A stretch of DNA of 42,426 nt from Acinetobacter sp. (lineage in GTDB: Bacteria; Pseudomonadota; Gammaproteobacteria; Pseudomonadales; Moraxellaceae), in the NCBI GenBank assembly GCA_031277915.1, contig JAITLL010000057.1, positions 1 to 42,426 of the forward strand. The letters run 5' to 3'. Positions 1 through 42,426 of this stretch are shown here, piece after piece. The notes below the pieces were generated by a model. The model worked only from the letters and a program-made list of their open reading frames with translations. It was not told the DNA's origin and ran no database searches. Both the position numbers and the translations under genes were made by a program. Each line of letters begins with the position of its first letter. Within the stretch, counting starts at the first letter, position 1.

Positions 1-851
1 CCATTAAAGGTTAAGCCAGTATTTTCAACTTTACTTAAGCTGTCTTTGCTTTTTTGACTTAAGTCCACCGCATAGTCAGTCACGCCATCCGCACTTGGGG
101 TACCCGGTGTCACCGTCACCGCAGTTGAAGCTGCACTTGCCGTGGTGCCTTTGGCATTCACGGTATAAATGCTATGACCATCGCTCGCATCTGCGCTTTT
201 ATCTACGCTGGTAATGTTTTTACCTGCTTTTACTTCGGTCGTTGCTGCAGCTGCCTTTTGGTTTAACTGGCTCACATTCACGCCATCCGTTGGGTTTGTT
301 CCAGCAGCAACATTAATAATCTTTTTACTGCCCGCATCAATCCCGCTGCTTAACACGCTTGGACCATTAGTAATGGTCAAGCCATTGTTATTGAGCAGAC
401 TATTACCCGCAGTCAAGCTGGTCACCGTTACATCCGGGTTCAGTTTAACCTGTACTCCTGATGCACTTGCGACAGTCGTAATATTGCTATCCCCAGTCAC
501 GCCAACTGTGTCACCCAGCTTTTTAATGCCTGTGGTACCACTGTCACCATTAAAGGTTAAGCCAGTATTTTCAACTTTACTTAAGCTGTCTTTGCTTTTT
601 TGACTTAAGTCAACTGCATAGTCAGTCACGCCATCCGCACTTGGGGTACCCGGTGTCACCGTCACCGCAGTTGAAGCTGCACTTGCCGTGGTGCCTTTGG
701 CATTCACGGTATAAATGCTATGACCATCAGTCGCATCTGCGCTTTTATCTACGCTGGTGATGTTTTTACCTGCTTTTACTTCAGTCGTTGCTGCAGCCGC
801 CTTTTGGTTTAACTGGCTCACATTAACGCCATCGGTCGGATTGGTGCCTGC
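1..851 (-). repeat. Direct repeat, 546-bp period, inside the adhesin
   Basis: Bases 1 to about 305 recur at 547 to about 851 with only a handful of substitutions. The period is 546 bp, exactly 182 codons, so recombination between copies adds or removes one module without breaking the frame. The first copy is cut by the window edge, so there may be more units outside. Confidence 0.9.
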
Positions 852-2369
852 GGCAACATCTTCGATTTTAAGATTGGCAGCACTAATTGAACTACTTTGA
901 AAATGTGGCCCACCTGGTATATTTAATCCACTAGGAAGCAATTGAGAAAGCTGGCCGCCTGTACTATTTTGCGCAACTACAGAACCAAATACTGGAACAT
1001 CCGAGAATTGTATTTGTAATTTACCACTTGTAGGGTCTGCAACAGTTTGTACGTTTTTAGAATAATATTTTGCCCCTTTAACATCTCCACTATTATCAAA
1101 TGCAAAATTACCATTTGTAGTTGAACCGATAATAGGCAGCGTGCCACCCAAATCTTTATGAATAACATTAGTACCACTAGCATCGGTAAAATTGAGGCCA
1201 TTACCATTTAATTTCTTTAACTGCGCAACCGTAGCAGCATCTGTATCGGCTGCACCATCTGCTACGTTTTGAATCCGACGCTGGAAAGCAGCAATAGCAG
1301 GTCTAGCAAGAGAAGTCGATGTAGCAGCCGCGGCAGGGGTATCAACAGCTCCTACAGAGATTGTGCCATTACTTACATTTGCTGCTTGACTAGTTAAATA
1401 TGCGTTCCCAGTAGGTGTCGAAGTCACAGAATTATGACCTAATGCGACACTATTTTGGGTACCTGAGTAACTGCCATGACCAATGGCAACGGATTCATCT
1501 GCACCTGCCCCAACACCTGCTTGAGTACCCAATGCAATGCTGTTTACTGCATTCGTCGTCGCCTGTAACCCAATGGCGTTAGAAGCAGGTTCCCATGAAG
1601 CTGCTTGATAACCTAATGCAAGCCCAAAACCATTTCCCCCATTACCAACATTTGCACGTGCACCCGAACCTATGGCAATACCCCCCGCCTGATTTGCTTG
1701 GGCTGGTCGTGCTGCAGGTAATGCTGTCCCGCCAGTTGCTGAAGTGTAGCCAGTCAACGCTTCATTGCCTGGAGAAGCATCACTCCCCATAACGACAGAC
1801 GCTGTACCACTCCCCCAACTATTCGACCCTATACCTATTGCACGGTCACCTGTAGCTTTAGCATGTTCACCTATAGCGATCGCATTTTTGTATGTAAGAT
1901 TGACTTGATCGGGGGTTGATTGTCCCGCGGGTGACCCAACAACGGGTAAAGCATTTGTTGAAGCGCCATACCCCATCGCTATGGAGCCAACAGTGGCTGC
2001 ACAGGCATCACCAGCATTACCAGCTGTACTCACACCACCGTTAGGGTTAGAGGCACCAATAGCAATTGCATTTGTTGCCCCTGGCGAAGTTCCAGCCTGA
2101 TTTACACCTGGCCCCAAATTTGGAAGATTCCAGCAGCCTGTCCAATTCCCCCCAGATGCAGACTGAGTAGAGGTACTTCCTCCCCCCAACTGTACACCAG
2201 CTATAGCTGATGGTGATATAGCTACACCAACACAACCTAACAGGCCTACAATAGGCCCTGCTAATAGCGTACTTTTCGACTTTGTTTTCGTTTTGGACTT
2301 GGTATTTTCAGATACAGCAACCCATGCACCCAACGATGCATTCCAAATTATTCTGTATATATGGTTCAT
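1..2369 (-). CDS. Trimeric autotransporter adhesin (YadA/Hia-like), 3' end outside the window
   Basis: This is the N-terminal 789 codons of a trimeric autotransporter adhesin (type Vc secretion), a surface protein that binds host matrix or other cells. The frame opens at an ATG at 2369 preceded by GAGG and stays open to the window edge. Residues 1-24 (MNHIYRIIWNASLGAWVAVSE) are an extended signal peptide region, followed by a Lys/Thr/Ser stretch and the hydrophobic core LLAGPIVGLLGCVGVAISPSAIA. The next part has YadA-head-like motifs repeated many times (AIAIG, SIALG, SVALGHNS). Further on come trimeric-adhesin neck and stalk modules (GTNPTDGVNVSQLNQ, twice). The C-terminal membrane anchor is not in view. 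Acinetobacter Ata is the best-known relative, but I cannot say whether this is its orthologue. The neighbouring AraC-type gene could regulate it; that is inference. Confidence 0.93.
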   Translation of the reverse strand, partial: MNHIYRIIWNASLGAWVAVSENTKSKTKTKSKSTLLAGPIVGLLGCVGVAISPSAIAGVQLGGGSTSTQSASGGNWTGCWNLPNLGPGVNQAGTSPGATNAIAIGASNPNGGVSTAGNAGDACAATVGSIAMGYGASTNALPVVGSPAGQSTPDQVNLTYKNAIAIGEHAKATGDRAIGIGSNSWGSGTASVVMGSDASPGNEALTGYTSATGGTALPAARPAQANQAGGIAIGSGARANVGNGGNGFGLALGYQAASWEPASNAIGLQATTNAVNSIALGTQAGVGAGADESVAIGHGSYSGTQNSVALGHNSVTSTPTGNAYLTSQAANVSNGTISVGAVDTPAAAATSTSLARPAIAAFQRRIQNVADGAADTDAATVAQLKKLNGNGLNFTDASGTNVIHKDLGGTLPIIGSTTNGNFAFDNSGDVKGAKYYSKNVQTVADPTSGKLQIQFSDVPVFGSVVAQNSTGGQLSQLLPSGLNIPGGPHFQSSSISAANLKIEDVAAGTNPTDGVNVSQLNQKAAAATTEVKAGKNITSVDKSADATDGHSIYTVNAKGTTASAASTAVTVTPGTPSADGVTDYAVDLSQKSKDSLSKVENTGLTFNGDSGTTGIKKLGDTVGVTGDSNITTVASASGVQVKLNPDVTVTSLTAGNSLLNNNGLTITNGPSVLSSGIDAGSKKIINVAAGTNPTDGVNVSQLNQKAAAATTEVKAGKNITSVDKSADASDGHSIYTVNAKGTTASAASTAVTVTPGTPSADGVTDYAVDLSQKSKDSLSKVENTGLTFN

Positions 2370-3265
2370 TTTAAAGCCTCACATCAAAGTGTAATTTTTT
2401 CATTTTGATGATGCTTATTTTTTGATTTATTTAGTAGATAAAATAATCTCTTATTATTATTTATTCTGTCTCACAATTTTATATTTTATAAAATTTTAAT
2501 AAATTAAATTAATCAGTTGTGCTTTTAATTTTGATTGATTATAAAATAAAAATAATTCAGTCCACCTGATTTAAATTTATGCTAAAAAAATAGCGCAATA
2601 TTAATTAAATTTAAAAATCATATACACAAATTACGTTTATATAATATAAAATTATATGATAATTAAAAATCATTAATATCAAATAAATTTACTTAATTAA
2701 AATAATAGAATATTTAGAAAAACACTATAGTTATCATCTAGGCAGTTTTATAAAAACAAACATACAGAGTATAAAATCATTCATTAATTTTTATAAAAAA
2801 TTACTTTATTTAAATTCAATTAATTAGTTAAAAATCAATTAATTATTTTTAAATAAAACTTACCAACAATCTTGTTTTTCTATAAAAAATATTAGATTTT
2901 TATTTTTTATAAAAAACCAAATAAGCCTAAAATAAAACTAAAAAATTCACTTAAAAACTATATTACAAATAATACAAAAATATAATTTGCAACAAAACAA
3001 ATAAAGCTATAACAAGACTTAAGTAGTTATCACTATTCATCATCTCATGAGACATATACAAAAAAAACATAACACCACCACACCCATTAAAAATAAAATA
3101 GCTACCCAAAAACCATCTATAAATATAAAAGACAACCATTACACAAAAATTTAAAAACCACCTCCATCAAACAATTATGCTTTTCAAAGAAACCAACACC
3201 ACTTCCCAAAAATATTTTCATAACCCCACTCCAAACCAAGTAGAACCTTTTTTAATATTTAAAAA
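2370..3265. other. Long AT-rich intergenic region, no gene seen
   Basis: Almost 900 bp with no credible coding frame or RNA gene. It lies between the AraC-type gene and the adhesin, both on the minus strand, and must contain the adhesin promoter and leader. Bases 2400-2950 are nearly pure A/T. About 3061-3240 is remarkable for having almost no G on the plus strand (about 5 in 180 bases) while C is common. Confidence 0.75.
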
Positions 3266-4294
3266 TCAATTTAAATGATTATTTTTAAATTTCAAGAAAT
3301 AATTATGTAGCTGGTGAATATTACTATCATTTACCACTAATACTTTCTTTTGTCCTTTTACTTCGCTCGGTGTTATAGAGAATTTTTTGCGGAAGGCTTT
3401 TAAAAACTGATCACCACTTGAAAAACCACAATCATAAGCAAGTTGGGTAATCTGTTTAGAACTTTGTATACTTATCAGTTCTTGATAAGCCAGGTCTAAT
3501 CTTTTATCTCGAATGACTTTCGCAATTCCTCCATGATAGGCAAATGCACGATACAGATGTGCTCTTGAAATCCGAAGTGCACTTTGCACAAGCTCTGGGC
3601 TTAACTCTGGAGATAAAATATGAGCATCAATAAACTCAAGTGCTCGATCATAAATAGTTGAGTTCAAAAGTAAGATTGTTTCTGGAGACTCTTTTAAACT
3701 GTTATCTATAATAGAGGCAAGCAATGAAATAGTGGCTTCATTAATTGCATTTACATCATGAATTTCTAAGGGTTTATTAATATTAGAAAAAGCTACGATA
3801 AAATTGCTCAACATCCCAGTGATGGGGTGACCAGCTTTTAAAACCAAACCATGTAAATCTTGATTTTTAAATATTTTTGCTAATGCTTTTCTTGGAATAG
3901 TTAAATATATTCTTGAACCATCTGAGGCTTGATGCTCAAATGTTTTAGCCATATCAACAATACATATGTCGCCTACTTGAGCATTTACGTTTCTTGAACC
4001 AAAATGACCCTGCATCGTACCTTGTGTAATCAGTTGTAGGGTAAAAAAATCAAATTCACATTGTTTAATTAAGTTTTCTGATCTTTTATAGTGTTGTGAG
4101 TTAAATTTGGTTTTTACAACCATTAATTGGCCATCAAACCAACTCGTAGATTGCAAGGAACCGATCACTGCATGCCGACTCATGTCAGATGGTGATAAGA
4201 TCTCTGCATATGGCAAAGAAACTTCTCGCCAATAGTCATTCCGTATATGCGAATCAACCAAATCAGTCGAAATTAAAATCTCACTTCCTAACAT
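3266..4294 (-). CDS. AraC-family transcriptional regulator
   Basis: A 342-residue regulator. The C-terminal roughly 100 residues form the AraC/XylS double helix-turn-helix, with ALRISRAHLYRAF as the first helix-turn-helix and ITQLAYDCGFSSGDQFLKAFRKKF followed by TPSEVK as the second. The N-terminal part resembles the AraC_binding_2 sensor domain (cupin-like; FFTLQLITQGTMQGHFG, then VGDICIVDM). The frame can be extended to a TTG at 4324, but the ATG at 4294 has AGGA six bases upstream, so I use that. It stands alone, about 900 bp upstream of the adhesin gene on the same strand. The effector molecule and targets cannot be told from sequence; a role in adhesin control is only a positional guess. 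Confidence 0.88.
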   Translation of the reverse strand: MLGSEILISTDLVDSHIRNDYWREVSLPYAEILSPSDMSRHAVIGSLQSTSWFDGQLMVVKTKFNSQHYKRSENLIKQCEFDFFTLQLITQGTMQGHFGSRNVNAQVGDICIVDMAKTFEHQASDGSRIYLTIPRKALAKIFKNQDLHGLVLKAGHPITGMLSNFIVAFSNINKPLEIHDVNAINEATISLLASIIDNSLKESPETILLLNSTIYDRALEFIDAHILSPELSPELVQSALRISRAHLYRAFAYHGGIAKVIRDKRLDLAYQELISIQSSKQITQLAYDCGFSSGDQFLKAFRKKFSITPSEVKGQKKVLVVNDSNIHQLHNYFLKFKNNHLN

Positions 4295-4660
4295 ATCAGT
4301 TCCTAAACAGTACTGTATACGCAAAATTGTTTAAATCTCACTTATCAAGCTATAGAGAGATTAATGCCAACTTTATCTCAATATTTATAATTTAATAGAA
4401 TGGAGAGACATTTTCACTAGTTTCAAAAGCAATAAATCTCCTTTCAAGGTATTTTTTATCTCTTTTTTTTAATTGTTATGAAGTACAAAATTTAAATTTA
4501 AAACATAAACAAATGTTTACTATATTTATAGATATATCTCATTCTGAATTTAATAAATGTAACAACATATCTTTTTTTATAGACTGCAAAAACATACTGC
4601 TACTAGGTTTTGCCATAAAAAAAGCTTGGAATAAAAATTTTTCAGTCCGTCTCTAAGCCC
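4295..4660. other. Intergenic region, nothing recognised
   Basis: This AT-rich gap lies between the AraC-type gene and the next minus-strand gene. It presumably holds the AraC-type gene's promoter on the minus strand. I see no hairpin with a T-run, no RNA gene and no conserved frame. Confidence 0.6.
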
Positions 4661-5170
4661 TTACTCCACTTTAAATGGAAACACATAAATGACATTGCCT
4701 CCCATAGGGTAAATGCCAACACTCTCAGTTCTTTCTTTTGCTTTTTCTATAGGAAGCCCTGGAATAGGTTCACGTCCGCCCCAAACCAGCAAGCCTTTTT
4801 GAGCATAGTCTTCAAGTACCTCTAAGGTTTTACCGTTCTTAAGCTCAATAACAACATTTTTTTCTTGGATTGAGTGTAAATCAGCATTTTCATCGGAAAT
4901 GAATATTGTCACCTCAATAGGTGTTGCTATTTCTTTTCGGCATGGTGCAATAATAATTCCATTACTCGCGACTGGCGTGATATTGAGTTGTAAATGTTGC
5001 AAATCGGCTACACGACCACCCCATACCATCAGCCCTTCTGGGATGGATGCAGGAAAAGGTTCTGGACTTTCATTTAACTCCAGTATTTTTCCATCATTAA
5101 ATTTAATAACCAGACTTTGTCCTGCATATGGTGTTAAATCACCATTCTGATCAACAGCAAAAATTTTCAT
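4661..5170 (-). CDS. Protein of unknown function with an internal duplication
   Basis: A 169-residue soluble protein that I do not recognise. It has no signal peptide and no membrane segment. Two related halves are visible. The first has LVIKFNDGKILELNE followed by EGLMVWGGR; the second has VVIELKNGKTLEVLE followed by KGLLVWGGREP. Each half therefore pairs a beta-rich strand ending in a GKxLE motif with a GL(M/L)VWGGR motif. This suggests two copies of a small beta domain. The gene is monocistronic as far as can be seen, flanked by AT-rich gaps. The ATG at 5170 has only a weak ribosome binding site. Its place among orphan type VI-like and unknown genes fits an accessory function such as an immunity protein, but nothing in the sequence proves this. 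Confidence 0.7.
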   Translation of the reverse strand: MKIFAVDQNGDLTPYAGQSLVIKFNDGKILELNESPEPFPASIPEGLMVWGGRVADLQHLQLNITPVASNGIIIAPCRKEIATPIEVTIFISDENADLHSIQEKNVVIELKNGKTLEVLEDYAQKGLLVWGGREPIPGLPIEKAKERTESVGIYPMGGNVIYVFPFKVE

Positions 5171-5293
5171 CTGTTTTCACATCCCAAAAATCAATCATCA
5201 AGATCATACCGTTTAGCTGTAGTTTTAATTTTGTATTTTTGTGAAGCGTCATTAGAGAAAATAAAATACGTAATAAACGCCATATGTCTATAA

Positions 5294-5648
5294 GTTGAGT
5301 TGAATAAAAATCCAAAACCTGAGGTTATGTTTGGTATACATGTCGTTTCAGGTATTCCAAATGGCAGTATTTTCTATAAAGATACAGCTATGCTAAATAG
5401 TGCCGATAAATTTCGTATGAAACTGATTGGACAGCAATGCCAGTGCAAGTGATGACTTTGCTCATTATGGCAAGCTTATGCCCTCTCTTTATATCTCACT
5501 CGGTGCGACCCCTAAAGATCAAGACATGAGTAAAGCAGCTCCAAACCATAGTCCAGAATTTATTGTAGATGATACGACCTTAAAAACAGGGGTTGAGGCT
5601 CATATACGTTTTGTTATGGACTATCCCGCTATTGCCAATCAGGTATAG
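5294..5648 (+). pseudogene. M20D-family amidohydrolase remnant with an internal deletion
   Basis: Two parts of one M20D-type metallo-amidohydrolase are fused here with the middle missing. Bases 5294-5424 read VELNKNPKPEVMFGIHVVSG and onward to DKFRMKLIGQ, which is the segment leading into the dimerisation domain. The frame then ends at a TGA around 5448. In another frame, from about 5427, comes ASDDFAHYGKLMPSLYISLG followed by a typical C-terminal catalytic-domain end, stopping at 5648. The N-terminal catalytic part with the metal-binding HxCGHD motif is absent, and a stop precedes the first segment. The product cannot be active. An intact M20D gene of the same family lies at 14533-15696. Confidence 0.8.
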
Positions 5649-5810
5649 TCCGCTTGGAAAAATGGTGATAGATAATGATTAAAATCTTATATTGAGATTT
5701 ATATTTTTTAACTGCCTATACCTCTAGAGTAATAGTTCCAACTTTGGCCGTGGCTCCATTTGCTACAGCAGTATTATAAATTGTAGGTATTTATGAAAAT
5801 GCATTAACAT

Positions 5811-5839
5811 AAAAAAAAGCCCATCTTCCGATGAGCTTT
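5811..5839 (-). terminator. Rho-independent terminator for the 46-aa gene
   Basis: Read on the minus strand, a 10-bp stem (AAAGCTCATC pairing with GATGGGCTTT, one G-U pair) closes a 4-base loop and runs straight into eight T. It lies about 25 bp downstream of the small gene at 5865-6005. Confidence 0.75.
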
Positions 5840-5864
5840 ATTTAACTAACTTTAATAATATGGA

Positions 5865-6005
5865 TTAGCCTTTAAATTCTGCTAATACAAATTTTTTTAC
5901 GATTTCATCAAAATTTGAATTTCGAAGAGTTAGCTTGCTATTTTTTATAGTTTTATACCAATAACTTGCTGCAACTCCCATGCTAATCAAAGCTAACAAT
6001 TTCAT
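5865..6005 (-). CDS. Small 46-aa protein, unknown function
   Basis: A short gene with all its signals in place. It has a strong ribosome binding site (GAGGTG, six bases upstream of the ATG), 46 codons, a TAA stop and a terminator hairpin about 25 bp downstream. The product begins MKLLALISMGVAASYWYKTI, a short hydrophobic helix that could be a membrane anchor or a poor signal sequence. A basic linker (KNSKLTLR) and a short amphipathic tail ending VKKFVLAEFKG follow. I do not recognise a family. The gene falls below common length cut-offs and is easily missed. It could be a membrane microprotein; a toxin or a regulator of a neighbour is possible but unsupported. Confidence 0.65.
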   Translation of the reverse strand: MKLLALISMGVAASYWYKTIKNSKLTLRNSNFDEIVKKFVLAEFKG

Positions 6006-6350
6006 TGCTCACCTCACTTACTTAGGAAGAGTTAATTTTAAATTATCACTCAGATTTGTAGCTTTCCAACTTGTTTAAGAGAGGTTTCTGTATGTATTTT
6101 AAGTAATGTGTAATAAAAAAGCCCATATCTTTAGGGAGTTTTTTAATGACAATAATAATTAATACTCAATAAATTCATGTAAAGCGTTAATAAAATGTAC
6201 AACATTATTTTTTTCAAATATTATTTATTTTTGTTTATTTAAAAACATCACAAAATACACATAAAACTTGAAATGAGTCTCATTTTGCCATTGCTGCCTC
6301 TTATATCATTTATCAAAATAAAGGTTTTCAAATATTAATAATTTTTAGAC
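6006..6350. other. Intergenic region between divergent genes
   Basis: This AT-rich spacer separates the small minus-strand gene from the membrane-protein gene on the plus strand. It holds a weak hairpin at about 6115-6144 flanked by A and T runs, possibly a decayed terminator, and a symmetric palindrome at 6271-6285 (separate entry). No coding frame is credible. Confidence 0.55.
6271..6285. promoter_or_regulatory. Palindrome AAATGAG-T-CTCATTT, Fur-box-like
   Basis: Perfect 7-bp half-sites flank a single central T, about 65 bp upstream of the membrane-protein gene. Aligned to the classical 19-bp Fur consensus it matches about 11 of 19 positions, which is borderline. It could equally be the site of another regulator. 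Confidence 0.35.
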
Positions 6351-7055
6351 ATGACAAATCAAGTTACTGTATATACAGAATTGTTAAATCAAATCAACTT
6401 ACCCCCTGAAATAACAAGTTTATTAATTAATCTTTTTGTAATCCTCACTCTTTTAACAATGACTACTACGGCCTTAGAAAAACTTGGAATATTGAAATTA
6501 TTCTCTAAATTCTTTATTAAACCAGATACTACTGAACATGAACTTAAAGCCTTAGATGAGATCACAAAGTTTGAAAGATTTAATTCTAGTACGTTTATAA
6601 ACCAACCTTATGCAGAGGCTGCTTACCACAATAAAGAGATGGCACTTTTAAATAATTATTATAAGAGCAAAGTGAAAGACAGATTTGCATTAAGATATAT
6701 GTTTACACGTGCAGATAATAAAAGAGCTTTCAGACTATATTCTGATACTAAAACTTCAATATTTTTAAAACAATTTGGTGAAGTTTACGTCTTACGATGG
6801 TGGGTAAGTAAATGGTGGGTTTATCCACTTGCAGTAGTTTGGTTGATTTTTTATCTATATGTTGCAATTTCACTTTTATATAGTTTTTTAGAATCACCAG
6901 CTTTTCAGAACTCTCAATTGATCGGAGTGTTCTATTACTTCTTGATAGTCGCACTATCTTTGGGTGTTGGTTGGCTTACAAGTCCTTTAATTTGGCCACT
7001 ACAAGCAAAAATTTTTGCTGGGCTAAAGAAATATAATCCTCCGCAAAACCCATGA
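6351..7055 (+). CDS. Membrane protein of unknown function upstream of PAAR gene
   Basis: A 234-residue integral membrane protein. Hydrophobic segments lie at about residues 22-45, 155-180 and 190-215, with a soluble, charged segment of roughly 100 residues (about 50-150) between the first and second. A Trp-rich motif (RWWVSKWWVYP) leads into the second segment. The last gene base is 44 bp before the PAAR start on the same strand, so the two may be co-transcribed. I do not recognise the family. In this context it could be a helper or immunity protein of the type VI cargo module, but that is inference from position alone. No clear ribosome binding site precedes the ATG. Confidence 0.7.
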   Translation: MTNQVTVYTELLNQINLPPEITSLLINLFVILTLLTMTTTALEKLGILKLFSKFFIKPDTTEHELKALDEITKFERFNSSTFINQPYAEAAYHNKEMALLNNYYKSKVKDRFALRYMFTRADNKRAFRLYSDTKTSIFLKQFGEVYVLRWWVSKWWVYPLAVVWLIFYLYVAISLLYSFLESPAFQNSQLIGVFYYFLIVALSLGVGWLTSPLIWPLQAKIFAGLKKYNPPQNP

Positions 7056-7099
7056 AAATGAATAATTATTTTTTAAATAGCCTTATACGGAAGCAATAA

Positions 7100-7633
7100 A
7101 TGAAGCCAGCAATTGTTATTGGTAATGTTACCGACCACGGTGGAATAGTCAGCGCTGGAGATAATACATATTTAATTGATGGTAAAGCCGCACATGTTGA
7201 GGGCATGACTCATTTTTGCCCTAAATGTAAAGTTACTGTCACCGCCCTCTCAAGTAGTCCGCTTGTAGTTATTAATGGTCGGGCAATAATTGTCGCTGGT
7301 GATAAAACTAGCTGTGGTGCAACCTTCTTACCAAGTCAGAATTTATTAGTTCGCGATCAAGGCAGTTCAAGCAGATCTGAAAATTCCTCAGCAAACGATA
7401 GCTTTGTTCAAAATACAGAAAAAGAAAATAGTGTCATTTTCAAATTTAAAGATCCGAATACAGGTAAACCATTAACCGATTTTCCATATATTCTTACTCT
7501 TCCAAATGGTGAACAGGTAGAAGGTAAAACTAATAAAGCAGGAAAAACTGAACTTGCTATTACTGGTGTCAAACCTGAGCAAGTCAAAATCGAAACCTTA
7601 GATCTTTCAGAACCAATGCCACCTCTGGAGTGA
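7100..7633 (+). CDS. PAAR-domain protein with C-terminal TTR-like extension
   Basis: This is a 177-residue candidate type VI secretion spike-tip protein. Residues 1 to about 92 form a PAAR domain: GNVTDHGGIVSAGDNTYLIDG, then HFCPKC, then VVINGRAIIVAGDKTSCGA. The Cys/His residues that bind the tip metal in this family are visible. A Ser/Asn-rich linker (about 93-110) follows. The last 65 residues (FKFKDPNTGKPLTDFPYILTLPNG, then AGKTELAITG) look like a transthyretin-like beta domain, which in related spike proteins recruits cargo. The gene starts with ATG after GGAAG, and its stop overlaps the region just upstream of the next gene. No vgrG, hcp or tss gene is in the window, so it is an orphan PAAR that would rely on an apparatus encoded elsewhere. 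Confidence 0.87.
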   Translation: MKPAIVIGNVTDHGGIVSAGDNTYLIDGKAAHVEGMTHFCPKCKVTVTALSSSPLVVINGRAIIVAGDKTSCGATFLPSQNLLVRDQGSSSRSENSSANDSFVQNTEKENSVIFKFKDPNTGKPLTDFPYILTLPNGEQVEGKTNKAGKTELAITGVKPEQVKIETLDLSEPMPPLE

Positions 7634-7638
7634 GAATT

Positions 7639-8250
7639 ATGGGTAATCAACCAATTACTAAAAACATTCCACCTAATAGCAAAGCTTGGGATGGCTATCC
7701 CTCTAAAGTTGAAAGCTGTAATGTTCCTAAACCGTTCTGCTATTTACAATTTGATCGGCCAATTGCAATGCCTTATACCTTTATGATGTCAGCACAGCAA
7801 TGGGAATATGTACTCAGAAGAAATAAATTAGAGTTTTTACTTGCAGTAAGATTTGGTATGGAATACGACATCGCCAAATTAAATGAAGACGTTTTAATTT
7901 CCACAGGTTTCCACACTGGAATGTATGTGAAGTTCCAACACTATTTAAGAAAACATTATCAAAAAGATGCTGCTGTATTAATGGCAGTTTTCCAAAGTAA
8001 TGCTTTCACCACCCGATTTGGAACATCTTTTGCGATTGAAGATTTAGTCGGCCTAAAAGGTGCTATCGATGATTTAAGAATCGACGATATTATGACTGGG
8101 GCACATATGATTTCACGAAAAAATGGTTATGCTACACAAATTAATAGAAAGATGTATCGACAAAACTTTAACCAAGACTACAATCCTACTATGTTAAAAA
8201 CCTTAGCTGCACAAGGATTGTATCCTGATGAAATCGAAGGAATATTCTAG
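7639..8250 (+). CDS. Unknown protein downstream of PAAR, candidate type VI cargo
   Basis: A 203-residue soluble protein with no signal peptide or clear membrane segment. A GTG at 7630 overlaps the PAAR stop, but the ATG at 7639 has GGAG eight bases upstream and is preferred. Notable segments are PKPFCYLQFDRPIAMPYTFMM, a charged, aromatic middle (GMYVKFQHYLRKHYQKD) and a C-terminal NQDYNPTMLKTLAAQGLYPDEIE. I recognise no catalytic motif or family. It is translated directly after the PAAR protein and followed with one base of spacing by a lipoprotein. This is the classical order of carrier, effector and immunity genes, so an effector or a cargo adaptor is the best guess. Confidence 0.65.
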   Translation: MGNQPITKNIPPNSKAWDGYPSKVESCNVPKPFCYLQFDRPIAMPYTFMMSAQQWEYVLRRNKLEFLLAVRFGMEYDIAKLNEDVLISTGFHTGMYVKFQHYLRKHYQKDAAVLMAVFQSNAFTTRFGTSFAIEDLVGLKGAIDDLRIDDIMTGAHMISRKNGYATQINRKMYRQNFNQDYNPTMLKTLAAQGLYPDEIEGIF

Positions 8251-8251
8251 A

Positions 8252-8704
8252 ATGAAGAAATATTTATTAATTTGCCTTTTACCTATTTTTACTACTGCTT
8301 GTAGTGCTAAACCAACTCCACAAGAAGAACTAGATATTCAAGCTAGATTTTTACCTACAGTTTATAATATTGATGCGGGTACTTATGCACTGGTTTCAAA
8401 AGAAGCACCTAGAGCCTTAACCAAGCAGATGTATGATGATGCGATATTCAAACTTGGCTTATTAAAGAGATATGATGACCAAGCAAGTGCAAATTTCAAG
8501 CTTGAAAAAACTGTAGAGCCAATAAAATTAAATACTTTATGTTTAATGAGTAAGTTTGTTAATAACCCAACTTATATAAAAGCTGTAAAGCATAGTATTG
8601 AGCATGAGCCTGATTTAAATAAATGGCTCAAAGAAAAACAATCAAAATGGCAAGAAGCTTTGAAAAAAGAAAATCCTGAAATTTTTGATTATCCATGTAC
8701 ATAA
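8252..8704 (+). CDS. Lipoprotein, candidate immunity protein
   Basis: A 150-residue predicted lipoprotein. The N-terminus MKKYLLICLLPIFTTAC is a type II signal peptide with the lipobox TTAC, so the mature protein should be anchored facing the periplasm. The rest is helical and charged, and has two more cysteines (LNTLCLM and the C-terminal YPCT). The frame extends to an ATG at 8228, but the ATG at 8252 begins the signal peptide directly and follows AAGGAAT. The preceding gene stops one base earlier, implying translational coupling. A periplasmic lipoprotein next to an orphan PAAR and an unknown protein suggests immunity against a periplasm-acting effector; this is inference. Confidence 0.72.
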   Translation: MKKYLLICLLPIFTTACSAKPTPQEELDIQARFLPTVYNIDAGTYALVSKEAPRALTKQMYDDAIFKLGLLKRYDDQASANFKLEKTVEPIKLNTLCLMSKFVNNPTYIKAVKHSIEHEPDLNKWLKEKQSKWQEALKKENPEIFDYPCT

Positions 8705-8726
8705 ATTTAAAAAACACGAAAATTTT

Positions 8727-8969
8727 TTAAAATTTATGTTCAAGATGTAAAAATACATGATCTCGTGTTTCAGGAAATTCTCCGAATTTAAAAGCTACTT
8801 CTCCAAAATCAACCCTTGATGCTTCAGCTCTCACTACTGATGCTGAGTCAACCCAAAAAGTTTCAAATAATTGTCCTTTACGCAATATATCCTCATCCTC
8901 ACAAATAGCTAAAACAGTCTGTTCAGGATCAAGTTTTTGTAATTCAACTATTAACTCTTTAACTTTCAT
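8727..8969 (-). CDS. Small conserved-looking protein, unknown function
   Basis: An 80-residue acidic protein, convergent with the lipoprotein gene. The N-terminus MKVKELIVELQKLDPEQTVLAICEDED follows the pattern of many small phage and accessory proteins that begin with a helix ending in L-x-K-L-D-P and continue with a beta strand. The remainder has two further beta-like stretches and ends FLHLEHKF. A usable ribosome binding site (GTAGG) lies upstream of the ATG. No function can be given. It may be phage-derived. Confidence 0.6.
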   Translation of the reverse strand: MKVKELIVELQKLDPEQTVLAICEDEDILRKGQLFETFWVDSASVVRAEASRVDFGEVAFKFGEFPETRDHVFLHLEHKF

Positions 8970-9087
8970 TGCTATACCTACAGTTAGTGAAAAAATTTAA
9001 TAAAACAAAAATACTCTAGAGATTTAATAAAAATTTATATGATTATCTATACCTAAAATACAAACATCTTAGTTAATTAAGTCCAAA

Positions 9088-9630
9088 CTACTTCCGAGTC
9101 TCAGGCAGGATATCTAATTTCATTTTTAATGCCACTTTTCCTTCAAGTACATCTAATGTTGCATTACGCATTTTTTCATTTGTAATTTCAATATTTGAAT
9201 GGCCAATTGGAAAATATGAACTCCGCTTTATTTGAACCTTATCAAATGAATAATTTAAGTCATTAGACATTGCTACCATAAGGTCAATAAAGCAATCTTC
9301 TAATTTACTATTCCAAATATTAAATTCTTCAGGTGCATATACCTCTCCTAGATGATCTAAATAAATTTTCCAAGCTTCGAGAACTTTCGATTCCGTTTTA
9401 GTTCTCTTATTTGGCCCCTCACCATAGAAATAAATATCTATCATATTTAATGCTCTTACATGCTCTGGTGAAAGCCTCGTAGCCCTAGTTGCCATTAATT
9501 GTTCAAAAAGTACAACTTTTCTTGTTCGAACAAAATTTCTTTTTTCAATAAGTTTTTGGATTTGGACTGCTAGAATTGGCCCCAATAAAGTTGCAAAAAT
9601 AATTGCTAGATCGCTAACACTGAAATTCAT
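9088..9630 (-). CDS. Membrane-anchored protein resembling DUF6680
   Basis: A 180-residue protein from an ATG at 9630; a TTG at 9645 would add five residues and neither start has a clear ribosome binding site. Residues 1-25 (MNFSVSDLAIIFATLLGPILAVQIQ) make one membrane segment. They are followed by RTRKVVLFEQLMATRATRLSPEHVRALNMIDIYF, a pattern I associate with the DUF6680 family (GPxLAV, LMATR, HVxALN). The rest is soluble, helical and ends in a charged tail. Function is unknown in the family as far as I know. The gene stands alone between AT-rich gaps. Confidence 0.65.
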   Translation of the reverse strand: MNFSVSDLAIIFATLLGPILAVQIQKLIEKRNFVRTRKVVLFEQLMATRATRLSPEHVRALNMIDIYFYGEGPNKRTKTESKVLEAWKIYLDHLGEVYAPEEFNIWNSKLEDCFIDLMVAMSNDLNYSFDKVQIKRSSYFPIGHSNIEITNEKMRNATLDVLEGKVALKMKLDILPETRK

Positions 9631-9789
9631 AGTAAATGTGATCAATTTTCAAATACTCTTTTTTTGATAATTAAAATATAAGTTAATTAATTGAAAAATT
9701 AAATATTTTTCAGACATTTTTAAAATAATTTCAACTTATTAATAAATTGAAAAAGATAATTTTCTTGAATATATACAAGAACTATAAAA

Positions 9790-10368
9790 TCAAGAATTTT
9801 TCAGATATCGTTCTTTAAGATTTTCCCCAAAAAACCTCTCCACCACCACATCCCTTTCCTCCAAACGATTTGAACTTAAAATCTGGAACATCAGGCCATC
9901 AATTAAGTTTAAAACCATGTCGGCATTTGGTCTTAACTTATAGGGTTCTAAACTAAAAATCAGGTCAAAAATCTCATGATGCAGCCATTTTCTATACTCT
10001 ATTGCCATACGATAAGCTGCCGGATAAACCACTTTAATTTCAAAAATAGCTTTGAGTAATAAATAGTACAAACTATTAAAACAGACATGTAATCGCACAA
10101 TTTCTTTGAGTTTATCACTTGAGGTGTGATAACGATTTGCATAGATAATTGCCAGCACTTCTTCCTTAAGTTTGCTTTTTTGGAAAGCAATGCACATTTC
10201 AATCAGGTGTTCTTTCGAGCGAAAGTAGTTGTAAAGTGTTGCTTTCGGTATTTTGGCTTCTTTGGCAATGAGGTCTACCCCCGCAGTGTGAAAGCCATAA
10301 GTGGTAAATAGGCGTATAGCAGTTTGAATAACTTGTAGTTTTTTGGAAGAGATTTCTAAATTTGACAT
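9790..10368 (-). CDS. TetR-family transcriptional regulator
   Basis: A 192-residue regulator. The DNA-binding domain at residues 10-57 is typical of TetR proteins: VIQTAIRLFTTYGFHTAGVD, then IAKEAKIPKATLYNYFRSKE. The C-terminal ligand domain is helical and not identifiable. The gene is alone on the minus strand. Its neighbours are the unknown membrane protein gene downstream and the C4-like RNA block upstream, so the likely target is not evident. No palindrome that would mark an operator was spotted immediately upstream of the ATG at 10368. Confidence 0.88.
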   Translation of the reverse strand: MSNLEISSKKLQVIQTAIRLFTTYGFHTAGVDLIAKEAKIPKATLYNYFRSKEHLIEMCIAFQKSKLKEEVLAIIYANRYHTSSDKLKEIVRLHVCFNSLYYLLLKAIFEIKVVYPAAYRMAIEYRKWLHHEIFDLIFSLEPYKLRPNADMVLNLIDGLMFQILSSNRLEERDVVVERFFGENLKERYLKNS

Positions 10369-10580
10369 CGTTTTACCTTTATAAATTCTTGTTGTATATA
10401 AATGAGATAAAAAACTGTGCCCTTTCTGGGAGAAAAAAAGGCACAGAAAAACCCTAAAGACAGTGCTTGGCCCATCTCAAGTTTTATTGTTGCTAAGTTT
10501 TAGTCTTAATGATTTAAAGCCTGAAAACCTTACGGCGTTCAAGCTGCTTTAAAGTGATTTAAGTGGTGTCGATATAGATT

Positions 10581-10608
10581 TTGACAGTGACTGCCAATAA
10601 TTTATGAA
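10581..10608 (+). promoter_or_regulatory. Probable sigma70 promoter of the C4-like RNA
   Basis: A perfect -35 box TTGACA (10581-10586) is followed after 16 bp by TATGAA (10603-10608). It would start transcription near 10615, just before the first hairpin of the structured block. Confidence 0.55.
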
Positions 10609-10614
10609 TGTGCA

Positions 10615-10790
10615 TAGCCAACTCCTTCTTTTGGGAGTTCTGCCAAAGCATTATAAATTATGGTGGCAGAACGGAAGCAGGTTGACGGACTGGGTAAGAC
10701 TCCAGCACACCCGGAGGTGTCCCACTCCCGTCCTACCGCTACGGGAGGGAACGGGGTGTGCACATATAAGTATTCCTCAGAAGGAATAAC
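10615..10790 (+). ncRNA. C4-type antisense RNA (P4/P1-like immunity RNA), orphan copy
   Basis: This block is GC-richer than its surroundings and full of hairpins. Visible stems are GTTCTGCC (10637) with GGCAGAAC (10665), ACACC with GGTGT around a CGGA loop (10707-10720), CTCCCGT with ACGGGAG (10725-10747), and TATTCCT with AGGAATA (10771-10788). GCACACCC (10705) can also pair with GGGTGTGC (10754). Two segments are antisense to the sequence just downstream: GTTGACGGAC (10681) to GTCCGTCAA (10814), and GTAAGAC (10694) to GTCTTAC (10800). Their order is as expected for one antisense duplex. C4 RNAs of phages P1, P7 and P4 work this way, pairing with the leader of an antirepressor/Icd-type gene. 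The overlapping 61-aa and 75-aa frames are probably not the main product. Confidence 0.72.
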
Positions 10791-10798
10791 TCTGATGT

Positions 10799-10895
10799 GG
10801 TCTTACAAACTCGGTCCGTCAAAACCGACTGGCAATGTAGGCCAGCCCGCAAATGGTAATCTTCAATTTTTGAGGTGTCAATGTTAATTGGCTAG
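10799..10895 (+). other. C4 target leader with a truncated target frame
   Basis: This is the sense side of the antisense pair: GTCTTAC at 10800 and GTCCGTCAA at 10814. It is followed by a good ribosome binding site (GAGG, 10872-10875) and an ATG at 10881. The frame from that ATG stops after four codons (MLIG, then TAG). The gene that the RNA would normally regulate is therefore missing. Nothing phage-like follows up to 11132, where only a weak hairpin is seen (AAAATCCGT at 10982, ACGGATTTT at 11006). Confidence 0.6.
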
Positions 10896-11132
10896 AAATT
10901 ATTTAATTAATTATTGTTTTTCATTGGATTAGATATTTTAACTAAACATTTTATAAAGTAATACTGAACACTCTTTTATAAAAAATCCGTCTATTAAAAT
11001 AATAAACGGATTTTGTAGAAAATATATAAAAATCTATGCTTCCAATCTTGTTGAAATCACCATTGGAAAGTCGTTTTCAAATTACTACAGGTAGAACGAC
11101 ACTATTTCTTCAAAATATAGCTTATTAGATAT

Positions 11133-12386
11133 TTAAACTAAATTTTGAACCACTTCTAGTAATACGTTTGCACCATTTATAAGCTGCTTTGGCTCTGTAA
11201 ACTCACGAGGATTATGGCTAACTCCCCCTTTACTTGGCACAAAGATCATGGCTGTAGGTGCAATGCGTGCAATCATTTGGGCATCATGACCAGCACCAGA
11301 AGTCATACGGCGGTGGCTAAAACCTAATTTTTTAGCAGAGCTTTCAATGAGCTGAACAATCTTTTCATCAAAGTGAACTGGCTCAAATCGAGCTAATTGC
11401 TTTTGTTCGACCTGAACACCCTCTTGCTCTTCCAATAACTTTAAAAAACTATTTAATTGATTCTCAGCATTTTTTAGCTTGCTTTCATCTGGATCACGCA
11501 AATCAACCGAAAACTCAACCATTCTTGGTATAACATTAATTAAATTAGGATAAAACTTTACACTTCCAACGGTTGCCAAAGTTGTCTTGGCTTCTACAGC
11601 TAATTCTCTTAAAAATGTATTGACTAAAGCTGCCGCAAAGCCAGCATCATGTCTCATATCGGTTGGGGTTGTACCTGCATGATTTGCCTTTCCTTTAATA
11701 ATAATTTGCTGCCAAGAAATACCTTGTAAGTTTTCTACAGCACCTATTTCTATATTTTCTTTTTCTAAAATTGGCCCTTGTTCAATATGAAGCTCAACAT
11801 ACTCTTGGGGAATAATTGTGCCAACCTTTAAATGACCAGCATAGCCAATTCTTGCTAACTCGTCACCAAGACGTGTTCCATCCGTACCAATCACATTGAG
11901 CGCTTCTTGGACTGGCATTCCACTGGCATATACTAATGATCCCATCATATCTGGTTGGTATCGAACACCCTCTTCATTCGTAAAAGCAGCAACAGTGATT
12001 GGACGTAATGGAAGAATTCCAGCTTTACGGTAAGCCTTTATGACTGCTAAACCAGCCAATACACCATAACAACCATCGAGTGCCCCAGCATTTTGTACAG
12101 TATCTATGTGTGACCCCATCATCAGTACATTCTCATGACAGTTTCCATTAATAGATGGCAACGTCCCGAAAATATTACCAATCTCATCGATTTCTATATT
12201 TAGACTAAGTTCATTCATCCACTTAACAATTAAGTCACGGCCTTTCTTCTCATCATCAGTTAAGGCAATACGTGTACGCCCTCCAACGTCCGAATCAGCA
12301 CCTATTTCACCTAATTCAGTAATTTGTTTAATAAGAAGCTCACCATCAATTGAAAGTTTCTTTTGCAATGACTTAACATCATCCAT
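11133..12386 (-). CDS. M20-family Zn hydrolase: N-carbamoyl-amino-acid hydrolase/allantoate amidohydrolase type
   Basis: A 417-residue cytosolic amidohydrolase of the hydantoinase/carbamoylase branch of M20. Such enzymes remove an N-carbamoyl or ureido group from an amino acid or from allantoate. The hallmark motifs appear in order: MMGSHIDTVQNAGALDGCYG (metal-binding H and D), AFTNEEGVRY, VELHIEQGP, GKANHAGTTPTDMRHDA (lid/dimerisation region), TSGAGHDAQMIA and GVSHNPREFT. The length is typical. It is transcribed divergently from the AsnC/Lrp gene 124 bp away. It lies beyond the permease of the diaminopropionate cluster, so its substrate may be an N-carbamoyl amino acid from the same diet. 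The exact substrate cannot be read from sequence. Confidence 0.9.
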   Translation of the reverse strand: MDDVKSLQKKLSIDGELLIKQITELGEIGADSDVGGRTRIALTDDEKKGRDLIVKWMNELSLNIEIDEIGNIFGTLPSINGNCHENVLMMGSHIDTVQNAGALDGCYGVLAGLAVIKAYRKAGILPLRPITVAAFTNEEGVRYQPDMMGSLVYASGMPVQEALNVIGTDGTRLGDELARIGYAGHLKVGTIIPQEYVELHIEQGPILEKENIEIGAVENLQGISWQQIIIKGKANHAGTTPTDMRHDAGFAAALVNTFLRELAVEAKTTLATVGSVKFYPNLINVIPRMVEFSVDLRDPDESKLKNAENQLNSFLKLLEEQEGVQVEQKQLARFEPVHFDEKIVQLIESSAKKLGFSHRRMTSGAGHDAQMIARIAPTAMIFVPSKGGVSHNPREFTEPKQLINGANVLLEVVQNLV

Positions 12387-12455
12387 TTCAATATATCCAT
12401 AATATTTACCAACACTTGATATAATATTTCTTTAACTTGATTTTTTTTTGATAAA

Positions 12456-12467
12456 ATGAGCACTCAT
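12456..12467. promoter_or_regulatory. Candidate AsnC/Lrp site in divergent promoter
   Basis: ATGAG and CTCAT half-sites are separated by CA, inside an AT-rich tract midway between the hydrolase and the AsnC/Lrp gene. The heptamer TGAGCAC recurs inverted at 17588-17594, upstream of the RidA gene. Confidence 0.35.
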
Positions 12468-12510
12468 ACGAAATTTTATTGCGTATTCATTCTAATTAGT
12501 TGAGTAAATT

Positions 12511-12978
12511 ATGTCACAAGTTCAACTTGATCAATTTGATCTAAAAATCCTTAAGATTATTCAGGAGGATGCCCGAATTGCTCAAAAAGATTTAGGTGAG
12601 CGTGTAAATTTATCTACAGCGGCAGTAAATCGACGATTAAAAAAATTAAGTGATGATGGTGTAATTAAATCCTATACAGCCAATATTGAGCCAGTTTTTA
12701 TAGGCCTTCCCATTACCATTATTACTATGGTTGAAATTTTAAGTGAACAACTTGAGCATTTGGATATTACAAGAAAGCTATTTTCAAACTGTGAATACAT
12801 TCAACAGTCTTATTATGTCGCCGGCGAATGGGATTTTGTTTTAATCTTTCAAGTCAAAGATATGGATCAATATACTGATATTTCTGAAAAACTATTTATA
12901 AAAAATAATAATGTAAAGCGTTTTAAAACACTTGTAGCTATGAAAAAAGATAAAGCTTCTCTTTCAATTCCTATTTAA
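12511..12978 (+). CDS. AsnC/Lrp-family transcriptional regulator
   Basis: A 155-residue regulator of the feast/famine family. Residues 5-60 are the AsnC-type helix-turn-helix (LDQFDLKILKIIQEDARIAQ, then LSTAAVNRRLKKLSDDGVIKSY). Residues 70-145 are the RAM ligand-binding domain (VEILSEQLEHLD, then YYVAGEWDFVLIFQVKDMDQY). Such proteins sense amino acids and usually control nearby amino-acid catabolic genes. It faces the carbamoylase gene across a shared promoter region and converges with the amino-acid permease. The obvious targets are the carbamoylase and the permease/ammonia-lyase cluster. Confidence 0.93.
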   Translation: MSQVQLDQFDLKILKIIQEDARIAQKDLGERVNLSTAAVNRRLKKLSDDGVIKSYTANIEPVFIGLPITIITMVEILSEQLEHLDITRKLFSNCEYIQQSYYVAGEWDFVLIFQVKDMDQYTDISEKLFIKNNNVKRFKTLVAMKKDKASLSIPI

Positions 12979-12986
12979 ATAACAAA

Positions 12987-13016
12987 AAAGGCAAAGCACT
13001 AATTCGCTTTGCCTTT
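12987..13016. terminator. Bidirectional terminator
   Basis: An 11-bp stem (AAAGGCAAAGC with GCTTTGCCTTT) closes an 8-base loop, with an A-run upstream and T downstream. It lies between the convergent AsnC/Lrp and permease genes and can serve both. Confidence 0.85.
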
Positions 13017-13023
13017 ATACTCA

Positions 13024-14304
13024 TTAGACTAAACTATAAAAAATTGCAGAAACTGTAATTATTCCAATCAATGTAACAAAAACATTGCTAACTTTATTAC
13101 GATATGGTGCGAGTGAAGGAATTTTATGTATAGCATACATAGGGAGTAATAAAACTAAGATTGCTCCCGTAGGCCCACTAATACTCACAATAATATCGAG
13201 AATACTTGGATTTTTATAAGCAATAAACCAACAAGTAAGAATCATAAATATAAAGATAATTTTATCGACAGTACCTTTTCTTAGATTAATTTCTTTTCTT
13301 TGACATTGATCAGAAATAATATCTGTTAATGTCTCATGTGCACCAATATAATGTCCTAAAAAAGATTTCATAATTGCAATGAAAGCGATTAGAGGAGCAG
13401 CCCATGCGATCACAGGAGTGTCAAAATGGTTAGCAAGATACGAAAGAATCGAAATGTTTTGTTCTTTTGCAGATGCTAGGTCTTGAGGAGATAAACTTAA
13501 TATACAACTATAGACAAAAAACATGACAACACACACCATCAAAATATAACCATATCTTTGAATCTGTGCACATTTTTTATCAGCATCTATCTCACCATAT
13601 GCTTTGCGTTGCTTGACTACAAAAGGCGAAATAATCGGATAATGATTAAATGAAAGAACTAAAACTGGAAAGGTCATCCATAACGTCATCCAGATATTAT
13701 TATGATTATTTGAAGTTAAAGTAAAATTTTCAAATATGGCAGTATTCCAATGAGGAATTAGCCAAATAGCCATAAAAATTAATGAGATAATAAATGGATA
13801 GACTAAAATACTCATTACCTTTACTGTAATATCTTGGCCAAAACGGACAATAAATAACAAAATACAAATTAATATAAATGACAATAAAGCACGTGGTGGT
13901 GCAACAAAATGCAATTGGTGAGTTATAAAAGACTCAACTGTATTTGTCACTGCTACTGCATATAGTAATAAGATCGTATAAATTGCCCAAAAATAAATTA
14001 AATTAAAAATACGACTAGCAGTAGTTCCCCAATACTCTAAGATTACTCCAGTAATACCGCTCTCTGGTTTACTTGAGGATAAAATAAATCGAGAAAATGC
14101 ACGATGGGCAAAAAAAGTAATTGGAAATGCTAACAGTGTAGTAATTAACAATGGAATTAGACCACCAATTCCTGCATTAATGGGTAAGAATAAAACACCT
14201 GCTCCAATTGCTGTTCCAAACAATCCTAGCATCCATGTAGTATCTTGCGAATTCCATTTATTACTATCCAAATATCCTTTCGTCTGATTTAAAATGTTTG
14301 ACAT
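13024..14304 (-). CDS. HAAAP-family amino-acid permease, SdaC/serine-threonine type
   Basis: A 426-residue inner-membrane transporter with about eleven hydrophobic segments. The N-terminal part is close to SdaC-type serine permeases: DTTWMLGLFGTAIGAGVLFLPINAG, then AFPITFFAHRAFSRFILSS. These are proton- or sodium-coupled importers of hydroxy- and aromatic amino acids. It is the last gene of the minus-strand run RidA, ammonia-lyase, M20 hydrolase, permease, but sits behind a 228-bp gap and may have its own promoter. The neighbours suggest it imports diaminopropionate, serine or an acylated derivative; the exact substrate is inference. Confidence 0.88.
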   Translation of the reverse strand: MSNILNQTKGYLDSNKWNSQDTTWMLGLFGTAIGAGVLFLPINAGIGGLIPLLITTLLAFPITFFAHRAFSRFILSSSKPESGITGVILEYWGTTASRIFNLIYFWAIYTILLLYAVAVTNTVESFITHQLHFVAPPRALLSFILICILLFIVRFGQDITVKVMSILVYPFIISLIFMAIWLIPHWNTAIFENFTLTSNNHNNIWMTLWMTFPVLVLSFNHYPIISPFVVKQRKAYGEIDADKKCAQIQRYGYILMVCVVMFFVYSCILSLSPQDLASAKEQNISILSYLANHFDTPVIAWAAPLIAFIAIMKSFLGHYIGAHETLTDIISDQCQRKEINLRKGTVDKIIFIFMILTCWFIAYKNPSILDIIVSISGPTGAILVLLLPMYAIHKIPSLAPYRNKVSNVFVTLIGIITVSAIFYSLV

Positions 14305-14356
14305 AATTCTTGCCTCTGAAACTTATTTAGGTTTTCGAGGAATGGAAATGCCTTAG

Positions 14357-14470
14357 AATGCAGAATAGATAAATATCTCATTGTAAAAATTGAATAGAGT
14401 TACCCATGAAGTAAATTTATGACATTTACTCCTTATTTTAAATTCAATTTATTTAACGTTATTCTGCATT
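14357..14470. repeat. Inverted repeat and hairpin ahead of the permease gene
   Basis: AATGCAGAATA (14357-14367) is repeated inverted as TATTCTGCATT (14460-14470), 92 bp apart. Between them AGTAAAT (14410) pairs with ATTTACT (14424). There is no T-run, so this looks regulatory (looping or paired operator sites) rather than a terminator. Confidence 0.4.
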
Positions 14471-14532
14471 AAATGGACATAACAGTTCCTTCTGTTAAAT
14501 CATTAGAAATACGTTTTTTGTATTTCTTCCTT

Positions 14533-15696
14533 TTATAAAGGCAAACGGGTTCTGATAATCTCAGCAAAATATTGGGCACCAACGCTTAATATATCGTCGT
14601 TAATATCATAGTTAGAGTTATGAAGAGGAATAAATCCCTTTCCATCTTCTTCAACACCATTTCCAATAAAAGCAAAACAGCCCGGTACTTTTTCTATAAA
14701 TGCTCCAAAGTCTTCTGAAGCCATCATAGCTTGAACATTTGCATCTACTTTTGATTCACCCACAATATTCATTGCTGCGTTAACGGCGGTATTAACGCAA
14801 GTCGCATGATTGACGGTTGGGGAAAATTCATGTGTATATTCAAATTCACATTCGGCGTCATGCATTTTGCAAATGCTTTCACAAATGGTACGCATTCTAT
14901 TTTCTAACATTGCCTGTACATCTGGAGAGTAACTACGCGTATCTCCTGTAATAACAACATTGCTAGGAATTGCATTACGAATACCATCAGTATGAATTTC
15001 TGTACAAGAAATCACGGCAGGAACACTTGGATCAAGGTTGCGTGAAATAATAGTTTGGAGAGCTAAGATAATCTCAGCTGCAATCACTAAAGGGTCTTTG
15101 CCCGTATGAGGTCGAGCTGCATGTGTTCCTTTGCCTTTAATTTTAATTGTGAAATTATCTTCACTTGCCATAATTCCACCCACTCGCGTGCAAATGCTAC
15201 CCGCTGGTAAGCCTGGCCAATTATGCACACCATAAAACTCATCGATTGGAAAGCGTTCTAACACCCCCTCACTCATCATGGCTTTTGCACCGCGACCATG
15301 TTCTTCTGCGGGCTGAAAAACAAATCTAACCGTTCCATTAAAATCACGATTTTCAGTTAGTAATTTAGCGGCACCTAACAGCATGCTCATATGACCATCA
15401 TGGCCACAAGCATGCATTTTTCCATGATTTTTAGAGCAATAAGATTTACCGGTTGTTTCCGTGATATTCAATGCATCCATATCAGCACGTAAACCGATAA
15501 CAGTAGGATTATTCCCAACGGTTAAGTTCGCGACTATACCTGTTCCACCTATTCCAGTATGGACATCTAAACCCATATTGTTTAGTTGTTGAGCAATATA
15601 TTCAGCCGTAGTAATTTCTTCAAAACCCGTTTCAGGATTAGAGTGAAGTTCGTGTCTCCAACGGTGTAGCTGTTCTTCAAAACCTATTAAACTCAT
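14533..15696 (-). CDS. M20D-family amidohydrolase (hippurate hydrolase/N-acyl amino acid type)
   Basis: A 387-residue metal-dependent amidohydrolase that cleaves an N-acyl group from an amino acid. It shows the standard M20D motifs: RWRHELHSNPETGFEE at the N-terminus, GLRADMDALNI, the metal-binding KMHACGHDGHMSMLLGAAKLL, FVFQPAEEHGRGAKAM, FYGVHNWPGLPAG and, near the end, MMASEDFGAFIEKVPGCFAF. The length is typical. It follows the ammonia-lyase gene by 52 bp. It would release a free amino acid, perhaps diaminopropionate, from an acylated precursor for the lyase. Hippurate hydrolase (HipO) is the usual label for this subfamily, but the name implies a substrate that I cannot confirm. Confidence 0.92.
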   Translation of the reverse strand: MSLIGFEEQLHRWRHELHSNPETGFEEITTAEYIAQQLNNMGLDVHTGIGGTGIVANLTVGNNPTVIGLRADMDALNITETTGKSYCSKNHGKMHACGHDGHMSMLLGAAKLLTENRDFNGTVRFVFQPAEEHGRGAKAMMSEGVLERFPIDEFYGVHNWPGLPAGSICTRVGGIMASEDNFTIKIKGKGTHAARPHTGKDPLVIAAEIILALQTIISRNLDPSVPAVISCTEIHTDGIRNAIPSNVVITGDTRSYSPDVQAMLENRMRTICESICKMHDAECEFEYTHEFSPTVNHATCVNTAVNAAMNIVGESKVDANVQAMMASEDFGAFIEKVPGCFAFIGNGVEEDGKGFIPLHNSNYDINDDILSVGAQYFAEIIRTRLPL

Positions 15697-15748
15697 ACCA
15701 ATTCCTTGTCTATCTAAACGATCTATATTTGATTACATAACGCTGTGG

Positions 15749-16930
15749 CTAGTAAGGACAACTTCCTTCCCACACCACTTTTCTATATAGATCTGTGTTT
15801 GTGTCACCTTCCGTACTAAAAATTAGTACAACTGATTCTTCATTTAAACCTAAGCTTTCTTTTAGACATGCCTGTTCTGGGCTGTTACTAAGTGCATAAA
15901 GTAAACCTAGATTAATTGCCCCAGAAGGACCACTCGTTATAGGTTCATCACCCTTTAATGGATTACCTAAAATTCTCATTCCAGTCGCAGCTATAGAATC
16001 TTCAACTTTGGCAAAAGCAAACGTACAATCTTTTAAAATTGGCCATGTAATTGGATTGACCTCGCCACAAGCTAAACCAGCCATAATTGAATTTAAGTCG
16101 CCATCGACTGCAACAAGCTGTCCAGATTTATTCTGTGCAGATTGATAAACACAATCGGCAGTAACAGGTTCCGAAACAATGGCTTTAAAATTTTGGACAC
16201 CAAGCACATCAACCAAATACCCTAGAACTCCACCAGCCATCGCCCCTACACCTGCTTGAAGCATAATATGGGTAGGTACTAAATCTTTAAATTCATTGAG
16301 TTGTTCTACAGCCTCATCAGCCATAGTCATATAACCTTGAGAAATCCATGTCGGAATCGTCTCATAACCATCCCATGCCGTGTCCTGCACAAGAAGCCAT
16401 CCATTTTCATGGGCTGTCTGGCTAGCTAAACGAACGGTGTCATCATAATTTACATCTGTGACGATACAATCTGCACCTAGCGCTTTGATTCTTTCTACAC
16501 TTGTACTTGCAGCACCTTTAGGCATAAATACAACTGCTTTTTGCCCCATTTCTCTCGCGGCCCAAGCAACACCTGTTCCATGATTTCCGGCTGTAGCGGT
16601 CGTAAATACAACAGGTTCATTCAGCAAAGTTTTAATACTTTTTAAATCAAACTGATTCATATCAATATTTAACTTTTCAGCAAGTAGTTTAGCTAGCGCA
16701 TATGAACCACCAAGAACTTTAAATGCGTTTAAACCAAAACGTTGCGATTCATCTTTAACTAAAATATTTTTTAAGCCTAACTTCTTAGCTAAATATTCTA
16801 ATGAAACTAAAGGAGTGGGCTGATAACCTTCGATTTTACGATGCAGATTGCGAACTTTACTGGCAATCTCCTTATTAAAAAGTGGACTACTCTTTCCTGA
16901 ATACAATTCGTTCTTACTAATACTAAACAT
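15749..16930 (-). CDS. dpaL: Diaminopropionate ammonia-lyase
   Basis: A 393-residue PLP enzyme that converts 2,3-diaminopropionate to pyruvate and two ammonia. It belongs to fold-type II. Visible features are YQPTPLVSL, the PLP lysine K71 in RFGLNAFKVLGGSYAL, the loop TATAGNHGTGVAWAA, and LQAGVGAMAGGVLGYL. E. coli YgeX has almost the same length and the same motifs. It lies between the RidA gene (45 bp upstream) and the M20D hydrolase (52 bp downstream). In E. coli too, ygeX is next to an M20 hydrolase gene. The reaction goes through 2-aminoacrylate, which is what RidA removes, so the gene order is biochemically coherent. Confidence 0.92.
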   Translation of the reverse strand: MFSISKNELYSGKSSPLFNKEIASKVRNLHRKIEGYQPTPLVSLEYLAKKLGLKNILVKDESQRFGLNAFKVLGGSYALAKLLAEKLNIDMNQFDLKSIKTLLNEPVVFTTATAGNHGTGVAWAAREMGQKAVVFMPKGAASTSVERIKALGADCIVTDVNYDDTVRLASQTAHENGWLLVQDTAWDGYETIPTWISQGYMTMADEAVEQLNEFKDLVPTHIMLQAGVGAMAGGVLGYLVDVLGVQNFKAIVSEPVTADCVYQSAQNKSGQLVAVDGDLNSIMAGLACGEVNPITWPILKDCTFAFAKVEDSIAATGMRILGNPLKGDEPITSGPSGAINLGLLYALSNSPEQACLKESLGLNEESVVLIFSTEGDTNTDLYRKVVWEGSCPY

Positions 16931-16975
16931 GCTCTATCTTGCTCTTTAAATCATATGAAAAAATGGCCCATAACC

Positions 16976-17362
16976 CTATTCAGGTTTAAAAGCGATAACT
17001 TCAATTTCAACAAGTGCATCTTTAGGTAATCGAGCAGCTTCAACACATGAGCGTGCAGGTGAATTATTTGTTCCAAAAAACTCTAGATATACTTCATTGA
17101 ATTCTGAAAAATCCGCCATATTTGCTAAAAAGCATGTTGTTTTGATCACGTATTCAAGCGAAGAACCTTGAGCCTCTAAAATACTTTTAACATTGAGTAA
17201 TGATTGATATGTTTGCTCACGAATACCGCCTTCAGGAAATTGCATTGTTTCCGGAATTAGAGGTAATTGACCTGAGGTAAAGATTAAATTTTGAAATCCA
17301 ATACCTTGTGAATATGGACCAATTGCTTCTGGTGCATTTTTAGTACAGATAATTTCTTTCAT
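16976..17362 (-). CDS. RidA-family 2-iminopropanoate/enamine deaminase
   Basis: A 128-residue protein that hydrolyses reactive enamine/imine intermediates such as 2-aminoacrylate. It has the family features NAPEAIGPYSQGIGFQNLIFTSGQ, an NVKSILEAQGSSLEYVIKTTCFL middle, and the ending PARSCVEAARLPKDALVEIEVIAF, in which the conserved R (PARSCV) and E (VEIEVIA) bind the substrate carboxylate. The frame opens further upstream (17428, and ATG at 17368), but GAGG sits six bases before the ATG at 17362, which also gives the normal RidA length. It is the first gene of the diaminopropionate run, where it protects PLP enzymes from the lyase product. Confidence 0.92.
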   Translation of the reverse strand: MKEIICTKNAPEAIGPYSQGIGFQNLIFTSGQLPLIPETMQFPEGGIREQTYQSLLNVKSILEAQGSSLEYVIKTTCFLANMADFSEFNEVYLEFFGTNNSPARSCVEAARLPKDALVEIEVIAFKPE

Positions 17363-17730
17363 TTCCATCCTCTTTAAACCCTCTTCATCATTTGAAATAG
17401 ATCCAAATTTATAAGAGGGATATTCCATAGTATTTCCGAGATAAAACTGGTAATCATGCTTCTTGTTCGTTCAGTAATTTCTACAAAAAGATATTTTTTG
17501 AAGATCTTCTAGCCCTGAACGACAAGCATTTGATCGCTTAGTAAGCGTAGAATGTGCTGCGAAATATGCAAAGTCAAAGACAATAAGGTGCTCAGATTTA
17601 AAAACATTTTTTTTATATATTTGAGTACTTTTAGGTCAATAAAATTTACTTTTTAAGGGGTGTAATGAAAAAAAATTGCATACTATTTTTTGGTGATTTG
17701 GATTTAATTACCTTATCCTCAAAAAAATTC
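17363..17730. other. Divergent promoter region
   Basis: This stretch lies between the minus-strand amino-acid cluster and the plus-strand TetR gene. It contains a small hairpin CGCTT/AAGCG (17534-17546), an inverted copy of the TGAGCAC heptamer (17588) and long A/T runs. No small gene is convincing. The promoter of the RidA gene must lie here. Confidence 0.5.
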
Positions 17731-17774
17731 TTGTGCTTTTCCTATCCTTGTGTATAATTGAGTAATCACTCAAT
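17731..17774 (+). promoter_or_regulatory. Promoter and palindromic operator of the TetR gene
   Basis: TTGTGC (17731) and TATAAT (17753) are 16 bp apart. Overlapping the -10 box and start point is a perfect inverted repeat, ATTGAGT and ACTCAAT (17757-17774) around AATC. The same half-site TGAGT/ACTCA recurs before the next gene, so this is a likely autoregulatory operator. Confidence 0.65.
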
Positions 17775-17788
17775 TAATGTGTTTATAT

Positions 17789-18358
17789 ATGGCTCGTCCA
17801 CGCAGTGAAGATAAACGTAATGCAATTTTAAGCGCTGCTATTGAAACATTAGCAGAGCTTGGCGAACGTGCGTCTACCTCAAAAATTGCAAAAGTCGCTG
17901 GCGTGGCAGAAGGCACTTTATTTACCTATTTTAGTAATAAAGAAGAACTGCTGAACCAATTATATCTTTCGTTAAAGGCTGAGTTACGACAAGTGATGAT
18001 GCTTGGTTACCCGACTAACGCCGATCTTCAAACACAAATGTCGCATATCTGGCAAAGCTATTTAAACTGGAGTCTAGAAGCTCCGCTTAAACGTAAAGTG
18101 ATGGCACAGCTTTCAACCTCTGAACAAATTACTGAGCAAAGCAAACAAATTGGCATGCAAACCTTTTGTGATCTCACCCAAAACATTCAAGAACGTATTA
18201 ACGATGGAAAATTAAGAGATTATCCACCGTTATTTATTGCTTCAATTTTAGGTGCGCTTGCAGAAGTTACACTTAATTTTATTGCCCAAGACCCTTCTCA
18301 AGCCGAGCGTTATCGTAAATCGGGTTTTGAAGCGTTTTGGCATGCAGTTTCAATCTAG
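17789..18358 (+). CDS. TetR-family regulator of the adjacent MBL-fold gene
   Basis: A 189-residue regulator. Residues 1-50 are the helix-turn-helix domain: MARPRSEDKRNAILSAAIET, STSKIAKVAGVAEGTLFTYFSNKEELLNQLY. The frame has an earlier ATG at 17777, but MARPRSEDKR is the usual start of this subfamily; neither start has a good ribosome binding site. The C-terminal domain is helical and ligand-binding. The palindromic sites at 17757-17774 and 18402-18423 flank the gene. It therefore probably represses itself and the MBL-fold hydrolase gene that follows at 18498. The inducer is unknown. Confidence 0.9.
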   Translation: MARPRSEDKRNAILSAAIETLAELGERASTSKIAKVAGVAEGTLFTYFSNKEELLNQLYLSLKAELRQVMMLGYPTNADLQTQMSHIWQSYLNWSLEAPLKRKVMAQLSTSEQITEQSKQIGMQTFCDLTQNIQERINDGKLRDYPPLFIASILGALAEVTLNFIAQDPSQAERYRKSGFEAFWHAVSI

Positions 18359-18401
18359 ATAAAACTCAAGGATGCGCGGCGTCCTTATTTTTGAACCAAT
18401 T

Positions 18402-18423
18402 AATGAGTGAGCAAATACTCATT
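18402..18423. promoter_or_regulatory. Second TetR operator, upstream of MBL gene
   Basis: AATGAGT (18402-18408) and ACTCATT (18417-18423) form an inverted repeat around 8 bp. The TGAGT/ACTCA half-sites match those of the operator at 17757-17774; only the spacing differs (8 rather than 4). It lies 75 bp before the MBL-fold start codon. Confidence 0.6.
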
Positions 18424-18497
18424 TAAATAAATCAAAATAAGTACTTAGCTCAAGTTCTTATTTGCACATATAGGTTTTTTCCAATAAGGAAAACAAA

Positions 18498-19517
18498 ATG
18501 ACTATTTCAAACACAACAGACTTGCCTACTCCCTTAATGCCATCTCAGCAACACAATGGTAAGTTTAGAAATACACGTCCGAATCAGCACACACATTCTT
18601 TCGGAAAAACTCTTGGCTTAATGTGGCAATTTTTATTTAATAAACCGAAAAACACGGTCCCAAACCGAGAAATTCCTGTTTTAAGCTTGTCAAAAGAACA
18701 ACTGTTGAGTGCACCCGACCGTTCTCTATTTCGTTTAGGACATTCGACCATCTTGTTAAAATTACAAAATGAGTTTTGGTTAACTGACCCTGTTTTTTCG
18801 GAGCGCGCCTCGCCTTTTCAGTGGATTGGCCCAAAACGTTTCCATCAACCACCAATTAATATTGCCGACTTACCACCGATTAAAGGCGTGATTTTGTCAC
18901 ATAATCACTACGACCACCTCGACTACCATGCGGTCATGCAACTTAAAGACAAAGTTGAGCATTTCTTAACACCGCTTGGTGTCGGTGATACGCTCATTAA
19001 ATGGGGAATTCCAGCAGAAAAAGTTCAACAACTTGATTGGTGGGATACTACTCATGTGGATGGACTAAAATTGGTGGCTACCCCTGCTCATCATTTTTCA
19101 GGCCGTGGTATGGGTGATAGCAATGCGACACTTTGGGCTTCGTGGGTGATTATTGATAATGACTTACGTGTATTTTTTAGCGGTGACACAGGTTATTTCG
19201 ATGGATTTAAAGAGATTGGACATCGTTATGGCCCTTTCGATCTCACCATGTTAGAAACAGGTGCTTACGACCCCGAATGGCCTGATGTTCACATGCAACC
19301 AGAGCAAACTTTACAAGCACATATCGATTTAAAAGGTCGTCATTTATTGCCTGTACATAACGGTACTTTTGATTTGGCACTTCATGCTTGGGATGACCCG
19401 TTTGAACGTATTATCGGTTTGGCTAAAGAAAATGCATTAGCGATTAGCACGCCACAAATGGGTGAAGTACTGAACCTAAACGAGCCAAATGTCGAAAATT
19501 ATTGGTGGCGTTCTTAA
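18498..19517 (+). CDS. MBL-fold metallo-hydrolase, RomA/NAPE-PLD-like
   Basis: A 339-residue metallo-beta-lactamase-fold enzyme of the Lactamase_B_2 group that includes NAPE-hydrolysing phospholipase D and RomA-like proteins. The metal motif SHNHYDHLDYHAV (HxHxDH type) is at about residue 135. Further ligands are in ATPAHHFSGRGMGD, FFSGDTGYFDGF and LPVHNGTFDLALHAW. There is no signal peptide in the first residues (MTISNTTDLPTPLMPS), but a hydrophobic stretch GKTLGLMWQFLF could contact membrane. It follows the TetR gene with its own putative operator, and a strong terminator (19624-19652) follows. The substrate may be a lipid or N-acyl compound, judging from the family only. Confidence 0.87.
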   Translation: MTISNTTDLPTPLMPSQQHNGKFRNTRPNQHTHSFGKTLGLMWQFLFNKPKNTVPNREIPVLSLSKEQLLSAPDRSLFRLGHSTILLKLQNEFWLTDPVFSERASPFQWIGPKRFHQPPINIADLPPIKGVILSHNHYDHLDYHAVMQLKDKVEHFLTPLGVGDTLIKWGIPAEKVQQLDWWDTTHVDGLKLVATPAHHFSGRGMGDSNATLWASWVIIDNDLRVFFSGDTGYFDGFKEIGHRYGPFDLTMLETGAYDPEWPDVHMQPEQTLQAHIDLKGRHLLPVHNGTFDLALHAWDDPFERIIGLAKENALAISTPQMGEVLNLNEPNVENYWWRS

Positions 19518-19623
19518 GTTTTCGATAATTTTTTTAAATTATTTATATCCTTCAATTTTACTTTAAAGGTATTTAAATTCAGTTATATATCCTCCAATTC
19601 TGCCATCTATACTATTCCAAAAT

Positions 19624-19652
19624 AAAACTAAGACTAACTTTGTCTTAGTTTT
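19624..19652 (+). terminator. Terminator of the MBL-fold gene
   Basis: An 11-bp perfect stem (AAAACTAAGAC with GTCTTAGTTTT) closes a 7-base loop and leads into TTATTATT. It has little GC, so it may also act as a regulator site. Confidence 0.65.
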
Positions 19653-19664
19653 ATTATTGACTTA

Positions 19665-19691
19665 AAACACAGACTACATTAGTCTGTGTTT
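19665..19691. promoter_or_regulatory. Perfect palindrome over the Rrf2 promoter
   Basis: AAACACAGACT (19665-19675) and AGTCTGTGTTT (19681-19691) are perfect inverted arms around ACATT. A -35 box TTGACT (19657) and a weak -10 TAGTCT (19680) overlap it. The site starts 51 bp before the Rrf2 ATG, so autoregulation is likely. Confidence 0.6.
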
Positions 19692-19715
19692 GTAGTTGAT
19701 CAATTATGAAATTAA

Positions 19716-20264
19716 ATGGCTTATATCACTAGTAGCGTTGAGTATGCGATTCACTGTCTTCTTTTTCTTGTGAACAATGAAGACAAACCTTTGAGTAGTA
19801 AGGATCTTGCTGAACTACAAGGAGTCTCTCCAAGTTTTATGGCCAAGATTTTTCCTAAACTTGAAAAGGCAGGTCTTGTTGTTGCTCAAGAAGGTATCCG
19901 TGGTGGGTATTTACTCGCTCGATCTGCTCATGAAATTAGTTTTTTAGATATCGTGAATGCAATCGAAGGTGAAAAACCGCTTTTTGAGTGTCAAGAAGTT
20001 CGTGGTAAATGCGCGGTCTTTAATCATGCTCCGCCAGATTGGGCAACCAGTGGTGTGTGTGCAGTACATGCGGTCATGTTACAGGCCGAAAAAGCCATGC
20101 GAGATGCTTTAGGTGCTCATACACTTGGTGATATTGCTAACCGTTTTGGCCGTTATGCACCCGACGTATTTTTTAGTGATGTAAATGGCTGGATTAATGA
20201 ACGCATCGAAGGAAGAACAGCAAAAATGCGGAAAAGTAAAATCTCACGGGATACGCCCGACTAA
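19716..20264 (+). CDS. Rrf2-family regulator with three-cysteine cluster motif
   Basis: A 182-residue regulator. The winged helix-turn-helix is at residues 1-70: SSVEYAIHCLLFLVNNEDKP, then LSSKDLAELQGVSPSFMAKIFPKLEKAGLV and RGGYLLAR. Cysteines C92, C99 and C115 lie where IscR and NsrR bind an Fe-S cluster, but with their own spacing (CX6CX15C). This suggests a redox- or NO-sensing cluster. The C-terminal 60 residues are longer than in NsrR. The likely targets are its own promoter (palindrome at 19665-19691) and the flavoprotein gene downstream at 20422. No clear ribosome binding site precedes the ATG. Confidence 0.9.
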   Translation: MAYITSSVEYAIHCLLFLVNNEDKPLSSKDLAELQGVSPSFMAKIFPKLEKAGLVVAQEGIRGGYLLARSAHEISFLDIVNAIEGEKPLFECQEVRGKCAVFNHAPPDWATSGVCAVHAVMLQAEKAMRDALGAHTLGDIANRFGRYAPDVFFSDVNGWINERIEGRTAKMRKSKISRDTPD

Positions 20265-20329
20265 TGAATTTATAGGGCTTCAAGCTCTAATTTAAAAATC
20301 CCCTAATCGTTTTAAACGCCTTCTCAGAT

Positions 20330-20401
20330 TTTTTCGGACAATCAGAGAAAGGATTCGCTCACCCTAAATTTTGTGATGAGCAGGAATTTTTGTCCGAAAA
20401 A
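20330..20401. repeat. Inverted repeat in the leader of the flavoprotein gene
   Basis: TTTTTCGGACA (20330-20340) is matched by TGTCCGAAAAA (20391-20401), 50 bp apart. The second arm ends about 20 bp before the start codon. It could form a leader hairpin or be paired operator sites; the sequence differs from the Rrf2 palindrome. Confidence 0.5.
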
Positions 20402-20421
20402 TCGATCAAAAGGATAATCAA

Positions 20422-21630
20422 ATGAGTAAGCGTATTATTATTATTGCTGGTTCTGGCTTTGCTGGTTTATGGGCTGCACTTGCTGCACAAAGAGCAATTC
20501 ACTTAGCGTCGCAAGAACAAAACATTGAAGTGGTGATGGTTTCCCCTAGCCCAAATGTTGATATTCGTCCTCGTCTTTATGAAGCTGTACTAGAAAACAT
20601 GAACCCTGATATTTCAGAGTTATTAAGTGTAGTTGGGGTTAAATTTCTGGCAGGCTGGGTAAATAAAATTGATGCCGACCAACAGACAATTGACGTTTCA
20701 ACCATCGATGGCAGCCAACAGACTTTAAGTTATGACCGTTTTATTCTGGCAACCGGAAGTACTACGTTTATGCCACCTATACCAGGTCTTACAGAATATG
20801 GTTTTAGCGTAAGCACACTAGAAGATGCTGAGAAACTGGACCAACATCTTAAAAATTTAGCCAATAAATCTTTAAGTGCAGCACGTAATACTGTGGTCGT
20901 TGCTGGTGGTGGTCTTACTGGGTTAGAAGCCGTTACCGAAATGCCTGAACGTCTGCGTAGCATTTTAGGTGAAACTGATGTCCGTGTAGTTTTAGTTGAC
21001 TCTTCAACAGAAATTGGTGCAGCAATGGGTAACCAAGCCGCTACAGTTATTCGAGAAGCTCTTGGCGAGTTGGGTGTTGAAGGTAAAGCTGGGCTACGAG
21101 TTACGGCGCTAGATGCCACTGGCGTAACGCTTTCTAATGGCGAAAGAATTGAAACAGAAACCGTGATTTGGACTGCAGGCATGCGTGCCAGTCAACTCAC
21201 CTCTCAAATTGCTGGTGAAAAAGATAATTTAGGCCGTATTTTAGGTGATGCTTACTTACATGCACCTGAAGCAAAAAATATTTTTGTGACTGGCGACACT
21301 GTAAAAGTTCCAACCGATGATTTAGGTAATTTTAACGTGATGTCATGCCAACATGCCATGAGCCTAGGCCGAGTAGCAGGTTACAATGCCGCGGCAGAAC
21401 TAGTTGATTTACCACTTCATCCATACAGCCAACCGAAGTATGTGACGTGTGTTGATTTAGGTCCGTGGGGCGCAATGTATAGCGAAGGTTGGGATCGTCA
21501 GGTTCAATTTGTGCGTGATGAAGCTAAAAAAATTAAACAAGAAATTAATACCGTCTGGATTTATCCACCAGTTGCAGACCGCGAAGCAGTTTTTGCAATA
21601 GCAAACCCTGATTTTGTGATTGTTCCTTAA
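20422..21630 (+). CDS. NDH-2-like FAD-dependent NAD(P)H oxidoreductase
   Basis: A 402-residue flavoprotein of the two-dinucleotide-binding-domain type. The N-terminal FAD site is IIIIAGSGFAGLWAALAAQRA; the NAD(P)H site is VVVAGGGLTGLEAVTEMPERL at about residue 165. FVTGDTVKV near residue 290 is the second FAD motif, and ATGS and WTAGMRAS are also typical. Such proteins pass electrons from NADH to quinone or another acceptor. There is no strong C-terminal membrane segment, so attachment would be peripheral. The ribosome binding site AAGGA precedes the ATG. It sits 157 bp behind the Rrf2 gene, which probably controls it. Whether quinone, NO or another compound is the acceptor cannot be told. 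Confidence 0.87.
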   Translation: MSKRIIIIAGSGFAGLWAALAAQRAIHLASQEQNIEVVMVSPSPNVDIRPRLYEAVLENMNPDISELLSVVGVKFLAGWVNKIDADQQTIDVSTIDGSQQTLSYDRFILATGSTTFMPPIPGLTEYGFSVSTLEDAEKLDQHLKNLANKSLSAARNTVVVAGGGLTGLEAVTEMPERLRSILGETDVRVVLVDSSTEIGAAMGNQAATVIREALGELGVEGKAGLRVTALDATGVTLSNGERIETETVIWTAGMRASQLTSQIAGEKDNLGRILGDAYLHAPEAKNIFVTGDTVKVPTDDLGNFNVMSCQHAMSLGRVAGYNAAAELVDLPLHPYSQPKYVTCVDLGPWGAMYSEGWDRQVQFVRDEAKKIKQEINTVWIYPPVADREAVFAIANPDFVIVP

Positions 21631-21725
21631 AGTTAGCCTTGCTCGATCAAACCATTTTATTTAAACACCTTAAAAGTAAAGCCGTCACTGGTTTTGCTTT
21701 AGGGTTATGTTTGAACCATTAACAA

Positions 21726-22418
21726 TTACGACTTTTCTAGCTCTTCTACAATCGCCAAAGCCGTCTTTCTAGCTGAAAAAGGGTTTTGACCTGTAATTAA
21801 GTTGCCATCTTGAACCACATATGGTGCAAAGGGAATAAAAGCTTTTTCATAGTGAGCACCGTATTCTTTTGCTAATTCTTCTGCATTGTATGGCACTTTT
21901 TTTGCCACCCCTGCCAAAACCTCTTCACTCCAAGCAAAGCCCGTTAACTTTTTATTTTTTATCAGTCGCTCACCATTTGAAAGTCTTACATTGAGCAAAC
22001 CACAGTAGCCATGACAAACACTCGAAACAATGCCGCCCTTTTCATAAATATTTTTAGTGATTTCTTGAAGTTCAGGGTTATCTAAAAAATCCCACATGAC
22101 TCCATGACCACCTGTGTAGTAAATCACATCATAATCTTGCCACTTGATATCTGAAGGCTTAAAGGTATTTGCCAAAAGCGTAATAAAAGCTTGATCATTT
22201 TCTCTATTTTTAACTGATTTATCTGCTACTAAAGGCACAAGTGATTTAGGTTCAATCGGAGTTTTTCCGCCATTTGGACTGACAATATCCTGTACGTAAT
22301 TTTGTTTCTCAAACTCATCGTAGGCATGGGTCAGTTCACCTAACCATAGACCTGTCGGTTCATCTATATCTTTATAGCGTGAAATATTTGTCACGACATG
22401 TAATATGCGTTTAGACAT
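21726..22418 (-). CDS. DJ-1/PfpI-family protein, cytoplasmic (class I GATase-like)
   Basis: A 230-residue protein of the DJ-1/PfpI superfamily, Hsp31-like subgroup. Members include glyoxalase III, deglycase-like and chaperone proteins. The nucleophile elbow is GGIVSSVCHGYCGLL with C135 and H136; the upstream glutamate is probably in GLWLGELTHAYDEF, and the glycine-rich DVIYYTGGHGVMWDF motif is clear. There is no signal peptide. It is divergent from the MerR regulator gene, and the shared promoter region holds a minus-strand promoter with TTGACA, a 19-bp spacer and TATAGT. It is therefore a probable MerR-activated gene. It resembles the exported protein at 23067-23873 over most of its length. 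Confidence 0.9.
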   Translation of the reverse strand: MSKRILHVVTNISRYKDIDEPTGLWLGELTHAYDEFEKQNYVQDIVSPNGGKTPIEPKSLVPLVADKSVKNRENDQAFITLLANTFKPSDIKWQDYDVIYYTGGHGVMWDFLDNPELQEITKNIYEKGGIVSSVCHGYCGLLNVRLSNGERLIKNKKLTGFAWSEEVLAGVAKKVPYNAEELAKEYGAHYEKAFIPFAPYVVQDGNLITGQNPFSARKTALAIVEELEKS

Positions 22419-22529
22419 TTTCTCACCTCATTTTTCATATTTATAATTCTATTCTTTCATCTATCAAAGCATAGAAAGTTGTTACTGAACGTGTGTGGTT
22501 AGTAAAATTATGAACCTTGCTTTTACAAC

Positions 22530-22560
22530 ACTATAAGTCTAAAGTTAACTTGAATGTCAA
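22530..22560 (-). promoter_or_regulatory. MerR-type promoter P1 (DJ-1 gene)
   Basis: On the minus strand TTGACA (22560-22555) and TATAGT (22535-22530) are separated by 19 bp, the overlong spacing of MerR-activated promoters. The spacer contains the palindrome AAGTTAACTT. The -35 box covers the upstream ATG (22554) of the MerR frame. Confidence 0.75.
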
Positions 22561-22574
22561 TAGAGTCTGTAGCT

Positions 22575-22991
22575 ATGAATATTAGCGAGTTATCTAAATT
22601 AAGCGGCTTAAGCACCCCTACAATTCGTTACTACGAGCAAATCAAACTATTGCCTAAAGCAAAAAGAAAATCGAACGGCTATCGTGAATATACCGATAAC
22701 GATTTAAAGCAACTTTCTCTAATTCAACAAGCCCAGCAAGTCGGATTTTCTTTAGCAGAAATTAAAGCATTTTTGCCTTCAAAAGTTGCCACTTGGAACC
22801 ATGACGCACTCATCCAAACACTTGAATTAAAAATTCAAGAAATTGAACTTTTAGAACAAAAACTTAAAGTGAGTAAACAAAACTTACGAACTATGGTTGA
22901 AGCAATCAATAACAAACCTGATGAAATTACCTGCGAACAAAATGCTGAACGACTCATGAATCTCTATTACGACAAAGCAAAATCACCGTAA
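22575..22991 (+). CDS. MerR-family transcriptional regulator
   Basis: A 138-residue regulator. Residues 1-70 are the MerR winged helix-turn-helix: MNISELSKLSGLSTPTIRYYEQIKLLP, then NGYREYTDNDLKQLSLIQQAQQVGFSLAEIKAFL. A dimerisation coiled coil (about 75-115) and a short effector end (EITCEQNAERLMNLYY) follow. Only one cysteine is near the C-terminus, so neither a SoxR cluster nor a typical metal site is visible. An earlier ATG at 22554 lies inside promoter P1, and the ATG at 22575 gives the standard MerR N-terminus, so I use 22575. Three promoters in the window share its likely spacer operator (P1, P2, P3). Confidence 0.9.
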   Translation: MNISELSKLSGLSTPTIRYYEQIKLLPKAKRKSNGYREYTDNDLKQLSLIQQAQQVGFSLAEIKAFLPSKVATWNHDALIQTLELKIQEIELLEQKLKVSKQNLRTMVEAINNKPDEITCEQNAERLMNLYYDKAKSP

Positions 22992-23066
22992 TTTCTTCAA
23001 GACCTATTGACCTTAAAGTGCACTTTAAACATACGATTGATTACAGGTGATAAACGAGGACCTGTC

Positions 23067-23873
23067 ATGTTTAAAGTTTGGGATTTTCAGCGTTGGTTAA
23101 CCATTATTTTTGCCATTTTTTTGTCTTCACATGCGCTACATGCCGCAGAGTTAGATAAGACTCAAAGTTTAGCCAAAGCAAACGGGAAAATTTTAGTCGT
23201 GATGACCAATCACTCAGCTTATCCTTCCCGTTCTGATAAAACAGGACTTTGGCTGACCGAACTCACTCATTTTTACGATGTCGCTTTGGCTGCTGGCTAT
23301 GACATGGATTTTGTAAGTCCTTTAGGTGGTGAAGTTCCACTAGATGAACGTAGCCTAAAATCGATTTACCTAGACAAATCTGCCCGTCACCATTTAGCCG
23401 ACCCAGCCTTTATGCAGCGGTTAAAAACAACGCTGGCTCCAAGTGCCATTAATCCTACCCAGTACAAAACCATTTACTATACGGGTGGGCACGGCACCAT
23501 GTGGGATTTTCCAAACAATAAACCTTTGCAGAATATTAGTGAACAAATCTATCGCCAAGGTGGAGTCGTTGCAGCGGTCTGTCACGGCGTAGGCGGTTTA
23601 TTGCCTTTGCAGGATGAAAATGGCAAACCCTTAATTGCAGATAGAACTGTTACGGGTTTTGCAAATATAGAAGAAACACTTTCAGGTATTAAGTCTCAAG
23701 TTCCATTTTCTTTACAAAATGGACTCATTGAACGTGGTGCAAAATATAAAGAAGCATTTATTCCATTTACCTCGTATGTGATTTCGGACGACAGAATTAT
23801 TACTGGACAAAACCCACAGTCGAGTAAAGAAATTGCCGAAGCAGTTGTTAAGCGTTTAAGTAGCATGCAATAA
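23067..23873 (+). CDS. DJ-1/PfpI-family protein, exported
   Basis: A 268-residue relative of the cytoplasmic DJ-1-like protein, with an added N-terminal signal peptide (MFKVWDFQRWLTIIFAIFLS, cleavage likely after SSHALHA). The catalytic elbow is GGVVAAVCHGVGGLL with C172 and H173; KTGLWLTELTHFYDV and TIYYTGGHGTMWDFPN match the cytoplasmic copy. The frame runs upstream to 23007, but the ATG at 23067 has GAGG seven bases before it and starts the signal peptide. The gene follows the MerR gene on the same strand by 75 bp. A periplasmic DJ-1/Hsp31-like protein is less usual than a cytosolic one, and a pair covering both compartments suggests detoxification or repair on both sides of the membrane. 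Confidence 0.88.
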   Translation: MFKVWDFQRWLTIIFAIFLSSHALHAAELDKTQSLAKANGKILVVMTNHSAYPSRSDKTGLWLTELTHFYDVALAAGYDMDFVSPLGGEVPLDERSLKSIYLDKSARHHLADPAFMQRLKTTLAPSAINPTQYKTIYYTGGHGTMWDFPNNKPLQNISEQIYRQGGVVAAVCHGVGGLLPLQDENGKPLIADRTVTGFANIEETLSGIKSQVPFSLQNGLIERGAKYKEAFIPFTSYVISDDRIITGQNPQSSKEIAEAVVKRLSSMQ

Positions 23874-23877
23874 AGCT

Positions 23878-23918
23878 AAAAAGACGAATTATAGACCAGC
23901 ACTGTAATTCGTCTTTTT
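23878..23918. terminator. Bidirectional terminator
   Basis: A 14-bp perfect stem (AAAAAGACGAATTA with TAATTCGTCTTTTT) encloses 13 bases. It lies between convergent genes and has A- and T-runs on both sides. Confidence 0.88.
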
Positions 23919-23940
23919 CATACAAATATTATAGAAAAAA

Positions 23941-24516
23941 CTAACTAATCTTTTGGTAGTGAAGACCGATGGCACCAGAAGCAAAAGTTTTATTTTCAAT
24001 GAGTTTAAGATTGGTCTTTTGCTGAATACCTTGGAATAGTAGCAAACCACTACCAATCAGCACAGGTGAAACTGTAATTTTGTATTCATCAATTAAATCA
24101 AGTTGCATCAGGTAGTGTGCGAAGCGAGGGCTTCCCAGAATCACCATATCTTTACCCGCTTGCTGTTTGAGCTTATTAATTTCTTCTTCGACATGGTCTT
24201 TTACAAGTCTGGAATTATTCCATTCAACTGTATCTAAGGTGGTTGAAAAAACGATTTTTTCTGTCTTTTCAATCCACTCAGCATGATTGCGTTCATGCTC
24301 TGAAGCTTCTGGATTTGAAAGCATTGTTGGCCAGTAATTATACATCATCTGGTATGTCGCACGTCCCCAAATCAACGTATCGGCAGTGCTTAAAATTTCT
24401 TTGGCATGATTTGCTAAATCAGCATCGTAAGCAATCCACCCTATGTCCATTGCCCCATTTGGACCTTCGACAAAACTATCAAGCGATGCATGTAGAAACA
24501 GTATTAGTTTTCTCAT
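23941..24516 (-). CDS. RibD C-terminal/dihydrofolate-reductase-like protein
   Basis: A 191-residue NADPH-dependent reductase of the YwjB/YyaP group (RibD_C domain, DHFR fold). Typical pieces are MRKLILFLHASLDSFVEGPNG at the start, DTLIWGRATYQMMYNYWP, KIVFSTTLDTVEWNNSRLV, GKDMVILGSPRFAHYLM and the ending LIDEYKITVSPVLIGSGLLLF. The physiological substrate of this group is unknown. It converges with the exported DJ-1 gene. No MerR-type promoter like P1-P3 is visible in its upstream region (24517-24620), so it may not belong to that regulon. Confidence 0.87.
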   Translation of the reverse strand: MRKLILFLHASLDSFVEGPNGAMDIGWIAYDADLANHAKEILSTADTLIWGRATYQMMYNYWPTMLSNPEASEHERNHAEWIEKTEKIVFSTTLDTVEWNNSRLVKDHVEEEINKLKQQAGKDMVILGSPRFAHYLMQLDLIDEYKITVSPVLIGSGLLLFQGIQQKTNLKLIENKTFASGAIGLHYQKIS

Positions 24517-24727
24517 TATTTACATTCCTTTGTTAGGAAAAATATTTATCGCTTTTTAGTATATTCAATTTGAATTATTTCTTATGCAGTGTTTTGTTTT
24601 CTATCTTTCTTTACACCTTTTACTACCATATCATTTTGAAATATTTATCAATTTTATAAATTACCCGAACAAGATTGACTCCTTATTCGGGACTATCTAT
24701 AAACATGCTCTTTTAATAAGGGCTTTA

Positions 24728-25795
24728 TTAATTAATGACCAGCGGGCCAGAACCCGGCAACTCGGTCACTAGCTTATAACCCATCAATTTTGCTGGCGTA
24801 TATGTACCGCCTTTCACAGTGTTTTTGAGTAAATAATTCACCACAGTCAGTGAGCCATTTACGGTAAGGCTATACGCATTTTCTGTTTGGATGCGGGCAG
24901 TTTTGATTTCCCCACGCGTATTTCTTACTTCACCCCAAACATAGGTAGGTACTTTCTTGCGGAGTTTCTCATTTGGCCCAACAATCGTTTTTTCAATACG
25001 AGACTTAATAAACTTCTGTACGGCATTAATTTTTAATATTGGACGTACATAGTTCATCATTTTCGCGCCAATAATCATTTTTGGGAATGCAGGCACAAAT
25101 ACCTCAATGTTTGGAATACCCGTTGTATAGAACGCTGTAGATACGTCACCCCACGGAACACTCATGGCACTTTTTTTACCATCACCAAAATCAATGGTGC
25201 GAACATAATGTGCTAATGGAACGGTGGTAATTTTTCCGTTTTTACGAATTTTACCGCCTTCGGCCATACCTTCTGTACTTGTTTTAGCAGTACCCGGTGA
25301 AAACCCTGTTCTAGAGTCAAAACCAAGTGCTAAATGCGTTGCATCTGGCAATGCTTCTTTCAAGGCAGCAGCAACACAGTCTGTCGGGATTACATCGAAA
25401 CCAACACCCGGACAAAGCACAATATCGGCTTTTTCGGCTTGGCTGTTAAGTGACTGCGCTAATTCAAATACCGCAATTTCACCAGTAATATCGAGATAGT
25501 GAGCACCTGCTTTTATACAAGCTTCCATCATGGGCTTCGAGGTCGCTGAAAATGGTCCTGCGCAGTGCATGACCAATTTAAAGCCTTGGAGTTGCTTACT
25601 TACTGTATCTACGCTATCAAGTCCAAAAGCTTTATAGTCGAGTCCTAACTCTTGAGCGAGTGTCTCAACCTTGGCTTCGTTACGACCAGCCAAAGTTGGT
25701 TTTAGACCTTGGCGTACCGCTTCACGAGCGATTAATTCACCCGTGTAGCCATTTGCTCCATAAATTATCCAGTTTGAATTATTTGAATTTGTCAT
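24728..25795 (-). CDS. Saccharopine-dehydrogenase-like NAD(P)-binding protein (trans-acting enoyl reductase type)
   Basis: A 355-residue oxidoreductase. The N-terminal Rossmann motif is WIIYGANGYTGELIAREAV; further on VMHCAGPFSATSKPMMEAC, HYLDITGEIAVFEL and CPGVGFDVIPTDCVAAAL are typical of the Sacchrp_dh_NADP group that includes mycobacterial trans-acting enoyl reductases. The GTG at 25807 is possible, but the ATG at 25795 is preferred. It follows the Old Yellow Enzyme gene by only 15 bp on the same strand, so the two form one operon driven by MerR-type promoter P2. The substrate is unknown; a conjugated enone or aldehyde chain would fit the partner. Confidence 0.85.
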   Translation of the reverse strand: MTNSNNSNWIIYGANGYTGELIAREAVRQGLKPTLAGRNEAKVETLAQELGLDYKAFGLDSVDTVSKQLQGFKLVMHCAGPFSATSKPMMEACIKAGAHYLDITGEIAVFELAQSLNSQAEKADIVLCPGVGFDVIPTDCVAAALKEALPDATHLALGFDSRTGFSPGTAKTSTEGMAEGGKIRKNGKITTVPLAHYVRTIDFGDGKKSAMSVPWGDVSTAFYTTGIPNIEVFVPAFPKMIIGAKMMNYVRPILKINAVQKFIKSRIEKTIVGPNEKLRKKVPTYVWGEVRNTRGEIKTARIQTENAYSLTVNGSLTVVNYLLKNTVKGGTYTPAKLMGYKLVTELPGSGPLVIN

Positions 25796-25810
25796 AACAC
25801 AACTCACTTA

Positions 25811-27049
25811 TTAAGAAGCAAATGTATAGTCACGCATGCCTTTTTTGTATTGGCGGGTACGACATGACATAGCTGATTGTTGCAAAATTAAAGCCCAAGC
25901 TGGTGAAACATTTGGTTTTGTTTTTTTACCAGCGCTTAATTTAAGTAACTGGAATTTGACCACAGCCATATTGGCAAGAGAAGCGAATGTTTTATTTTCC
26001 CAGGTAATTGGCTTGAGTTCAGGTGCAATATTTTGGCCTTGTTTCCAAGCATTTGGCAAATTAGGCTCAATCGCTAAAGCCGTAGCAATACCGACCATAT
26101 CTACACCACTTTCAACCACCTGCTCTGCTACCTGCTTACGGCGTATGCCACCTGTGACCATAACAGGCATTTTGGCAACTTTACGAATTTCTTGTGCAAA
26201 TTCTAAAAAGTAAGCTTCACGGGCAAGTGTACGGCCATCACGTGCTTGACCTTGCATTGCAGGCGCTTCATAGCTACCGCCTGAAAGTTCAACCAAATCG
26301 ACTGCATGCTCATTTAACATTTTAACCACCTGTTGAGCATCTTCAGCGCTAAACCCACCACGTTGGAAATCGGCTGAGTTCAGTTTTACTGCAACAGTAA
26401 ACTGAGGTGAAACCACTTTACGAACAGCCTCTACAATTTCAATTAAAATGCGAGCGCGGTTTTCTAAAGAACCGCCCCATTGATCTTGGCGTTTATTGCT
26501 CAGTGGAGAAAGAAACTGACTTAATAAATAACCATGCGCTGCATGAATTTCTACACCAGTAAACCCTGCTTTTTCGCCTAAACGCGCCGTGTTTGCAAAA
26601 CGCTGAATCACCTCTGCAATCATAGATTCAGTCATTTCGATTGGCGTATTAAAGCGATTTGACATTTTGCCAAGATCAAGTGAAATTGCCGATGGCGCCC
26701 AAGTCTGTTGACCAAGGTTCGCTTGCATTTGACGCCCTGGATGATTAATTTGAAGCCAAACCTGAGCACCTTTTGAACGACCAATTTGTGCCCATTTTTT
26801 AAAAGTATCCAAATGCTTTTCATCTTCAAGCACGATGCCGCCCGGTCCAGTCATTGCTCGGCGATCTACCATTACATTTCCGGTAATGATTAAACCTATA
26901 CCACCATTTGCCCAAGCCTGATATAAACGCATTAACTCTTCTGATGGTGCATGGTTTAAATCAGCCATGTTTTCTTCCATTGCAGCTTTCGCAATACGGT
27001 TAGGAACATATGAACCATTTGGGAATACTAGCTTTTCGAACACTTTCAT
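25811..27049 (-). CDS. NADH:flavin oxidoreductase, Old Yellow Enzyme family
   Basis: A 412-residue FMN enzyme that reduces activated C=C bonds. The frame extends to a TTG at 27067, but the ATG at 27049 follows GAGG by eight bases. Family motifs are LVFPNGSYVPNRIAKAAMEE, GLIITGNVMVDRR, QINHPGRQ, GFTGVEIHAAHGYLLSQFLS, NKRQDQWGGSLENRAR, and VMVTGGIRRKQVAEQ for the phosphate-binding loop. It has no second FAD/NAD domain, so it is the short OYE/NemA-like form rather than a 2,4-dienoyl-CoA reductase. It is the first gene of a two-gene operon behind promoter P2. OYEs are classical electrophile (enone, quinone, maleimide) detoxifiers. Confidence 0.92.
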   Translation of the reverse strand: MKVFEKLVFPNGSYVPNRIAKAAMEENMADLNHAPSEELMRLYQAWANGGIGLIITGNVMVDRRAMTGPGGIVLEDEKHLDTFKKWAQIGRSKGAQVWLQINHPGRQMQANLGQQTWAPSAISLDLGKMSNRFNTPIEMTESMIAEVIQRFANTARLGEKAGFTGVEIHAAHGYLLSQFLSPLSNKRQDQWGGSLENRARILIEIVEAVRKVVSPQFTVAVKLNSADFQRGGFSAEDAQQVVKMLNEHAVDLVELSGGSYEAPAMQGQARDGRTLAREAYFLEFAQEIRKVAKMPVMVTGGIRRKQVAEQVVESGVDMVGIATALAIEPNLPNAWKQGQNIAPELKPITWENKTFASLANMAVVKFQLLKLSAGKKTKPNVSPAWALILQQSAMSCRTRQYKKGMRDYTFAS

Positions 27050-27076
27050 TGGAATGACCTCATTCAATATGGCTTT

Positions 27077-27107
27077 ACTTTAAGATTAAAGCTAACTTTA
27101 ATGTCAA
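27077..27107 (-). promoter_or_regulatory. MerR-type promoter P2 (OYE operon)
   Basis: On the minus strand TTGACA (27107-27102) and TAAAGT (27082-27077) are 19 bp apart. The spacer core AAGTTAGCTTTA differs by one base from the cores of P1 and P3. The start point would lie about 20 bp before the OYE start codon. Confidence 0.75.
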
Positions 27108-27159
27108 TACCTTTTCGCACTTCTGTATTTAATCAATTGAATTTATTATTTTTATATAA

Positions 27160-27188
27160 AAAAAGAGGCACTCAATATGCCTCTTTTT
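27160..27188. terminator. Terminator of the alpha/beta hydrolase gene
   Basis: An 11-bp stem (AAAAAGAGGCA with TGCCTCTTTTT) closes a 7-base loop. It lies 20 bp beyond the hydrolase stop and can work in either direction. Confidence 0.88.
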
Positions 27189-27207
27189 AAAGTTTTAAAA
27201 CTTTTAA

Positions 27208-28038
27208 TTATTCACGAATAAATGCCAATAAGTCAGCATTAATCACTTCATGATTTACAGTTAACATGCCATGTGAAAAACCTGGGTAGATTTTAAGTTG
27301 GCTATTTGGGAGTAACTCAGCAGATTTCACACCAGAAGTTTTATAAGGCACGATCTGGTCATCGTCACCATGCAACACTAAAACAGGAACCGTGATTTTC
27401 TTTAAATCTTCAGTGAAGTCAGTTTGCGAGAATGCCACAATACCATCGTAATGCGCTTTTGCACTGCCCGTCATGCCCTGACGCCACCAATTCGAAATGA
27501 TACCTTCAGATGGTTTCGCATCTGGTCGGTTAAAACCATAGAACGGACCAGATGGAAGGTCTCGGAAAAATTGTGCACGGTTTGTGAGAACTTGATTTTG
27601 CAGGTCATCAAAAACTTCTTTTGGTAAACCTTCAGGATTATTTTCAGTTTTAACCATCAGTGGTGGAACTGCACTAACAAGTACAGCTTTTGCAACGTTT
27701 TCTTGGCCGTGACGTGCAATATAATGAGCAACTTCACCGCCACCCGTTGAATGGCCAATATGAATTGCATTTTTAATGTTTAGATGTTTAACCACTTCTG
27801 CAACGTCATCTGCGTAGTGGTCCATATCATGACCATCCCACACCTGACTCGAACGCCCATGTCCCCGTCTGTCATGTGCTACAACACGATAACCTTGCCC
27901 TAAAAAGAAAAGTAACTGTGTGTCCCAATCATCTGAACTTAAAGGCCAACCGTGATGAAAAAATAAAACTTGGGCATCGCGTGGACCCCAGTCTTTATAA
28001 AAAATTTCTACGCCATCTTTTGTGGTTACATATCCCAT
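27208..28038 (-). CDS. Alpha/beta hydrolase, non-heme chloroperoxidase type
   Basis: A 276-residue alpha/beta hydrolase resembling cofactor-free chloroperoxidases/arylesterases. The oxyanion region is FFHHGWPLSSDDWDTQL; the nucleophile is S97 in AIHIGHSTGGGEVAHYIARHG; the acid is in VLVLHGDDDQIVPY, and the histidine is in YPGFSHGMLTVNH. VVAHDRRGHGRSSQ is also typical. It is a single cytoplasmic gene with its own MerR-type promoter (P3) and its own terminator. The natural substrate is probably an ester or lactone. Peroxidase activity is a side reaction in this family. Confidence 0.9.
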   Translation of the reverse strand: MGYVTTKDGVEIFYKDWGPRDAQVLFFHHGWPLSSDDWDTQLLFFLGQGYRVVAHDRRGHGRSSQVWDGHDMDHYADDVAEVVKHLNIKNAIHIGHSTGGGEVAHYIARHGQENVAKAVLVSAVPPLMVKTENNPEGLPKEVFDDLQNQVLTNRAQFFRDLPSGPFYGFNRPDAKPSEGIISNWWRQGMTGSAKAHYDGIVAFSQTDFTEDLKKITVPVLVLHGDDDQIVPYKTSGVKSAELLPNSQLKIYPGFSHGMLTVNHEVINADLLAFIRE

Positions 28039-28094
28039 CTTTGTTCTCCTGCTGAAAGTCTATTTTATAGATCGTTATAAAGCTTTGAATATTT

Positions 28095-28125
28095 ATACTA
28101 GGGTTAAAGTTAACTTTAAAGTTAA
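28095..28125 (-). promoter_or_regulatory. MerR-type promoter P3 (alpha/beta hydrolase)
   Basis: On the minus strand TTAACT (28125-28120) and TAGTAT (28100-28095) are 19 bp apart. The spacer contains AAGTTAACTTTA, the same core as in P1. The -35 box is poorer than in P1 and P2. Confidence 0.68.
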
Positions 28126-28162
28126 CACTATCAATCTTATTTTTAAAATAAAATTTATATGA

Positions 28163-28630
28163 GGCCTCTATTCAACTTTGTATCAACCTCATTTTTATGC
28201 ACATGTTTTGGCTTTACCTGTTGATACAGAAATTGCCAGTGTTCGCGGTGTATATGGTTACCAACTACCAAAATGGTTAACTCAAATTGACGTCAACATT
28301 AACTCAAAAGAAGTTCAAGCCAATATTGCCGATTTTAATAGTAAATTAGATTTAAGCTTAAAAAACCCTGTACCGAATTTAAAACATATCGACTCTGAAA
28401 CGTATATTAATAAAGCAACCATGCTACATGTAGTCGATGGGCATCAGACAGAAGTTCAATCTAATATTCTTTCTTTTGCACAAAAGCTTTTTCCAAAGAA
28501 AGTACAACTAGTGAAAAACGAAGGCCCTTTAACAAAGTTACTAAATAAACTTGGCGCTTCAAAAACTCTACGCTTAGATGTTATTGGGGATGCTCAGGTG
28601 GTACTTAATTTGCCAACCTTAATTCAATAA
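28163..28630 (+). pseudogene. Acetoacetate-decarboxylase-family remnant, N-terminus missing
   Basis: About 150 residues of an acetoacetate decarboxylase (ADC)-like protein. It contains the segment TEIASVRGVYGYQLPKWLTQIDV, which resembles the conserved region around the catalytic lysine of ADC-like proteins (G-Y-x-x-P-K). The full family has about 250 residues; here the N-terminal third is absent. An in-frame TGA lies at 28160, and no ATG or ribosome binding site precedes the conserved part (only a TTG at 28178). It starts right behind the divergent MerR-type promoter P3. It could be translated as a short protein from the TTG, but decay after deletion of the 5' end is more likely. Confidence 0.6.
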
Positions 28631-28715
28631 AAAATAATTTTAACTACGTTTGGAAGTTTAAATTTACACGCGCCTTTCAAGCGTAGTTAATGAGGCCATT
28701 ATTAATAAATTTAAC

Positions 28716-29510
28716 TTAGAACACCTTTTTTACAGACACTGTAAAAGTCGAGTTAATCGGATTTGAAACAGGTGCACCCGACTCACCATTGGTATACTTT
28801 TTATAGTAGCTATTTTTATCCCATGCTTTTGTATAAGCCAATCCTGTACTCCAACCATCGCCTAAATCTTTAATAAGTTCGGCCTTAACATCCTGAAAAT
28901 TAGACTCTGAAAAATTTTTGATTCGCTCATAGCCATAATGAGCACCAAAAGTCCAAGTTTCATTAATAGGCTGCGTAAAGTTTAAGTCTAAATAACTTGA
29001 TCCTCTAGAACGTTTACCTGCAGCCCCCCCCATCGTATTTGAGTTATAACCCGCATAATCTGGTGTATAGGTAAAAAAGTATTTGAGGCTTAAAGGACCA
29101 TAGCCAATTTGAGGTACAATTTCCCCATAGTTATAACTGGTACTCCCTGTTTCAGGAGTACTTTTCGAACTTGGGTAGTAGTAATAAAAAACCGACATAC
29201 CAATCGAGAATTTATCAATTGTTTTTAAATAGCCTGTATAAAAATCCCATTCAACCGAGGCATTCCGAAGATAGTTAGAGCTCACACTTGATGCCCAAAT
29301 CCCAACAAAAAAACCATTCGGGTTGGCATAATCTAGTCCACCTTGTAAGGCTGGTTTACCCCAAGTTTGTTGGAAGCCACGTGAAATATATTGGCTAGCA
29401 AAAGTAACATTCGCACTAAACGGAGAAGTTTTTTCTTGTTCGTTTAATTGTTCAGCATGTACAACACCAGTAGACATAATGAGAGAAGCTACACCTAAAA
29501 TTTTTCTCAT
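28716..29510 (-). CDS. TorF-family putative outer-membrane porin
   Basis: A 264-residue predicted beta-barrel. It has a signal peptide (MRKILGVASLIMSTGVVHA, cleaved before EQLNE). Alternating beta strands include FASQYISRGFQQTWGKPALQGGLDY, a start typical of the TIGR02001/TorF group, and the protein ends in SVKKVF with a terminal Phe as in outer-membrane proteins. It is monocistronic and separated by 80 bp from catM on the same strand. Its position beside the catechol cluster suggests a route for aromatic acids, but no substrate evidence is in the sequence. Confidence 0.85.
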   Translation of the reverse strand: MRKILGVASLIMSTGVVHAEQLNEQEKTSPFSANVTFASQYISRGFQQTWGKPALQGGLDYANPNGFFVGIWASSVSSNYLRNASVEWDFYTGYLKTIDKFSIGMSVFYYYYPSSKSTPETGSTSYNYGEIVPQIGYGPLSLKYFFTYTPDYAGYNSNTMGGAAGKRSRGSSYLDLNFTQPINETWTFGAHYGYERIKNFSESNFQDVKAELIKDLGDGWSTGLAYTKAWDKNSYYKKYTNGESGAPVSNPINSTFTVSVKKVF

Positions 29511-29592
29511 CTATTAATTCCTTTTAAATATTACCTATAGGTTTAAAGTTTTTAAAATAACATGATATGCCAACTTAAGGCATCTTAAAAAG

Positions 29593-30547
<955 letters not shown>

Positions 30548-30607
30548 TATTTTAGGCTATTACATTCTTCTATGGTATGTAAACAAGTTTGAAATAGTTG
30601 AAACTTC

Positions 30608-31714
30608 ATGTATAGAACCATAGAAACCATACTTGTGGATATTCCAACTATCCGTCCCCACCAGCTGTCTGTGACTACTATGCGTACTCAGACTTTGGTG
30701 CTCGTTAAAATTACGACCATGGATGGTATTGTCGGTTGGGGTGAAGCAACCACCATTGGTGGACTGAACTATGGTGAAGAAAGCCCTGAAAGTGTTAAAA
30801 CCAATATTGACACCTACTTTGCACCATTACTCACATCAGTTAAAGATTTAAATGTCGCTCAAACACTTAAACTGATTCGTAAGAATATTAATGGTAACCG
30901 CTTTGCCAAGTGTGCCATTCAGACCGCTCTACTTGATATTCAGGCAAAACGTTTAGGCGTGCCGTTAAGTGAAGTTTTAGGTGGCCGTCTGCGTAATAGT
31001 TTACCTGTACTTTGGACGCTCGCGTCTGGTGACACAGAAAAAGATATTGCTGAAGCTCGAAAAATGATTGAGTTGAAACGTCATAACACCTTCAAACTCA
31101 AAATCGGTGCACGCCCTTTGCAACACGATGTTGATCATGTGATTGCAATTAAAAAAGCACTAGGTACAGATATTAGTGTACGTGTCGACGTAAATCGTGC
31201 ATGGTCAGAGCTTGAATGTATTCAAGGTATTCAGCAACTCCAAGATGGTGGAATTGATTTAATTGAACAGCCTTGTGCTATTCAAAACACTGAAGCACTT
31301 GCTCGTTTAACCCGTCGTTTTGATGTCGCAATCATGGCAGATGAAGCCTTAACAGGCCCTGACAGTGCGTACCGTATTGCAAAAAGTCATGGTGCAGATG
31401 TATTTGCCGTGAAAATTGAACAATCAGGCGGTCTGATCGAAGCGTGTGAGGTTGCCAAGATTGCAGGTTTAGCGGGTATCGATCTTTATGGCGGTACCAT
31501 GCTTGAAGGCCCTGTAGGTAGCATTGCTTCTGCTCATGCGTTTGCAACCTTTGAAACATTAGCGTTTGGTACTGAATTATTTGGTCCGTTATTGCTTACC
31601 GAAGAAATTTTGAAAGAACCGCTACGTTACGAAAACTTTGAATTGCACTTGCCAACAGCTCCAGGCTTAGGCATTGAAATTGATGAAGATAAAGTTGAGA
31701 AGTTACGTCGTTAA
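30608..31714 (+). CDS. catB: Muconate cycloisomerase
   Basis: A 368-residue enzyme that converts cis,cis-muconate to muconolactone, second step of the catechol branch. It belongs to the enolase superfamily. The catalytic lysines are in TFKLKIGARP (K163, K165). Metal ligands are in SVRVDVNRAWSE, GIDLIEQP and VAIMADEALTGP, and the second lysine face is in DVFAVKIEQSGGL. The N-terminal IETILVDIPTIRPHQLSV is typical of CatB. It is the first gene of the plus-strand run, opposite catM. No strong ribosome binding site precedes the ATG at 30608. Confidence 0.96.
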   Translation: MYRTIETILVDIPTIRPHQLSVTTMRTQTLVLVKITTMDGIVGWGEATTIGGLNYGEESPESVKTNIDTYFAPLLTSVKDLNVAQTLKLIRKNINGNRFAKCAIQTALLDIQAKRLGVPLSEVLGGRLRNSLPVLWTLASGDTEKDIAEARKMIELKRHNTFKLKIGARPLQHDVDHVIAIKKALGTDISVRVDVNRAWSELECIQGIQQLQDGGIDLIEQPCAIQNTEALARLTRRFDVAIMADEALTGPDSAYRIAKSHGADVFAVKIEQSGGLIEACEVAKIAGLAGIDLYGGTMLEGPVGSIASAHAFATFETLAFGTELFGPLLLTEEILKEPLRYENFELHLPTAPGLGIEIDEDKVEKLRR

Positions 31715-31737
31715 GGCAACAGGATAAGGAGTTTCCC

Positions 31738-32028
31738 ATGTTATTTCATGTACGTATGGATGTGCATATTCCACTTGATATGCCAGCCGACAAAGCAAAT
31801 GAAATTAAGGCCGTTGAAAAGGCTTATTCGCAAGACTTACAGCGTCAAGGTAAATGGCGTCATATCTGGCGAATTACAGGTCAATACTCAAACATCAGTA
31901 TTTTTGATGTCGAGAGCAATGAAGAGTTGCACAACATTTTACAGGGTTTACCACTTTATCCTTATATGAACATCGAGATTATGGCAATGAACCGCCACCC
32001 TTCCTCTGTTCGTGATAACGATTCGTAA
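31738..32028 (+). CDS. catC: Muconolactone delta-isomerase
   Basis: A 96-residue enzyme that isomerises muconolactone to 3-oxoadipate enol-lactone. The whole sequence follows the family pattern: MLFHVRMDVHIPLDMPADKA, QRQGKWRHIWRITGQYSNIS, then LPLYPYMNIEIMAMNRHPSS. The length is typical (about 96). It follows catB by 23 bp with AAGGAG upstream of its ATG. Its product is the point where the catechol branch meets the protocatechuate branch, at the PcaD substrate. Confidence 0.96.
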   Translation: MLFHVRMDVHIPLDMPADKANEIKAVEKAYSQDLQRQGKWRHIWRITGQYSNISIFDVESNEELHNILQGLPLYPYMNIEIMAMNRHPSSVRDNDS

Positions 32029-32190
32029 GCCCAAAAGAATTTTTTAAATGTGATTTCTGAAGTCCATTTAAAAACTAAGCATATTTATTCAGAAGGTAAC
32101 AAGGAACGTGGCAGTCATTATTCGCTAGCAAAACAAAATGCCAGCACCGCTGCCACCCAAAACCGTATTGCATACTTAAGGAGTTTTAGT

Positions 32191-33111
32191 ATGAACCGTC
32201 AACAAATTGATGCGCTTGTAAAACAAATGAATGTCGACACAGCTAAAGGCGAAGTGGATGCACGTGTTCAGCAAATTGTAGTGCGCCTTCTCGGGGATTT
32301 ATTTCAAGCCATCGAAGATTTAGACATCCAACCTTCAGAAGTATGGAAAGGTCTGGAATATTTTACCGATGCAGGTCAAGCAAACGAACTTGGACTTTTA
32401 GCAGCTGGCTTAGGTTTAGAGCACTATCTTGATTTACGTGCAGATGAAGCTGATGCAAAAGCTGGCGTTACTGGTGGTACACCTCGTACCATTGAAGGCC
32501 CACTTTACGTAGCTGGTGCTCCTGAAACCGTTGGTTTTGCACGTATGGATGATGGTACTGAGTCTGGCAAAATTGATACCTTAATTATTGAAGGTACCGT
32601 AACTGATACTGATGGCAATATCCTTGAAAATGCTAAAGTTGAAGTATGGCATGCCAACAGCTTGGGTAATTACTCATTCTTTGATAAGTCTCAATCTGAC
32701 TTTAACTTACGCCGTAGTATTTTGACTGATGCTGATGGTAAATATGTTGCATTAACTACGATGCCAGTGGGTTATGGTTGCCCTCCAGAAGGTACAACTC
32801 AAGCCCTTCTTAACAAGTTAGGCCGTCATGGTAACCGCCCATCTCATGTTCACTACTTCGTTTCTGCGCCAGGTTTCCGCAAGCTTACAACTCAATTCAA
32901 TATTGAGGGTGATGAATACTTATGGGATGACTTTGCTTTCGCAACACGTGATGGCTTAGTTGCAACAGCAGTTGATGTAACTGACCCAGCTGAAATTCAA
33001 CGCCGTGGTTTAGATCATGCTTTCAAACACATTACATTCAATGTCGAACTTGTGAAAGATGCTGAAGCTGCACCTTCAACAGAAGTTGAACGTCGCCGCG
33101 CTAGCGCTTAA
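32191..33111 (+). CDS. catA: Catechol 1,2-dioxygenase
   Basis: A 306-residue intradiol ring-cleaving enzyme that converts catechol to cis,cis-muconate. The Fe(III) ligands are likely Y161 (GNYSFF), Y195 (PVGYGCPPEG), H219 and H221 (RPSHVHYFV). The N-terminal helical linker (residues 1-100) is the catechol-dioxygenase dimer domain. The frame is open back to a GTG at 32050, but AAGGAG lies just before the ATG at 32191, which gives the normal length. It sits in the same run as catB and catC. In ADP1, as I recall it, catA lies apart from catBC, so the position here is a notable difference. Confidence 0.96.
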   Translation: MNRQQIDALVKQMNVDTAKGEVDARVQQIVVRLLGDLFQAIEDLDIQPSEVWKGLEYFTDAGQANELGLLAAGLGLEHYLDLRADEADAKAGVTGGTPRTIEGPLYVAGAPETVGFARMDDGTESGKIDTLIIEGTVTDTDGNILENAKVEVWHANSLGNYSFFDKSQSDFNLRRSILTDADGKYVALTTMPVGYGCPPEGTTQALLNKLGRHGNRPSHVHYFVSAPGFRKLTTQFNIEGDEYLWDDFAFATRDGLVATAVDVTDPAEIQRRGLDHAFKHITFNVELVKDAEAAPSTEVERRRASA

Positions 33112-33123
33112 TTATTGAACTCA

Positions 33124-33153
33124 GGTGGATTAAAAGCTCATATTTAATCCACC
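33124..33153 (+). repeat. Hairpin between catA and pcaI
   Basis: An 11-bp perfect stem (GGTGGATTAAA with TTTAATCCACC) closes 8 bases. It is followed by CTTTGGAAG and not by a T-run, so a processing or partial-attenuation role is more likely than full termination. Confidence 0.55.
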
Positions 33154-33255
33154 CTTTGGAAGCTTTATTTATGACCACCCCTAAGAATTTCAAATAAATT
33201 TTTAGCGGTAGTCATAAGTAATCCGTACCCTTATCCCAGTTTTAAGGTTTATCAC

Positions 33256-33927
33256 ATGATTGACAAAAGTAAGTCCTCTCTTAGCGAGGTACTATCGCAG
33301 ATTAAAGATGGTGCAACCATTCTGATTGGTGGTTTTGGTACCGCAGGACAACCCGCTGAACTCATTGACGGACTGATTGAACTGGGTATTAAAGACCTGA
33401 CTATTGTGAGTAATAACGCCGGTAATGGCGATTATGGTCTGGCTAAGCTGCTTAAAGCCGGTTCGGTTAAAAAAGTGATCTGTTCTTTCCCACGTCAGGC
33501 AGACTCTTATGTGTTTGATGAACTGTACCGTGCTGGAAAGGTCGAGCTTGAAGTCGTCCCGCAAGGTAATCTGGCTTGCCGTATTCAGGCAGCTGGTATG
33601 GGATTAGGCGCTGTGTTTACCCCAACAGGCTTTGGAACACTTTTAGCTGAAGGCAAAGAAACCCGCCAGATCGATGGTAAAGATTACGTACTCGAATATC
33701 CAATTAAGGCTGACTTTGCCTTGATTAAAGCTTACAAAGGCGACCGCTGGGGCAATCTGGTTTACCGTAAATCTGCACGTAACTTTGGCCCAATTATGGC
33801 CATGGCAGCAGATGTGACCATTGTTCAGGTTTCTGAAGTAGTTGAGCTAGGTGGATTAGATCCAGAGCACATCATCACCCCAGGTATCTTTGTACAGCAT
33901 GTTGTACAAGTACAGCCCGCACAATAA
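33256..33927 (+). CDS. pcaI: 3-oxoadipate CoA-transferase subunit A
   Basis: A 223-residue alpha subunit of the transferase that moves CoA from succinyl-CoA to 3-oxoadipate. The glycine-rich TILIGGFGTAGQPAELIDGL, VSNNAGNGDYGLAKLL and FTPTGFGTLLAEGKE segments are typical of SCOT-type A subunits. It pairs with pcaJ 18 bp downstream. In ADP1 near-identical catI and pcaI copies exist; here only one IJ pair is present, so it must serve both branches. The name catI would be equally valid. Confidence 0.94.
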   Translation: MIDKSKSSLSEVLSQIKDGATILIGGFGTAGQPAELIDGLIELGIKDLTIVSNNAGNGDYGLAKLLKAGSVKKVICSFPRQADSYVFDELYRAGKVELEVVPQGNLACRIQAAGMGLGAVFTPTGFGTLLAEGKETRQIDGKDYVLEYPIKADFALIKAYKGDRWGNLVYRKSARNFGPIMAMAADVTIVQVSEVVELGGLDPEHIITPGIFVQHVVQVQPAQ

Positions 33928-33945
33928 GCAATAAGGAGAAATAAC

Positions 33946-34599
33946 ATGAGCTACCAGAAACTCAGCCGTGACCAGATTGCAAAACGTGTGGCACAAGATA
34001 TTCCAGATGGTGCCTATGTGAATTTGGGTATTGGCTTACCAACCAAGATCGCAAGCTACCTACCTAACGACAAAGATATTTTCCTTCATTCTGAAAATGG
34101 CCTGTTGGCATTTGGCCCACCACCAGCGGCAGGTGAAGAAGACCCTGAACTGATTAATGCAGGTAAAGAGTTTGTGACCATGCTTGAAGGTGGCAGCTTT
34201 TTCCACCATGGCGATTCATTTGCGATGATGCGTGGTGGTCACCTTGATATTGCAGTGCTGGGCGCATTTCAGGTTGCAGCGAATGGTGACTTGGCGAACT
34301 GGCATACGGGTGCACCGGATGCAATTCCTGCGGTGGGTGGTGCGATGGATTTGGCTGTAGGTGCTAAAAAAGTATTTATCACCACAGATCATGTAACCAA
34401 GCAAGGCGAGCCGAAGATTGTAGCTGAGTTGAGTTATCCAGTAACTGGAAAACACTGTGTAGATCGTATTTACACAGACCTGTGTGTAATTGATGTGACT
34501 AAAGATGGTTTAAAGGTGCTTGAGAAAGTGGAAGGTCTTAGCTTTGATGAGTTACAGGCTTTGACTGGTGCAACTTTGATTGATGCGACTCAAGGGTAA
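33946..34599 (+). CDS. pcaJ: 3-oxoadipate CoA-transferase subunit B
   Basis: A 217-residue beta subunit of 3-oxoadipate CoA-transferase. The catalytic glutamate is E50 in IFLHSENGLLAFGP, which carries the CoA thioester. YVNLGIGLPTKIASYLP at the N-terminus and VTKQGEPKIV further on are also typical. The AAGGAG ribosome binding site follows pcaI closely, so the two are co-translated. The gene is followed by a 400-bp repeat-filled gap before pcaF, although these genes normally touch. Gene names catJ and pcaJ are interchangeable here. Confidence 0.94.
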   Translation: MSYQKLSRDQIAKRVAQDIPDGAYVNLGIGLPTKIASYLPNDKDIFLHSENGLLAFGPPPAAGEEDPELINAGKEFVTMLEGGSFFHHGDSFAMMRGGHLDIAVLGAFQVAANGDLANWHTGAPDAIPAVGGAMDLAVGAKKVFITTDHVTKQGEPKIVAELSYPVTGKHCVDRIYTDLCVIDVTKDGLKVLEKVEGLSFDELQALTGATLIDATQG

Positions 34600-34605
34600 G
34601 GTTTA

Positions 34606-34968
34606 CACAGCAGTAACTATCGTGACAGGCGACATGGATGTCGCCCGTTGGACAGGGAGGCAAGGAAGCCTCCTCTGTTCAACAAAGGTTTTTGTTACTT
34701 TTGACCTTTCAAAAGTAAGGTATCGCTTACGCAACAGACCTATGGATATCACAGTAAATTACAGCTGTGATGTTATTCGTTGATATGAAAATTTATAAAT
34801 CATCACAACGGAGTCTTATTTGTTTAAGCCAGATGCCACCAGATAATTCATGTCACTTTTTTAAAAAAGTAACCAAAAACCTTTGTTACTCAGACACAAC
34901 CTCCCTGTTGTGCTGAGCAACACGGCGACATCCATGTCGCCACCGTGAAATAACTACGGAGAATGGCT
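34606..34968. repeat. Facing pair of inverted intergenic repeats between pcaJ and pcaF
   Basis: Two related blocks lie in opposite orientation. Each has a dyad GGCGACAT/ATGTCGCC (34628-34645 with GG in the centre; 34924-34941 with CC) and, inwards, an AACAAAGGTTTTTG-type segment running into ACTTTT. In the right copy ACTTTTTTAAAAAAGT (34855-34870) is a perfect palindrome. The 90-base middle has ATCACAG/CTGTGAT. Frames seen here are not coding. It resembles a dispersed non-coding repeat or MITE rather than an insertion sequence, since no transposase is present. Confidence 0.7.
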
Positions 34969-35000
34969 AAAAAAGCCTGAAGTAAAGGACAAAAGTTAGA

Positions 35001-36206
35001 ATGAAAAACGCTTATATCATCGATGCCATCCGTACCCCATTCGGCCGTTATGCCGGTGGCCTTGCACCTGTCCGTGCTGATGACCTTGGCGCTGTGCCGA
35101 TTAAAGCACTCATGCAGCGTAACCCAAGTGTAGATTGGGAACAGGTCGATGATGTGATCTATGGCTGTGCTAACCAAGCCGGTGAAGATAACCGTAACGT
35201 CGGCCGTATGTCAGCATTACTTGCTGGTTTACCGTATCAGGTTCCAGCAACGACCATTAACCGTTTGTGTGGCTCTTCACTCGATGCGATTGCTATTGCT
35301 GCCCGTGCTATTAAAGCAGATGAAGCAAATTTAGTGATTGCCGGAGGTGTAGAAAGCATGAGCCGTGCACCGTATGTGATGGGTAAGTCTGACAGTGCTT
35401 TTAGCCGTAGCCAGAAGATTGAAGACACCACCATGGGTTGGCGCTTCATTAACCCTAAACTTAAAGAATTATATGGTGTAGACACCATGCCCCAAACTGC
35501 CGAAAACGTGGCTGAACAATTCAACGTGAATCGTGCAGATCAGGACCAGTTTGCCTTGGTAAGCCAACAACGCACCGCAAGCGCGCAAGCCAAAGGCTTT
35601 TTTTCTAAAGAAATCGTGGCAGTTGAAATCCCTCAGCGTAAGGGTGATGCTGTGGTGATTGATACCGATGAGCACCCACGTGCATCAACTACGCTTGAAG
35701 CTTTAAGCAAACTTAAACCTGTGGTTAAAGCAGATGGTTCTGTCACTGCGGGTAATGCCTCAGGTATTAATGATGGTGCAGCCGCATTACTTATTGCTTC
35801 TGATGAGGCACTTCAAGCGTACAACCTAAAACCACGTGCCAAGATCATTGCTTCAACAGCAGTGGGTGTAGAACCACGCATTATGGGTTTTGCTCCAGCA
35901 CCAGCCATTAAAAAATTACTTAAACAAGCCAACCTGACTTTAGATCAGATGGATGTGATTGAGTTAAATGAAGCCTTTGCTGCACAGGCTTTGGCAGTGA
36001 CTCGTGATTTAGGCTTGCCAGATGATTCTGACAAGGTAAATCCAAACGGTGGTGCAATTGCATTGGGCCATCCACTGGGTGCATCAGGTGCACGCTTAGT
36101 CACTACAGCTTTAAACCAACTTGAACAAACAGGCGGCCGTTATGCTTTATGTTCAATGTGTATTGGTGTAGGTCAAGGCATCGCATTGATTATTGAGAGA
36201 GTCTAA
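35001..36206 (+). CDS. pcaF: 3-oxoadipyl-CoA thiolase
   Basis: A 401-residue thiolase that splits 3-oxoadipyl-CoA into acetyl-CoA and succinyl-CoA, last step of the pathway. The acylated cysteine is C90 in [33 protein letters not shown] holds the catalytic histidine, and [14 protein letters not shown] near the end holds the second cysteine. [15 protein letters not shown] is also typical. It starts after the repeat gap and overlaps in effect with pcaB (2 bp spacing). The expression of this gene and the rest could depend on transcription reading through the repeats or on a promoter inside them. Confidence 0.96.
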
Positions 36207-36208
36207 TC

Positions 36209-37567
36209 ATGAGCCAGTTATATGCCAGCTTGTTTTATCAAAAAGACGTCACTGACATTTTTAGTGATTCATCTTTAATCGCATACATGATTCAGGTTGA
36301 AGTTGCGTTAGCTCAAGCACAGGCAAAAGTTGGCGTGATTCCTCAAGATGCGGCTAATACCATTGCCCAAGTAGCTGAGCAGGCAATAGAAAAGTTTGAC
36401 TTTTCAGCGTTGGCTGTAGCAACTGGCTTAGCTGGAAATATCGCAATTCCATTTGTAAAACAACTTACGGCAATTGTGAAAGATGTGGATGAAGATGCTT
36501 CACGTTATGTGCATTGGGGAGCAACGAGTCAGGATATTTTAGACACAGCTTGTATTTTGCAATGCCGTGATGCGTTAAACATTGTGGAAGCACAACTTCA
36601 ACAGTGCTACACCGCTGCATTACAACAAGCTAAGCAATATCGCTATCAAGTCATGATTGGGCGTACATGGTTGCAGCAAGCTTTACCAATTACTTTAGGG
36701 CATAAGCTTGCTCGCTGGGCTTCTGCATTTAAACGTGATTTAGATCGTATCCAAGCAATGAAATCACGTGTACTCACTGCTCAGTTAGGCGGTGCTGTGG
36801 GTTCATTAGCTTCTTTGCAAGATCAAGGTTCACTTGTGGTCAGTGTATTTGCTCAGCAGTTGAATCTGACTGTACCGACAAGTACATGGCATGGTGAGCG
36901 TGATCGCATTGTAGAAATTGCAAGTGTGCTCGGCATCATTGTCGGGAATACGGGCAAGATGGCACGTGATTGGTCACTCATGATGCAAACCGAAATTGCA
37001 GAATTGTTTGAACCAACAGCAAAGGGTCGTGGTGGTTCATCGACCATGCCGCATAAGCGTAATCCAGTCGCAGCAGCTTCAGTACTTGCAGCAGCGAATC
37101 GTGTACCAGCACTTATGTCTAGCATCTATCAAAGTATGGTGCAGGAACATGAGCGTAGCTTAGGCGCATGGCATGCAGAATGGTTAGCAATCCCTGAAAT
37201 TTTTCAGCTTTGTGCTGGAGTATTAAGTCGTACTGACGAAGTTTTACAAGGTTTCGAAGTTAATGCTGAGCATATGCAGCAGAACCTTGACTGTACCAAC
37301 GGGTTGATTATGGCGGAAGCTGTGATGATGGCGCTTGCTCCAAAAATTGGACGTTTAAATGCACATCATGTTGTTGAAGCAGCTTGTAAAACAGCCGTGG
37401 CTCAAAAGCAGCATTTATCTGAGGTTGTTAGTCAGTTAGATGAAGTAAAAGAACATTTTAGCCCAACAGAAATTTTGGAAATATTTAAAGCAGAAAACTA
37501 TTTGGGCAACATTCAAGCTCAAATTGATGCTGTTCTGCAAGAAGCACAAGGAGGAGACATAAAGTGA
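36209..37567 (+). CDS. pcaB: 3-carboxy-cis,cis-muconate cycloisomerase
   Basis: A 452-residue enzyme of the fumarase/aspartase superfamily that lactonises 3-carboxy-cis,cis-muconate in the protocatechuate branch. The superfamily signature GGSSTMPHKRNPVAAASVLA is at about residue 275; HWGATSQDILDTACILQ and GAVGSLASLQDQG are also typical. It begins two bases after pcaF and its stop overlaps the GTG start of pcaD by four bases, so translation is tightly coupled. The bacterial enzyme is unrelated to catB in fold, although both make lactones. Confidence 0.95.
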   Translation: MSQLYASLFYQKDVTDIFSDSSLIAYMIQVEVALAQAQAKVGVIPQDAANTIAQVAEQAIEKFDFSALAVATGLAGNIAIPFVKQLTAIVKDVDEDASRYVHWGATSQDILDTACILQCRDALNIVEAQLQQCYTAALQQAKQYRYQVMIGRTWLQQALPITLGHKLARWASAFKRDLDRIQAMKSRVLTAQLGGAVGSLASLQDQGSLVVSVFAQQLNLTVPTSTWHGERDRIVEIASVLGIIVGNTGKMARDWSLMMQTEIAELFEPTAKGRGGSSTMPHKRNPVAAASVLAAANRVPALMSSIYQSMVQEHERSLGAWHAEWLAIPEIFQLCAGVLSRTDEVLQGFEVNAEHMQQNLDCTNGLIMAEAVMMALAPKIGRLNAHHVVEAACKTAVAQKQHLSEVVSQLDEVKEHFSPTEILEIFKAENYLGNIQAQIDAVLQEAQGGDIK

Positions 37568-38349
37568 AACAGCTTATAACCAATCGACAAGGTAAGCAGC
37601 TCGCTGTATATACCGACGGATTAAAAGATGCTCCAGCACTTGTGCTATCTAACTCGTTAGGAACAGATCATGGAATGTGGCAGCCGCAAGTAGATGAGCT
37701 TAAAAGTCATTTTAATGTCATTACATACGATACACGTGGTCATGGCGAAAGTGATGTGATCGCTGAATCATCTTTACAAAATTTAGGTGAAGATGTTGCT
37801 GATATTTTAGATGCCTTAAATATTGAAAAAGCTCATTTTTGTGGCATTTCAATGGGCGGAATTACAGGGCTTTGGTTAGGTATCCATTATCCAGAGTGCT
37901 TTCTAAGCATTACTGTCGCGAACTCGGCAGCTAAAATTGGTCAAGCTGAAGCTTGGTTGAGTCGCGCAGAGTCAGTAGAACAAAATGGACTGGCTGAATT
38001 GGTTAAAACCACGCACACACGTTGGTTTAGCGAAAAATTCGACTATCAACATAATGTGGTTGCACAAACGACGATTCAAAGTCTGGCAAACACACCAGCA
38101 CAAGGTTATGCCAATGCATGTCGTGCTTTAGCTCATGCTGATTTAAGAGATGAAATTACGCAAATCCAAGTTCCAGTATTGCTAATTGCAGGAACAGCAG
38201 ATCCAGTGACGACAGTAGCAGATGCTGAGTTTATGCAGAATGCTATCAAGAATAGTCAAATTGCTAAATTGGAAGCATCTCATCTTTCTAATATTGAGCA
38301 ACCGCAAAGATTTACTCAGGAATTGACTAGGTTTATTCAACAAATCTAA
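37564..38349 (+). CDS. pcaD: 3-oxoadipate enol-lactonase
   Basis: A 261-residue alpha/beta hydrolase that opens 3-oxoadipate enol-lactone, the first common intermediate of both branches. The nucleophile is S96 in AHFCGISMGGITGLWLG; the acid is in LLIAGTADPVTTV and the histidine in LEASHLSNIEQ. It starts at a GTG that overlaps the pcaB stop, with GGAGGAG eight bases upstream. As only one copy is visible and catD is absent from the window, it would serve both catechol and protocatechuate degradation. Confidence 0.95.
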   Translation: MKQLITNRQGKQLAVYTDGLKDAPALVLSNSLGTDHGMWQPQVDELKSHFNVITYDTRGHGESDVIAESSLQNLGEDVADILDALNIEKAHFCGISMGGITGLWLGIHYPECFLSITVANSAAKIGQAEAWLSRAESVEQNGLAELVKTTHTRWFSEKFDYQHNVVAQTTIQSLANTPAQGYANACRALAHADLRDEITQIQVPVLLIAGTADPVTTVADAEFMQNAIKNSQIAKLEASHLSNIEQPQRFTQELTRFIQQI

Positions 38350-38391
38350 GAGCTTAGTCGTTTAAAAGGAATTGGCCTTAAGGAGGCAAAT

Positions 38392-39747
38392 ATGGCGTCT
38401 CAGGATTACGCTGCACCAAATAAAAGTATCGATGCTCAAGCATTAATTAATGATGCTCCACTCAGTAAGTATCAATGGATGATTGCAATCATCTGTTTCT
38501 TAATTATTTTTACTGATGGTATCGATACTGCTGCAATGGGTTTTATCGCTCCAGCTTTGGCTCAAGACTGGGGTGTTGATCGCTCTCAGTTAGGCCCAGT
38601 GATGAGTGCTGCACTTGGTGGAATGATTATTGGAGCTTTGGTTTCTGGCCCAACAGCTGACCGTTTTGGTCGAAAAATCGTTTTAGCTTTTTCGATGCTT
38701 GTGTTTGGTGGTTTTACTTTAGCATCTGCGTATGCAACCAACTTAGATAGCCTTGTCGTTTTACGCTTTTTGACAGGTATTGGCTTGGGTGCAGCGATGC
38801 CAAATGCCACCACATTATTTTCTGAATACTGTCCAACACGCATTCGTTCATTACTCGTGACATGCATGTTCTGTGGCTACAACTTAGGTATGGCAACAGG
38901 TGGCTTTATTAGTAGCTGGCTTATCCCGACCTATGGTTGGCACAGTCTATTTTTACTTGGCGGTTGGTCACCTTTGATCTTAATGGTTTTAGTGATTTTT
39001 GTCTTACCTGAGTCTTACCGCTTTTTAATTGTTAAAGGTAAGAACCCTGAAAAAGTACGCAAAATCTTAAATCATATCGCGCCAACTCAAGTTCAAAATG
39101 CGACTGCATTTCATGTACCTGAAGAGAAAACTGAAACAGCTCAAAAGAAAAATGTCTTTGGAATTATGTTCTCTAAACCATATGCAAAAGGAACACTTTT
39201 ACTTTGGTTGACCTATTTCATGGGCTTAGTTGTTGTTTACTTGCTTACAAGCTGGTTACCGACACTTATGCGTGAAACTGGTGCTTCAATGGAGCGTGCT
39301 GCATTTATTGGTGGTTTGTTCCAGTTTGGTGGTGTGGTGAGTGCATTGTTCATTGGTTGGGCGATGGACAAATTTAACCCGAACCGAGTCATTGCCATTT
39401 TCTACTTTGCTGCGGGTCTATTTGCGATTGCTGTGGGTCAAAGCTTAGGAAACTCAACATTACTTGCTGTATTGGTTCTTTGTGCAGGTATCGCGATTAA
39501 TGGTGCGCAATCTTCAATGCCAGCTTTAAGTGCTCGTTTCTATCCAACGCAGTGCCGTGCAACGGGTGTGTCTTGGATGACAGGTATTGGACGTTTCGGT
39601 GCGGTATTTGGAGCTTGGATTGGTGCCGTACTACTTGGTAATGATTGGTCGTTTACTGCCATTCTCAGTTTATTACTAATTCCAGCGACTGCTGCAGCTG
39701 TTGCTGTATTTGTTAAATCACTTGTTGCGCATACCGATGCAACTTAA
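38392..39747 (+). CDS. pcaK: Aromatic acid/4-hydroxybenzoate MFS transporter
   Basis: A 451-residue inner-membrane transporter of the AAHS family (major facilitator). About twelve hydrophobic segments are visible. Family marks are FTDGIDTAAMGFIAPALAQDWG in the first helix, the loop GPTADRFGRKIVL, and FLTGIGLGAAMPNATTLFSEY. It should import 4-hydroxybenzoate, protocatechuate or related acids with protons. It follows pcaD by 42 bp with a perfect AAGGAGG ribosome binding site, in the order pcaD-pcaK-pcaC known from ADP1. Confidence 0.94.
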   Translation: MASQDYAAPNKSIDAQALINDAPLSKYQWMIAIICFLIIFTDGIDTAAMGFIAPALAQDWGVDRSQLGPVMSAALGGMIIGALVSGPTADRFGRKIVLAFSMLVFGGFTLASAYATNLDSLVVLRFLTGIGLGAAMPNATTLFSEYCPTRIRSLLVTCMFCGYNLGMATGGFISSWLIPTYGWHSLFLLGGWSPLILMVLVIFVLPESYRFLIVKGKNPEKVRKILNHIAPTQVQNATAFHVPEEKTETAQKKNVFGIMFSKPYAKGTLLLWLTYFMGLVVVYLLTSWLPTLMRETGASMERAAFIGGLFQFGGVVSALFIGWAMDKFNPNRVIAIFYFAAGLFAIAVGQSLGNSTLLAVLVLCAGIAINGAQSSMPALSARFYPTQCRATGVSWMTGIGRFGAVFGAWIGAVLLGNDWSFTAILSLLLIPATAAAVAVFVKSLVAHTDAT

Positions 39748-39762
39748 TAGAGGTCTATCACA

Positions 39763-40912
<1,150 letters not shown>

Positions 40913-40923
40913 GGGTGTATACG

Positions 40924-41553
40924 ATGAACGCATGGAATTTTCAAGAACTGAAAGAGACCCCATCTCAAACAGGTGGTCCTTATGTTCATATTGGCTTATT
41001 GCCTCAACAAGCCAATATTGAAGTGTTTGAACACAACTTTAATCACCAATTGACCAATGACAAAACTCAAGGGCAGCGTATTCGCCTGGAAGGTCAAGTT
41101 TTTGACGGACTGGGTTTGCCATTAAGAGATGTGTTACTGGAAATCTGGCAAGCAGATAGCAATGGTGTTTATCCAAGTCAGGCAGATACCCAAGGCAAAA
41201 CTGTAGATCCACATTTTCAAGGCTGGGGGCGTACAGGGGCGAATTTTGAAACAGGTTTTTGGCATTTTGAAACTGTAAAACCCGGTGCTGTAGCTGGACG
41301 TAAAGGTTCGATTCAAGCACCTCATATTGCCGTGGTGCTGTTTGCACGTGGCATCAACATTGGACTACATACCCGTATTTATTTTGAGGATGAAGTAGAT
41401 GCCAATGCCAATGATCCAGTTTTAAACAGCATTGAATGGGCGACTCGTCGTCAGACTCTCATTGCCAAACGTACGGAAGTTGATGGCGAAATCGTCTATC
41501 GCTTTGATATTCGTATTCAAGGTGAAGATGAAACGGTATTTTTTGATATCTAA
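40924..41553 (+). CDS. pcaG: Protocatechuate 3,4-dioxygenase alpha subunit
   Basis: A 209-residue partner of PcaH. It has the intradiol-dioxygenase fold, as in LRDVLLEIWQADSNGVYPSQ and GRKGSIQAPHIAVVLFARGINIGL, but lacks the full set of iron ligands, as is normal for alpha. The start at ATG 40924 follows AGGGTG; the GTG at 40915 is an unlikely alternative. From memory, the ADP1 PcaG sequence begins MNGWNFQELKETPSQTGGPY, almost identical to this one (MNAWNFQELKETPSQTGGPY). That is the strongest sign of an Acinetobacter source. Confidence 0.96.
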   Translation: MNAWNFQELKETPSQTGGPYVHIGLLPQQANIEVFEHNFNHQLTNDKTQGQRIRLEGQVFDGLGLPLRDVLLEIWQADSNGVYPSQADTQGKTVDPHFQGWGRTGANFETGFWHFETVKPGAVAGRKGSIQAPHIAVVLFARGINIGLHTRIYFEDEVDANANDPVLNSIEWATRRQTLIAKRTEVDGEIVYRFDIRIQGEDETVFFDI

Positions 41554-41604
41554 GTATTTTGTCAAATCTTACTTTGATCATCATGGAGTTTGATCAATTT
41601 ATGA

Positions 41605-41632
41605 TTTTCCTCCCCGTAAAAAGGGAGGATAA
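41605..41632 (+). repeat. Hairpin between pcaG and quiB
   Basis: CCTCCC (41609-41614) pairs with GGGAGG (41623-41628) around CGTAAAAA. A T-run precedes and no T-run follows, so it is not a standard terminator for the plus strand. It may be a weak attenuator or RNA-stability element between the pca and qui genes. Confidence 0.45.
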
Positions 41633-41728
41633 ATGCGATTTAAGTACATTGGTTTAAAGCATAGGACATTAAAACAGTATCTATATTCGAATTATTTATT
41701 ACAGATCATCTATTAAGGAAGATGGAAA

Positions 41729-42426
41729 ATGAAATTAAAAAAAATTGCAGCAGTGATGCTGGCATTGACCCCAATTTTTACATTGCAAATGACACAAGCA
41801 CAAACACTTCCAGTACAGCGTGTTGAATTATCAGAACTGGCAAAACTTCCAGTGAAAACGATTGTACCGATTACTGCCAAAACTCAAGAACAAGCCTTGG
41901 CGCAAGCCAAAGTGATTGCAAGTAATCCCGATGCAGATTTAGCGGAATTCCGTATCGACTTGCTCGACTTTGCCAGTAACACACAACAAGTGATTGCTTT
42001 GGGGCATCAACTTAAACAGATTTTAGGCAGCAAGCCGATGATTGCTACCATTCGCACACACAATGAAGGTGGGCAGTTGACCATCACTGATGCGGATTAT
42101 GCAAAAACTTATCAAGCTTATTTAAAACAGCCATTTATGGATATGTTAGATGTGGAGATGTTCCGAGATCCACAAGCTGTAAACAATATCGTAAAACTGG
42201 CACATGCCAAAAAAGTATTGATTGTGATGTCGAATCACGATTTTAAAAAGACACCCAATGAAGATGAGATCATTCAACGTTTGCTTAAACAGGATGAGCT
42301 CGGTGCAGATATTTTAAAAATCGCAGTGATGCCACAAAGCAAACAAGATGTATTCACCTTAATGAATGCCACTTTAAAAGTGAGTCAACAATCCAAAAAG
42401 CCATTATTGACCATGTCGATGGGCAA
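41729..42426 (+). CDS. quiB: Exported type I 3-dehydroquinate dehydratase, cut by the window end
   Basis: The first 232 codons of a catabolic 3-dehydroquinate dehydratase that feeds quinate into protocatechuate. A signal peptide (MKLKKIAAVMLALTPIFTLQ, cleavage probably after MTQAQ) sends it to the periplasm, unlike biosynthetic AroD. Type I catalytic residues are present: E73 and R75 (DLAEFRIDLLD), H170 (VMSNHDF) and the Schiff-base lysine K197 (GADILKIAVMP). AAGGAAG lies before the ATG. In ADP1 the order after pcaG is quiB, then quiC and quiA, so those genes are expected beyond the window. Confidence 0.93.
   Translation, partial: MKLKKIAAVMLALTPIFTLQMTQAQTLPVQRVELSELAKLPVKTIVPITAKTQEQALAQAKVIASNPDADLAEFRIDLLDFASNTQQVIALGHQLKQILGSKPMIATIRTHNEGGQLTITDADYAKTYQAYLKQPFMDMLDVEMFRDPQAVNNIVKLAHAKKVLIVMSNHDFKKTPNEDEIIQRLLKQDELGADILKIAVMPQSKQDVFTLMNATLKVSQQSKKPLLTMSMG

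Follow-up and report, generated by a model that had tools for sequence, protein, structure and literature searches.

A predicted MerR-type regulon of Old Yellow Enzyme, DJ-1/PfpI and hydrolase genes in Acinetobacter and relatives

Closest described systems

NemA is an Old Yellow Enzyme (OYE) and NemR a TetR-family repressor; yraA, a gene of the AdhR regulon, belongs to the DJ-1/PfpI family, and the AdhR operator is similar to the element described below. In the portions of PMC3739934 that treat it, the E. coli NemR-nemA-gloA system joins N-ethylmaleimide reductase to carbonyl detoxification, and its regulator responds to electrophiles. AdhR (YraB) of Bacillus subtilis, as presented in parts of PMC4776306, is a MerR-family activator with a small regulon (the alcohol dehydrogenase gene adhA, yraC and yraA) that responds to formaldehyde and methylglyoxal through one cysteine, Cys52. 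NmlR of Haemophilus and Neisseria is also a MerR-family protein, is encoded divergently from its target genes, and is connected with carbonyl stress (PMC4776306, PMC3499171, both in part). The CueR operator is given in a section of PMC1526738 as ACCTTCCC-5-TGGAAGGT.

Here we analyzed a window of 42,426 nucleotides (the whole stretch of DNA under study, contig JAITLL010000057.1 of an Acinetobacter sp.) in which a MerR-family gene lies among targets centred on an OYE. The locus would share with NemR-nemA-gloA, as far as that source describes it, an OYE-type reductase tied to carbonyl detoxification, but the regulator family and promoter mechanism are different. It resembles AdhR in having a MerR-family activator, a small regulon and, as we propose, one-cysteine sensing, but residue 52 is a glutamine and the conserved cysteine is C120. 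As with NmlR, the regulator is of the MerR family and divergent from a target; it lacks Cys54, however, scores 58.4 bits with the NmlR model against a cut-off of 175, and the adhC-estD pair is not among the targets seen in the named Acinetobacter loci. CueR is the best sequence relative and shares the fold and the promoters with 19-bp spacers (PMC1526738 for CueR, in part), but its operator as given there differs from the window element, the window MerR lacks the first loop cysteine, and no metal-handling targets were seen in Acinetobacter. On our reading the regulator works like AdhR and NmlR, yet it lacks the cysteine that defines them. The preliminary description knew of no account of this regulon, and we likewise found none among the matches listed from the open-access literature searched.

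Promoter elements and target genes in the window

Three minus-strand promoters with 19-bp spacers had been described, at 22530..22560, 27077..27107 and 28095..28125, and a recheck of the sequence confirmed their coordinates, strands and spacers. The first (TTGACA-TTCAAGTTAACTTTAGACT-TATAGT), in the region divergent with merR, precedes PfpI-1 (21726..22418, minus strand), a DJ-1/PfpI protein that is Hsp31/glyoxalase III-like by domain search and by solved relatives, which include glyoxalase III and Hsp31. The second (TTGACA-TTAAAGTTAGCTTTAATCT-TAAAGT) precedes an operon in which an OYE family NADH:flavin oxidoreductase (25811..27049, minus strand; Oxidored_FMN, solved relatives searched) is followed by a saccharopine-dehydrogenase-like NADP-binding protein (24728..25795, minus strand; domain search). 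The third (TTAACT-TTAAAGTTAACTTTAACCC-TAGTAT) precedes an alpha/beta hydrolase (27208..28038, minus strand) that domain and structure matches place near esterase and non-heme chloroperoxidase structures; its -35 box is poor, while the sites listed for the hydrolase in relatives have TTGACC or TTGACT. A local repeat of the dyad adjoins this promoter. All three promoters and targets are present, but the set was incomplete: a fourth site of the same geometry (TTGACC-TTAAAGTGCACTTTAAACA-TACGAT; 23007..23037, plus strand) had been overlooked before a second DJ-1/PfpI gene, PfpI-2 (23067..23873, plus strand; domain search). By eye, the N-terminus of PfpI-2 is hydrophobic and may be a signal peptide. 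An acetoacetate-decarboxylase-like gene at 28166..28618 (plus strand) is a 3' remnant: it aligns to residues 144-296 of a relative 298 residues long, and this strain lacks the promoter and the 5' half.

The element scan gave six matches in the window, while 60 Markov-1 random sequences gave 0.67 on average and at most 3. Six to eight of the eight dyad pairs are kept at the four window sites and four at the other two matches, and the dyad lies within the 19-bp promoter spacer, in line with the 19-20 bp of the MerR family. A chance reading of the elements was considered and rejected. The 12-mer noted earlier as common to the three spacers is by itself at chance level, with 10 matches in the genome compared with 15 for the reversed control, and was dropped as a scan probe. 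With the 31-base pattern made from the three sites, the genome scan that the preliminary description had proposed, the only two matches without mismatches are both window sites, and at 2 mismatches the third window site appears with one match elsewhere (C76); at up to 3 mismatches, however, there are 12 matches versus 17 for the control.

Among 272 core matches, 88 have a TTGAC box 0-15 nt upstream of the core, and the distance is 3 nt in 86 of these, although the 86 logo sites were selected partly by the same features that the logo displays. A TANNNT box was found at a distance of 19 bp 87 times, 13 bp 69 times, 21 bp 10 times and 23-25 bp 12 times. We do not read the other distances as further promoter types, and the 13-bp class arises as a side effect of the TAATCT within the motif.

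The regulator and its association with the element

The merR gene (22575..22991, plus strand) encodes a MerR-family regulator of 138 aa with a single cysteine, C120, based on Pfam (MerR_1, MerR and MerR-DNA-bind), an orthologue alignment and a structure model. MerR_1 scores 72.8 bits and MerR-DNA-bind 41.5 bits, both above their cut-offs. A longer reading frame starts at 22554, within the operator; the conserved start is 22575. CueR is the best NCBIfam model, at 87 bits below its cut-off of 147.4, and also the best fold match. CueR uses C112 and C120, whereas the window MerR has only one of the two metal-loop cysteines; it also has neither the conserved Cys52/54 of the NmlR/AdhR subfamily nor the four-cysteine [2Fe-2S] motif of SoxR. 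In the structure model, the long helix 76-112 leads into a loop, and C120 lies at the start of the next helix. Position 52 holds Gln in 38/38 distinct Acinetobacter orthologues, in which C120 is the conserved cysteine. The MerR tree contains a clade of 25 rows (99/96), of which 23 are operator-associated. The C120 column is kept in all 25 rows and the first metal-loop cysteine is absent from all of them, leaving the second position only; no clade row has a cysteine at aligned positions 106-119, compared with 16 of 23 other rows.

Orthologues of five target genes were scored for an upstream element in 22 named loci of Acinetobacter: 87 of the 90 scorable cases have one, compared with 0 of 19 cases for four neighbour genes. 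All scorable orthologues have an upstream site for PfpI-1 (16/16, all with 0 mismatches), PfpI-2 (16/16; 6 with 0 and 10 with 1 mismatch), the OYE operon (18/18, all with 0 mismatches) and the alpha/beta hydrolase (18/18; 15 with 0, 2 with 1 and 1, the weak site of L046, with 2 mismatches). Saccharopine-dehydrogenase-like homologues in L044-L047 stand alone, each with its own site. Further targets in Acinetobacter relatives are acetoacetate-decarboxylase-like genes and, at one locus, an aldehyde dehydrogenase; outside Acinetobacter there is an NAD(P)-binding epimerase-like gene (labelled by eye). At least four sites of the regulon lie in the window, relatives have at least seven types of target, and the range of the system extends beyond Acinetobacter. 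Conserved sites before target orthologues and the fixed box spacing support the earlier proposal that these promoters are MerR-type and form one regulon.

A MerR orthologue is present in 43 of 150 Acinetobacter genomes, so the module is accessory. The element at up to 1 mismatch occurs in 43/43 genomes with the orthologue and 12/107 without it, species not being independent in these counts, and the reversed control pattern has 24 matches in 22 of the 150 genomes. Because the OYE is co-inherited with MerR (42/43 genomes with it, 0/107 without), the genus-level correlation in part reflects gain and loss of the whole module, and we rejected it as sole support. Twelve genomes thus have a match but no MerR orthologue, and seven of them were viewed individually: three matches lie inside unrelated reading frames and two before other genes; the remaining two precede an alpha/beta hydrolase or acetoacetate-decarboxylase-like orthologue (in G048, and as a short gene in G051), yet no MerR orthologue was found in either genome.

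In the order outside Acinetobacter, 12 genomes have a MerR homologue at E<=1e-22; the exact element occurs in 10 of these, versus 8 of 279 others, and the other two of the 12 have the element at 1 mismatch. At 13 of the 19 element loci fetched outside Acinetobacter, a merR of the single-loop-cysteine clade is divergent within 41 nt. Conversely, none of 58 other MerR loci (L049-L106) has an exact element in the stretch, or one with up to 2 mismatches no more than 400 nt from the regulator; the single OYE-like match among them is in L054, at 27%. The element pattern is not exclusive to the clade, as G304, G346, G366 and G425 have exact elements near a different MerR or none, followed by genes that by eye look metal-associated or peroxiredoxin-like. 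Co-occurrence of MerR and element, the divergent merR loci and the tree support the earlier suggestion that the adjacent MerR is the likely regulator, and on this comparative evidence its control of the window promoters is very likely.

Proposed mechanism and alternative readings

We think it probable that the MerR protein is an activator of the OYE, DJ-1 and further enzymes and that electrophiles switch it via C120. A dimer would bind the AAAGYNNRCTTT dyad inside the over-long (19-bp) promoters of PfpI-1, PfpI-2, the OYE and saccharopine-dehydrogenase-like genes, and the alpha/beta hydrolase. If it behaves like other MerR proteins, the dimer at rest would keep the promoter out of register, and the activated form would kink and untwist the DNA, allowing RNA polymerase to read both boxes. 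Autoregulation of merR is likely, because the PfpI-1 operator ends 14 nt before its start codon. The activating step would probably be modification of C120, which sits in the loop that holds the metal in metal sensors. Electrophiles (enones, quinones or reactive carbonyls, for example) would probably be the modifying agents, and the induced enzymes would clear them. Such a response is in keeping with the OYE, with DJ-1 proteins of the Hsp31-like kind and with a sensor that has a single cysteine. Some of the targets would also suit a degradation pathway, and a single cysteine is no proof of thiol sensing. The proposal predicts that mutation of one residue, C120, should uncouple sensing. The analysis puts forward a regulator, together with its predicted binding motif and targets, for an enzyme regulon that is widespread in Acinetobacter and its relatives; if the reading is true, its inducible promoters could be used in biosensors that detect enones, quinones or carbonyls, and it would show how a metal-sensing fold converts to electrophile sensing.

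The same MerR and promoters could instead serve a catabolic regulon responding to a specific non-electrophilic ligand, with the OYE, decarboxylase-like, esterase, aldehyde dehydrogenase and epimerase-like enzymes making up a degradation route. This would suit an accessory module, as well as acetoacetate-decarboxylase-like, esterase/haloperoxidase-like, aldehyde dehydrogenase and saccharopine-dehydrogenase-like genes, which are not classic stress enzymes. We nevertheless judge it rather unlikely given the two DJ-1/PfpI targets, one matched to Hsp31/glyoxalase III structures, the invariant single cysteine of the regulator, the nitroreductase-like gene that by eye is divergent from the Paenibacillus sister regulators, and the fact that no transporter or ring-cleavage gene was seen by eye after the sites in the 22 named Acinetobacter loci.

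Control of the promoters by a different MerR protein, SoxR being the likeliest candidate in the cell, deserves mention since the genome has six MerR_1 proteins, a separate one of which, on C50, carries a SoxR-type CxxCxC-x5-C cluster, and the SoxR box has the AAGTTAACTT core in common with the window element. The outer positions of the element, however, are TTAAAG/CTTTAA and those of the SoxR box CTCAAG/CTTGAG, and both the divergent single-loop-cysteine regulators at 13 of 19 loci and the element-free state of the 58 other MerR loci make this very unlikely. A CueR-like metal sensor governing metal tolerance is more improbable still: CueR is the best model and fold match, and the similar elements of G304, G346 and G366 precede metal-associated-looking genes beside another MerR or none, but the score is below the CueR cut-off, only one loop cysteine is present, and no efflux ATPase, copper oxidase or chaperone was seen by eye after the sites in the named Acinetobacter loci. 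The SoxR and metal-sensor readings were both rejected on these grounds.

Building on electrophile sensing through C120, we suggest more tentatively, and with somewhat less than even confidence, that the MerR clade, which has no earlier name and spans Acinetobacter and other families of its order with Paenibacillus as sister, descends from a metal sensor that lost its first metal-loop cysteine. The cysteine left in place would have become the electrophile sensor, its adduct reordering the loop in the way that metal does. MerR activation would then have a thiol route separate from that of NmlR/AdhR, controlling OYE, nitroreductase and DJ-1 enzymes. In three Paenibacillus loci among L049-L106 the corresponding place is taken by a more distant dyad, with 4 mismatches. 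A second cysteine at or near the AdhR position (the Cys52/54 column) occurs in three of the 25 clade rows (L173, L180 and L181).

Promoters in the window and across Acinetobacter

The three minus-strand promoters proposed in the preliminary description lie where they were placed, at 22560-22530 (upstream of PfpI-1, a DJ-1/PfpI gene), 27107-27077 (upstream of the Old Yellow Enzyme, or OYE, operon) and 28125-28095 (upstream of an alpha/beta hydrolase, ABH), and each has 19 bp between its boxes, but that count overlooked a fourth site, at 23007-23037 on the plus strand, upstream of a second DJ-1/PfpI gene (PfpI-2, 23067-23873). The dyad occupies identical spacer positions (4-13) in all four. The host genome is an Acinetobacter assembly of 3.48 Mb in 83 contigs, in which the 12-mer core alone shows no excess (10 matches vs 15 for the reversed control, which is chance level). 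A 31-base pattern is also at chance level when up to 3 mismatches are allowed (12 vs 17 for the control), but its only two exact matches are sites in the window. Near the contig end, at 49-79 and 595-625 on the minus strand, there are two near-identical stretches, CTGACTATGC[GA]GT[GT]GACTTAAGTCAAAAAAG, which are probably a repeat element.

We scored 22 named Acinetobacter loci (L027-L048), using orthologues that retain their 5' end together with 150 nt or more of upstream sequence, and counted a site if the element (-35, dyad-bearing spacer, -10) occurred with at most 2 mismatches within 220 nt upstream. The element precedes the orthologues of PfpI-1 (16/16), PfpI-2 (16/16), OYE (18/18, with one further orthologue at a locus edge left aside) and ABH (18/18, the L046 site being weak, with 2 mismatches). 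It also precedes 19 of the 22 orthologues of an acetoacetate-decarboxylase-like (ADC-like) gene, and the three misses, L046-L048, do carry one, placed ahead of a longer reading frame. None was found upstream of the control neighbours in these loci, namely the RibD_C-like gene (0/3), FAD oxidoreductase (0/5), Rrf2 regulator (0/5) and metallo-beta-lactamase-fold protein (0/6), and a site facing the same way as the gene precedes merR in 1/22. The saccharopine-dehydrogenase-like gene has no site of its own in the 10 cases scored, as expected for the second gene of an operon; stand-alone homologues in L044-L047 do have one. In L046-L048, OYE and ABH are on the opposite side of merR, and in these loci the OYE site is kept (3/3) and the ABH site is clear in L047 and L048.

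In a logo of 86 distinct sites, information lies chiefly in the -35, the dyad, a C-T directly before the -10, and the -10 itself, and the flanks are low in information except for an A-rich stretch upstream. Because the sites were picked partly by their -35, dyad and -10, the logo cannot serve as independent support for these parts. Spacing is better evidence: where one of the 272 core matches has a TTGAC box within 0-15 nt on its upstream side, the gap is exactly 3 nt in 86 cases and of another length in 2.

Co-occurrence of the regulator and the element

An orthologue of the window MerR (22575-22991, plus strand, 138 aa) is present in 43/150 Acinetobacter genomes at E about 1e-48 or better, the next match being at ~1e-20. 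All 43 have the element with at most one mismatch (41 have at least two copies), vs 12 of the 107 others, and these 12 are near background because the reversed control in the same scan gave 24 hits in 22/150 genomes. The association has a Fisher p of about 6e-27, with species that are not independent. Good elements were also seen in genomes that lack this MerR orthologue, 23 nt before an epimerase-like gene in L141 (G065) and 389 nt before a small protein in L139 (G054). OYE is present in 42/43 MerR-bearing genomes vs 0/107 others, and since OYE and the MerR module are gained and lost together, the genus-level association is weaker than it appears.

The test outside the genus is more independent. 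Within the order but outside Acinetobacter there are 291 genomes: a MerR homologue (E<=1e-22) is encoded in 12, the exact element occurs in 18, and 10 have both (Fisher p about 3e-12). The other two genomes with the homologue have the element with one mismatch, upstream of PfpI, epimerase-like, ADC-like and OYE genes.

The exact element occurs at 25 places in the 18 element-bearing genomes, and we retrieved 19 loci lying outside the window. A divergent merR lies within 41 nt of the element in 13/19, and in 6/19 the element is followed by an OYE that is 56-68% identical; two longer stretches (L188, L190) have one that is 70-72% identical. The others have a different MerR at 123 nt (L170, L171), a MerR at about 740-750 nt (L172, L186), a regulator at ~1.1 kb (L174), and no MerR in the fetched stretch (L169). 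In L169-L172 and L186 the element is followed by genes that by eye appear metal-associated or peroxiredoxin-like, so the pattern fits other MerR systems too. In three genomes of one other family of the order (G304, G366 and G425, the source of L170, L171, L172 and L186), the core element occurs in pairs separated by ~8-9 kb, with a different MerR close by, and upstream of genes that by eye look peroxiredoxin-like and possibly metal-associated.

The regulator clade and its cysteine

In a tree of 48 MerR proteins, whose bootstrap had not fully settled, the operator-associated regulators group together in a single clade (25 rows, support 99/96). Of these, 23 were labelled operator-associated, all ten Acinetobacter rows having been labelled as one batch, and the remaining two are Paenibacillus proteins encoded divergently from a gene that by eye resembles a nitroreductase, with an ACTATAAAGTATACTTTATAGC-type dyad between the two genes. 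The Paenibacillus relatives at L050, L055 and L074 show this arrangement. The operator-bearing rows L170 and L171 fall outside the clade.

The C120 column is cysteine in 25/25 clade rows vs 19/23 other rows, and aligned positions 106-119 contain a cysteine in 0/25 vs 16/23. C120 is invariant in 38/38 distinct Acinetobacter orthologues and the sole cysteine in 37; the other, L125, has one extra, at its end. Three clade rows (L173, L180, L181) have cysteine in the residue-52 column, by number the AdhR position. In the predicted monomer model (mean pLDDT 89, pTM 0.65), C120 lies where the last helix begins, past the loop following helix 76-112. By fold, the model matches CueR and CadR best. CueR uses C112 and C120.

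The promoter anatomy, its conservation, its association with this MerR clade and the invariant cysteine were observed here. MerR proteins are established to bind the promoter spacer and to activate by distorting the DNA (PMC9909328; PMC1526738), and the window MerR would do likewise. The proposed inducer is an electrophile, which C120 would sense. The closest working analogue, and a probable likeness in mode of action, is AdhR of B. subtilis, through which formaldehyde and methylglyoxal raise adhA, yraC and yraA via Cys52 (PMC4776306). Unlike AdhR/NmlR, the window MerR fails the NmlR model and lacks the AdhR Cys52, so we do not class it as a member of that group. No published description of this regulon was among the matches listed in our open-access literature search, in agreement with the preliminary description, though lower-ranked matches or other journals may hold one.

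Target genes and the ADC-like remnant

Solved relatives of PfpI-1 include glyoxalase III and Hsp31, OYE is a member of the NADH:flavin oxidoreductase family, and ABH is close to solved chains of esterase and non-heme chloroperoxidase; the saccharopine-dehydrogenase-like protein encoded downstream of OYE has no solved relatives at E<=0.001. By eye, PfpI-2 and the ADC-like proteins of L035-L037, L039, L042 and L046-L048 have hydrophobic, signal-like N-terminal stretches, and because of these the regulon may act partly outside the cytoplasm.

In many relatives ABH and the longer ADC-like gene are divergent, each with its own promoter of this kind. In the window, a 3' remnant of the ADC-like gene is found at 28166-28618 (the open reading frame being 28178-28630), and its MerR-type promoter and 5' half are missing: the match to a 298-residue relative is limited to residues 144-296, and a jump of ~630 bp appears when five relatives are aligned to the window. 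For one relative, the L028 protein, the Pfam ADC score falls slightly short of the cut-off (29 vs 29.8 bits). The window ABH promoter has a weak -35, TTAACT, adjoining a local dyad repeat, and we predict that ABH may be less inducible in this strain.
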